Source of the DNA: Hericium rajendrae
Taxonomy: Eukaryota; Basidiomycota; Agaricomycetes; Russulales; Hericiaceae
DNA length: 64,000 bases
Direction of reading: 5' to 3'
Assembly (NCBI GenBank): GCA_033439255.1
Contig: CM065878.1
Coordinates: 2,046,001-2,110,000, forward strand
Position numbers and translations under genes: made by a program. The notes below the pieces were generated by a model. The model worked only from the letters and a program-made list of their open reading frames with translations, was not told the origin of the DNA and did not search any database. This document shows, in pieces, positions 1 through 64,000 of the stretch; positions within the stretch are counted from its first letter, which is position 1; every line of letters begins with the position of its first letter.

Positions 1-392
1 CGCGTTACGGTGCCTGGAGCCTGATTTGCACGGACTTTGCTCAGTCAAAGAGACACAGGAGTCAGTACCTTGCGTCTAGTGGGTTAAACACGGTAGAATC
101 AGCCCATTGAGCCATAATTTGCTGATGCGCCCGGCAGTTGATAGGCTAGCACGTCCGCGATGGCGATTCGTCTTGCTCGCCTGCTCGAAAACTGCTTGAT
201 GCTCGAGGCATACCTGGCCGAAATACGGTCCCCAGATACTTCAGAGCTGCGCATTCGCTGTCTACACACTGGGAGCATGAGAACTATCTTCCAACCAATG
301 AGATTCATCGTTCGATGTCCAGAGGTTTGTCACGTGGTCTGAGGATAAGTGGTAATAAGGACGTGCTCACTTAGGTCAAAGGGCTGGCAGAT

Positions 393-725
393 TTACATCA
401 AGAAACACCATGCAATCGCCTCGCTGGCTAAAGCCGGATGTTTGAAAGTGATGAACAGCCCATCAGAATACAACGCTCGTCCTGCTTGCGTGTTAGTCGC
501 GACCCCGACCATGTTGTTCTCAACCAGAGCCCACCTGGAAGCGTCTTTTGAAGTCATCGTTTTACGACAAGACGGTACTCGGCGACTCAAAGTCTCCACA
601 ATGTCGACGCCATCTTGCACATATGGCCTAGGAACGATATATATGCGATGCTTGGAGTCAACTTGGAAGTGGAATATCTGGACCTGTTTTCGCCGCAGTT
701 CAACGTAACCAGTTGCAGACTTGCG
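393..725 (-). other. Open minus-strand stretch, possible exon of an unrecognised gene
   Basis: About 110 codons are open on the minus strand and read as plausible protein, with varied composition and no low-complexity run. The stretch includes the segments HFQVDSKHRIYIVPRPYV and SDGLFITFKHPALASEA. There is no ATG at its 5' end, because an in-frame stop lies immediately upstream, so it would have to be an internal or terminal exon. I do not recognise the family. The rest of 1-1,966 holds only scattered open frames with no conserved motif and probably includes the promoter of the next gene. This could equally be chance or a gene relic. Confidence 0.2.
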
Positions 726-1966
726 TCAGATGGCAAGTATCGAGCAGGCGTTTAGAAAAGCATCTGTCTCTTCTGTTCATTAATTTCGGGCCCAAGTTCC
801 ACCTCTGAGACTGAACTCACGATATGTAGATATGCCCGCCTGCCGGCCCGGTCGTCCAAGCGACCAAGCGCAAAACGAGCGCTCCAATGGTAAAGATCCA
901 AAGGTAGAGAGAACACGGCGCATATGCTGGATAGAAGTATGCAGACGCGTTGAACACGCCGAAGCTTGAAAATCCAGGGACGGAAAGTTTGATGGGTATG
1001 TTTGAGGCTGCCGCTGAGAAACAGCCATTTCAATTGTGACGACCTCGGTGACGGCGACCTAATCGATCGACGGGACCGGTCTTTCGCTCTTGGTCTACCA
1101 CGAGCCCCGCACACGGAACCTTGGCCACATCCGTGACAATGCACTTTCGGCTGGCTCTTCTCGCCATCGGCCACGCCTAAAACAATCGCTGCATACGAAT
1201 AACTCAGAAGCCAATGCCGTCCCCCTGGCCCCCCACTAGTTATGACATTCACCGCTCCGCGATGAAGATCAGCGATGACCATCGCTGCGTTTTCCGGTTC
1301 CTACGACTCCTCGATTCCCACTGCTGATTCACGATCCTCGATCCGTAACGCTACAGAGGCAAATATCTGGGTCAAGAGGCCTGTCCCACCCTTTCACAAG
1401 CTCCATCTCTGTCTCTCTCAAGCATCTTTCGTCGCGACGGGCTCTCGATTCGTATAGTGGTTTTGATGGAAGAGTGTACCAGGGGGATCGAAGATGCAGA
1501 CTAGTGGTTGCTTGAGATCGAGGAGCGCTCTGCGTCCGGTTTGTCGTCCTATCCATACCCTCCGAAATTCCCCTCTGCGCCGCAAGCCTTCTCTCTGCTT
1601 GTTGGCTAGCCAACTTTCGTTCCTCAACATCCGTTTACGAGGCCCACTGTCTAGGCTTCCGAGCTTTCATCCGCTTTCTGTATCCTTTTCTCTGCAAACG
1701 TTTACATATCTGCGGGTATTGCTATACTTCCCAAAGCTAGTTCTTTCTATATGTGTTCCGGGAAGCCAGCATTACGAGGCCTATGGATTGCGTCCGCTTT
1801 CATGCAGCGGCTGAGTACTATGATCGATGTCCGGTGACGGTCGACGTCATATGCATCCGACGGCGGCATATGGATTCCTCTTTGCGGTTAACATCAATTC
1901 CTTATAACTTCATCGAGCCGTCGAGCTTGAGCTGGAACGTTGACCACCCTTAGTCTAAACCACATC

Positions 1967-3162
1967 ATGGCACAGAAAGCTGTTCAGAAAGTCGTTCTTT
2001 GCGGTGCTGGTTTTCTAGGTATCTTATTCGTTCATTCATAGCAATCCCGCTGAGCATGCATTAGGCCCCAACATCGCTACTACCATCAGCAAGAGTAATG
2101 CCAACTCTAACGTGCTGCGTCGCGTTCAAGTATCCTCCCGCCACCCGGAGCGCATTCATTCGTCATTAGAAACGAAGATGCCCCGCGACCATCTTCTACC
2201 GCCCGTCCCCGTGGATATCACCAAATCAGAGACTATCGCTCCTGCGTTTGAAGGCGCTGACACAGTTGTGTCCATGGTGGGGATTCTGAATGGAACTCCC
2301 GAGCAATTTGAGGCGATACAGTGGCGCGGAGCAGAGAACGTCGCGAGGGCTGCGAAGCAAGTTGGCGCGAAGGTGATTCATATCAGCGCCATCGGAGCAG
2401 ACAAGGATAGCGGCATACCGTACGAGCGGACCAAAGCCTTGGGGGAAGAGGCTGTATTTACGCACAGCCCTGACGCGACCATTATACGCCCCAGTATTCT
2501 ATTCGGTCCAGGCGACGAATTCTTCGGCGTACGTTCTTCGTACGTCATCCATCCGACACTTCTAATGTTACATTACAGAGGTTTGCCAAGCTTGCAAAAT
2601 TTCTGCCCTTCCTGCCCGTCTTTGGTGACGGGCAGACACGCTTTCAGCCTCTGTATGTCGGCGACATAGCCAGGCTCATCGAGATCATCACAAGAAATGA
2701 GCCTAAAATCCGAGAACAAGTGGATGGAAAGATTATTGAGGCGGGAGGTCCGGAAAGTGAGCTCATCCTGAAGTCTAGATCTTTGACATATCTTAAGCGA
2801 TCACAGTCTTCACTTATCGGCAGATTATGGACCTGGTAATCAAGTATAGCGGCCGGAACCGACCAATCGTTCCCATCCCATGGGTGCTCGGAAAGCTACA
2901 AGGAGCGATCTTGGAGAAGCTTCCGCCCACTATATTCACAATTTCGCAATCTCAGGTACGTCGCGCCTGATCCGCGGGAGCCTCGAATCATTTTCTTCTG
3001 AACATGCTTGTTCAATAGGTCGAGCAATTGAAGAAGGACAACGTGGTGTCTTCTAAGCCATCGCCAAACCAAGTACCATTCGCTCAGTTCATGGAAGAAT
3101 ATTCTTCGCCGTTGACGTCTGTGCACGAGATATTGCCTCAGTATCTTGGTCATTCGAAATAG
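1967..3162 (+). CDS. Coq11/NDUFA9-like NAD(P)-binding Rossmann protein (extended/atypical SDR)
   Basis: The product starts MAQKAVQKVVLCGAGFLG, which carries a dinucleotide-binding GxGxxG-type loop (GAGFLG). The first intron splits the codon after this loop and the protein continues PNIATTIS. Family-typical blocks follow in order: VDITKSETIAPAFEGADTV, an HISAIGAD strand, the YERTKALGEEAV helix carrying the SDR Tyr/Lys pair, and TIIRPSILFGPGDEFF. The C-terminal part runs through a DGQTRFQPLYVGDIA block to PQYLGHSK. About five short introns are needed. This family (yeast Coq11 and the complex I 40 kDa subunit NDUFA9) is mitochondrial and acts in or near coenzyme Q/complex I assembly. I cannot separate the two from sequence alone. 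The reading frame is intact when spliced. The neighbours are unrelated, so there is no functional cluster. Confidence 0.85.
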
Positions 3163-3843
3163 GTCTAAGTATAGTTGTGTACCGTGTATCGTACACGCAT
3201 GTCAGCCGAGCTCTGTCAGTCGTATCGATTCTTGTGGTTCTGATGACTTCAACTCGGGTTTTCGGACTGCCATGTAATTGAGTGTTGAGTGGGGTTCTGG
3301 TGTAAAAGTACTATGCTATAATCAGAGATCCGGCTTTCTTCGGACAGTTGGACAGAATTGTTTTGCTATGCGCTGGTCCATTATTTCCTTTCAATGGGCT
3401 CGCTCAAGGGCTCGCTTGGGTTGACGCAGGATGTATGATACACAACAAGTCACACGGCTCGATTGATCAGAGAGATCGTTTGTGTATACGCCGCCAGACG
3501 GTACTTGGTGAGTACAGCAACAACTGTCCGTGAGACAGAATAGACTTCACGGCACAAACACGCGTTTTGTGCTTCACTGGCACGCCCAGCATCTGTATTA
3601 TAAGACGCATATTCGAGATTTCAACGACTCGGGAAGATGCTGAAAGTAGAAGGCTCAAATAATCGAATAGCCATTGGTCCGACGGTGGTCCGACGGCGGC
3701 TATCACGGCGCTTTCCGGGCGCGATCCGGCGGCAAGTGGTAGTCCATCGGACCTTTCGGACGCCATCGATTTGGTAACTTGGAATCATGGTTTGCAGAAA
3801 ACATCACAGGCATGCAGCTTCTTCGTCCGAAGCCTCATTGCAG

Positions 3844-3853
3844 TATATATGGG
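3844..3853 (+). promoter_or_regulatory. TATATATGGG element upstream of the first MFS gene
   Basis: A TATATATGGG decamer lies 72 bp upstream of the chosen ATG. The same decamer lies 63 bp upstream of the corresponding ATG of the decayed paralogue (7,985-7,994). The shared element suggests that the duplication that made the two transporters carried along the core promoter, and it supports the start codon choice at 3,916. The remaining stretch from 3,163 to 3,843 shows no supported gene. Confidence 0.4.
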
Positions 3854-3915
3854 AGGGTTCTGGAAGCTGCATTATCCATCCTCCCCCGCACATCGTGTCC
3901 TGGTGTCTGTCGTTG

Positions 3916-5977
3916 ATGTCGACAAACGTGTCAAACACTACCATAGGTTCAGGGTTTGATATTCACGGCGAACAGACGCACGCCAGCCCGGACATTCGTC
4001 AACATGATGCACCAATAGTTCAGGCAGAGCAAGAGAAGCCTGATGGAAAAGGCATTCAACAGGATGCACCTGCAAAGGAAGTCTCGAAAGAGACACCCTT
4101 CAGCATTTTCAAGTCGAGCGAGAAGTGGTTCATCGTCACCATGGCATCCCTCGCAGGCATATTCAGGTTTCGTATTGTTCTTCATTATTACAACCCCGCA
4201 GTCCCTAATTTTTGTATAAGCCCTCTGACAGCGAACATATATTTTCCTGCTATACCAGTCATGTCCACTGAGTTCCACAAGTCTGTGGAGTTAATTAATC
4301 TGACCGTGACCGTCTACATGATCATGCAAGGCGTTAGTGCGTATTTGGTCTGCTCATTTCATGAAGAAATTGATCTTTATTTCTGACATTGCCAGGTCCC
4401 ATGTTCTGGGGAACTATGTCCGATCGATGGGGACGCAGGCCCATGTTCTTCGGTTGTATCCTCCTTCTGGCCTTATCGTGCGTCGGGTTGGCCCTTACGC
4501 CAACGTCAGACTATTGGCTCTTGATGCTCTTACGTTGCATACAAGCAGCTGGATCGGCAAGCACCATAGCTCTAGGTCAGTATCCTTACACGCACATGCC
4601 GTCTTGTGATCGTCTTCACTGAAGAAATAACATACGCAGGTGCTGGCGTGATCGCCGATATCGCCACGCCTGCTGAGCGAGGTGGCTTCTTCGGTCTCGT
4701 CAGCTTCGGGCCGATGGTGCGTTTAATTTTCTATTACTTTCTTACACATATTCACACTCATTTCAGGTTGGTCCGAGTATCGGTCCTGTCATTGGGGGTG
4801 CTCTGACGCAGGGCCTCGGTTGGCGGTCCGTAGTCTACTTCACTGTGCTTGACTACCAGTATCTGATAGCATCATTAGGTCGATTTTCTGGTTTCTATGT
4901 ATTTCGTCCGGAGTCTGTCTTGTGGCAATATTCCTGTGAGTCCTTCACCCGTTACATCGTGCATGGTAGCTTGATCTGAGGCTCATTGTAGATTCTTACC
5001 GGAAACACTTCGATCAATGGTTGGAAATGGGAGTTACCTTCCCCCGTTGTTCTGGAGGCCCATGATTCCTCTTGTCGGGAAAGGTCGCCAATCTTCTGCA
5101 TTGATCGACAGGCCACCAACCCGGCCTTTCGACAACCCACTGCGTCTCTTCCTGTATCCCGACGTCGTCATCTTGCTTGTCTTCAACGGCGTCGTTTACG
5201 CCACATTTTATGGAGTCACGGCGTCCATCTCCATCTTGTTCGAAGACGTCTATCCGTTCCTTAACCAGACGGACATCGGGCTGTGTTTCCTCGGAATCGG
5301 CGGCGGCATGGCGATCGGCAGCCTGTTTACGGGAAGGGTGTTAGATCGAGAGTATCGCTCAATTGAGAACAGGTTGATACGGAGGGCAAGTTCGATCCGG
5401 AGAAGAAGATGAGCGCTCGTGAACGCGCGTCGCAGGGCGATTTCCCGCTGGAAGTGGCGCGGCTGCGTCTCGTTCCCGCGTATCTCTTGATCTATCTTGG
5501 GTGCATCATAGGCTATGGATGGTGTCTTGAAGCCAGAGTCTCGATCGCAGGGCCCCTGATTCTATCAGTCGTCAGTGAGTAACATGTCGCTTCCGTCGTT
5601 GGTAAGTTTTGACATTTTTATCAGTCGGATATGTCCTAGTTTCCGTAATGAACTGCGTACAGACCTTACTGGTCGATCTCGCGCCTGCACAGGGCTCGTC
5701 TATCACTGCATGCGTGAGTACTCCACTCTACGGAAACGATGTTGATATCAAGAGATTTACTGAGAATGATGGCAGAATAATCTCGTCCGTTGCTGTCTCG
5801 GCGCCGCCATGGTTTCCGTAATCAATATCATGATAAACTCCCTCAATGTTGGGATGGACTTACGTCGTGCTTGCTGGCCTATGTGTGGCTGTCACGCCAT
5901 TACTATGGGTAGAGTTTCGTTGGGGTCCGGTTTGGCGGGCACGCCGTCTGCAGAGACAGCAGGCAGGACAGCATTAG
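3916..5977 (+). CDS. MFS multidrug/polyamine-type transporter (DHA1), first of two local copies
   Basis: The N-terminus MSTNVSNTTIG and a hydrophilic tail precede the first membrane segment (EKWFIVTMASLAGIFR). DHA1 hallmarks follow: FHKSVELINLTVTVYMIMQG, then the motif A region GTMSDRWGRRPMFFG, then ALTPTSDYWLLMLLRCIQAAGSAS and the FLPETLRSMVG loop. Next come the second-half segments (IGLCFLGIGGGMAIG; LIYLGCIIGYGWCL) and the terminal TLLVDLAPAQGSSITAC. Eight or so short introns are implied. These plasma-membrane proton antiporters export drugs or polyamines; the substrate is unknown here. Two frame slips disturb an otherwise clean gene: one in the central loop near 5,380-5,395, beside an AGGG run, and one near 5,853 at a GGG run, before the last membrane helix (WTYVVLAGLCVAVTPLLW). 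Both look like base-count errors in G runs. The frame after the second slip ends at TAG 5,975-5,977. Confidence 0.8.
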
Positions 5978-6314
5978 ACGGGTCGGACGCTCCGATCATA
6001 CCCCGTACTTTAATATCACTTGTAATACTCGATCATCCATCCGTAGAGAATATGGATCTGCACTCATGTAGACCGACATTGGAATACATCGGCATTTGTT
6101 GACTTTTGGGTTGACGCCATGATGGCGGTGCGTCCTGTTGAACCACGCCGACTTCTAAATTGGGAATGGTGTCACGACTGAACTTGGCTCCGTTCCCCTT
6201 GGCACGGACGCATAATCTAATTGGTATATAGAGTTTTCAGACTTGCCCCCGTACTGTGGCCAGGTGCTTCGCTCGCTTCACGACCAACGCCCAAGGGGAA
6301 AGTATGTATATGAG

Positions 6315-7439
6315 ATGTCGGCAGGGTCATCGCTGACGTTCAATCGTTCGTACAATTCTCTTAATCCACGTCGCTCGATGCTCATCAATACCTGTTCCCG
6401 CCCCTTTTCACAGAAACCGTCCGAGGCATCACGGAGTTCCGTAAGATTTCCACTTCGTCATGTTTTTGATGCATGGAAGCTGATGAAGGCGGATGGCTCT
6501 CGGTCACCAGTCGAAGTTGCCATACACACGATCTTGTATGTTCGGCATATTTACCCACCCGACCTCTTCATCCGCCGGAAGAAGTACAACACGCCGGTAT
6601 ATCAGTCTCGCCATCCTACTCTGAATGAATACATCAATGGCGCGATCAAGGCGGTTCAAGAGGAGCTCGTCTTGGTAGGTCCATGGATCAGTCCGTAGTC
6701 GCGCGGAACTAAAACCACCGAGCAGGGAAATGTGGACAAGATCGTCGTTATCATTAAGGACAAGGATGAAGTCGCGCTGGAACGATTCATCTTCTCTATA
6801 CAGAATATGATCGAGGTGGAATCATTTAATAAGGACACGAGGTAAGAATTTTGCCACAATACCTTTGCATGGTAGCTGAGAGTACGAAGCATCGACGAGG
6901 CCATGCCTGCATCTGCTCTCGGACAGTATTTCCGTTCTTTCCTGATCAAGCTGAACATGATCGAGGCTCAATTGGGTGAACTACCATTCAATGGTGAGCA
7001 TCCGGAAGAATATTATTAGATCTTCAATGAACGTGACACTTACCTTTGCAGAGACCAATACATTCGCAATCGTCCTGGAACTGCAGAGATGATAAACCCC
7101 ATCTACAGGTTCCGGAAAGGTACGGACTTGCTCCCTCTGACTTTTTTCTGAGTATTGACTCAGTGTGGCGGTTCTCCTCAGGATAATCCCCCACCATGGA
7201 TTCCAGCTGTAACAGAGCACACGACGTCGGGCACCTCTGATGAAGCTCAGCTCCAGATGGTTCGCGCTGTCGACACAGGAATCATTAATGTTTGACTGCT
7301 TCCTTTCTGCATGCAAGCGTCCGCTCATATTCTTTTTCAGCTTTCGCTGGCAGTTCAAGAATCGGAAGACAAAATGCGCCTTCTTTCCGATACTGACGAA
7401 TCAAAATCCAAGGGAAAGGGAAAAGAGCGTGCCATCTGA
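6315..7439 (+). CDS. REV7: REV7/MAD2L2-type HORMA protein (DNA polymerase zeta accessory subunit)
   Basis: I reconstruct eight exons: 6315-6345, 6414-6440, 6511-6674, 6726-6841, 6881-6993, 7052-7119, 7182-7289 and 7341-7439. They sum to 726 nt, an exact multiple of three. Junctions rebuild the HORMA core: LTFNQTVRGITEFLEVAIH, then TILYVRHIYPPDLFIRRKKY, HPTLNEYI, DKIVVIIKDKDEVALERFIF and FLIKLNMIEAQLG. The C-terminal part contains PPPWIPAVTEHT, the strand that closes over clients in HORMA proteins, and a KSKGKGKERAI tail. REV7 bridges REV3 and REV1 in translesion synthesis and acts in other DNA-damage complexes in the nucleus. One oddity is that two adjacent in-frame stops (7,090-7,095) interrupt exon 6. 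Reading one base over restores DDK before the frame returns, so a pair of compensating indels, real or technical, is likely. The 39-nt fourth intron is unusually short. The gene sits between the two MFS copies. Confidence 0.85.
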
Positions 7440-8047
7440 ATCAGTGGTCTTCCTCAAAGAGACGCAGACAGCAATACGCATCGATAGGCGGGAATTGCGT
7501 TGATGGAGCATATACGATCCAGATAACAATATTGAAGAACGTGTCAAATGGACGGAATCTCACCTGGACACGTCATACAATATTTTCCATAAGACATCGT
7601 TGCTCGTGCTCGTTCTTACGTGCCAATCCCTCCGAATGTTACCGATGATGATGATGCTCCAGCGAGCAAGATGCGCAAAAGTGATCGAGTTCGAGATTCG
7701 AATGGGGAGCAGTGATTGCCAGATCTTTCAAAGGTGCATGTGGGCAGGTCCGATATCAGGCGTCGGCATTGGCCCCGCATCTGGGATCGAGATCTACGAT
7801 GGACACCGGCGGCTATTACGTCAAGTTAGTCCCGGCAGACGCTGATTGGCTGAGAGCCTCCCATTCTACTTTCGCGATGGGACTCTGCCAACTTGGTTCA
7901 GTTTTCATCACGTATGCTGTTCTATCTACGCAAAATGATTCGTGGGCACCGAAGAAACATGTCGAAACGTTCACGTACGGGTCGTATATATGGGCTGCGT
8001 CCTTTCCGGGGCCTACATCAATTCACCCACCCTTTTCTTACATCTTC
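7440..8047 (+). other. Spacer between REV7 and the decayed MFS copy
   Basis: There is no convincing gene over roughly 600 bp. One plus-strand open piece at about 7,591-7,714 would encode ARSYVPIPPNVTDDDDAPAS followed by a basic stretch and a stop. It resembles the tail of a nuclear protein but has no start or recognisable exon chain. The TATATATGGG element at 7,985-7,994 belongs to the following pseudogene. Confidence 0.4.
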
Positions 8048-10137
8048 ATGTCGACCACCAACTAATTCAATTTCGAGCACTTTGCCCACTCGATTCGACG
8101 TTCGTGACAAAGGAACAAAATGAGATTCGTTTTCATTCAGAGCCACTAATATCTGCTGAGCAATCCAGCCATGACGAACAATATTCGCAAGCCGTAGATG
8201 TGGTCACGGAGAAACCTTTCAGTATCATCACGTCGACTGAAAAATGGTTACTTGCAACAACGGCATCAACTGTTGGGTTCTTCAGGTTCGTGTTTTCCTG
8301 TGTAGTGTCCATGATTTATTGAAACTTAACCGGTTTAGCACTCTAATCACGAATATACACTCTCCAGCCATCTCGATCATGTCTGAACAGTTCCACAAGT
8401 CAGTGGAATTGATCAACCTGACAGTGACAGTTTATATGGTTATGCAAGGACTCAGTGCGTGTTTGAAGGATTCTTCATTCTTTGCTGCATATATATTGAA
8501 TATTATCAGGCCCTATGTTCTGAGGTACACTTGCTGATCGGTGGGGACAGAGAGACCATGTTTCTTGGCTGTCTCGTGCTCTTGGCCGTGTCGAGCATCG
8601 GACTGGCCCTCACTCCAATCTCAGCCTATTGGCTACTTGTTCTTCTGCGGTGCGTTCAGGCAGCGGGCTCGGCGAGCACGATCGCGATAGGTTAGTGACA
8701 GCTTGCAGGTTTCGCTCCTTGTTGGACTCCGAACGTTCTTGATGTTTTCACCAGGTGCTGGTATTGTTGCGACGTCGACATCTGCTGAGCAAGATGGGCT
8801 TTTGGCCTGGTTAGCTTCGGTCCTATGGTTATTCTTGTTTCAGTTATCCTTCCGACCGGTCATTGAGCATGTTGCAGGTCGGACCTGCTGTCGGCCCCGT
8901 GATCGGTGGTGGTGCGTATCAACCAGCATAGCATGTCTTGTCATCCTCATGGTTTTCGTAGGTCTATTTTCTGGTTTTTGCCATTGCATCCGGAGCTTGT
9001 GCCACCGCAGGATTCTTGTGAGTGCTGAATACTCGGATATCGTTGCCATTTTGTCTGACGGCGTTTCAGGTTCTACCCGAGATTCTTCGCTCGATGGTTG
9101 GAGATGGGAGCTACCCTCCTCCGGTCCTCTACAAGCCTCCCATTCCTCTCGTTGGCAGGGACTGCAAATCTTCCGAGACGGCCGAACGTCCCCCACCCAA
9201 GCCTTTCAACAACTCTTTGCGTCTCTTCACAGAACCCGATGTCGTGGTCCTCCTCCTCCTCAACGGTATCATCTAGCGCGCCCTTCTACAGCATAATGGC
9301 ATCCATCTTCATTCTCTTTGAAGAGGTCTATCCCTTCCTGAACCAGATGGACATCGGTCTGTGCTTCCTGGCTATTGGCGGCGGCATGATGGTCGGCACG
9401 CTCGTCACGGGGAGGCTGCTCGACTGGGATGACTGCTCGATCGAGGACAAGCTCATCCGCGGGAGGAAAGGTCGATCCTGAGCAGAAGATGAGCGCGCGA
9501 GATAGGGCCCAGAAGGGCGACTTCCCGGTGGAGCTGGCGCGGCTGCGTATGATGTCCTTTTATTTCGTGATTTACATCGGGTGCACTATTGGCTATGGCT
9601 GGTGTCTTGTGGCAAAGTCAGTATTGCTGGCCCCTTGATCTTGTCATACATTAGTGAGTGTTGCGTTCCGTTCTTCGCGTTCATGCCATGTGCTGACACA
9701 GGGTCTCAGTTGGACATGTTCTAATTTTCATGATGAACGCCGTGCAGACTTTGCTGGTCGATCTAGTACCTGCGCAGGGGTCATCAGTCACAGCCTGTGT
9801 GAGTACATGGTCAGAGCTGCATCGCAAGACATACTGATGTTCGCATCTAGAACAACCTCGTCCGTTGCTCTTTAGGTGCTATACTGGTGTCCGTGAGATC
9901 AATATCATGCTCGACAGGTTGGGAGCAGGGTGGACCTACGTCGTACTGGCGGCTACATGCATCGCCTCCATTCCTTTGTTCTTTGTCGAGCTGAAATGGG
10001 GATCTGTTTGGCGCGAATGCAGACGCAAACGGCTTGCGGGGGAGCAGTTGAAAATGGCATCGTCCGGATTCATACATATTTTACTTTCAACACTTCATTC
10101 TTTTGCAATGATCGTCACAATCATCGCATTTTCTTAG
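8048..10137 (+). pseudogene. Decayed paralogue of the 3,916-5,977 MFS transporter
   Basis: The copy follows its neighbour block by block: EKWLLATTASTVGFFR, FHKSVELINLTVTVYMVMQG, MFLGCLVLLAVSSIGLALTP, LLRCVQAAGSASTIAIG, NQMDIGLCFLAIGGGMMVG, and the last-helix block GAGWTYVVLAATCIAS. Several lesions break it. The N-terminus MSTTN runs into a stop. The conserved Trp in PMFWGT is a TGA at 8,521-8,523, followed by a slip within the motif A block (between WGQR and MFLG). The central loop near 9,465-9,480 is shifted, and the stretch around 8,760-8,850 is poorly preserved. Even if some slips are sequence errors, the combination of substitutions and divergence says it is not functional. It is a tandem duplicate, separated from the parent only by REV7. 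Divergence is moderate, so the duplication is not recent. Confidence 0.75.
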
Positions 10138-10335
10138 ATACTTACGCAATTGGATAAGAGAATACAATGTGTGGTCGGACTTATGAGAATCTGCACGTCG
10201 TGAGGCTGGAATACCCTTGCCGACGGCCAGTTGGTCGCACAGCAAGGGGAGGTATCACTATCAGATGTTATCCGGACCAAAATGTGTACAGTACAGTAGA
10301 AAGCGGGAAAGGAAAGATGTGATAAATCGACGAAA

Positions 10336-12162
10336 CTAAACATCCACTCGTATGCGCTGGATGATCGGGATGATTCTCTCCCACTCTTCCATGGCCTAGA
10401 AACATGCAATCAGCAGGACAAACATCAAAGAGAGAAAACGAGGCATACACTCTTGTACAACTCAATTTGCCCGTCGGCGAGATTCGTGAGCATCTCCTTC
10501 ATTTCCGCCTCCTTGGCATGCTGGAAGACAGCCTGTTCGCGCAGAGTCTCGTCGCTGAAGGCGTCAGACGTTTCATGCGCGGTTGTCACAGCATCTTGGA
10601 GCTAAGCGACGCAAGTCAGAATATGGCAAGCGGACTGCCAAATAAGATCCACCTCTTTGATTTTGACGTCCAGCTTCTTCATCTTCTCGACCCTGCTCCG
10701 GTCATCATCTGCACCTCGAATGGCATCGACCTTATCCCGCAGATAGGCACCAAGGCCCAACCCCTGAGCTACCGGCATGGCCACTGATGATGGCAGATAG
10801 ACGGTCGCGCTCCGCGGTGACGCCTGAGAGGTAGTCGGTGAGCTCTTCGAGATCAAGTTGCTTCTGGTCTCGGAGTTTGAGGACCGCTCGGTGGGCATGC
10901 GAGTAGGTCAGCAATGAATGCAGGTGGACGAGGAATGGGTCCATCGTGTTTTGCGTCTACGGTGTCGTGAATAATGGAAAGTCTATCACATATGTGGATA
11001 ACTACCGTGTGACGCAACAACGCTGAGAACTCGAGCAAGGTATTTGAGAAATGGTTCAGCTGGTCAGTAATACCCGACTCCAAAGCCGAGGCCTTGAACT
11101 GCGACGGCCAAATCGTGGTAGTCCGCCGTAAGATCTTCGCCGAAGGCATCCGGATCACCGGCTCATTTAGCCTCAGATTCAACACGGCATGGTGCAAGTG
11201 TTCAAAGCTCACCTGTCGTCCGACCCCGGACGCGGGTCCAGAGGCGCTCGGAGGTTACGAGGCTGTCCTCGAATTTGTCAACGTTCTCGCGCATCTCGAG
11301 GAAGCGCTCGTCTGGCTTGCGCACACGGGCGAAGGCATTGAGAAGAGTGTCGGAGATGTTGTCAATGACGCCTTGTGATGATTCGGGCCCGGGTGGATGG
11401 GCGACATGTTGGTGCATGATGACATGCTACACGACAGAAGATGAATGGGTGCTATTTGAGAGCACCACAATTGGAACATACCCATTCTGTCGATTCAAAG
11501 AAAGCACGGACAAGGGTGCTTCGCTGCAAAGTCGGATGCCGTGCCAGTCTCTGGAGGAATCGATGGAGACTGAGGGTCTCATAAGTAGCGTTGCATGGTG
11601 AATTGACATAAAACTCACTCCTGGCGTCGACGTTCCATGAACTCAGGGCTGAATCTATCTCCTGTGATATATTCTGCCATATGCTCAGGAATAGAACTAG
11701 GCACGAGGGCACACGAACGAACCTAGCCTATGCTTGTCTGGCAGAGGAGGAACGACGCATGCTGGGAAATCTCTTGCTAGATGGTTCCGAAGAAAGACAA
11801 AATCCTGAAACCGTCTTCTTGACGATGGGGTAGGCGATGAGAAGATGGGTAAATTGGTCTAATGACGCGTCGGCAATGCGCAGTCATACGAGGGTAAAAG
11901 TGCACACCTTTGCAGTGACCAGGTATGAGACATAAGCATCCTTTGTCTCTGGAAGCTCCTTCACGGGATCCTTGACCGAAGTTATCAAGTAACCCTCCCA
12001 CTTCGGATCGTGTGGCCCTCTGCCGTCCTCGCTCTCGGCTGTGCTCTGTCTGAATCCGGGGCCAGTGGGCGCTGATGGTCCACTGTCAACGTCGTATGCA
12101 GGGGCGGCCGCGGGTGATTCCCAAGTAACGCTATCGAAGACATCCTCTTCGTCGCCGTGCAT
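10336..12162 (-). CDS. SNX4: Sorting nexin SNX4/Atg24 (PX-BAR)
   Basis: The start MHGDEEDVFDSV at 12,162 is followed by a disordered acidic tail and then the PX domain. PX blocks are KWEGYLITSVKDPVKELP, SYLVTAK, a basic SRRRFQDFVFLRNHLARDFP block for phosphoinositide binding, and VVPPLPDKHRL. The second half is a coiled-coil BAR region: ERFLEMRENVDKFEDSL, then DPFLVHLHSLLTYSHAHR, LDLEELTDYLSGVTAERDRL, and ends AMEEWERIIPIIQRIR. The stop is at 10,336-10,338. About five introns are visible. SNX4 forms a heterodimer that retrieves cargo from endosomes to the Golgi and supports selective autophagy. The gene is head to head with the next one, with only about 150 bp between the start codons, so a shared bidirectional promoter is likely. 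Confidence 0.88.
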
Positions 12163-12310
12163 GGTGGATAGAGGAACGAGATGAAGTGGAAGCCAAGTGC
12201 ACCGCAGTTCAGGAGACGGGACAGACCCGAGACAGCGGCGGGAGATCGTCATTACTATTGAGTGGACAACAACCGTCAACATCCCGCTCTCCTCCTCCTC
12301 ATCACCCAGC

Positions 12311-14631
12311 ATGCTACGCAGCCTCAAGCTGCTCTCCTGGGGTGCGGTCCTTGTCTTAGGCTCTTCGTGGGCCGCGGCCTATGAGGTTCCAATACTAGAC
12401 TCAGATTATTCTAGGCAAATATGCTCAGGCATGTGGGGCAATTCAAAGACATTCATTAATGGTACGCGCTTCGCGTTCACCACATACCCGCGCCTCCTGC
12501 TCATGCGGTGATAGTTACTTTCGATAATTCTTCACAGGGCCAACTGGCCATGGTTGTTTATGAGTGGAAAGACTCGCCGTATCTGGGGAAAATCACGTCT
12601 GATGTTGATGATTTCCTCCCTGTAAGTCCTCGAACTTCAGTCACGCATCCCCTAAGACCCTAAGTAACGCTCGACCAGCAGAAGACATACATTTGTACTT
12701 CAGATGCTGTTCGCGGCGGGTTCTGCGACAACTCTCAGCTTGGCCGGTTCATCCTCGACCTCCCGGAAGGGAAGGCAATCAATGACACAAGTTTCTGGTC
12801 TGCGCGCGTAGCTTTCTCGTCTTCCGATGAGTCCTCTCCGTCCTCAGATCCTAGCAATGAAAACGTCACAACTGGTGATCTATGGGACAATCCGGCTGGC
12901 AATCCGACACCCCCCGCCAGTGAGTACGACACGCCGCCGCGTGCACGAGGTTATTTCCGGCGAAGCGCTCTGCCGGAGCGCAGGCAATCGACGGGCGCCC
13001 TCAACCCAAGTCCATCCGGTATTCTGGTGTATAAGGAGCCGATTCAGTACCAAGTCCGCAAGACAGGTTATTATTGTGTCGGTCCGTGTTTAATTCGTAT
13101 CTTAGGTTTACTCGTCCTCATCTGCGTCTGTGATGGTAAAGCCGTTGTCCCAGTTACCGTGTTGCCGTCAGAGCCCCGGGACTTGGTATCTCGTCAAAAT
13201 GGCACAGATGTGCATCCATCTTACCAAGGCAAGGTTCATTTTCAAAACACCTTCAATGGTCAACTACCAGCAACAGACTATCCTAAAGTCACAGTATGTC
13301 GATATTGATTATCGTCAGTGAGGCGTGGCTGACCGAGTGTTTCTATCTAGTTCTACTTTGTGATGCTTCTCGTATACGTCGTCTTCGGTGCAGCATGGGG
13401 CTGGATGTGCTACAGGCATCGCTCTGACATTCTTCCTATACAAGTGCGTTCATTCCTCCTACTTTGTCCGCATTCATTGAAGTAAATGCATTCATAGTAC
13501 TATCTCTCGTTCCTCATTGGATTTTTGGTAATCGAAATGATGGCTAACTTAACGTATTATCGCTATCTCAACGCACACGGCAAAGGGGCAGCCGCAACTG
13601 TCTTCCTCTTCGTCGTCGCTATTCTCGACGCGGGCAGAAATTCACTGTCTTTCTTCATGCTCCTCGTCGTCTCTCTTGGCCTAAGTGTTGTCAAGGATGA
13701 CCTTGGTCCTATAATGCGAAAATGTCAGATCCTGGCCGCCGCGCATTTCGTTTTCGGAGGTATGGTCATGCAATTGCCTCGTTTCGCTGTACTCATCGGG
13801 TGTCTTCAGTGCTCTATGCTGTTGGAATCGTGGAACTCGAGTTTGAGTCTACTTCCGCGCTTATCCTACTGCTTTTCGTCATTCCTCTGGCCTTCACGCT
13901 CAGTGGATTCCTTATGTGGATCCTCTATTCTCTGAATGGTGAGACGTTCTGCGATGTGGTAATGTGCAATACGCTAATTCTTCGTGTCAGCTACTATGTC
14001 CCAGCTGAAGGCCAGGAAGCAGCACTACAAGTTCAGAATGTTCCAGCGTCTGCACTGGATTCTCCTCTTCGTCGTGCTGGTAGTTGCTGTTTTCTTCGTT
14101 GTCTCTTCACTGAGTTTCTCTGGACGCCTCGCAGAAGGTCCGCATCGTATGTTTCCCTCATATTGAAGCTACTCTTATACAGGATCTACAGATTATGCCG
14201 CGAAGACCTGGAAGGTCCGATGGTGGCTGCTCGACGGCTGGTTATCCCTGCTCTACTTCGTCGCCTTCGCGGCGATCGCCTACCTCTGGTCACCATCGGA
14301 AAACAACAGGAGATTGATGATGTCCGACGAGCTCGCTCAGGACGAGGAAGACGCAGAAGATTACGAGTTCGAGTCGATCGAACAGCGCACGCTTGCCCGC
14401 CATCGCGACGACGATGAGGCGACGCTCGTCAACGGTCCCCGTAGCGGCCCCATTTCCCTCAATGAGGAGCACGTCGTGTTCGAGATCGGCGATGAGGACG
14501 CACATGATCTCGAGGATGACGACGACGACAAGCCTCCATCCGCGCGGCGTCCAGCAGTATCTCGGCATGAAGGAGGCGCGGACGAGCGTGAGGGGTTGAT
14601 AGCAGGGGGGAAGAAGGACCATGACGATTGA
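12311..14631 (+). CDS. PTM1/GPR107-type lung seven-transmembrane-receptor family protein
   Basis: A signal peptide (MLRSLKLLSWGAVLVLGSSW) leads a luminal domain with Cys residues (KTYICTSD, RGGFCDNS) and N-glycosylation sequons (NDTS, NGTD). After VTFYFVMLLVYVVFGAAWG come the family's membrane helices: QYYLSSLIGFLVIEMMANL, ATVFLFVVAILDAGRNSL, LLVVSLGLSVVKDDLG, LILLLFVIPLAFTLSGFLM, LHWILLFVVLVVAVFFVV and SLLYFVAFAAIAYLW. The C-terminus is a long acidic cytosolic tail (DELAQDEEDAEDYEFE; DLEDDDDDK). Roughly seven short introns are needed, and the frame is intact. Family members sit in the Golgi and endosomes and act in membrane trafficking. It ends 133 bp from the stop of RPB2 on the other strand, in convergent orientation. 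Confidence 0.85.
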
Positions 14632-14764
14632 TCGAGTGCTCTGAATTGAACACTGTTTCGTCTCGGGTTCATAAGACAATGTTATTATATTGCATAGAAT
14701 ACATGTGCGGACAGCAGCTACTAAGTTATCACCCAAACAACATCTAACAAGTGTCCGATAGTGA

Positions 14765-17700
14765 CTAGTCCCGTATACGACCAGTGGAAGTTGTGTACAG
14801 ACGGGCGGCAATGTTCATGCTTTGCAATTCCTACATAGACAATGAGCAAAAATTTAACGCAGACAAGCTCGAATCAACGTACCTGGAACAGCAGCTTGGC
14901 AGCATAAGGAATGTAAAGCTGAGAACACGCCGTCTTGTTTTTGCATGCTCGGCATTCGAAACTTTGCTTTTTGAGGTTAGCAATAGCTGTGAGACCGCAT
15001 CTGTGAAACGACAAAGGTTAATACCAGGTCTAGCAAGAAATGGAATAATCACGTACATGTCGCAAACATGCAAGCGGTAAGCATCACTGGCGTCGAACAG
15101 GCGCTCCTTCAAGAAGGCTGCGACACCATGCGAAATCATACAATCACGTTCCATCTCTCCGAAACGCAGACCACCGTCTCGACTACGACCCTCCACAGGC
15201 TGTCTGGTCAAGATCTGCACCGGTCCTCTTGCACGTGAGTGGATCTTGTCATCTACCATATGTTTCAAACGCTGGTAGTACGTAGGCCCAAGATAGACCT
15301 GCGCCTGCAGTTTTCGTCCAGTATGGCCGTGATACATAACCTCAAGACCACGAGACTGGTAGCCCTGCTGCCTCAGGAAGGTTGATACAGACTCCACAGT
15401 GAGATCCGTGAATGGCGTAGCATCACCCTCGTTACCGATGAGCGTCGCGACCTTCGACAGCAGCGCCTCGACCAGATGTCCGATGGTCATACGGGACGGG
15501 ATAGCGTGAGGGTTGATGACGATATCAGGAGTGATACCCTCTGCAGTGAAAGGCATGTCCTCCTGGCGATACGTGATACCAATGGTACCCTTCTGACCGT
15601 GACGAGACGCGAACTTGTCGCCGATCTGAGGAACACGGGTCGAGCGGACCCGGATCTTGACGAACTTCTGGCCTTCCGAGTTGGTGGTCATCAGAACTTG
15701 GTCCACGATACCATTTTCTGTGCTCTTGAGCGGCGTCGACACGTCCCGACGGGTGTGGGTCCGTGTCCTTTGGCCGAGTTCTTCGCTGTCTGGAGGTATC
15801 GGCGCAGTCTTGCCGATGATGATATCTTCACCGTTGACACCAGTTCCAGGAGCGATGAGGCCATCATCTTCAAGCTTATCATATGTCCCATGCTTCATCC
15901 GCAATGTCGTCTCCCGCGTAGGCTTCTCGAACTCCTCGAGCTGCTGAACACCGCTCTTCTTCTCCAAGTCCATGTAGCTCCTGTAATAGATACTACGGAA
16001 GAGACCACGATCGATGGAACTCTGATTCATGATGACGGAATCTTCCTGATTATAGCCGCTGTAGCAAAGAATAGCCACAATGGCGTTCTGACCAGCAGGG
16101 AGTTCACGGAATTTCAGATATTCCATTGATCGGGTCGTGGCAAGCGGCTTTTGCGGATAGTAAAGAATGTTCGCCATCGTGTCCATGCGAACCAAGAAAT
16201 TTGTGAGGTAGATGCCCATGGCTTGTTTACCCATGGCTGATTGGTAGGTATTACGAGGAGACTAAAATAGCGTGTCATCATACGATCTCCATATATCAGT
16301 AGAAAGGCTACATACCTGATTGTGGTCGGGGAACGGAATGATACTGGCACAAATGCCGAGGATCATACTTGGATGGATCTCGCAATGCGTCCAGGTATGG
16401 GTATTGACAATCGAAGAAGCCTTCAATCGAGCAGCAGGATCAAATTCGGTTTCACTCTCAAGAGGATCAATGCCGGCGCTCTTCAACCGCGAATTCTCGA
16501 GGTCCTCGGGCGTCATACAGATCATGACTGTCTCTTCCTCTTCTGCGTCAAGCAGTTCGATGATACCGTTTTGGATCAGTTGTTCCCACTTGAAGGGGTC
16601 GCCATTGTCACTGAAGCCGTCCCGGAGCCACTTCGTATGTTTCTTCTGCAAGGCAAGCTGCTGGTTGTTAACGATGAACAGCGGCCGACAAACTCGTCCA
16701 GGATCGGTATACATCCGCAGCTCTCGCTCGCGAACGTCGCGAACAATGGAAACCTCAGGGTGAAGATCGTCCTTCCGCCGCAACTTTTTGATGGTGTTGA
16801 TCAGGTTGCTCGGATCTCTGTGAACGCCCATCCAAACGCCATTCACAAAGATCTTCGTCGTAGGTACCGACGAGTGAGCATTCTCTTCCAGAGATTCCAA
16901 ACCCCACTCCTCCAAGAAGTCAATGATTGGCGCAGACTGGGAGCCGACGGAGATAGTGGCCATGAGCGCCAAGTTCTTGACAAGGCCGCAAGCTTGACCT
17001 TCCGGCGTCTCCGCAGGACAGACCATTCCCCAATGAGTGTTATGAAGCTGTCGAGGCTTCGCAATCTTGCCTTCTCGGCCAAGTGGAGTATTGCATCTGC
17101 GCAAATGCGACAGTGTGGAGGCATACGTGTACCGGTTGAGAACCTGGGAGACACCAGCCTTGGAAGACATAGACTTCTTCTGGTCACCCCAGTTGCCGGT
17201 GGCCAACGAGTATTTCAAGCCGTTGGTGATCGTATTATGTTTGATCGCAAGGTTCAGATTGAACTCTTTATGACTCTCGACACACTGAGGACGGTGAGTC
17301 AGCTTCACATCTTAAGCAATAATGAGTTTCTCACCTTCTGCAGATAGCGGTATACATCTCGCGTCAGTTTCCTGAAAAGCATGCGGAACAGATTTGCGAG
17401 CAAAGGTCCTGCCAGATCAAGACGCTTCTTGCCGAAGTGATCACGATCATCCAGTTCTCGGCGTTCCATAGCTGCAAGTAGCAGTCGATGAATCATGTAG
17501 CCAAAGAAGTAAGCCTTCTTCGACTCCGATCCTTCAGCCATCGAGACGTGAGGCAGCATCTCTTTCTGCAGAATCTCCTGAGCATAGCGAAGACGCCGTT
17601 CGCGCGACAATCCGGTTGTCGTACCACGGTTCCCAATGAAATCCAAAGCAACCTGGACAACATGTCAATACAGCAGAGGAATGAGTAGATGAGTATACAA

Positions 17701-18882
17701 ACCTCGCGGTCTTGGATTACGAAGCCTTCGTCGATACAGGGCTTCAACATCTCGAGCATTTGAGAGTCCTGCATATCGTAGCAAATATGCTCCAAAATAT
17801 CACGATCCGAAATAACGCCAAGAGCGCGGAAAACAACCCAGATCGGGATGTCGACTTTAATGTATGGTATCGTGGCTCTCATGACGTTGCCAGACTGAAT
17901 AGAGTAATCAGTTGAACGTCGGCTTTTAGAGTGCCCAATGATACTCACCGTCTTCTCCTGGCTACGATGGTACATCTTCACCTGGAATTGACTGATCGTT
18001 TTCCCGCCCTTCTCTACGGCAGAGCGAATCTCAGCAAGGAAGTTGATGGGGATGGTTGAGCTTTGGCGAAGACATAGACATGGTTTGTCGCCATACGTTC
18101 TTGAGCAATCAAGACCTTCTCCGAACCATTGATAATGAAGTATCCGCCAGAGTCATATGGGCATTCGTTAAGGTCATAGATGTCTTGCTCTTGAAGCTGT
18201 GTAAGGACACAGAACATCGAGCGGAGCATAATGGGGAGCTAACACGGGGTAAGAAACATGGATATTGCGCAGCTACATCTATAACGCACCTTGCCAATCC
18301 AGACCTTCATCTTATCCTTGTCATCTTCCGGATTATCCTCCAGCTCGACGTCCCAGTTGATATCTCCAGGCTGACCATTCGGATCAGGAATCCCAACTGA
18401 AAACCGTCGCCTCACTTCGAGATACAGTGGCGAGGAATAGGTGAGGTTCCGTAAGCGCGCCTCTTGAGGGAAAACAGGGACGACGGATCCATCGGCCTCA
18501 GTGATGGTTGGTCGAGAGAGATAGACCTGTCCGAAATGAAGCTCGTAGCGGCGCATGACATCGGTTTCATGGCCAGTATGCTGCTCGGCCTGATCCAGAA
18601 TGAGGTCCTGGTTCTCTTCGATGATCTCCTGCATGGTATTGTGCACAAACTCATCGAATGAGTCGAGCTGCTGCCGGACAAGACCCTTCTCCTCGAAGAA
18701 ACTTGAGATGACCGCCCAACAGTCCTCTTGCGTGATTTCCTCATATTCTTCGTCGTACTCCTCTTCATATGCAGTATCGTCGTACGTCGCGGTCTCGCGG
18801 GGAGGGGATGGCTCTAATATGGCACGCAAATGTATAAGAAGTGTACGGAAGAATACGATAGAGCTTGCACACCTGCACTCAT
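14765..18882 (-). CDS. RPB2: RNA polymerase II second-largest subunit RPB2
   Basis: A small first exon gives MSA and splices (intron 18,814-18,872) to [13 protein letters not shown]. Conserved blocks run in order: an acidic N-terminus; [40 protein letters not shown]; a [19 protein letters not shown] region; IPFPDHNQ; and [20 protein letters not shown]. Then come the active-site face [20 protein letters not shown] and the hybrid-binding [20 protein letters not shown]. The C-terminal clamp has paired Cys motifs CDIC and CRAC forming the zinc site. The last exon ends [17 protein letters not shown]. The protein is about 1,240 residues, as usual for the family. It forms half of the catalytic centre of nuclear mRNA transcription. 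No frame problem was seen, which makes it a good internal control for sequence quality. It is also the standard fungal phylogenetic marker (conserved regions 5-7). Confidence 0.97.
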
Positions 18883-19369
18883 TCCGAGCGACTCTCGAGA
18901 TACCAACTCAAATTTGCGACGTGAAGTGGCGTGAACGAACTCCTAAGTCAAATTTCTTCCACAGGGACGCACTGTGGCTGCCAATGACGCCAAAACGTGA
19001 ATTGCAGAGGAGTGACGGGCGACGGCCGTGATGGTCAAGCAGCAAGAGAGCTAGCCGTCGGCGACGCAGCCAATGCAGTTATGACAAAGCGGGCCCTCAG
19101 AGCTGTTGTTTGGCCGTGTTGACGCGACTTTCCATACTCGTCCACTCATTTCCTCCTCGAACCGACCCGATATTGCTCGCGAACTGTGAACTCATTCTGT
19201 GTTTTCAGCTCGAGAGCTTCCTTGACTGATGACGCTATATGAAATAATCTCGCAGACACAGGAGTTCTTTGATCCAGAATTTTCCTTGTTGTGAGTCATA
19301 CGAGTATGGTTTTACATTGTTAAGACACCAAGCTCGCTCATCTACTAGTACTTACGACACACTACCGTC
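18883..19369. other. Intergenic: RPB2 promoter side and 3' end of the kinase-like gene
   Basis: This stretch lies upstream of RPB2 (-) and downstream of the fructosamine-kinase-like gene (-). No coding exon or structured RNA is supported. It should hold the RPB2 promoter near 18,890-19,150. Confidence 0.5.
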
Positions 19370-20495
19370 TCACACAGCACTAAGCAGTGTGTTCATTTTG
19401 CGCATCGCACTGCCAGCATATCCACCCTATATTATGTTCAGCTGAGCCTTCAGACCATCGGTCAGGACAACGCACCCCGAATATGACTGTGTGATTCAGG
19501 TAGTGGAACAGCTCGTAGAGGTCGCCTCTCAGTTCGTATTGATCCACAGGCTCTGTCTTAGGGAAGTGCTTGTGATACGTGGTGAAGAATGATCTGGGGA
19601 TGCCTCCAAAAATCCGAGCAATGGCAAGGCTACAATTTATCAGATGGGCAGACGGTAGGAGTCACAGCAGTCTCATGGACTCACTCTGCTTCGTTATGGC
19701 CATAAAACGACGAAGGGTCGAAGATAACAGGCTCTCCTGTCTTTGTATCGGTTCCTGTATTCCCGCTCTATACGCAAACCCAGATGTATCAGATGGCATC
19801 AACATGAGCTTTTCGATGCAGCATACCCAGAGATCGCCGTGCAGAAGTACTGGTTCAATCTGCAAAGGCCCTAGCAGAGCAGGTATTACCCTGTCCCGAT
19901 GCTTATGAGCATTCTTCATACAACAAACAATCTCACGCACTCACCTCTGTCGTACCTCTTCGCCCTTCTTGCATAAATCCGAGTAACCGCCTTCTGCCTT
20001 CAATGATGCGAGCAAATCACCGATCTTCGTCCCAAAGCACTCCTCCCAAGTCTCGGACCATCCATTTCGCATTCTCGTGACTCCGCAGAACGTCGGCACA
20101 TGGAACCCGAATCCCTTGCTACTCTTATACTGATGCAGCTCTGTCGCCAGCCTCCTGCCAAGTATCTGACCTGACTTTTCCGTGAGCGACGTCAGGTCCT
20201 TGTACTCCGAAACGAAGTACGGGCGTCCTTCGCCGCTGGACTGATTCTTTCCGTCGCTGTCGACGAATCCAGCTGCCAATCACGGCAGGACCAGTCCCGG
20301 TGCAGCAGCGCCCATGGCCCGCAGCGATTCCGTCTCGCTGACATACTGCTCTTTCTCCACAGGAGAGCCGATCTTGACGAAGTATCTGTTCCCTGACGAT
20401 GAAACAACGCGGGGTAGACTTCCGGAGAATTCAGCCTCTGGTTCCAGTTTCTTCAGTTGCTGTAAGATGATCGGCGGAATAGTTGAGCGACCCAT
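19370..20495 (-). CDS. Fructosamine-3-kinase / ketosamine-3-kinase-like protein
   Basis: The start MGRSTIPPIILQQLKKLEPE is followed by the N-lobe (RYFVKIGSPVEKEQYVSE), with the ATP-contacting Lys in VKIG, then RPYFVSEYKDLTSL and GFHVPTFCGVTRMRNGW. The catalytic loop LLHGDLW splices to SGN, which supplies the HGDLWxxN signature. FDPSSFYGHNEADLAIAR carries the metal-binding Asp. The last junction joins HTVIFG to GGYAGSAMRKMNTLLSAV before TGA. Family enzymes phosphorylate Amadori adducts on proteins so that they decay, a cytosolic repair reaction. The notable oddity is a TGA at 20,280-20,282, where the family usually has Arg in a PxLLAxG stretch (LVLP-stop-LAAGF). A CGA-to-TGA change explains it, and the frame is unbroken on both sides. 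It could be a true nonsense allele or a base error. Confidence 0.8.
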
Positions 20496-20567
20496 TGCGA
20501 TGCTGAATACTGCAGTGGTTGTTGCGAGCAGGGGTCAGGGGAATTGTCGATACCGACAATTAGTGCT

Positions 20568-20575
20568 GTGACGTC
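20568..20575. promoter_or_regulatory. TGACGTCA octamer (CRE/ATF-type bZIP site)
   Basis: A perfect palindromic TGACGTCA lies 73 bp upstream of the fructosamine-kinase-like start codon. It is one of four exact copies in the window, all in intergenic regions upstream of genes. This octamer is the canonical binding site of ATF/CREB bZIP factors such as fungal Atf1/Atf21-type stress regulators. The regulatory role here is inference. Confidence 0.5.
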
Positions 20576-21930
20576 ATTCGTGTGATCGAGCCGAAGTCAT
20601 CTCAAATCTCCTGGACTTACAGCAGATTACTCTACTCTTACCCAGGACACCGCGCAGCAATTGACATGTTTGGCTCTAATGCTCTTCGCAAATCTGCTGA
20701 ATGTCTATTGTTTGGACAGTATTTATCCATGCGCAGTTTTACAAGCATCTTCCTGACTATCGCCATGAAGCTGGCCAGTTCAGCGTGGTGACAATCCAGT
20801 CTTTGCATCAGCATGCCCCATCATTGCCTTCAATGGTGAGTGCTGCTTGCCCAGACGCAGAGATATTGTTGGTGATCCTCGCCGCCCGTTGAAACTGACG
20901 AAGTCTGGATTGCTGGCATTAGTTGTTGGCAGAACACATGACGGGCAGTGTGGCATCGTTCTTCTTTCAATAAAATGGGGAAACAGTGGTGGATGAGGAA
21001 GAGGATGATCGTTGTCAGGTAAGCCGGAGCTCCCATATTATCCTCGAATCCAGACTGTCGATGCAGCTGAGCTGAAAGACATCCGGCTTTGTGAGTTTAT
21101 TGACACTTGCAGAACTTGATAATCCCAGGACCAAATTAGTGAAAAAATATGGAAAGATAAGTACTACTGATTTCTACATAATCTGATCGAGAAATAGTGA
21201 AAATTATCGTAAATATCATTTTTTCTGAGCGCTACAATCCATTGGAGAATCTTGAATACAAACATCATATCCGTTCTTTATGACTGGGTTTATGTTAAAG
21301 ATATGTTAATCATGTAGAAAATATTGAGATGGTACAGGTGCTCGACGATTTTTTCTTGATATCTGCACTTGTATATGTCTTTGAAGTCTTATTCAGTTGG
21401 GATGCGGAGGTTGACTTATTTTTCGGTCTGATTACGTTGAGATCAGCAATACTTCTTTTTCCATATTTTCTCACAATCTCGTCCGAGGTTATGGGATTTT
21501 GCACCCAGTGTGAAAGTCCGCAAGTCTGTGCCACAAGCTGCCTAATCGAGCGACTTTTCATGCCCATATATGGACGGATGGTCGAACTGCCTTTTTGGGT
21601 TTGTCTGCTGTGAAGACCTGGCTCTACCGAGACCAGGAATACTTCCGTCGTAGGTTTGTCGATATAATGACTGATATACAGTAGCATGGTCATGGCGTTG
21701 CCGAACATGAAACGTCTTGCTTCCAAAATCACGCAACTTCAAACTGTCTATTTCGGTGTGCATGAATATCGAATGTTTGAACATTCATTATGAAGAAGCG
21801 ATGCTGATAAAGTATTCCTGGAGTTGTCGAATCGCTATGCCGAAACCTGTGCGTTATCGATACAAAAATGCCATGCCCTGACCAAGCATCGAATAGTCCT
21901 TGGTCCTCCCCTGACCCAACAAACCGAACT
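20576..21930. other. AT-richer gene-poor interval with an orphan 140-codon frame
   Basis: About 1.35 kb lies between two minus-strand genes with visibly higher AT content than the rest, especially 21,100-21,350. One minus-strand frame at 21,310-21,732 encodes 140 residues (MILEARRFMFGNAMTMLLYI at the start, Ser/Thr/Lys-rich at the end). I recognise no domain, and codon use looks unlike the neighbours. Several short overlapping frames accompany it. No terminal repeats or target-site duplications were found by eye, so I do not call a mobile element. Confidence 0.3.
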
Positions 21931-24314
21931 CTATATATTGGGCGAAAGCCTAGTCCAGAAATCAGAAATCATTTGATACATCACTTTGCGACAAGGATGC
22001 ACTCACCAGTCGGCTCTAATGAGATCATCCACATTGGTCAACGCCGCCGACGCGAATTCACGGGCCTCGAGCCAGACCCACACCTAGGTGTGAAAATTTA
22101 GTTGAGCGCTCCATTCCGGAACATACCCTATCATGAACAAAGCAACGATAGGCTCACCTTCAACAAAGCACCCGTATTGCCCCCGGGTAGCTGCGACATG
22201 CCTTCCTGGGTCGTCATCTGCCTTCCGAGTTGGCGCAAGATAGGCAGCGCGCTCTTGAAAAGGTCCAAATCTGGATTCAACTGGCGGCCAATGCCCTCAA
22301 GAAGCAGGATGGAGATAACTGTGTTGATGAAGTCGCCCTCCATCTTCACGTGGTGCTGTCGGACAGCCGTCAGTACGTCCGTGAGGATATCCGAGATTTT
22401 AATGTGTCCGAGGGAGAACGTCTTGCGCTTGATATTCAGCACGATGTGCTGCATCTTCAGCGCGAACGTCTCGGGGTCGACGGCAAGCTCCGGCGTGCGA
22501 CAGCGCTCTATCATCAGCTGGCCAGTGCGATACCCGTCAAACTCGGCGACGGCTCGGAAGAGGTCCAGAAAGTCTTTTCGGTTCTTCTCATTCAGCGAGG
22601 TGACGAGACCAGCATCGATGAAGACGAGTTCGGGTAAATATCCCTCCTCATGAAGGGAGTGCAACTCTTCCGTCCAGACCTCTGGCGTAGAGGCAAGACT
22701 CTTCAACCGCGAGACGACATCATCGGAATCTGGGTTGTCGTGCGTCGGGGGTATCTGAGCAGCACTGTCCGAGATCAGGGAGGTCCATAAAGTCTTGAGT
22801 AAAACGGAGGTAGACGGTTTCGTGAACTTGACCATGATATTGCCTGGGTGGAGATCTGAGTGAACGAAGTTGTCCAGGAGCAACATGTTCTATGTAGACG
22901 CATAAGTAAAGCGCGACTTAATCTATACTGCACTAACCAAGAAAGCATCGAGACCAAGTTCAGCAAGCTGACTGTCAAATGGCCCGCCCCCATTCTTCAG
23001 GAACATCTCTAAGGGTACAGCATTCTGATATTCTTCTATAAGGATATCCTGGGTCGACCATGTCCTAAGGGGCCTCGGGAAGGTGATTGGTTCCTTTTTC
23101 GTCAAGAAGTTGTGCTCGAATGTTACTAAATTATCGGCTTCGATTCGTAAGTCCAACTGTTCGTGCATCATTCGACCGAAGACATCAACCTCCTCGGGGA
23201 GGGAGACCCACTCCATCCCAGGGACGAGAGTAATGACGTCGGCGAAGAGGCGCATAATGGCCAAGTCACGAGCAATGAGTTTATTTACGCGTGGATGGAG
23301 GACCTTTACCGCGACGGCTGCCGTGGGCACGGACGGTTTGGTATCTGGAATGATGGACGGCGCAAGGGCTCCAGGACCCGACTTGGGGGTACGCTTGGGA
23401 TCGAAGTATGAGGGAGGGAGGAGGTCAAACTTCAAAATTGCTTTGTAGACCTACAAGGGAAATGAGCATAGCGCTTGACAGGAGAGTTCGACTTGAACAT
23501 ACCTGAGCTATGGAACCAGTTCCGATGGGTATCTCATCAAATTCTTCGAACACTTCGGCAAATGGCCTTTGGAATACACGCTCGAGAACTTTCTTTGTGT
23601 GCTTCAGAGCATGTGGCGTTACACGAGAATGCAATTTCCCCAGTCGGTCACAAAGCAGCTGGGGAAACAAATCTGCGCGGGATGCTGCCCACTGTGCTAA
23701 CTATGTGCCCAGGAATGTTAGCAGAGTTTTTCTGAAGCTTTTGGCCAACGCACCTTGACGAAAGCCGGTCCCGCACGCTCCATCTGAACTACAAGCAAAT
23801 CATACCACCACACAGCGCCCCACCTATCTCCATGAAGCTTTTTGTCTGGCATTCCGACGAGTAACATGGGTGACGAAATTATGACGGGAATGAATATGAA
23901 AAATAAGTAGATAAACCGCCGAGCGGTGAGGATAGGTTCCCAAATACGATCGTGGAGTAAAGATAGTATTCGTTCATGTAATGGTTTACGGGGTTCGGCA
24001 GGTGAGAGGATCCACTGTTCTTTTGGAGAGGACTTGTTAGGACATGGGATTAGAGTCGGGGATCCGAAGACTTCGGGAAGAGATGATTGAGGCCTTGGAG
24101 AGAGGTATAAGGTCATGCCACCGGCGATAGGAAGCAGCCAGAAAGCTGCCCTCCGTAATGAGAGACGCGAATAAATGGGATTCTTCGTGAAAAAGGTAGC
24201 GAAGGGGCTTCCTCTTGCCCAGCGTGATGCATGGCGTGCTGGATGTGAAGGCGGTCGAGACAGGAGATGCAGCCCTAAGCTCGGTGGTAGAGCCACGAGA
24301 CGCAAAGACGTCAT
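21931..24314 (-). CDS. ADCK2/MCP2-like UbiB (ABC1) family atypical kinase, mitochondrial
   Basis: The N-terminus MTSLRLVALPPSLGLHLLSR, rich in Arg/Ser/Leu and lacking acidic residues, fits a mitochondrial presequence. A hydrophobic segment follows (FIYLFFIFIPVIISSPMLLV). UbiB-family blocks are VKLAQWAASRADLFPQLLCD, corresponding to the diagnostic KxGQ helix but reading KLAQ here; EIPIGTGSIAQVYKA, the Ala-rich nucleotide loop; VAVKVLHP with the catalytic Lys; EADNLVTFEHNF; and VHSDLHPGNIMVKF. The segment LVFIDAGLVTSLNEKNRKD supplies the metal-binding Asp. The last splice gives ADWLSPNI and a stop at 21,931. Members sit on the inner mitochondrial membrane and affect coenzyme Q and lipid homeostasis. 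The frame is intact across about six introns. The ADCK2/MCP2 assignment rather than COQ8 rests on the long insert after VYKA and is moderately sure. Confidence 0.85.
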
Positions 24315-24494
24315 ATTCTACAGCGGTCAGCACAATACTTTTGACAACACTAGGGGCGATGCCGACATTGCGAGGAAAACACGGTGAAGGGTGATGATGG
24401 CGACACGAGCGTTGGCGAACTGGAGCGCTTGAGCGGCGGATGTCGGTTAGTCAAAGTCCGTGACGTCCTCTTGATTGGCTGATGTGCTGACGCG

Positions 24495-24502
24495 TGACGT
24501 CA
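24495..24502. promoter_or_regulatory. TGACGTCA octamer between the ADCK-like and glycogenin genes
   Basis: An exact ATF/CREB-type palindrome lies 181 bp upstream of the ADCK-like start (minus strand) and about 670 bp upstream of the glycogenin start, in their shared divergent promoter region (24,315-25,174). A near match, TGACGTCC, sits some 30 bp away. The rest of this 860-bp interval has no supported gene. Confidence 0.45.
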
Positions 24503-25174
24503 TCTTCTGTTGCTCTTTCCGCGCCGTTGCCTCGAGGTGCATTCAGCCCGAGTGGTACACGAGGATGCAGGTCCTATAAGTACTTCACCTCGAGCTCACT
24601 AGTCCTGTCTACATTCTCTACGACGCAGTTGCGCAGACTCAGGACGAGAACAGCAGCATGGAGCGATCCCCTGGACGGCTTCCTTCAAACTTTCAACATT
24701 ACCCTGCGAAGTACTGGATACAGTATGCTACATTCCTCTCTCCAACTAAGCGTCCCACGGCACGCCGTTATTTCCACCGTTGGCAAGCATCTCGATTTCG
24801 TATGCCCCGTTACCAGGACCTGAAATGACAGTGATCATCAGCGTACCAGACTGAGTCAGCTCTTTCCATAATGCCATGGCCGAAGGTTCACTTTCGAAGC
24901 GAAGCGAGTGCTCCACGGCTCCTCTATGCATGCATCGAGTATCGGACGAGACGAATCTATCGCGACAGGATGATGAAGGGAGGAAGTTTTGCAGGCGAGT
25001 GCATCAGTTGCGCCTGAAGAGGACGCGGAACGTGTTGTTTGGTTGTGTTTGCGGGGCAGCCAAGGGGCCGGGTCAGTATAACAGGGAGTTTGAACATCAG
25101 TCAGGACCAACTCCTCGTCGGCTACTTCTCCACTCGCGTCCTCGAACGCTTCTCTTTATCTGGACTTTTGGTCC

Positions 25175-28100
25175 ATGGCCTCTCCTTATGCTTTTGTTAC
25201 CCTTCTAACTTCAGATTCTTATCTTCCTGGAACCCTCACTCTCGCTGCTGCACTCAGGGATGTCCACCCGTCTCCACCTATCCCGCCTCAGGTCCAATTC
25301 CAGACGGTCTGTCTCGTCACTCCGGAGACCGTGGATGTCTCCTGCATCAAGCTACTCAGGAAGGCTTATGACGTTGTCATTGGTGTGGAACTAATTGAAG
25401 AGAACAATGCTCGTGGATTGCAATTACTTGGTGAGTTGTCCTTTGTCCCTATGTCTCTCGTCAGTAGGCATCGTCCTGTGGTATTGTCTGTTTTGGCGCT
25501 TGCCCTGGCAGCAGAAACGAACTCCGAGCTAGGTCCGTGACTACGGGAAGGCATCCTTGCAATATTGCCAGGCGCTCGCAATCACCACATGATGTGTCAT
25601 GGAGGCGACATTGCATATGCTTGTGACACGGTGAACTTCAAACATCGTTAACGTCCATATATCTATCCCACGTCCTACTGACTTCCGATTGATGTTTCGG
25701 AACATGACTGCTGACTCTTTCTGCCTTTGCAGGTCGCCCGGATCTCTGTTCTGTCCTCACGAAGCTTCATGTCTTCCGTCTTACGCAATACTCCAAGATA
25801 ATTTTTCTCGATGCTGACATACTCCCTATCCGCCCGCTCTCTCAACTTTTCACTCTCCCATATGAATTTGCCGCCGTGCCAGATGTGGGCTGGCCTGATA
25901 TATTTAATTCCGGGATGATGGTCCTCTCGCCCGGTGACGACAAGTTCACCGAGCTTACGAATCTTTCCAAATCCAAAGGTAGCTGGGATGGTGGTGACCA
26001 GGGCCTTCTGAACGAGTGGAGGGGTAATGATTGGCATCGACTCAGCTTCATCTATAATACCACCCCCACGGCAGCATATACGTATGTTCAAAAAATTCGA
26101 TTTCAGAAAACACTGAAACTAAATTTACACATAGCTATGCTCCCGCGTACGAGCGGTTTGGCTCCCAAATCTCCGCCATACACTTTATCGGGCCAAATAA
26201 GCCGTGGAACTCGATTCCGTGGCGTGCCCCCGGATCTACTGCCGCGCAACAGGACACTTCGGAGCCGTTGCAGGCGTACGACTATTCCAACCTCATTGAC
26301 CGATGGTTCGCAGTGTATGATAAACACTATCGCTCTGTTTCCCTCCTGCCGGAGGCCGAGTATGCGTCTCGGCGATACGAGGCTGCCTGGGACGGTGGGA
26401 GTGGTCTCGGTGCCGAGGCAGTGCTTCCATGGACACGCACGACCACATCGATGAGTCTGGAGGATCTGCGGCGGATCGCCATCGAGGGCTTTTCGGGAGC
26501 AGCGGTACCAGCGTTTGTTCAGGCGGGGGAGGGCGAATATATTCGCCTGCCTCTTGCCGGGCGCGTTGATCTGATGAGACCTAAACCTGAACCGATATCC
26601 CAGCCGGCGGTTGAGGCGGAATTGGTGGCGGGGCAGGCACCTACCGCGGCGCCCGGTCAGGACGTAACGGGTTATTTCGGCGATGTCGGTTCGGCTCTAT
26701 TGACGCCGACTCCCCAAAAACCTCAGCTTCCTGGTGAGGCTCAACCGCCTATATACACGCTTCCGACACCTGGTCCTAGTGAACTTCCTCCTACGCCGTA
26801 TCATCCTCCACTGTCTTTGCCTCCCACTCCTGCCGCCGATGTTCAAAGAGCTCAGGGTCCGTCACAACCACAAATTCCGGGGCAAGCAGTGCAGATTCCT
26901 GGGCAGGCGGCGGCGCCTCTCCCACAAGGTCCTTCACCCCAAATCCCTGCCCCTGCGGCACCGTCGCCCGAGCAGCAACAACGTGCAGCGGATCAATTGC
27001 CGCCGTCACCTCCACAAGCACCGCCTCGCCCAAGGTCTCCACCAATGGTGGCATGGAACCCTGCCATTGAACCTCCTCCGTCCACAGTCCCTGTGTCTAC
27101 TTTCCCCACGGATACTTATTACCCTAATGTTTGGGACGAATCTGCACGTGATCGCCAATTTGGCGGTATCACCGCCCCGCCATCCAGCGTCCTTTTCTCT
27201 CCGCCACCGCCTAGTCAGATCCCGCAGCACTTGTTGGAGGAAGGTCATTATACCAATGTCTTGGGCGAAAAGAGGGGTGGCGCGCCCGAACAGGACCGGT
27301 TGAAAGTGAAACCTATCTTTCCGTGGGAGGAGCAGCCCCGACACAGACCTGGCCGTTACTTCCCTGATACGGACGCGCTTCCTCCAGGCCTCTTCATCGA
27401 GCCGGAGCCGGAACCGTTGTCCTCGCCTTCTCTGAGCCCGGAGCCTGTTATGCCGGGCAGGCTCGCGCCGCCGCCACCTGCTGGCATGCCCAAAACGTTC
27501 GCCTTTAGGAATGTATGGGACTCGATGCCCAGCATTCAGAAGTATGCCTCAAGGCTTTCGCGGCCTCAACAACCCGCTCCTGCACTTGCTTCTCCATTCG
27601 ACATTGCCCAATCGCGAAAGATGGAGAGCAAGCTGTTCAGCGAGACATACGAAGCGGGCGACACCAGCCAAGACGGCGATGATGAAGACACCGAGCCTGA
27701 AGAGAACCCAATTGAACAGAGCCGGCGTATCAGGTCCGGGCCTGGTTCAGCGACGTACTCGATGCTCTTAGGCAAAGGGAAGAAAAAGGAGTACCGGACG
27801 ATCGGTACGCAGACGATTCCAAAACAAACTAGGAACCAAGGTGTTCAGGTTAATCTCCTCGCGCTGCCGCCAGATGTTGATCGCATGGGCCAAGGCAAGG
27901 ATGGCAGAGGTCCCGGTTCACGCGCCAGGCGTGGTAGCACTTCTTCGCTGCCGTCTGGCAGGCGTCAGCGGACAGGCGCATTAGGCGAGTCGTCTGAATA
28001 CACGCCGTCACACATGGCGAGCAGCCTCGTGGGTGAGACGGTTAAGCAGCTGTCGCCGCTGGGGTCGCCTACTGGCTTGGACAGTCCGCGCGCGTATTCT

Positions 28101-28484
28101 CCAAGGACGTCGTCGCCGAATCTTACAGGTTTGCTCCAGCCGCCCCGGAAGCAGCCGCCGGCCCTGCGGACGGGGACGGAGGGCGCCCTTCCGATGCAGC
28201 GCACTGTATCGAGCGACACGATGTCGACTTCGCCTTCGTCGTCGAGCGCGGGTCCGCCACTCTCTCCCTCCCCCAAAGACGTGCCCGTCCCCCTTTCGCC
28301 TCCGGTGCGGAAAGCCGCGGCAAGAGTATGGGATCCGGCTCGCGGTGTCGATGTCTTCAAACGCGGTTCGGAGGAGGTCCTGGCGCGCTTCTTGCGCATG
28401 GGTTCATGGGAGGAAGAAGCCGGCGCGCAATCGCAAACTCAAAGCCCACGACGGCCCAAATATGTGAATGCAGACGACGTGTAG
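25175..28484 (+). CDS. Glycogenin-type self-glucosylating GT8 protein with a giant proline-rich tail
   Basis: Exons 25175-25430, 25733-26081 and 26135-28484 total 2,955 nt (984 residues). The first 270 residues are the GT8 fold: MASPYAFVTLLTSDSYLPGT, then TKLHVFRLTQYSKIIFLDAD with the DxD metal/UDP site, PDVGWPDIFNSGMMVL, GGDQGLLNEW, and AAYTYAPAYERFG, where the auto-glucosylated Tyr is expected, then IHFIGPNKPW. The remaining ~700 residues are Pro/Ser/Gln-rich and disordered, punctuated by NVWD motifs (YYPNVWDES, FRNVWDSM) and a conserved basic block (EYRTIGTQTIPKQTRNQGVQ). The end is FKRGSEEVLARFLRMGSWEE, the short helix that recruits glycogen synthase. Glycogenin primes glycogen by building a short glucan on itself. 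The first intron, about 300 nt, is long for this window. The frame is fully open. Confidence 0.92.
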
Positions 28485-28895
28485 CAATATGCCATTTCAC
28501 CCACGCATGTTTGTGCCATTTGTTTTCATGTTCTATACCCGTTATCGGACTCTGACCGCCTGCATTACTATCCCTTTTAAATCATCAGGCTGTGTTGTAT
28601 TGTCTGTTCTGTAGCGCTTTCGCCCTACCCATTCTGGATCTCGGAGTATCGCATGCATTCATTTTCTGCTGCTGTCTGTTCAAATTTTTTTTTCTTTTCT
28701 TGTTTCTAATTTCTACACAAGCTCTCCTTCCCTACAATGTCAACGCTTTTTGATTGTTCGATAGCAATTTTTCGGTAGAAGCACTTCTCTGGTTGGTTCT
28801 GTTCATTAATGCGAAGCTTCATCTTATTTCGTCGCGTTGGTGGCTGAATTGATGGTTCCTATGATTGACACGTGGTACGCGGTGATACCTGGCAG

Positions 28896-28903
28896 TGACG
28901 TCA
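28896..28903. promoter_or_regulatory. TGACGTCA octamer upstream of the LEA-like gene
   Basis: A perfect ATF/CREB-type palindrome lies about 186 bp upstream of the ATG at 29,082. The gene it precedes encodes an LEA-like, stress-type protein, which makes bZIP stress control plausible. The interval 28,485-29,081 otherwise shows only pyrimidine-rich tracts near 28,687-28,705 and a TATAAAA-like element at 28,981. Confidence 0.5.
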
Positions 28904-29081
28904 GTGAGTGCTAACACGTCCGGCGTCCCCGCTATGACGACTTGCTCCATTTCACAGCCTTACAACCTTGGGTGGAACACTATAAAACTATAGAAAAGAT
29001 GTCTCCTCCACGACAGGTTCCAACAATATTGACTCGCACGACTTCTTCATTATTGACCGCACATTTTCAACCAACATTATC

Positions 29082-30245
29082 ATGTCTCAAGCTCCGTAAG
29101 TTGCAATTCTTCTGGCCAGCTTACATTGCTCATGGTCCTCTAGCTATCAAACCACTGCCGCGCGCACTGAGGCGGAGGCATCTACAGCTCCCCTGGCTGA
29201 GCAGGTCCATCAGAGGGTCGAGCAGACCCAGGATGCCGCAAAGGCCGCTGCATCTATTGCCAAGGTGAGCCTTAGTGTGATGTATGTTTGATGACTTTCG
29301 TTAAAGATGCGACGACAGTCTGAGGGTCCGCATACAGCTGCCGAGTACGTACACCTTGATTTGAACTCCATGTTGAACACACCATCTAATACTTTTTCAG
29401 GCCTGCCAAGAATGACGACGACGGCCGCGAATGCCGAGTCTGATGCTCTCAATGATTCGGCTGCTCAGCAGGTCCATGCCACGGCAGAGTACACCAAAGG
29501 CGTAGCTCAGCACGCAGCATCGACTGCACATGTACGTATTATGCCAATATCCCGAGATGTATGCGGTCCTGACCTTCTGCACAGACCATGGGCCCCCGTG
29601 TCACTGGCAAAACGTCAGATGCATTCATCCAGCTCGAGGCGCAGGCATCGCAGGCCACCGACGCTGCTGTCGCGGAGGGTCAGAGGAACGTACAGTCTGC
29701 AACGGCAGCCGGTGCGAATTACCTCGAGCAGGCCAAGAATCTTGCTAGCAGCGCGATTGCGACTGCACAGGTAAGCAGTGCGCCCACCTTGTGTCTGTAC
29801 CTGTCTAATAAAGGATATTGTGTTGCAATAGTCTTACCTGCCAACAAGCGTGACTGGACAGAATGCAAGCCCGGCGACGTCCACGCAGAAGGGCGGCCCA
29901 TCGATTCAGGAGCATGCTTCTTCAACACTGCAGACAGTCCAGCAGGCCGCGCAGCAATACGCGTCTTCGGCCCAGCAGGCAGCGCAACCGCACATCGACA
30001 CCGCGAGGGCCTCGCTGCAATCCGGTTTCGAACAAGCGAAGGAGTCGGCGCAGGAATACCTTGGTTCTGCCACAGGGAAGGCCCACGGGCCATCGGGTGG
30101 GATTCCTCCGACGAGCGCACCTTTGGAAAGCGGCCCGCATACAGTCGGTACGCCGTACCCGCCGACTACGACGACCTCGGGTTCGGACGCGTCGGTCAGG
30201 AGTCCTACCGCTCGTGGAATTGCTGAGAACGAGCAGAAGAAGTAA
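29082..30245 (+). CDS. LEA-like amphipathic-helix repeat protein
   Basis: The start MSQAPYQTTAARTEAEAST comes from exon 29082-29095 spliced to 29144-29264. The protein is built of Ala/Gln/Thr/Glu-rich amphipathic helices with a loose 11-residue periodicity: LAEQVHQRVEQTQDAAKAAA, SDALNDSAAQQVHATAEYTK, ATDAAVAEGQRNVQSATAAG, QTVQQAAQQYASSAQQAAQ and ARASLQSGFEQAKESAQEYL. A flexible Gly/Pro/Thr tail ends AENEQKK. There is no signal peptide or membrane segment. Such sequences resemble group-3 LEA proteins and lipid-droplet-coating helices, which protect membranes or proteins in drying or bind lipid surfaces. The role is inferred from composition only. Splicing between 29,264 and 29,440 is uncertain: the small third exon and its acceptor can be read two ways. 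A TGACGTCA site lies upstream. Confidence 0.65.
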
Positions 30246-30400
30246 GCGATTGACTTCACGGGATGGCGGACACTATCTAGAGTGCCACTTGTACTATTAT
30301 ATCCTTAGTTCATTGTAATCAGGGTATCTCCCATTAGTGAACATAATTGTCAGAAAGCAAACCTTAGCCAGACCCTCCAAATCTCTGACACCTGCTATAT

Positions 30401-32577
30401 CTATGTGCGCATCTCTAACATGGATGGAGAAAACCTACTTCTGTTTCGAATCCGCTCTCCGTAGAACCTAAAGATCCAGGGCCTGTGTCTGCTTCGTCAG
30501 ATCTGAACATAGTAGAGCGGACAGATAGCTTACGTGGGACAGCCGATTACAATTGATGCGACGGCAAGAACGGTGTCTGCTTTCCCGTATCCCAGAGCTT
30601 TGTACATGGCGGGGGCAAACAGAGGAAACCCGAATGCGCAGAGGCAGCGCAGGAACGAGACGGCCGCCAGCGCTGACGCGGAATAAATCCTATAACAGTC
30701 CACGATGTATGATTGAATGCAGATGAAATTGGCTACAAGACCGCAGCCAACGAAGACGAGGCCCTGGTGATCATCGTGAGTCTATGGCTGGGGAAGCAGG
30801 GAAACACGCACGACGTCAGGCACGATCCAATGCGTGCGTTCTTGAGCACCCCAGCCGACAATTAAGAGACCGATCGGAAGAGCAATGGTCCCGGGGATCG
30901 AACAGGCTATTCATTATGTCGTAGGTCAACTTAAGTTGCTTTCAGAACTAGGAGATCGTACTCACGCAATCGATACTCCGGCTTCATAACACCCCCATTC
31001 TTATTTGTAAAGTACACGAGGGACTTGTCGAGTCCGGGGATGTCAGCTGTCCAGTCAGGACCATACCAATGCCAAGAGCGAGGTAATGCAACCCCACTAT
31101 GCCGATGCGTTCGTGGTATATTTCTGAATAGATGCCGGGTATGGTGGTAAGAATTACTTGACCAAAATGGAGTCAGCAGGGAAGCGGAGATGTGGAGGAA
31201 GCAAACTCACGGTAGCACATTGCATACAAAAAAGCCATATAGAGACCGAATAGCTGTATGATGCTTTCATAAAGTAAGAATTGGAAAGGTCGGACCAGCG
31301 CCTTGGATATCATATTCTTCAAACTGAGACAACGATTAGTTTAGAAAATTGCAAGGCGAGTGCGAACGCCTACTCTCTGTGCTCCGTGCGGAAAGGAGTA
31401 CGGCAACGCCTTTTCATGATCCCAGCTCTTGAGGGTTCTCGCAGCCTTGCGGCTCAAGAGGATTGGTGCATACGCTGAATCAGTTACTCAGGATTATTGT
31501 CACGAAATGGCATCAACATGACACGTACTTTCTTCGAATGTCACAAAGGTGATTGCCAAGATGACGGCGTCGACAATTGATGTACCCCAGTACTGTTTCA
31601 TGGGTGAGGTAAGATATGACGGTGCTTGAAAACACTCACAGCCCATCTCCAAGTCGATCTATCCACAATCCATGCACCAGCTACAGGTCCAAGAGCAGGT
31701 CCGAGGACAGGCGCCAGCGAGTATATCGAGATTGCGCGCCCTCGTTCTTCTGGCTTGAAGCAGTCGCTAAGAACTCCACTACCAATCTATTGATGATGCT
31801 CGACTGAGGAGATAGAGGTCATAAGAGGAATAGCTTACGGCCAACGGTGCGCTCCCACCGAGACCCGCAAGAAATCGGAACCCAATGAGTTGTTCTGTAT
31901 TCTGCGCGAAACCACAGGCAAGATTAAATGCTACGGATGAAGTCAGAAGCGATTCAATCAGACTCCCTGCGGTGACGAACCTAAAAAGAATACGTTGGCT
32001 GCCTGGATGACACGAGTCCTCCCATAGATCTCGCACATAGGCGCTAATAAAAACGGACCGAAGGCTCAGCGTATGAACTGTGAGTACCGGATCATATGGA
32101 CCGAGAAGAACTCGTTGACCATAGGCCAGAACGAATACTGAAGTAGTCATCGCAATAACGCTTGGGCTTGTTATCCCGAACTGTCCCGCGATCTGCGTGC
32201 GGCCTGGGGTACCGATACTTGAAGTCACAGGCGAGATGAAGGTGAAAAGTGCAACAGAGGATACGACCTTCCATTTGCGAGCTCTGGTCCAGCTGGGGGA
32301 ATAGAGTCAGAGGAGGAACGTGGGTACAGAGAGGATGGGAGATGAAGACGTACTTTCTGGGATACGCCGGATCGTCAGGACCCTCCCAATCAACGACGAG
32401 CTCAAGTGTATCCTCCTGCACCTTTTCATGACCCTCTCGATGATCGTGGTGAACGTCGGCCGGACCTGTCTTGCTGTCGTCGCAATGGCTCGAACGAGGA
32501 GAGGGATCCGCTGGAACATCGGGCTTCGATATGCTGGAAGCGCGGGACAGCACATCCTTGCCGCCCTCCTTTTCCAT
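30401..32577 (-). CDS. MFS transporter, DHA1 drug/polyamine antiporter type
   Basis: A long hydrophilic N-terminus (MEKEGGKDVLSRASSISKPD) leads to the family signature WEGPDDPAYPRK. Next come SSIGTPGRTQIAGQFG and, after splicing, AFGPFLLAPMCEIYGRTRVI, which is the motif A region. Then follow VFNLACGFAQNTEQLIGFRF and LAGLGGSAPLAV, LAPVLGPVAGAW-type helix 4-5 sequence, LVRPFQFLLYESIIQLFGLY, and HYLALGIGM. The end is YGKADTVLAVASIVIGCP then YGERIRNRSR, and the stop is at 30,401. Polyamine transporters of the TPO type share the WEGPDDPxNP signature, so polyamine or drug efflux at the plasma membrane is likely. Many short introns are needed. The loop at 31,330-31,400 did not splice cleanly in my reading and may hold another base error. 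It is not a close copy of the two MFS genes at 3.9-10.1 kb. Confidence 0.78.
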
Positions 32578-33096
32578 GTTGAAAGAAGCGTGTATATCTT
32601 ACATCTTCCTTGGTCCTTCATATATACCGTCATAGACCTGATGTTTTCAAGACAGATCCACCAGACGCGACCATCTGGACAAGTTGTCCCAACGGAGGAT
32701 CCGTCGGGAGGTGAAATATGCGACAAATATTACATCTCGGGAACCATGCAGGGAGATAATGAGCTGGAATTTTGATCGTGAGGATGTGGGCATATGGTAC
32801 AACATATCCCAAGGTAATGACCTACTAGCTGACTGGGTCAGTGAACATTGAAAATGGCGTAGGGAAGTTAACGGGTTTTGCGATGTCTGAACATCGTCTG
32901 CCTTCGGGGATCGGCTGAGATACCTTCTGTAAGATAAAATAAAAGTCCCGGGTATCATTCGGAAGTGCCTTCGTGGTCGTGAAGCGTGGTGGGCACTGTG
33001 CAGACGACTAGTGCTGACGGGCACGTCGGAGACCCACAAGCATAAACTGCGACTACCATATATGGAAAATATATTGATAGTGATCGGTGAGATCGG

Positions 33097-33104
33097 TGAC
33101 GTCA
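33097..33104. promoter_or_regulatory. TGACGTCA octamer upstream of the beta-flanking gene
   Basis: An exact ATF/CREB palindrome lies 99 bp upstream of the beta-flanking start codon, in the divergent interval shared with the MFS gene that starts at 32,577. It is the fourth copy of the octamer within 12.5 kb. Confidence 0.5.
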
Positions 33105-33202
33105 GCTGAGCGGTGCCTCCATCGGCAGCTGTGCTCACTCGTCTCCATCTGCCCTCCACCCGCGCGCTTTCCTAGCAACTAACAACACTCGACGACTAAG
33201 AA

Positions 33203-34195
33203 ATGGTTAGTATTTTGCGATCGGGACTTCCGATGGCAAGATTGCTGACCGTCCGATAGGATAGCTTTATGAACATCGCGAAGCAAGGCTACGAAGCGTA
33301 CCAGGAACATCACAGCCGCGGCAACAGTCCTAACCCTGGCGGACAAGGGCAAGGTATATGCACATAAGACATTCGCTAGATCGCGAGTATTGAAATAAGT
33401 TCTCAGAACCTCACTACTCGAAGACCGGTGGCGCCGAGTACAACCCTTCTCATTCTTCTGGCGGTGGACCTAGCTGTCGGTGAAGTTTGGATTCAATCGG
33501 ATTCACTGACGCTGATCGCACTGTCGTCTAGTCAATGAAGATGATGTCGTGAGGGATGCGCAACATCGCTCCTCTGGAACTGGAGACAGCTCGCTGTTCT
33601 CCTCTGCCATAGGTTTCCTCAACCAGAACAAGGTAGTTGCAGGATGTCGTCTTCGTCAATACAGGACCAGCTAAACGTCCGATTGATCTGTTGTAGGGTG
33701 AACATAATCAGCCAGTCGATGAAGCTGCCGTCCAGGATTCGCACCGTCAGGCATACCAAGAGGGTTCTCCTGGGGGTATGGATGCGTCCTCGTTGGGAAG
33801 CGCCGCAGCTATGCAGGTGGGCTCCGTACTCAGCTGCCCTCCAGTAATGTTACCAAAACGAGACCTTAGGTACTGAAGACCTTCACATCGGGAGGCCACT
33901 CTTCTGGTGGAAGCGGAGGCGGAGGCGGCTCGCAAAGTCAGCTCATCAGCATGGCGATGGCTGAAGCTAGCAAGCTTTTCGACAAATCTGGAGGAGGCGG
34001 GGCCGGAAACAAGCAGGACGCCGTCAATGGCGCTGCCATGACCGTCATGAAGCTTTTAGTGCAGAGCAAGTTCAGCGCAACCACTGGAGGCGGCAACAGT
34101 GGCGGTTTGAGCGGTCTTATGGGCTTGGTATATCTCGGTCTTTGTTGCCATGCACATGTGACTAAAAACTGTTTCAGGCTTCCAAATTTATGTGA
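33203..34195 (+). CDS. Beta-flanking protein of the MAT-A (HD) locus
   Basis: The start codon is split off from the rest by an intron that begins immediately after ATG, giving MDSFMNIAKQGYEAYQEHH. Six introns later the product ends GLMGLASKFM. Diagnostic features are NPSHSSGGGPSFNEDD, DVVRDAQHRSSGTGDSSLFS, FLNQNKGEHNQPVDEAAV, EGSPGGMDASSLGSAAAMQV, MAMAEASKLFDKSG and MKLLVQSKF, joined by Gly/Ser-rich linkers. This is the classical beta-flanking gene found beside the homeodomain mating-type genes of many mushrooms. Its biochemical function is unknown. All junctions keep frame and no lesion was seen. It marks one border of the mating locus, with HD2 about 2.4 kb downstream. Confidence 0.88.
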
Positions 34196-36552
34196 TGCCA
34201 TCTCGGTCATGGTATACTAGAACAGAGGTTCGCAAGCTGGATAGACTTTTGGTATGACGGGATCCCATTGACGGGATCTCACACCTATGTAATCTCTCGT
34301 GCGGTACGCTAGAAGCACGCATATATTGTACTTTGATATTGTAGCCATTCAAAACGACCGTGGTGTTATCGCCATGCAAAGTTTGAGTGCGGTAAGACTA
34401 TCAGCAGGCTGATATCGCCCCCCTTTTTTCACATTGGACAATAAAAAATGTCGCTTCTGTCAGTGGATTCCTCTACTGTTACCCACATGACAACGCAGCA
34501 ATTGTACATGTTTGGTTGTAGCCCTCCTCGCGCGTCTTTCTTGCCTTCGCTCGTGTTTGGTTGTACACTCTAGACTACCCCACTTCCGAGACGTCGTTGT
34601 GGATCGAACGTCATCCCGCACTCGGATATGACGTACATATTCTGCTGAGAGTGCGCCCGCATCGATTTTTACAGCACGGAAAATTTCTCCCATAAATGTC
34701 TCAATCCTCTTCGATGCCGCCGCACTCCTTGCTTGACAGCCTTCGCGTGCTCCTGGTGCCTGTCTGTGACATCTGGACAGGTTGTGCGCGACGCATGGTG
34801 CGTGATCGTCGAGAGGCGCGATGTGCTTTGGGCGGGCATCCCCTCTGACCGGAAAGAGGCCGTGCGAGGTGCGCCGTCGCGTCCTTCTTCTGCGCTGATG
34901 AGTTCGTGATGCGAAACTGTAGGATGCGTTCATTTATCAACGGGAGGTGCGCCCATATCTCTATCTTTGCTTTGTGACTGCCGAGCTCGCGAACGGCGCG
35001 CGCGGCGCACGTCGTCGAGTAGTGCGAGATGTCTCACCCCATCCCACTCAGTGCGCCGTTACTCGCGCTTATCCCCCTAGCCAATCGTATCTAACGCTGG
35101 CGAGGTAGTATTCCCGCCGCACCACAGCTCTTTTCCTATGACATGACGAACACCCCCGCACTCGATGCACCGATCTCGTGCCGTACCACATCAATGCATA
35201 CAGATACGACATTATCCCACGCCGAACGCGGAGCATCTCGAGGGCCTGCGCAGAAGCATCGCGCTCGTCTATACGCCTTGCTCGCTTTGAACGAGGTGCG
35301 CACCCTTGCATCTACATGTCACGAACAGTTGCAGCATCAAACCGGGTCTCGCGCAGCGTCGCATCGCGGGCGCCGTCGCGTGGTCGGCCACGCTGAAAGC
35401 GAAGATCTTCTTCTTGAACGCGAAGAACCTCGGCGACGTGGTGGGCTACACTGCGAAAGACTACACGACGTGTGTTCTGCCATCTCCTCTTTTCTTTCGC
35501 GCTTTTGACCGAGATAGAGCGTGATCTCGCGCATGCTCCATGTGCTCTATCCGGCGTGCAGCAGCGTGCAGCGTCCGCCTGAGCCTAGTGTTGATTACGT
35601 ACCCCATCTCCGCGTTCGTGATGTACATGGTCATGATGGTGTATCTACGGGACACGCGCGTCGCAGTCGAAGGAAGGAAGGAAGGCGTGCTGCGCATGAC
35701 GGTTTTAGCCAGCTCAAACAGTTCTGGTACGGTTTTTCAACCGTACAGGTTGCAGTCACACCTGTCTGCCAGTAATGGCACTCTCATGGACTAATGCCAC
35801 TTTGTGAGTTTATGTGTTGACATCTAGCCAGCCTCTGCCGGAAGGCACGGTTGTGTATGTACATCATGGAGTCGGTCATATTTTGGAGCATTTTATGGCT
35901 CTTATCCATGTAAACACTGCTATCTATAATACCTTCCATCGAATATGACGGTCCATGACGTTTGGCCTCATATACCAAATGGAATATGAACATTGATCTT
36001 CACCTTTAACAAGAGTGGCGGAACGCCAGTTTCGCCGTGTCTTGTGTGGATGATTTGTATGGACACAAATATGTGAGATACACAGGTCACGATCTATCGC
36101 AGGGCGAACATAGTCAACCGTTTGACGAAGATGCCATCCAGGATTCCGCAGGGAAATATAGATGTCTCCTCTGGGCATCAGACCGCCTAGATACGCAGGT
36201 GAAGATTTCCAGATTCCATCCATACGTTTTAGTACTATTCCACATTCAGCCAACATGATTGCACTATCGAGACACTGCGTGAACTTATGAGGTGACTCAA
36301 AATAGACAACATGTTATACATGACCGTAGACAAGCGTAAAAAACTATGCGATGATATACAGAATGCGACACTGAATATAAAGGACGGGCAAAAGAACAGC
36401 ATGACAATAGCATATGCATGGCTTGCAGTAAGCTTAGATAATAAACAGAAATAATGAATATTAGTGTGGAGGCGATGTAAAACACTGATAAAAAGCGGTA
36501 AGCATCACAATTATACGTCCGAAATAAATTAATTCACCAGTTACACATTGAA
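34196..36552. other. Gene-poor interval between beta-flanking gene and HD2
   Basis: About 2.36 kb without a gene I can name. Two open plus-strand pieces stand out. One near 35,306-35,460 includes AWSATLKAKIFFLNAKNLGD and continues VVGYTAKDYTT up to a plausible GT donor. One near 35,576-35,650 includes a membrane-like run (LVLITYPISAFVMYMVMMVY). Both could be exons of one small membrane-protein gene in an otherwise GC-rich stretch (34,480-35,700). The last 800 bp, towards HD2, is AT-richer and empty. The interval lies inside the expected region of elevated allelic divergence around the mating locus. Confidence 0.4.
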
Positions 36553-38420
36553 TTACTTAGCCTCCTGCTTGATCGACAGTAGAGGCACCCCTAAGAAGGA
36601 CATTTCGTCGTGAATACCTCTGTCTTTCGACCGTGGCTCATTGCGAGGCGGGTCGAAGGGCGGCTTATCCACGTCAATGGTTGTGATAAAATCAAAGTCC
36701 TGCGCTTTCAGATCGACTGGACTTGTAGCCGGTGACAGTGGCGGAGTGTCCAGCTCGTCCGATGTACTCGGCGAAGCCGACCGAGAGGACGAGAGCGATG
36801 CAAGAGACGGCGTGCGAGACATAGTGAAGGATATCTTCTGCGTAGAGGTGAAGGAGTGGGAAAGTGGTGATGGATATGCATGTCGAGGAGGGGTGGCGAT
36901 GGGGCGACGGTGAGGTAAGGGTGCAACTTTCCGTTGTCTTGGCTGCGATGTTGACAAAGACGGAATGGAAGGTGGGAGCGGCGATCTGAAAGAATTGCGG
37001 GAAGTGCATGGGGCTGGAGATTCAGGCGTTGCAAACGGTCTTTCGGGGGGATTGTGCCACTTCGAAGTTGGCAGAGTTTGTGATTGGGAGTCTGAAGTAA
37101 GAACTCCTGGCGATGTTCGCCTCGGCATAGAGGCCAACCTCCGCTTCGCGACTCCTAGTTCATTGGACGTATTGCAGATATTCAGAGATATCCGCGACTT
37201 TGTCTCCACGGATGGTCGATCGGGTGCTGATTGCGAACGTTCGGGTGTCCCGAAAAACATCTTGCTAGTTACATCTTGCTCAGAGGCTCTAAAACAGGAG
37301 GATGGTGACATCACATGTTCACGTCGCTCCAGATAATCGCTCTTGTGGCCTTCCGCACTGTGCCTTGATTTGATCAGATGCATATCCTGGAGCTTGCCAG
37401 ATAGGATAGTTGATAGCGATTCTGTGGTTTCAATCGAAGGGACCTGCGGAGAGGCTTGAGTTCGTCGAACCCCAAAGAAATCCAGACTCGACGACGAGAA
37501 GGTATCGCGTGGTGGAACATGCGATCGTCCATACTGAACAGGATAGCAACGAGAGGTATTGAGCAGACCGTGCGTGAATGCATCACTAGGCTTCACGGAA
37601 CGTCAAAGCGAGAACAACGTTGATTCACACAAGCTTACCTTGTCGACGCTAGAGAAATTTTTGGTAACTTGACGTGCTAATCCTTGTCGGGTTTGTGGTA
37701 TCGTGACGCAAGCTTCCGTTGAAGTCGGTTTGCGAGTAATAGCCGTGCTCTATGGCTAGTGATCAGAGCGGGACAAAGATCAAAGAAGTCGAACACAGAC
37801 CATCATGGACGTACGCGGTCTCTCGCATATGGCACTCTCCCTTCCTTGGAGGGACACCTGAGCCTACGATGATTTCATAAATGGGCACTTGTGAGTGAAA
37901 TTGTCGGCGAAAGATTGCAATTGTGATCGCCCACCTGTTCTCCAGGACAACGGCGTGCAAAGACTCTTCCTGGACTTCGGTCGAACGGCGACGAAATCCC
38001 CATTCCATGAGAGTACTTCTCAAAAAACGCAACGACCGTTTTGATCATATCCCAAAGAGTGCGCATATAGACTTCAGTCGCTGTGATGCAAAGGCGATGG
38101 GAATTGAAGATCGGGACACCTGAACCGGCAGGTACTTGTCTGCATGCATAGATGACATGCCGTACTTTGGTCTGCGACACCTCTCTAAACTGCGAAGCGA
38201 GCTCCTCGTATACTGCCACTAATTGTGCTGCCAATGATGGTTTGAGATTGAGGCAGCTTAGGATATCGCGGATAGATGGTGGTGGTGGCAGAACGAATTC
38301 TGAGCTGAGATCCAGAGGCACTATGACATGATTTGAGCGGGCGACAGCGGGAGATATAGCGTGAGCAATGGCCACGATATGCTGAAGGCTTTGGCGGCTG
38401 GAGGGGATACGGGACGACAT
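36553..38420 (-). CDS. HD2-class mating-type homeodomain gene, homeodomain region disrupted
   Basis: The gene is divergent from HD1 with a 236-bp gap. The N-terminal part, from MSSRIPSSRQSLQHIVAIAH, has the HD2 dimerisation pattern: LPPPPSIRDILSCLNLKPSL, AAQLVAVYEELASQFREV and EVYMRTLWDMIKTVVAFFEK. The C-terminal ~340 residues are one open frame with the Pro/Ser/Arg-rich character of HD2 tails (RQRKVAPLPHRRP, SLASLSSSRSASPSTSDEL) and end LLSIKQEAK. Between them (about 37,640-37,990) I find no WFxNxR recognition helix in any frame. What remains are fragments reminiscent of helices 1-2 (DNFTHKCPFMK; CPSKEGRVPYARDR) in shifted frames, and an HRAR piece after a candidate acceptor at about 37,755. 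Frame slips alone cannot restore the missing Trp-Phe codons. Either helix 3 has been deleted, or the allele is extremely divergent. HD2 proteins normally pair with HD1 of the other mating type. Confidence 0.65.
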
Positions 38421-38656
38421 GGAGAGTGGTTGGGGAGACGCTCACTTAGGTGCGTCGATTAGTATTTGATCTTTTGTCGTGGTTTGAATTTGCCAGCCGC
38501 ATACTGCCGATGGACAATGCGGAGTTTAAAATCATTGTGGTTGCCGAGCAAGCCGGTTCATTGTTCCCCATTGATGGTAATGTCATTGTGCGAGCGCTCC
38601 ATATAACTCGGTGGTCCCACGAAACACTCTGCACATATCTCCGTCCACCTCCAGCC
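38421..38656. promoter_or_regulatory. Divergent HD1/HD2 promoter
   Basis: These 236 bp separate the start codons of the two mating-type genes and must carry both promoters. Fungal HD pairs are typically expressed from such a shared bidirectional region. The plus frame of HD1 stays open through part of it (38,450-38,656), but the conserved protein start is MSNESLRLRF at 38,657, so I take the extra open frame as non-coding. Confidence 0.5.
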
Positions 38657-40762
38657 ATGTCCAACGAAAGCCTCCGTTTACGTTTTCGCCGAGCTGAATC
38701 GGATTTTCTGGCTGCCTTTTCTAATAGCGGGGATGTTTCTACCTCTTCAGAAACTTGGGCCACTCTCCTCCACGACTTCTCAATCGCTGTCAGTTCTCAA
38801 GAGCTAGACTCTACCACTGTTTCTCTCGCACACGCGACCGCGTCCCGAATCGCCGTTTTGGCAGACACCTTTCTGCATCTGCATCTTGAATCGGAGAAGA
38901 GTTGGAGAGCAATGCAAGATGATGTCGACGAAATTCTGTCCCACTCCAACGAGTCTGGTGCGCTGTTGTCTCAATATCGCCGGTCGCGAGCTAATTTTTG
39001 TTAGTTACACCAACAGATTCTCTCAATGCCGTCTGCCAGAGCTGGCTTGTTCAGCATCTCCACGATCCGTACCCATCTTCCACCCTGAAGTCAGCTATAA
39101 GCGAACGCTGCAATGTTCCTTTGAAAGATGTTCAAGGCTGGTTCGCCGATGCTCGACGTCGTATTGGCTGGACGGCATTATCCCAAGAAAAGTTCAATGG
39201 TTCCCGTCGAGCTACATCAGAGGCTGCCTCTCGTGCATACTCTGGGGACGCCTCTGATCAAAACTTGCTACTCGACATGCGACGTGCCTTCACCGCCATC
39301 AAGGCAAACGCTTGTGCCCTGTCTAGCCCCCAACGTACTTCTGGATGCCCATCGGAGTCGCAAGACTCTCCAGCACATACATCGGGCAGCAGGCCATTGC
39401 TCAATGTTTCGAAGGAGGAATCAGATGGAGACAGCCCGACGCTGCTCTCCCACCCATCATTCCACGACAGCTTCACACTGAGCTCCTCGATTACGTCTTC
39501 GATTTGCCTATCGGCCGACGAGGAGGAAGATACAACTCCTCCGCCCCCGATCGCAGGTCGCAAACGTCGACTGGATCTGTCCACGGAGAATGAAGAAGGC
39601 TTTGAATTAGCACCACCTGCTGCGACAAGACCCATCAAACGTCATCGGTAAGTTTGATATAATCCGTCATTGGTCATTTGTCCTGAATCCTGTCTGCCAT
39701 TAGATATATGTGTTCGATGGCCGACACAAGTGCCAATGAGCCGTCGATGCAACCTCTAACACCGGGCGAAGGGGTGCAACGCACTCAACCTGACACACCT
39801 AGTGCTTCTACCCCTGCGCACTCTACGACCAGGAGTTCGCCAGCGCCCACATCGTTTTCTCCCCTCATCGTTTCTACTCCATCTGCTGAAGCCACCGACA
39901 ACATATCCTGTATAGCGGATTCCGCCGCCGTTGTCTCGATATCTCCTCGAAAACGTCGACTCTCTGATGCATTTGCAGGTAATTCGCCCAAACGACCGCG
40001 GGGACCAACTTCGGCGCCTCGGAGGCAGGTGGTGTCGGATCCCCTGCCCACCGGTCTCGGTTTCGTTGGATCTGAATTCCATATCCTGGAAGAATGGTTG
40101 CAATCGAGTTTTGATATACCCCAAGCAATTGAACTCGGCGACATGGATTTTTCTCTTCCCTATGATGTGGAGCTCGCCACAATCGCCGCAGAGTCAAACG
40201 ACTCTACGCTCTCGCCATCTTCTAAAGGTGTGCTCGTTGTAATTGTACTGTTCAAAGCACTAACGTATATCTCGGACCAGTCTCATACGCTTCCGAGTGT
40301 CATGTGTCGGATGATGACTTGGTGTCAGTGACACCTGAGGGCTTTGATTTCTCGGCCTACAACTCAGATGTTTCGCTTGAGGCCGCCTTTGGCTTCGAGA
40401 ATAACTCTGAAGTCGCAACTTCAGACGGCTCCTCTGCATCGTCGCCATCTTCAACGGGCTCGTATTCCGAGTTGTCGGATTACGGGCTCCCGGACAACAC
40501 TTCAAACGTGGATTGGACACAGGACTGGAGCCAATTCCTAAACATCCTCGACTCGCTTGGTTCATCGCCAACCTCATCACAATCATCGTTGTCCGATTTG
40601 TCGCCTCTATATCCAACTGCGGTAGACGCTGCATCTCAACCGAGCTCGGATGATGTCATCCAGACTCTGTTTGGGGTGGACTCATCGTTCCCCTCATCGG
40701 ACCTTCTTTGCGATATTGGGGGATTCCCGTCGCTGCATACGTCTCTAGAAGCGATCTTCTGA
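38657..40762 (+). CDS. HD1-class mating-type homeodomain transcription factor
   Basis: Exons 38657-38957, 39005-39647, 39704-40227 and 40281-40762 give 649 residues with every junction in frame. Residues 1-100 (MSNESLRLRFRRAESDFLAA) form the specificity/dimerisation region. The atypical HD1 homeodomain occupies about residues 101-160: SLNAVCQSWLVQHLHDPYP, then SAISERCNVPLKDVQGWFA and DARRRIGWT, with the WFxxARRRIGW recognition helix intact. Basic clusters downstream (GRKRRL, IKRHR, PRKRRL, KRPRG) fit nuclear localisation signals supplied by the HD1 partner. The last 160 residues are acidic/Ser-rich (LVSVTPEGFDFSAYNSD; SPTSSQSSLSDLSPL), as in transactivation domains. HD1 enters the nucleus as a heterodimer with a non-self HD2 and switches on dikaryon development. 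It is convergent with MIP1, 523 bp away. Confidence 0.93.
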
Positions 40763-41285
40763 AGGACTGTACACGCGTCAACACGCCAACAAGTGTATCA
40801 GTTGTGAGTGATTCATAGATTTTACGATAATTCATCGCTGATCATGCTTTCTAGACTATTATCTTATCCTTATTTGCACAGTAAATGCTTTATTTTCTCC
40901 CCTTCATCGTGCCCCTGCAGATTTCCATGATTGTACCCCATGCCCTTCATCGATTCAGCAACTATATTCCTTCCTGCGCTGTGATCACCATTATGCACAT
41001 TATGTCTCATTCTCGGTCTTGCTTATATGCTTTGTACTTGCTCTGCGCCTTTGCACCTCGCTTTTCTCGCTGACCTACATATCTGTAACCACTATAAGCG
41101 TGCCCCATATCCCCCAAAGTAATACAATGTTCCATTTGTACTTTCTCTCGCTCCAACCATCTAAGACCAATAAGCGCTGCTGCGGTGCTAGCGATACAAA
41201 GATCGGAACCGCGGGTGACAGAAGTGTGATATGAAGATACATCCAGCTACAAACGTGAACACATCATCATATATCCTAAAATCTG

Positions 41286-43789
41286 CTAATGTCTGCCCGG
41301 AGCAGCGACCTCATCTTCTATCCGCCACCTCCCGACCTCCTTCATCGCCTCCGCATCCCCGCTCGCTAACTCCGGCGCATCTAAAAGCGCACCGACCATC
41401 GCCCACGGGTCCTCCGCCCCTCCATGCCTTAGCACCTCGCGCTTATACTTCTCGCCCGTCTCCCTGCTGAGCGGATCGCGCCTAAACACCTTCTGCCACA
41501 CCCGCGACGCGATCGCGCGGTCGAACAGGTACGAGTAGTACGTCGCGCCATATCCAAACAGATGGCCGAACTGCGTCTGCCACGACGTCCCCGGGACGTA
41601 AGGAATGAGTCCACGTTCGGCGTGCAGGCGCGCGAGCGCCGCCGTCGAATCGAACCCAGGCGCCATCGCCTCGGGCGAGTGGTAGATCTGGTCGAGCACG
41701 GCGAGCATAATCTGCCCGTGCGTATCGATGTTGTGGCAGGGATCTTCGTGGTGGTTGCCGACCTGGCGGATGGCGGACTTGTCGCCGGTATCGAAGAGGG
41801 AGAGCACGGTCGGGGAGTTGAGGAAGTGTTCCATGAGGATGGAGGGCAGCTCGACGAAATCGGTCGCGCAGCGCGTGCCGCAGACGTTCTGGTACTCCGT
41901 GCGCCCGATCATGGCTGGCAAATGGGCATCATTAATAAATGGCTCATTGAATGGTAAGAGAAAGTGTGCTAACAATGCATAGCGTGACCCATTTCATGGA
42001 ACAGGGTCAGCACTTCATGCCACTCCAATACGGCCGGGCCCTGCGACTCTAATGGCCGAGCGAACTCAGTCAACAGCACAACGATGGGCAGCTGGAAAAC
42101 GCCATCCGGCATTTGACGGCGGTACGCCGCACCGAACTCGCGCGACGACTCGAGCAGCTGCCTGTGTTCAGCTGGGGGCTCTAAGTCTCCCGCTTCGTCG
42201 TCGTCGTCTGTGCGTCGCGAGCATCGTACGGTATAATGCGCGGCACCGCTGGACTTGCCTCTCCGCGCGAAAAGATCTGTATATATCCAGCCGAGCAGGC
42301 CGTCTTTCTCGTCAAAGACTTCTAGTTTCCGGACATCGGGTGCCAGACCTCGCTTGCTGAGACGTCTGCAGGGCGTAACGTAACTCCATACAGATGCTGG
42401 AATAGTCGCGAGAGCGCCCTAAAGACGACACCGAGCGTCAGGGGAGGCAATGGTATTGGGGGAGCTGGGGGCTCAGGCGGGCAGTAGTAATCTCTATCCC
42501 AGGGCTGCACGACAGGGTATGGTGGGGTGTTGAGATGTGCCTGCTTCCGCATGCTCAAGGTTCGCAGCGCCTTCCGTGCATGTGGCCGCGTGTGATCGAG
42601 CAGTGTATCCAAGAACTGCCGTGCGTTTTCTGTTTCCGAAAAAGCAACGGACACGTCAGCACAGGAGAGCTTGCAGACTTCCAAAGAAGCTACCTGGTGA
42701 TTTCGCCATTTTGTCCGAGAGGGTCATGTGAGCGAAGCTCTGCGAACCCGTCAACCGGGCCAATTGTCCGCGCGCACGTAGCAGTGCTTCCAGAACCTGC
42801 ACCTGTTCCGGCGAGCTCGAGTTTGAAGCCATGTAGACTTTCCGTCTCGGCTCTTCCTGTGGGGCCGATCGCATAATCATCTGGGCTTGCAGCGAGCCAG
42901 GGTAGACGAGCAGGTCTCGCTGTGTGAAGCGGGATTGAAGCTGTAATCGTGAACCGAGTCCGTGATCTTTCAGACCTTTCAGCTCGTCCGGCCGGATGGA
43001 TGCTGGCGGCTTCGCGGTGTTGGCCTGGTTGAGAAATTCCCGTCCAAGGACAAGAATTTCGGAGGACAGGGAAACAAAGCGGTCGCGCTGCTCTGTTGAT
43101 AGATTGACACCCGACTTTTCGAAGTCTCGCCAGAAGATAAGGGCGGTCTGAAGGGCCTCGCGACTGAGTGATTCTCTGACCTCTCTGTCAGACAGCACGT
43201 CTCGAAGGGTCTACGAGGATGAAAGGCATGAGGCATATTTAGTTACGCGTAATTTGAGTCTTTGAGTTGTGATGCGTACCTCGTACAAACCGACATGAGT
43301 GTTCAGTACATTCATGTACTCGCAGAACTGCTCGTATGCCTCGTTAGCACTCTCCACCCATTCCGGGTTCGGGTGCGCGTTGCGGATGAGTTCGGCCAAG
43401 TCAATGACAGAACATAGCATGTCGCTGAGCCTGTCAAGATTCTTGACGACTTTGAACAGCTCATCGCGAGATTGACGCGCTCGGACTATGCGCTCGGTCA
43501 GCAAGTGGGCGCGGAGCAGTGTCGAAAGTGCGAGATCGTGGAATGCCGCGGGGGACGCAAGGGATCGTTGCCCGAATAATCCTATCGATGTCGGCGATGA
43601 CCATCGTGCTGCTCCGGATGGCTGGTCGAAGAACGAGACAAGGTCGGAATCCTCAGCCGAGCTCGGGGCAGCGGTGGCCAGACAGCGTCGCGGCAGGAGC
43701 GCGAAGTCGAGTCTGGTAGTGCCACGGCGATACCTGGGGACGTGTCGCAGGGTGTTTGACAACGACGATCTCGCATTGCGAGCGAGCAT
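41286..43789 (-). CDS. MIP1: Mitochondrial intermediate peptidase (M3 metalloprotease)
   Basis: The start [20 protein letters not shown] (43,789) is a typical Arg/Ser-rich mitochondrial presequence. M3 blocks follow: [60 protein letters not shown] and [20 protein letters not shown]. Near 41,990 is the catalytic [16 protein letters not shown], whose HEMGH is the zinc-binding HExx[20 protein letters not shown] and [20 protein letters not shown] then lead to the end (stop at 41,286). MIP removes octapeptides from imported matrix precursors. A one-base slip lies at a GGG run at 42,338-42,340, within [15 protein letters not shown]; restoring one G joins the two frames exactly. This gene flanks the HD locus in most agaricomycetes, so it anchors the mating-locus assignment. 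Confidence 0.93.
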
Positions 43790-44234
43790 GAATGTGGATG
43801 GGGACGATGAGCAGGAGACTGCTGCTTGAAGGAGGTAATAATTGGATAACGGCGCCTCTTGATTAGTTTGCATGACTTGGGCGCCAAAGCTGTTTCGCTG
43901 ACATCAGCGCTTCTCGGCCCTGCTCCTCCTCAAAGCCGACGATCGAGATCCATTCCAGACTTTACCTCGTCGATTCTGTCCCTTCGCACAGTGATCAAAC
44001 ATCCGTTGGGGAGGAATCAGTCCACTTTTCGATAAGATTAGCAACACATAAAATATCAGCTCTCAGAACTGAACCGTGGCTGGATGAGCGTGCTATGGTA
44101 CACAATGTACGTAGAAAAAAAATGCGGGTGAACCAACAAACAAAATGCGACAAAATATTGCAAGAATGCACATGTGAAGACATGAACATGCAAAAAGAAT
44201 GTAGACCTCTAGCTAGATGTACGAAATGAAGAGT
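43790..44234. other. Intergenic upstream of MIP1
   Basis: About 445 bp between the MIP1 start and the stop of the next minus-strand gene. It holds the MIP1 promoter side and an A-rich run near 44,110. No gene is supported. Confidence 0.5.
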
Positions 44235-46432
44235 TCATGAAACTTCGGCGCCTGGCACAGGTGACAAACTTCCCTCCAACGCCGGTGCCAAGCCGCTGTC
44301 GCCTGCTTGAGACGAGGTCGGGGCTTCGCTCTCTGCAGCAGGCGTTGTGTGCCCGTGTCCTGTCGAGGAACTCTCCTCAAAGGTTGTCGTTCCGTTTGAC
44401 GGTGCTGGTAAGGCGGGGGCAGACGCGCCAGGAATCGGCTCGACAGCATAATACCAGAACTTGCTCTTTTTCCGTTTTCCCACCTGCTCCATTGCTATTT
44501 CCGTCGGCTTCACAGCGGCTGCGCCCGTCTGTTTCACCTTGAGCGCGGCCTGTCCGCTGCCGCTTGACTGGTGCTCCTCAGAATTAGCACTGAGCATGCT
44601 ATCTTCGGTGCGCGCCCTCTTCGGTGGCGGGTCGTCGATTTGGGTTTCCAGCGGAGCACCCAACCGTGTAGATCTTCGCTCTCCTCGCCATTGGGTCCAG
44701 GGATCGGGTGCCGAGGCACGTTTGCCGTTGCCGTTCACGACCGCCGCTCGCGTCGAGCGTCGTCGCTCTGTCGTGATGGCACCACGTCGCCCAGAGGGTC
44801 CCGCGCTGCCGGAGCGGGCATCTGAAAATTCATCGTCGTCTTGCTGTCCCTCGTCGGCCCCGTCATCGTGGTATGTGTCTTCGTCATCCTTCTCCTCCTG
44901 GAGCGAATAGAATCAGTCGGTAAGTGCCGCCACAGCAATGACGTCGACAAACCTCGCTTTCGCCGCCTTCGTAATAGACGTAGTCCGGTCGCCGCGTCTG
45001 CCGGCGCGTACGGGTCTGTCTGATCTCTGCTTGGGCCATTAGAATAGCACGCTGCTCAATCTTCTTGCGCAACTTTTGGACACGCTATCAAGACGTATGA
45101 GTGTGAGAAAACAGAACAAAGGGAAAAAGCGCGTAAAATGCCATATCGATGTCCCAGTGGTCCGATATAATGACTGGCACCGATCTGACAAGTACTCACC
45201 GCTAGTTCGTTGTCAATGACTTCAAGGCGGGCTTCCATCGCCTTAACGAGTGCGATGTGGGCAAGCTCCGGTCTTGTCCTTTTTTCGCCCTCCTTGGGCT
45301 CCGGAGCGGAATCCTCCTTGGTCACTTGAAGCAGAGCCACATATTCGTCTCGTGTGGAAGTCATACTCTGAAAGGTCGAGGTGATCTTCCAGGGGTTCGA
45401 CGAAATATAGACCCGCGGCGAATCTGTCCATAGACCATCCGGACATAGCGAATGCACACCATCAAGGGAGACAAGTTACCGGGACGGCGAAAGCCGCGTA
45501 TCCCAAAAGAAAAAAGCCGAAAGACGTCAGTATCAATGCAAACACACACAAATAGGGGGCCTGAGGGGTGGAATGTGCACGGACCATCAACAACCCAATA
45601 TCGGATGCGCTTACAGTCCTGGCCGAGCGGATTGAAGGCCAGGCTCTCCATACTGAATGGATCACTTGGGTCGAGGGGAGGCGGGTCGGGCGCTTCTTTT
45701 TTCTTGTGTTTATTGTGGACAACGCCCCATGCGCGGTCAATGAGGTTTTTGATAGCGGGGCTGTGCGTGAGCTGCATTTCGACCAGCTGTCGCAAGACCT
45801 TGAGCTGCAGGAGCGTGGATCAGGACGCGCTTGCGCAAGGTAACCGGCCACGGAACACGTACCTTCAAATCCCAATCCGCAGAGAAGAAACCTCCATCCA
45901 TGCCTTCGAATGGATCCACATTCTTCCCCAGGTCTTCGTCCCAAAAGACGGAGCGCTCAGGCGTTTTGAATGCATCTAGAAGCACGGCGTAGACGGTACT
46001 TGATATTTGGTCCGGACTGGAAGGACACACGCGTTTACTGGCCATTCATATCATCAAACTAGTTCCTTCTAGGTATCCTCACCTAACATTACGCGTCTGT
46101 GGTCGGAGATTGAGCACAAAGCGCGTGAGGATCTGTGTCATTATAGGATGTGGCTCATGCGCGAGCAAGGCCTCCTCAAAGCTGCGGACCACAGGAACCA
46201 ACGTCAAAGCACATTCTGAGTAACTGAAAGCAATAACGCACTCCATGGGTGACTCTAAGCCCTCAACCTTTGACCGCAGCTCCGTGAACTTGCATATAAA
46301 CGCGTACACGAACAGCGACTCCCATCGGTCCTTCGGATGCGTAGCGTCGGATGGAGGACAGATATGTGCCTTTTTATCAACGATATGTTCAGGGGGGAGT
46401 TTGGTGGTCTTGCCATTCTTCGCGGCAGGCAT
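44235..46432 (-). CDS. DDT/WHIM-type chromatin-remodelling complex subunit
   Basis: The start MPAAKNGKTTKLPPEHIVDK leads into a helical region (DRWESLFVYAFICKFTELRS; LTRFVLNLRPQTRNV) like a DDT module. The middle holds LRQLVEMQLTHSPAIKNLID and the WHIM-like phrase NPLGQDCKRIRYWVVD. After an intron this continues DSPRVYISSNPWKITSTFQS, the pattern in which Pro-Leu-Gly-x-Asp is followed by YW and a Trp-containing strand. The rest is charged and disordered: coiled-coil QKLRKKIEQRAILMAQAEIR, an acidic stretch (EEKDDEDTYHDDGADE), and a Gly/Ala/Ser tail ending SPVPGAEVS. WHIM proteins dock ISWI-type remodellers on linker DNA in the nucleus. Resemblance to RSF1/CECR2-type subunits is my inference. 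About six introns; no lesion found. Confidence 0.65.
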
Positions 46433-46756
46433 GTCGTGGTAGGAAAGATCGAGTGCGGCGTGACGGATTGGGGCCGAGCCAAGAAGCACACGCGAATTTA
46501 TGCGCCGACGTTACATCCCGTCATCTATTTCAAGTTGGATCGGACAAATACTATACAATAACACCCCCAGGCACACTGTAATTACAAGGAGAACGTGGTG
46601 AACAGCTCGTACAGGCCGTCTACAACCAGGACAACACGGAGACAATAGATGCGGGAGCATGTATCCCTGATACCCGACAGACAAGAGAATCGAACTGCGT
46701 TGTAAACGGACAACGGCTGGTTGTGGCGAAGCACGAGGGAAGCGCCGCAGCAGGTC

Positions 46757-47311
46757 TTATCCGGGCCCAACCTGCACAAAATATCAGACTTTTGACTCTA
46801 AACATTCGAAAAGCATAGAGATTTACCTTCGGAATGTCGTGGTGCTCGCTAAGCAACTCCAGTTTCGCATTGAACTCGTGGACACGATCCTTGTGCGTCT
46901 TTACGGCCAACTTCTTCACTCGTTCCGCAAGCTGTACAAAAATGATGAGATGGATGGACGATACGGACCCTATTCGTGTACTTACTCGCTTGCGCTGGAC
47001 TTCTTGAAAGCGTCTTTCCGCTTCTGTCTTACGCTCTGCGGCGCTGGGGCCAGCAGTAGCTGGAGTGCCCCCGTTGCTACCAGATTGAGAATCTACAGCA
47101 GGAGACTCGGACCGCGAGACTTTACTCTCCTTCTCCTTCTCCTCCTCCTCCTTCTCCTCTCTCTTCGACTTGGACTTCTTCTTCCTAAACAGAACGATTA
47201 GAATAGTGGAAAGACAATCGGTTGGGAGACATACTTCTTCACTACACCGCCCTCAGCAGCTCCCTTCTTAATCTTGAGGGAGCCGCCTGGGCGGAAGTCA
47301 TAATCAGACAT
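46757..47311 (-). CDS. FAM32A (DUF1754) family nuclear protein
   Basis: The start MSDYDFRPGGSLKIKKGAAE is followed by a Lys/Glu-rich stretch (VVKKKKKSKSKREEKEEEE) and then the family core. The core is AERKTEAERRFQEVQRKRL, splicing to AERVKKLAVKTHKDRVHEFN and LELLSEHHDIPKVGPG, then a TAA at 46,757. The signature THKxRVxxFNxxLxxLxEHxDIPKV is that of FAM32A, a small spliceosome-associated protein that reaches into the active site late in splicing. The length of about 130 residues is normal. Four exons are in frame. The CT-rich strand at 47,130-47,165 is just the complement of its Glu/Lys codons. The gene is head to head with the TMEM115 gene, 278 bp between starts. Confidence 0.9.
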
Positions 47312-47589
47312 GAGGGTCTGCTGAGAGATGGTGGTCGAGCGCAAGTTGCGTGACAAAGACGTCACAGCCGAAGCGGCGGACCTGTGCGTGAAGGAGCTTC
47401 CTTTTGCGGACTGTGCTCGGACGACGGCGTAGCGGCATTCGGCTCCCCAAACCTCAGGCGCGCTTCGTCAACCTCCTGCGCAGGTTCCTCCCCATTTTCG
47501 TCTCCTTTCTGTGCTCTCAGACAGTCAAGTTGAAGGGGCGTTGTATCACTTTCTAGTATTCCTACGACCCCGACGACTTTTCGCCCATC

Positions 47590-48928
47590 ATGGCCATCCT
47601 ATCATCGCCGATACAGCTCGTCACCTCGACCCCGCCCGTAACGCGTTTCCTTACCGTGGCTACTGTCGCAATGTCCCTTCTGTATTATTGGATAACCTGG
47701 AACGCCAGCCCTTACGTTCCATATCTGACCCTGATACCCGGAAACAGTCTGTTTTATCCATGGACATTCTTCACCTCCATGTTTGTCGAGACTACCGTGA
47801 TCGAGGTCAGCACTCTACAACCCCTGCGTCTATGACGGTTGCTGATTTTTCGCTGAATGCAGCTCTTTTGGACTTTGCTCTTCGTTCCGGCGTCGCTTCG
47901 GTATTTGGAGAGGTTGTGGGGGTCGGTCGAGACTATCAAGTTCATCGTCGCTACCGTCACGGTATCAAATATCATCGCGTTTGGACTGAACTGGATCGAG
48001 TACTTCGTCCTCCGAAATGCGGATCTTCTCTTGTGAGTGGTTTTTTCCTCCCATCAGTCGGGAACCATGTTGAATTCGAGGTAGGTACGGAATGCAATAT
48101 CACGGCCAGATGGCATTGCAAGTTGGCATCCTTGTAGCATTTAACCAGCTTATTCCTGAACATCAAGTTCAGCTATTCTCTGTAGTCAAAGTTAGGGTCA
48201 AGGTACGCTGTATCTTATTTGCACGGGCCAACGAAAATGTGCTTACCTGCAAATGCAGAGCATACCCATGGCCTACGTCACGTTCTCGACTGTCATGTGT
48301 CTAATTGGGTTCCAATGCCCGTTTATTGTGATCCAGTTTGGCTGGCTTGTCGGCTGGATCTGGCTGCGTTTCTACAAGAAGAACTCGGGAGATGTTGTCG
48401 GTGGAGGCGACACCTACGGAGACCGGAGCGAGACCTTCGCAATCGTGAACTCATTCCCTCCTTTCCTGCAGTGAGCACAGAATCGCGTTTATACGTGCAT
48501 CACCTGGCTCATGAAACAATATAGCAAACCAATCGGCGCTTTGGGAAACTTCCTCTTCATTAATGCGACTCGTTTCCACCTTATCCCTTCAAGCGGTGGT
48601 GATATTGAAGCGAATGGCTATAGTCAAGTGCCAGGAGGTGCACGTGCGGAAGCCGAGAGGAGACGGTAAGTCTCAATTTGGTAAGATTTTCTGCATGATT
48701 GACTGATTTTTCTGAAGGGCGATGGCCTTGAAGGCCCTCGATCAGCGGTTAGCCAACTCATCAACCTCACCTAATGGGAGCTCCTCCCGACCTTCCTCAT
48801 CCGCTGCCGCCTCACATCCTGAGGCGCCATCTGCGCAGACGACACCGCAGAAATCACAAAATCCCGAGACGGACGACGACGAAAGTGGGGATCTGGGTGC
48901 TGGAAAAGCTCGGGACGCTTCACGATAG
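47590..48928 (+). CDS. TMEM115 (DUF1751) rhomboid-like Golgi membrane protein
   Basis: The start MAILSSPIQLVTSTPPVTRF leads into the rhomboid-like membrane core: VATVAMSLLYYWITW, then YLTLIPGNSLFYPWTFFTSM and FVETTVIELLWTLLFVPASL. Next are LERLWGSVETIKFIVATVTV, MQYHGQMALQVGILVAFNQL and IPEHQVQLFSVVKVRVKSIP. FQCPFIVIQFGWLVGWIWLR then precedes a cytosolic tail with FAIVNSFPP, GNFLFINATRFHLIP and a Ser-rich end (GKARDASR). It lacks the serine-protease Ser/His pair of active rhomboids, as is normal for this family. The vertebrate orthologue binds the COG complex in the Golgi. The COG1 gene is the next gene downstream here, though this is probably coincidence. Frames are intact across about five introns. 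Confidence 0.88.
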
Positions 48929-49252
48929 TTGACCGTGCATGAAGTGCTGAAACTGAAAGTCTGGTGTTTCATCGACGCTCTGTCTGTTGCATTGTCAAAG
49001 ATAGATACTACATATATGCCGGCGCCACGGTGCCATGTTTAATTTCTCACTTGACTTTCATAACGAGCTTCGACTGAGCAAGCAATTGAGCGACTGATAG
49101 CGTTCCGGAAATGGTAAGATATGGAGACGCGCTCTGAGCGAACGGAGCGTCGCCACCGAAGTCAAGCCCGTACCAGGCTTGCACTGCTTCCTAACCATCC
49201 TCGAGGGTGCTTGTCCATCATCTGACATTCTGAATGTCCCAAAAGCACTGAT

Positions 49253-52200
49253 ATGGCTGGACGACCTCAGGCCGTCTCAGTGTCCTCCGTTGCCTCCACG
49301 TCCGCGCACTCCTTCAAGTCACCTCCACAGGCACCGTCCTCTCTGCCGCAATTACGAGCTCCGTCTTCATCATGGAGCCAGCGAACTGCATCTATAACGG
49401 CACTATCACACCAAGCTGACCTTGACGCGTCATTGGACCCGGATGAGCTGTTTTCGAAACACACTATTGCGGAGGTGAAGGGGGTTCAACAGCGTCTGAG
49501 GTATCTACATTCACCTGCGACAGTTAATGTCTTTTGTAACTCATATGGTACAAATATCATAGACCAGATGCAGACGCTAAGCAGGAGGAACTACGGCTCA
49601 TGGTTGGGTGCGTCATAATGTGCTACCGTGCTGCTACTGCTTGAATGATACTTGAAAGCGCAGGGAACGATATCGCGACCTTCTCCAAGCATCCACTTCT
49701 ATAATCGCCATCGCGGAGTCTTCACAGAATGTCCTGCATGCGCTGGAGGATATGAGATCGTCTATACCTCCTTCGCGGCAGTCAGCAAATGCGTCTGTCC
49801 AGACACGCTTCCATGAGCGGAAAGGACGGTAAGCTGTTACCTTGTAAATGGCGAAGCACTACCCACTCATGCATGCATTGCCAGACTCACAGCTAAAGGT
49901 CTTGCAATCGCTAGCGGCCCATATGAAGCTGCTGTTAGATACCCCGGAACACCTATGGCGTCTGATCGAAAGGAAGAAATACCTGCATGCAGCCTGGCTA
50001 CTTCTTCTTGCTCGGGTTATACATCGAGCATTGGTGCGAGACGATGCGGATGATGAGGATAACTGGCGATTACATGGAATTGAAGTCACGGTCCGTACTT
50101 CCCCATATACAGTTGAGCTACGTCCTGACGGTCAGGCGACCCAGGAACAATTCCCGCTAGTCCAGCGACAATGGGACACAGTATCGCAGTTCCGTGCACA
50201 GATTACATACAAAGCGACGCTCTCGCTGCGTGAGGCTACCTCATCTGTTGAGGTGAGTTGAGCTTGCCGTTCATCCGATATCTGTTTTGACACATATTGT
50301 AAGGACATCTGTTCGGTCCTACTAACCTTACACCTGCTGGAGTCCAGACCACTTTCTGATACCCTGTCAACATTCTTGGCACAACGATCGAAGACCTTGC
50401 AGACCGCTCTATCTCGCGGTTCCCGATTACCGCCGAACGGTCAATCATCCCAAGTACCAAATGGATCCGCGTCCACCAAATCTCGAAAACTGGTGGTTCG
50501 TGGGGTAAGAGAAGCAATCCAATCTGTCCTTGAAATCATTTCTTCTACCGTCTACATTACCCGACGAATATTTCAAGACCCGAATCCCGAGGAACGGTCA
50601 CTTATGGGACGAATACTGGATTTCATTCAATCAGACTCGCCAACGCCTTCTACTTCGTCTCTGCCACCAGAATTGCAGATGTCAACGCAGCACTTGCTCA
50701 GCACATTGCAATCCGCCTCTCTTTTCCAGTTGCTCCCCCAGACCATACGATCCTACAAGCCTTACGTTGACCTCACCTCTGCCGCATCATCCATTCCCCC
50801 CACGCATATATCGGATCTCTTAGAGAAATGGTTGCAAAAGGCCTCACATGATTTGCAAGCTGCTGCGAAGACATGGCTCTCGGAACTGCATGCGCTGAGG
50901 GAAGTGTGGGCTGTTCGGGTGTGGCTCAGGAAGTGTATTGCATCGAGTACGGAGCTAGAGGATGGCGAACGGACGTTGCTCAGTTCGGTATTTGATACAC
51001 TTGTGCGCGAGCAGGCCACGGTGATCTGGGAGGCTGCTTTGGATGACACGGCTGATGCCCTTCGAGCCGAACTCTCATCGGCCTTGTCGGCAATCACACA
51101 GCAAACAAGTGACAGTCTCCTAGGTGAGTGTATGAGTGTGTCTTCGGACGAATCAACTTAACTCTTCACAGATGCGTCACCTGTCGAGCACCTCTTCCAG
51201 GCACCACCAGCGCCTTCGTCTTTCGAAGCAGGCTCTGGTTCGTCGGGCTTGTCTACAGTATTCCGACAGTATGAGGATGCTCTTCGCCGACAAATCAATG
51301 GTCGAACGCCCTTGGTGGACCAGGTCATGGCTGCTATCGAGAGTCGTGCAAATGCCTTGCGCAAAGACTTCCACGCAATAAGCAAAGCTGAAGGTCACGA
51401 TCGGTGCGTCGGTTCCATATCGTACTTTTGGTCCATGTTCATCTCGAGCTAGGAGCACGTTGGATTGGTTAGCCGAGGCTTACCGGCCACATGCGGATAG
51501 CGTGTGCGACGCGATCGTTGAGGATATTTCTTCAAGCGTCGAAGGGGTCACCGATGACTCAGGTGAGTAAAGCAGCGGTGTCTTTTGGTTCGAATTCTTT
51601 TCCTGACACAAAATACACCAGATACCTGTATTAGCACCATGGCGTTCCTGGCGAGAGTGACTGAGGAACTCTCAACGTCTCCTTTCTTGTCCAACATCTG
51701 TGGTACTGCGTCTACAGATAACGGTAAGCTTGGGTCAAGTACATCACGCTGATGGCCGTTAATTTGACTTTTTGTTGCACAGGATTCCAGGAAAAAATCC
51801 ACGCGATTCATGTGGAAGCCCTGAGTCGGTGGCAGGAAGCAGTCGTTGGCCGTATCGTGGTCCAATATCAGCAAAGCATCGCATCCGCATCTCCCGGCGA
51901 TGCGGCCTCGTCCATGCCATCGCATCCATCAACACCCATGATAGTTGCTCTCTTCGGTCTATCCCGTTCCATCCAGAACCTTGGACTGCCGCACGGGCCT
52001 TTGCATGAGGCAAATGCTGCGCAGACGAGCTTTCGTCAATTCACAACGTCCTTGTTGAAAGTTCTGGATTCAACGCCGTTGGCCGAGTCGTCATTGCCAA
52101 TCATTTCCTGCGATCTGAGATTTCTTCTCAAGCTGATTGAGCGGCAGGGCCCAGAGTGGAGCAAAACATCTGCTTCACTGGGTAAGAAGGCCAAGGAGCT

Positions 52201-52508
52201 TGGCCGTGATGTATGTGCATTTGTGATTGTCGACCCTTTTACAGATGCTGACGCTAGTCTAGGTTGCTTCAACATCGCCCGATGGTCCGGTGAATGATAC
52301 CCTCTGGGAAGACCTGTTGCGGACACAATTATTGCTGGCTCCTGTCTTATCGGACGTTGCCCCCTCGCCAACCAAAGACGGGAAGCTCTCAGCACTTCTA
52401 CCATTGGGTAATCCTGCGGTTGAGCAAAAGGCGCAGCCAGCTATGGATCTGGCGAAACCTGGGCCACGCTTTGGACTGCTTCTTGTAGGCAGCACGGCCA
52501 TTAGATAG
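49253..52508 (+). CDS. COG1: Conserved oligomeric Golgi complex subunit 1 (COG1)
   Basis: After a Ser/Pro-rich N-terminus (MAGRPQAVSVSSVASTSAHS), the family blocks are LDPDELFSKHTIAEVKGVQQ, RLRPDADAKQEELRLMVGER, YRDLLQASTSIIAIAESSQN, and the long coiled-coil segment LKVLQSLAAHMKLLLDTPEH. LWRLIERKKYLHAAWLLLLA follows. The C-terminal two-thirds are helical (DICSVLLTLHLLESRPLSDT; WLQKASHDLQAAAKTWLSEL). The end is GPRFGLLLVGSTAIR at 52,508, reached through about eight short introns. COG1 is a lobe A subunit of the tether that returns glycosylation enzymes within the Golgi. No lesion was seen. It is convergent with the next gene, 98 bp apart. Confidence 0.85.
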
Positions 52509-52606
52509 CTATACCTGTAGATTACCTCACAGTGCTGTGGAGGGTCTGAAATATATCTTTCAAATCCACGGCTGGCGTTTGACAACCAAGATCGCATTAT
52601 ACTTTT

Positions 52607-54896
52607 CTATTGTTCATCGTAATGTACCCGTCCAAATTTCTTCCATAGACCCGGTGAATACTGCTGGATGCGAGCGCGAACCTCACCCACAAGCTTTTCT
52701 CGCCTCGCGAATTTCATAAGGATTCGCACGCACTCCTCGTCCGGCGCGGGGGTATCGTCCTTGCCCATCTCAACGCACACCGTCCGCGTAGCCTCATCCA
52801 GCTCTCCCATACGGCACAAACACTCCAGCCAACTCTGCCAGTGATGCATGTTCATCACAAAGCCGTCCTCCTTCAGCTGGCGGAAGATCTGCTTGGCAGT
52901 GCCCAGTGCTTTCGAGCGGCCACAGGCATCGAAGATGATGCTGATGCTGGCGTCGATAACCCTGCCGGCGTGGATACAACGAGTTCCAGATCTTGTGCGC
53001 GTCCTCATAGCAGCCAACACGCTGATAGGTATCCATCAATTGGTTGAGAAGGGCGGTGTCGGGAGTAACGGTTGGATCGAGCGATAAGGCGTGGTGCAGG
53101 TCGCGAACGGTGGATGTGAACTGCCGAAATGCATCGCTACCCGCAGCATCCGATAGCGTCGTGTGATTTGCTACCTTGGAGATCTGGCGCAGGATGCTCG
53201 TGTACACTTCCGGCGTGATCGAGTTTCCGGCTTCGCGCATATCTTGGACCATGTTGAAGTACTCCTTCCACGGCGGTATGGTCCTCGAGTCGAATTGCAA
53301 TTCCGCAAACGTGTGGATGACTGTCGAAAAGCCGACTTTGTCCAATGGTGGACGACGATGGCTGCGCACTAGTTCGTAAGCCTCGTAGGCCTCCGAGAAA
53401 CTCGATGATGACTTCATCATCAGGACGACGATAGAAGTCATCGTCATGCTGTCGATGTCTGCGTTATCGACCATGAGCTCTGTCAAAAGCTCCACGGCGA
53501 TGGGGAAGTGCTTGGCCTTGTTCTGCGACGACACCAAGGCCCGAAGTATGCTGTTAGAAATGACAACTCGAGGGCCCGCGGATCTGGTCAGCGTTTTCCG
53601 CTTCTTCGTGTTCTTCTTATTTGGAAGTACGGATAGATATTCGCGATACAGGTCGAGTGCTTTTCGTATGGATGCATCGTCCGTTGGCCGTATCTGGTTG
53701 GGCGAGCATAAGACCCGTACCAGAGGCTGCACCAATTCATAAACGCCGGCATATCCTGCAGCCTTGGCTTCCTCGTATATGGCCAAGGCAGCCCCCACAG
53801 GACGAGATATCAACGCATTGCGCAGCAGGAGTGACCAAACGCGAGGGCCAGCCTTAATTCCAAATTCTTTCTCCAAATAAAATAGATCCCCAGAGTTGCA
53901 AGAAGCCGAGAGAATGACTATGAATGTATCATCGGAAGGTGTAAAACCGTCTTCGACAAACTTTTGATAGAGCTGCGTCGCTCGATGCCGCCCATGCTCG
54001 GTGAAGGCACGAGCAAGATCATTATTACGAGACTGGTCGATAGTTGGGGATGGTGTCGGAGCGAACGGGGACAACCGGACGTTGTACAGTTCAGCGGCTC
54101 GTACAGCCTGCTTCATGCGACCCTTGTCCTCCAAACCGGACTGGATCAAGGAACCGAGAGCTGGATCGGGAGGTAAGCTCAGGCGACGCATCGCGTCGAT
54201 GGCTTGGAGGATCTGGCCAAAATGATCCTTCTGCGTCTCGAATATAGCACGGAGCAGAAATGTGAACGTCTCATGCGTTGGAGGACAGTTTGGAGACATC
54301 CGACCAATGGCCTTCCACATGAGATCAACATTCTGCTGTTCTAGACATTGCTCCAGAAGAAGATCCCAATGTTCATAAGATGGCTTGACTCCTCCTGGAA
54401 AGCTATCCATGTTCCGTATCCAGTTCCACAACGCCATGGTTTGACCGCGCTTAGAGAGATCTTGCAATACAGCCAAATGTAACTCGGGCGTCACTGGATG
54501 CCCGAAGACGTTCGGCAAATCTGCCAAGAGGTCTGGGATGAGGCGTTGATCCTCGACATCTTCCGACGTTGCCAGGAGGGCTAGGGCATCCACTATGTCA
54601 CCCTCCGTGATGACCTTGCGGATTTCATCGACATCCTCGACGTTGGAGCCATCTATAACCGAACGCAGTGAAATATAGGCCTCGCGTATTCCATGTCCAG
54701 AACGTTGTGAAGAGGAAATGCAATCCCATACACGACTCTGAAATTGTTGCGCGAGACGTTCAGTAGATCCTGGCGTCGTAGAGCTTGTGGATGCTGGTCT
54801 ACAATGAATCACGGGTCTCCCGCGAGCATGGTGCAGAACCGGACCAGGATAACGTCGGCATGTTTTGAGCTGCTGCAGGCTTCTGCGTACGAACAT
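52607..54896 (-). CDS. Mitochondrial PPR-like helical-repeat protein
   Basis: The N-terminus MFVRRSLQQLKTCRRYPGPV is a strong mitochondrial presequence. The rest is tandem two-helix repeats of about 35 residues in PPR style: TPELHLAVLQDLSKRGQTMA, CPPTHETFTFLLRAIFETQ, FTPSDDTFIVILSASCNSGD, ITPEVYTSILRQISKVANHT and ALLNQLMDTYQRVGCYEDAH. The exact family member is not recognised. PPR proteins bind organellar RNA to control its processing or translation. The gene is essentially one exon of about 700 codons, but a one-base slip near 52,975-52,990 (in the repeat reading DAHKIWNSLY) moves the last ~120 residues into another frame. There the repeats continue cleanly (AGRVIDASISIIFDACGRS; NMHHWQSWLECLCRMGELDE) to a stop at 52,607. 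Base error is the likely cause. Confidence 0.75.
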
Positions 54897-55279
54897 TCAT
54901 ACGTACGCAGGTCCTGGACTTATAGATGAGATACTGCTGTCCGGTTGAGAAAAGCTGACGCACGAGTGAGAGCAACGATTCGCGACTGCCTCCTTCCGCC
55001 TAATGACCCAGTATTATGATATACTGCCTAAATCATAAATGAAAGCATATTCACCCTGAGCGAAATGCGACTCACTGGTCTCCAGCTTGAACAGGATTGT
55101 CGAAGCTGCCAGTTGCTGAGCGAACTCTTGCTGCGAGTAAAGAGCCGTGGGAAAAGCGCATGTCTGCAATTGCATGTGCAGTTCCACGTCACTTGTGACT
55201 GTATCATTTGGACCACCCACACCTACAAGTACGCTGCCAGCGTTGCCCCCTCTCTTTACTTTCCTTCCGTCAAACAACC

Positions 55280-55700
55280 ATGTCCGAGAAATTGAAGGAG
55301 TTTGTCGAGATCCCGCAGGAGTTCGTCCACGACGGCAGACAAGTACGCCGACCCACGTTGCCTACATTCCGTTACTGACTGTTCCTTTACAGTTCTTGGT
55401 TCGCTGCACAAAACCTTCACAAAAGGGTATGTACAGATATTCACATGGCTTCTATTTGTTACTGAACTCCGAGCAGAGTTTCTCCAGATTTGCAGGGCTG
55501 TTGCTGTCGGCTTCGCCGTCATGGGATTCCTCGGTTACTTCGTGAAGCTCATTCACATCCCTATGTAAGTATCGCTTTGGTCTAGCTAGAAGAACTTTCT
55601 GACGGTCTATAACCCATTAGCAACAACATTCTTGTGTATGTGTCACTCATCCTATCCTTTGTTGGCATTTATCTCACGTCTTTGAAGTGGAGGAGCATAG
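55280..55700 (+). CDS. SSS1: SEC61 gamma subunit (Sss1) of the ER protein translocon
   Basis: Five small exons rebuild a full 70-residue protein: [40 protein letters not shown], the single membrane anchor [19 protein letters not shown], and IPINNILVGGA, with the stop at 55,698-55,700. All junctions are in frame and the sequence is nearly invariant across eukaryotes. The protein clamps the two halves of the Sec61 channel in the ER membrane. It is divergent from the PPR-like gene, with 383 bp between start codons and no other gene in that interval. Confidence 0.95.
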
Positions 55701-55955
55701 GGTCTTCCGCTGCATTTTATGGGCGACCGACGGTGGCCGGATTTTTGTCTATACGCCGACGTGGGTTTTGGGCATGACGAGCAGGGTGGCGTTCAGCTCA
55801 GTCAGATTCTGGGCGCGTGATATGTCGTCTGCTGGTACAGGACGAGCGTATCTTTTCCGCAAAATGTGCTTGGGTAATTATATCAATACGTCCACTTTAT
55901 ACCCTGGTTCTCGCAAATGTCGATCCGTCCGCAGAGGTTCAATGTGGTGCAAACT

Positions 55956-57536
55956 TCAAACAAAACTATCTCTGGATTCGTGATATACAACAGTGTTCGT
56001 TGGCACTTCAGACTTCGATACTATATCATCCGCCCATGAATCCTGACTGACGTGGGTTCCTGAGAGGTCTTCTGCAGGCAACTCCTTGCAGATATGCCAG
56101 GCAACAAGGACGTCCTGTAAGAGCGCACTGTTATTCCATGCCATCTGAAATGCAATATCGCACACGCACCCTCTGGTTCATGAACACCAGAAAGGTCGCT
56201 AGCGGCACTGCGTGCGATACTTTCAATACCAAGTCTGCACGACGCCAAGCACCATACTCACAGCCAGCATCAACCATATAAGACACGTAATGGGGAGTAT
56301 TGTCGATCGCGACGAAAGGAATAGCCGTACTGAGGAATCTGTCATAAACACTCATCGAATGGAAGTTGTTCGAATATACTCACATCATTGTAGCTAGGGT
56401 GTATAGATTGAAAAACCCGACACGAATACACGTCATGTAGTCCAGCTTGAAGGAAGCCAGGGGAACAGTTTCCTTCATTACAGTCCTTCTTTGATACCAT
56501 TGCGCGACAATGGCGACTGAAACAATCTGGTGAGTTTCGGAAGAAGACGCCGAGTCAGAGGTACTGACCCTCGAAAGCGGCGATGATGAACAGCAATACT
56601 ATCGAAACGATAGGCTCTATTAGGCCATGGCTGGAAAGTAAGTGATTAGGACAACGCTTCACTGCGACTATGAGATGTAGGCTTACAAGGGACGCATCTG
56701 GATAGAGCAATAGAATCCGTTCGCGAACGCCGCATGCTGAGGAACTTGCCGTATAGCCTGTGCAGAAAATGGTTCGTCAAAAGCTAGTCCTCAAAGTTGC
56801 CGAACCCAACGTACTATGGCGGAGCCGACCGCAAACCCAGCGAAGACAATATATGGCAGTAGAATCAACTAGAGTAGTCGTGAGATGCCGCCTAACGCCA
56901 ACAGCAACTACTTACGAAGGCTATGAAGCTTGTCTTGCGGAGGAGGTTGGACATAAGTGATCCAGGATGGCAAGTCGCCCATATCTGCTAGAAGTTTCAG
57001 TGAAGCCCGAGAACCTTTACAGAAATATCCCTTACCTGGAAGACCACGACAAGGGCTCCCGTGGCGGCCCTGAGACGAAGGCTCAGCTCAGTTTGGGGAT
57101 CCCGTCATGCACGTCATCGTACGTACATTGGAAATGCCCCGACAATCATGCAGGCCTGCACAAAACATAGACCCTCATCGGGACTGGTGTAGTGCCCGGT
57201 ATAAGCTCTGGGGCAGAAAGCAACGGTGAAATCGCCGGACACCGACAGAAAAGGGATTGATCGTACAACAAAGAAAACACAATCGACAATATGATCATCG
57301 TCACGCAAAAGTTTATGAAGGTGGGTGGCCGATGGATTCTCTTCGACAAAAGAAAGGTCGCGACAAGAACGGGAAGGCCAGCTTGACCGCCAATAATCAA
57401 AAGCGCCGAATAGAATGGGACCAAACTAGTCATGATTTGCTTCGTCTCTATGCCTGCAGCTGTAGCGCAATGAATACGCGAGGAGCTGGGACAAAACATA
57501 GTAGATTAAAGTACTCACAGCGATAGCATGTTGCAT
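55956..57536 (-). CDS. Agaricomycete-type multi-spanning (about 7-TM) membrane protein
   Basis: At least eight small exons string together hydrophobic segments: SLVPFYSALLIIGGQAGLP, VLVATFLLSKRI, FINFCVTMIILSIVFSLL, GLCFVQACMIVGAFPM, ATGALVVVFQ, LILLPYIVFAGFAVGSAI, HGLIEPIVSIVLLFIIAAF, VGFFNLYTLATMM and VLKVSHAVPLATFLVFMNQR. The tail ends VYHESRDSFV at 55,956. The alternation fits the receptor-like 7-TM families that are expanded in mushroom-forming fungi; the ligand and function are unknown. It does not carry STE3 pheromone-receptor motifs. The first exon is uncertain: an ATG at 57,536 (MQHAIA) is the best candidate, but the join to the next exon is out of phase in my reading, so a missed upstream exon or an indel is possible. 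Confidence 0.55.
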
Positions 57537-58348
57537 GACGGGACGGCTCGAAGGTGCGAGGTGGAAGGAGCGCAGAAGGGGCGCACGATGCTAGATCCAC
57601 TGCATCATCCGAATGGCCACGATCTGTAAGGAATCTATGACTACGTCGTCGTCTCCCGAAGAAGCCATGGTCTGATAGAATCTCTCTGGGAACAGTCCAT
57701 GCATAGTGTTATTGATGTCCATCAAGGGCACAACCGGGCGGCAGGATCAAAGTACAATTGATCCCGTCACGTCGCAACGTTAAGTTACCTTGACAGGCCC
57801 ACTGCAGATTGTTCAGTTGTCAATGTCGATTTGCCGAAGATACGACCGTTGACAAGGTGAACATAGGACTATACCGACATTATCAGGTTCCATGGTTCCT
57901 CCGTGGAAATATGCCTTGCAGTCCACGTCAGAGTTGATGGGCCGATGCACAGGCTGGAAGGCGCGGCATTGACATAAGGCGCTGAATCAATCATTTGTAC
58001 CTTCAAGGGTCTTCAAGGGTCTTATTTTGCGCATGATTCGCTTAATAGCGCTCCGCATGGCAGCCCAGGACTTACATTACAGCTCGCACCACAACAGCGA
58101 TCTTCAAGACCAGAGACATCTAGCGGCTGCCAAGACAGTATCAAAACATGTCCATAATCAACAGAATTGCCGTTTCCAAGAATATTCAAAAAGATCATAC
58201 TGTGCTGTGAGCGAGAAAAAATCCTGATTCGGTATGATTCACCACTGTCCGCTTCGCAGTTGTCGATGACAAGCCTGGGACCACACTATACAAGAATTCA
58301 ACAGCTTCATCAATTTATGCGCAATGAAGGCGACGGGCTGTACGCACC
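57537..58348. other. Intergenic, no supported gene
   Basis: About 800 bp with only short frames. A direct duplication of CTTCAAGGGT occurs near 58,003-58,022. A minus-strand frame starting MASSGDDDVVIDSLQIVAIR at 57,668 is open for 25 codons and might be a leader exon of the membrane protein, but it ends in a stop before a convincing donor. Confidence 0.35.
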
Positions 58349-59165
58349 TCAGACATGGCAAATTATGTGGGGGTTCAGCAGGGCAAACCAAGCATCTTCG
58401 TGTGCACCCCAGTCACGCCAGACCTGAGACGTGCGCTCTAAATCCTCCTTGGTCGTAATCCCACCTGCAATCGCGGTCGTCGCGAAGGACGACGAGACTG
58501 TGCGGTCCGCCCACAGCCCACTCCACCAGCGTATCTCCTCGGGCGTGCTGAAGCACCAGCTGCCCGCGCCACTGGTGATTTGGGACCGCTCGAAGCCAGC
58601 TTGCCTCGCCCAGACATGGAGATAACGCCCCGCGTTCGGCTCGCCCCCATTGTGCCGCGCGATCTTCTGATACAGCTCCCCCCAGTGCTCCAGGCCGTCG
58701 ACCTCCGGATACCACACAAACCCTTTGTAGTCCGCGTCGCGCGCGGCGACAATGCCGCCCGACTTTGTCACGCGGCGCATCTCGCGGAGCGCCTGCACGG
58801 GGTCGCCGATGTGCTGCAGCACCTGGTGCGCGTGCACGATGTCGAACGACGCGTCCGGATACGCGAGCTTGTGCACGTCGCCGACGACGAAGTCGAGGTT
58901 CGTCAGGCCGCGCTGGGCGGCGTGGTCGCGCGCCTGGCCTGAGCACGTCGGGCACGGGCTCGAGGCCGGTGACGTGTCCCTGCGGCACCAGTGCGGCGAA
59001 GTCGGCGGTGATGGTGCCAGGGCCGCAGCCGACGTCGAGGATGCGCATGTCCGGCTTGATGTAAGGCAGGAGGTATGCCGCCGAGTTCTCGACGGTGCGC
59101 CAGCTGTGTGAGCGCAGCACGGACTCGTGGTAACCATGGGTATACACGGCAGTTTTTTGAGCCAT
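58349..59165 (-). CDS. SAM-dependent methyltransferase (class I, Methyltransf_11/UbiE-like)
   Basis: The start MAQKTAVYTHGYHESVLRSH is followed by motif I, RILDVGCGPGTITADFA, then VTGLEPVPDVL, LDFVVGDVHKLAYPDASFDI (motif II/III), HQVLQHIGDPVQALREMRRV and GGIVAARDADYKGFVWYPEV. The C-terminal half is HVWARQAGFERSQITSGAG and ends NPHIICHV. Small-molecule methyltransferases of this fungal type act on secondary metabolites or quinones; the substrate is unknown. The only disturbance in an intronless gene of about 270 codons is a one-base slip near 58,936-58,945, between VPDVL and ARDHAAQRGLTN. GC content is markedly higher than in the flanks. The interval 59,166-60,061 downstream of GLDC has no supported gene. 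Confidence 0.8.
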
Positions 59166-60061
59166 GGATTGAAGATCTGTTTGATGTGTACAGGTGACAA
59201 TGGACGATCCTATTGAGATGGGCAACCATGGAAAGTTAGTATGAGTTCGAAACCAGACTTAGAAATACGAAGACCACACCTATCTTCCCTTTCAGCTGCG
59301 TTATTCAGGGCGTTGAATGATGGGATCTAAGCCATCGAGGGAAGGACAATCCTGCGTATTTATGCATTCTGGTAAACCCACAACGGAATCAATAATGCCT
59401 GCAAAACAGGAGCGGACGCATCGGCCATCGGTTTATGGTATGACGTCGGCCCTTGTCGGCCCATTCGACCATCGTAATGGGTACCAGCATCCCACCAATG
59501 AAACGCCTTCATTCATCTCCCTGCATGAGCTCGACGTATTGTATTCGGATCTTGAGTACCATAACCTTGAGTGATGATCATGTTCGTAACCTTGAGGATG
59601 ATCGTTTTACTTTTAGCCTTCCTTTCACGTACAAATGTCCAACAAACGTCCATACTTGAGCCAAAACGGAAGGGGGAAAAGGCGCTCTACACTGTTCGCA
59701 GAAACACAATTCATCGCTTCGATGTCAAAACCATCAATCGAGTCACAAACCACCACGGCCCAGACCTTAGGCCGGTCAGGACCATTTACACTTCACAATG
59801 GATTCCAGTCAGGATGTCCAAGCGCTCCGACACCAAAAATGCAGGAACGCATAACTGCTATTATTCTTTGTCTTCATCAATGCGTGTTGAACGTCTGATA
59901 CCTATTTTACCAAATAGCCTAAACAGAGGTGTAGCGATAATGATGCGTGGAGGATGAGGAATTATGCCTGGTTGGTTGAGCAAGAGCAATAGTGTCGAGG
60001 CGGAGGGCAAGCCCGTCTAGTGGAATAGCCCGGGTCATAAGTGGGATGGCGGATCTCTAAT

Positions 60062-63000
60062 CTATGCAAAAACATGGGCGGTCTCCTCTACGGAAGGGCA
60101 GTCGCACTGAGAGCAGAAGATAAGCATATTACCATTGAAAGCAGTAGTGGTCGAACTTACCACAAGATTCAAGTCGCCGTAGGCTAGAGAAAACATGTCA
60201 AATTAATCAAAAGTACTTTATATGTTGCATATGACACTCACTGTCGTCAACTCTCGAAACAGTCGGCCAGAACTTCTTTTCTCGAAGCCACGACACGGGG
60301 TATACAGCGGTCTGTCGGGAATACGGCCGGTTCCATTCAGCGTCAGACACCGTGATGACGGACAGGGGATGGGGCGCATTTTTGAGCAGATTGCTGTCCT
60401 TCGGTTGTTTGCCAGTAATGATATCTTCGGCCTCCTGACGAATATGAATCATAGCATCGCAGAACCTACAAAAAATCCTTATTAGCGGCCACATCGAGAT
60501 GACAAGCTAGGATGCGTACCGTTCAATTTCTTCCAGGCTCTCGGATTCCGTGGGCTCAATCAGCATGCAGGTAGAAATAGGCCACGAGCACGTCGGCGGG
60601 TGGAAACCATAATCCTGCAGACGCTTCGCAAAGTCGGCCACCTTCAGCCCCGCCGCCTTATCGAACTCCGCAAGATCGATCAACAATTCATGCGCAACCC
60701 TGCCATTCTGGTTTTTGTACCGCAGATTGTAATGAGGCGCGAGACGATGCGCCATGTAGTTCGCATTCAGCAATGCGATCTGTGAGGAGTCCTTGAGCCC
60801 TTGTCCGCCGAGCATCTTGATATAAGCCCATGAGATGAGGAGGATGGACGCGCTGCCGAACGGTGCTGCGGACACGGCATTGATGGCGTTCTTGCCTCCG
60901 GTAGCAATGATCGGGTGGGAAGGAAGGAAGGATGCAAGGTGCTCGGCCACGCAAATCGGTCTGGGGTTGTCACGTCAAACTCATACGAGATTGAGGGTAT
61001 TGGCGATACTTACCCGACACCGGGACCACCTCCACCATGGGGACTAGAGAACGATATTCAGAAAATCGGAAACTGCAAGAGAAAGTATCGCTCACATGGC
61101 AAACGTTTTGTGCAAGTTCAGATGACAGACATCGCCGCCGCAAACCGCCGGATTCGTCAGACCAACTTGAGCATTGAGGTTCGCACCATCCAAATACACC
61201 TTGTCCACCATTGTCATGAATGATTTTGCAAGCCTATTCTCCAGTATCAGCATGTTGCCAGATGCATTCATTGATGGCTGCTTACATCCTGCACACCAGC
61301 TTCAAAGACTCCGAAAGTTGAAGGGTATGTGATCTATGACAGTCAAAAGTTTATCTAGGTCCTGGTCATCTGCACGTACCATGAACGCAGCCAGGTGGTC
61401 CTTATGCTTCTCGGCCTTCGCCTTCAAATCCGCCAAATCAAGGCTTCCATCTTGGAGAGTCTTCACGGGCACAACCTTGAGCCCAGCCATAGCCGCCGAC
61501 TATCGTCAAGTACACTCAGCACCACCACAAGAAAGATCCAATGCACCACATACAGCAGGATTGGTCCCGTGCGCGCTGACCGGGATGAGGCAGACATCGC
61601 GATGTTTCTGCCCGCGAGCCTCATGGAAGGCTCTGATGACGCTCAGCCCGGTGTATTCGCCAGCCGCACCGGAATTGGTTGCAAAGAGCACGCGTGGAAA
61701 CCGGTGATCTTGCACAGATCGTCTTCCAGCTCCTGTATGATCTCTCAGATTTGGCTCTCGTTCACAAGACAATGGACATATGCATACCTTGATCACCTGT
61801 GTATAGCCCTTGACCTGATCCTGCGGAGCAAACGGATGCACGGAACCAAATTCGGGCCAGGTGAGAGGGATCATGCTGCTCGTGCTGTTGAGTTTCATCG
61901 TGCAGCTCCCAAGCGGGGTCATAGCGTGAACGAGCGACAGATCCTTCGATTGCAGATGATGGATATAACGGAGCATCTCTGTCTCTGAGTGGTGCCTGTT
62001 GAATACTGGATGGGTCAGGAACTCCGACGTGCGCGTAAGGTGCTCCGGGATAGCGGCGGGATACGGGCCAGGGAGATTATCCAAACCGAGAGACGAGGAC
62101 CCGACAGCCGAGGTGAAGACGTTCGCAATCCGCAAGAAGTCGATGGGGCCGACACTCTCATCCAATGTGACACCGACATGGCGATCATCTATCCACCGGA
62201 GGTTGACGCCCACTGCTGCCGCTGCCGCATGAACGCGGCTGGCATCCAGGGATGCACCAGTGACATCGAGGGTCAAAGTATCGAAGAATGTATCACTTGT
62301 AGCGACGAATCCGAGTTTTTCGACGGTCGACTTCAGTAGCTGCGTGAGACCATGCACCTTGTTCGCAATGCGCTTGATACCATTGGGACCATGGTAAACC
62401 GCGTACATGGCAGCCATGTTAGCGAGGAGGGCCTGACTTGTGCAGATGTTGCTGGTCGCCTTCTCGCGCCGAATGTGCTGCTCACGAGCTATGCAAATGC
62501 AATTAGGACAGATTGATGAGAGCGCGTATAGCCTACTTTGCAAAGCAAGTCGGTATGCCATTTGTCCGGTGGTGTCCCGACTGCGACCGACGAGACGTCC
62601 AGGCATCTTCCGCTTGAGCTTCTCAGTGCAAGCGAAGAACGCAGCATGAGGGCCGCCATAACCAGCAGGAACACCGAAGCGTGCAGAGTTACCCAAAACG
62701 ATGTCCGCGCCCCATTCGCCAGGTGGTTTGAGCATTGTCAATGCCAGGAGATCCGTGGCAACTACGACCAGAGCACCAGCTTCATGAGCTGATTCTGCAA
62801 GCTTTACAAAGTCCCGAATGCTGCCGTTCACGTCCGGATACTGGACCAAAACACCACACAGATGGGCTCGCAAGGCTTCGTCAGTCAAGATGACGCTAGC
62901 ATCGCCGACGGCCACTTTGATCCCGAAACCTTTTGCGCGAGTTCTCAACACGGAGAGCGTCTGTGGTGAAACACCATTGTCTACGAAGAATACCTTCTTC

Positions 63001-63722
63001 TTGTGGCCTGCAGATACGTAGGCCATGACCATGCCCTCAGCAGCTGCCGTAGCCTCATCCAGAAGAGATGCATTTGCGATATGCATAGACGTCAAAGACA
63101 TGACCATGGTCTGGAAGTTTATCAACGACTCAAGGCGACCTGGGACAAATTTAGCGCAGACCTTTCCTGAAAATGACGTCGTGTCTTACCCTGGGCAATT
63201 TCAGGCTGGTATGGGGTGTACTGCGTATACCAAGCAGGGTTCTCCATGACCTGCCGAAGGAACGATCAGCAACTTCCACAGGGATCGCACGACTTTACTC
63301 ACGTTGCGCAGGATCACAGGCGGGACGACCGCGTTATGGTAGCCCATGCCGATATAGCTCTTGAAGGGCTTGTTCTCGGTGCCTAGGTGCTTCGCCCTCC
63401 TGTTAAGCTCAAGCTCGCTCAAGGGGCCGATAACCTCATTGGTCAACTCCGTGGGAGCGACCCGGACTGTGGGGGGCACGACCTCGTTTACGAACGCGTC
63501 CATGGATTCGTATCCCAGGTGGGAGAGCATGAACGCGGTCTCAGCGTCATCGGGACCGATGTGCCGGTTCGGGAAGGTGTCGAGGGGCGCGAAGAGCAAT
63601 GGCGGCGGCTTAGCGGTCGCGAGCGATCGACGCGCTGCGGGACGGAGAGAATAGAGGTGGGCATGGGCGTAGAGGAAACGATACCTGCATATCGCGCCCG
63701 AGGTGAAGCGAAGTGCCGCCAT
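60062..63722 (-). CDS. GLDC: Glycine decarboxylase P-protein (glycine dehydrogenase), mitochondrial
   Basis: The presequence [20 protein letters not shown] precedes the P-protein proper: [40 protein letters not shown], the [20 protein letters not shown] exon, [20 protein letters not shown] and [17 protein letters not shown]. Then follow [20 protein letters not shown], a conserved PNSGAAGEY region, [17 protein letters not shown], and [11 protein letters not shown] with the PLP-binding Lys. The C-terminus YLNANYMA-type helix, [18 protein letters not shown] and [14 protein letters not shown] end at 60,062. The enzyme decarboxylates glycine in the four-protein cleavage system of the matrix. A one-base slip lies in the PNSGAAGEY motif near 61,673-61,678, where an AAA/TTT run appears one base short. 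Because the motif is nearly invariant, I regard the gene as intact in the organism. Confidence 0.93.
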
Positions 63723-64000
63723 GGGTCAGCGGGGAGGAGCGGGGCACTATGAAAAACGTCAAGAGAGACAGGGGGATTTTGAGTGGCGGCGGGGCGGCCA
63801 TTGTACGTAGAGCGCATTCACCGAGCCATTCACCGAGTAGTTATCCGCCAGTGAGCTCGCACCCCGCCTCATCCCCCCGCCTATTCCCGAGTCACCGAAA
63901 AATAACTTTTTTCACTTTCCTCTTTTGGTGGCTCGGAGCACCGTCGGTCCTCGGCGACGCTGCACTTCGACAGCTCATCCAGATGTTGCACAGGACCATT
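63723..64000. other. GLDC promoter side at the window edge
   Basis: These 278 bp upstream of GLDC contain no exon that I can support. An A/T run occurs near 63,898-63,912. A further gene may begin beyond the window. Confidence 0.4.

Follow-up and report, generated by a model that had tools for sequence, protein, structure and literature searches.

An HD2 Mating Gene without a Recognizable Homeodomain at the MAT-A Locus of Hericium rajendrae

Introduction

In the mushroom mating switch, strong DNA binding is ascribed to the homeodomain of HD2 (PMC4101180; PMC10739230), and HD1 domains are described as weaker DNA binders (PMC10739230). A degenerate or undetected HD1 recognition helix, alongside a retained HD2 motif, is described for Pycnoporus and Wolfiporia, and in Postia the HD1 motif was not found (PMC4101180; PMC9503964). 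Substitutions in the HD1 motif are reported as tolerable, and even a defective HD1 homeodomain is said to be tolerable, with no loss of function while that of HD2 works (PMC4101180). In Flammulina, haplotypes carrying an HD1 or HD2 without its partner gene are compatible and still form dikaryons (PMC6388666). In a search of mainly open-access literature, mostly by title and abstract, we found no report of an HD2 without a homeodomain, and we do not claim a first description for the gene presented here.

Results

Both ends of the gene are those of an HD2

The window (the whole stretch of 64,000 nucleotides analyzed) is C1:2046001-2110000 of Hericium rajendrae, whose genome comprises 46.77 Mb in 19 contigs. 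The region is an agaricomycete-type MAT-A, with the following features in window positions:

14834-18907, RPB2 pieces
near 25.7-26.5 kb, glycosyltransferase-8 gene, which we read as glycogenin
38420-36553, minus strand, HD2 gene as a whole
36553-37590, minus strand, HD2 C-terminal exon, 345 residues plus stop (ORF 37590-36556)
37591-37996, minus strand, expected homeodomain interval, none recognizable (start derived from the HD2 median, residue 142)
37935-38420, minus strand, HD2 N-terminal exon, 162 residues, putative partner-choice/dimerization domain
38421-38656, common divergent promoter region of HD1 and HD2, 236 bp, between the HD2 ATG (38420) and the HD1 ATG (38657)
38657-40762, plus strand, HD1 gene, with a TALE-type homeodomain match at 39043-39162
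41289-43210, minus strand, mitochondrial intermediate peptidase-type gene (peptidase M3 pieces), MAT-A flank
61509-63185, glycine cleavage P protein

RPB2 is reported to be linked to MAT-A in Wolfiporia (PMC9503964). A 700-codon ORF at 52794-54896 (minus strand) is PPR-like on our reading; a search with residues 1-642 of its product scored 7,994 candidates and found no relative at E 1e-10. On another contig, at C2:4205734-4253418, there are 18 STE3 receptor exon matches, which we grouped as about five pheromone receptor genes; MAT-B therefore likely sits on a contig other than that of the window.

The minus-strand gene is the divergent partner of HD1 and lies beside the peptidase M3 (MIP) gene, as an HD2 gene should. 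We compared it with 120 HD2 proteins, the best 120 of 265 matches to a WFQN-bearing probe. The best match of the N-terminal exon is a Suillus HD2 (E = 4.8e-7, a value valid within the 120-HD2 set only), and an AlphaFold2 model with 22 HD2 relatives has helices at residues 8-26, 61-94, and 107-139 and disorder past about residue 140. HD2-type N-terminal helical dimerization domains span about 130-150 residues (PMC8305134); the match within the set and the predicted helices up to residue 139 point to such a domain here. The C-terminal ORF carries RKVAPLPHRRP, with RK[VI]xPLP at its residue 220. Among these 120 HD2s the motif is present in 14, in 13 of which it lies 209-232 residues behind W48. 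The C-terminus is also rich in Ser and Thr (25.5%, compared with a median of 23.0% in 115 HD2 C-termini). The exon match, the modeled helices, and RK[VI]xPLP at the right spacing together identify the gene at 38420-36553, on sequence grounds, as an HD2 mating gene at both ends. A query joining its N- and C-terminal parts found no relative up to E 10 among about 8,000 scored candidates.

The expected homeodomain is not recognizable

Among the 120 HD2s, the 65 near-complete ones have a homeodomain that starts at a median residue of 142, which places the expected start near 37996. The initial annotation had found no WFxNxR-like sequence in any frame and no TGG-TT codon pair between the two ends, and both statements hold for 37640-37990: The three minus frames, with 2, 4, and 3 stops, contain no WFxNxR-like hexamer, and TGGTT is absent from both strands. 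However, TGGTT is expected only 0.24 times there by chance, and in a homeobox of the same genome (C14:1023001-1030000, local about 3419-3650) an intron splits W48 from F49, so the codon-pair test alone is weak proof. We therefore also searched splice products with up to two introns and an HD2 profile tolerant of introns and frameshifts; neither revealed a recognition helix. Pfam gave no homeodomain in the three-frame pieces read with X at stops.

The HD2 profile has 60 columns, built from 119 HD2 homeodomain segments, and was aligned to DNA with GT-AG introns and frameshifts allowed; controls were 386 segments of 490 bases from other parts of the window. In local alignment the interval scored 16.1 against a control mean of 14.3 (SD = 1.9), with 57 of the 386 controls as high. 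In global alignment, over a near-whole domain, it was matched by 208 controls with frameshifts and 232 without. These scores are at control level, and the fragments of helices 1 and 2 read in the initial annotation are not confirmed. The interval shows no recognizable HD2-type homeodomain, and the absence is real in the sequence. A homeodomain of 60 residues whose helix 3 carries WFxNxR, as expected of an HD2 gene, was not found, so we file the gene as HD2-derived and not as a complete HD2. The earlier suggestion that this allele could not supply a DNA-binding subunit is supported in so far as no recognizable DNA-binding homeodomain is present; this HD2 copy by itself probably cannot grip DNA.

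Detection power was assessed by simulating HD2 domains, each interrupted by two introns and two frameshifts, with recovery defined as a score >20.5 (exceeded by two of the 386 controls). At 0, 10, 20, 30, 40, and 50% substitution, 60, 60, 57, 33, 5, and 0 of 60 domains were recovered. The recovery of all 60 at 10% and of 57 at 20% divergence means that base errors or recent decay should not mask the domain, and either is a very unlikely cause of its absence. Conservation among the sampled HD2 homeodomains is strong: 10 sequences, all obtained via the WFQN-bearing probe, share 20 invariant columns. Since the proteins of the profile were found with the same probe, an unusual HD2 class is under-represented in it. 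Positive scores were 53 for the C14 homeobox and 33 for a C1 homeobox, and only 16.0 for HD1; the profile thus detects HD2-like and ordinary homeodomains and misses the HD1 class.

HD1 itself carries a homeodomain (Homeobox_KN, 47.8 bits; Pfam cut-off 24). Its helix 3, at window position 39139, reads WFADARRRIGW, with Asp in place of the Asn of WFxNxR.

No HD2-type homeodomain and no second copy of the interval were found elsewhere in the assembly. A relocated homeobox was rejected on the first count, the one match on C4 looking like chance, and an origin of the interval from elsewhere within the genome on the second. Homeoboxes on C1, C10, C14, and C16 are unlike HD2 on reading and were discarded as displaced HD2 domains. 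An inverted homeobox was discarded as well (best plus-strand score, 0.9 bits), and Pfam matches under the cut-off, DUF6570 within the N-terminal exon and VraX within a single frame, were taken as chance. Three successive homeodomain stretches lie within about 1.1 kb at C1:1006001-1016000 (local about 5700-7000) and may belong to a single gene with three homeodomains. Two further homeobox genes, unlike HD2 mating genes, are located at C1:2130001-2140000 (local about 5500-7600), about 25 kb past the right end of the window.

Weak matches within the interval

Under a generic homeodomain profile, the unspliced interval scores 1.3 bits, and a two-intron splice product resembling the arm, helix 1, and helix 2 scores 13.8 bits. 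The latter exceeds 20 shuffles (maximum, 7.5) and 132 real segments (maximum, 10.8), and its first part is in a frame other than that of the N-terminus. Two positive controls, the C14 homeobox and one C1 homeobox, reach 93 and 92 bits but belonged to the training set of this profile; HD1, outside that set, scores 23.6. One further segment is suggestive only:

37839-37874, minus strand, NHRRLRCPSKEG, possible remnant of homeodomain positions 51-60, in the N-terminal frame

This segment sits straight behind a TGA (37875-37877). Against HD2 positions 51-60, eight of 930 single-frame controls are as good; with introns and frameshifts allowed, 57 of 386 are. Weak codon scores prefer a second open frame over tiles 38010 to 37695, which, folded as a single sequence, gives a low-confidence model of mostly strand with no homeodomain (pLDDT 49.9). 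W48 and F49 are supplied by none of these three: neither the splice product, nor NHRRLRCPSKEG, nor the second open frame. These weak hints are suggestive and leave space for a homeodomain remnant.

Other candidates were rejected. The HRAR sequence that the initial annotation took for a remnant, and which might be placed in helix 3, is picked out neither by the HD2 profile nor by one built from the region that follows the homeodomain. A spacing from ARDR to HRAR that would fit a homeodomain in one frame is eye-matching and includes a stop. FFEKYSHGMGISSPFDR, considered as helix 1 in the N-terminal frame, has scores reached by six of 70,248 window 19-mers, itself included; in both the HD2 alignment and the model its residues fall in the last N-terminal helix.

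The flanking parts are open

As the initial annotation noted, both HD2 ends are open: Neither the N-terminal exon nor the C-terminal ORF has a stop, compared with 11-17 expected in these two coding parts at 20-30% divergence. Given how often stops occur in the intergenic DNA nearby, the C-terminal ORF would be open by chance with a probability of 4.5e-6. The stops and frameshifts spread over the coding parts that mark a dead pseudogene were not found, and gene-wide decay of HD2 is unlikely.

With GT-AG introns of 44-130 bases, there are no open models with one or two introns and 2,718 with three. The best by splice score encodes 554 residues and no homeodomain, with these inferred introns:

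37845-37934, minus strand, candidate intron 1 of the best open homeodomain-less model
37750-37814, minus strand, candidate intron 2, with a GTACGT donor and a CTGAT branch-like site
37591-37638, minus strand, candidate intron 3, with a GTAAGC donor

Only one of 60 shuffles of the interval permits as good a three-intron model; since the score used for splicing is ad hoc and real splice signals do not survive shuffling, support for this model is weak. The frame is also kept by ten single long introns of 344-527 bases. The length of 554 residues compares with a median of 546 in the 120 HD2s. Together with the ordinary spacing of RK[VI]xPLP, it gives no clear sign that the gene has become shorter, and these comparisons do not favor a simple net deletion. 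Because an open three-intron model exists, a frame slip is unnecessary as well. The initial annotation had proposed a deletion plus frame slips rather than base error. Its dismissal of base error agrees with the power simulation; the deletion and the slips find no support in motif spacing, length, or frame.

Discussion

We give roughly even chances to the reading that this is an HD2 allele without a homeodomain, in a haplotype that provides only HD1 for DNA binding and mates via the HD2 of its partner. The allele would have lost its homeodomain and kept its partner-choice domain at the N-terminus and its C-terminus rich in Ser and Thr, and its product would be at most a dimerizing protein unable to grip DNA itself. 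The haplotype would mate through its own HD1, pairing with the HD2 of a compatible partner; since one active heterodimer suffices, loss of the HD2 homeodomain would be tolerated. This presupposes that the organism carries the sequence, that its HD1 is expressed and suffices, and that a DNA-binding HD2 comes from the partner. The HD2-like ends, the control-level profile score at a power of 57 of 60 at 20% divergence, the failure to find an HD2-type homeodomain or a second copy of the interval elsewhere in the assembly, the HD1 homeodomain above cut-off, and the unpaired haplotypes of Flammulina all argue for it. However, a useless HD2 should show decayed ends, and both are open; the open three-intron model is matched by only one of 60 shuffles; the 13.8-bit partial match and the end-of-domain-like NHRRLRCPSKEG also count against it, as do the Asp for Asn in the HD1 motif and the blindness of the HD2 profile to HD1-class domains. 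A nonfunctional HD2 allele, as the initial annotation considered, is a good reading, and if confined to one allele it would show a haplotype persisting on half of an HD pair. Homothallism, raised at the same time, does not follow: The receptors lie on another contig, and Flammulina haplotypes with unpaired HD genes form dikaryons (PMC6388666). The locus has one HD1, and an HD2-type homeodomain was found nowhere else in the assembly.

The absence of a strongly conserved domain between otherwise open ends might also stem from a structural assembly fault, the homeobox having been lost or exchanged for other sequence while two strongly dissimilar MAT-A haplotypes were being merged or polished, and MAT-A alleles are known to be very divergent (PMC8305134; PMC10739230). 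We consider such a fault unlikely: The interval has no match elsewhere in the assembly, spacing and length are ordinary for HD2, an open splice model crosses the interval, adjoining conserved genes yield long open pieces, and a mix of two working alleles should, we infer, retain the common WFxNxR codons. If it did occur, it would be a warning to check MAT-A homeoboxes in assemblies. Quite unlikely, in our judgment, is a working homeodomain-less HD2 of about 554 residues after splicing that dimerizes with HD1 and activates, the HD1 homeodomain alone reading DNA. The lack of stops in the ends, where 11-17 are expected at 20-30% neutral divergence, the open three-intron model of normal length with its one in 60 shuffles, the intact look of the N-terminal domain in the predicted structure, and the homeodomain-less isoforms of animal MEIS1 would all fit this. 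However, the splice score is ad hoc and real splice signals are lost in the shuffles, HD1 domains are described as the weaker binders (PMC10739230), and the HD1 here has Asp for Asn.

A homeodomain too divergent, or spliced in too unforeseen a way, to be recognized is doubtful, although detection drops to 33 of 60 at 30% and five of 60 at 40% divergence and the HD2 profile misses HD1-class domains. The generic-profile score of 13.8 bits, higher than in any of the 20 shuffles and 132 controls, NHRRLRCPSKEG within the N-terminal frame, and the second open frame preferred by weak codon scores (tiles 38010 to 37695) would suit it; the control-level HD2-profile scores, the lack of a Pfam match, the 20 invariant columns in 10 HD2 domains sampled with the WFQN-bearing probe, and the low-confidence, mostly strand model of that frame (pLDDT 49.9) oppose it. 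Also quite unlikely is a reversed division of labor, in which selection keeps a homeodomain-less, partner-choosing HD2 and the TALE homeodomain of HD1 alone reads DNA, in a lineage whose HD2 is, as part of the same joint reading, spliced around a former homeobox.

Like the MAT-A HD2 genes of other Agaricomycetes (for example, Suillus, Rhizopogon, Pleurotus, and Coprinopsis), the window gene is divergent with HD1 beside a peptidase M3 gene and has a helical N-terminus, a Ser/Thr-rich C-terminus with RK[VI]xPLP, and a normal length; unlike them, it has no recognizable 60-residue homeodomain and no WFxNxR. With Pycnoporus, Postia, and Wolfiporia it shares the feature that one member of the pair has no recognizable recognition helix. 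In the published accounts of those fungi HD1 is affected, whereas here it is HD2, the mirror image. Such a mirror-state locus, if true, would open to direct test the question of which homeodomain reads DNA and how much of the pair can be dispensed with. A single usable gene per pair is also described for Coprinopsis a2-2, the Agaricus footprints, and Flammulina HD-a (PMC8305134; PMC6388666); those cases involve premature stops, truncated N-termini, footprints, or absent genes, whereas in the window HD2 both ends are open and the homeodomain alone is missing. The homeodomain-less isoforms of animal MEIS1 are likewise dimerizing partners without a homeodomain of their own, but they exist beside full-length forms, whereas at this locus the gene itself is without the domain.
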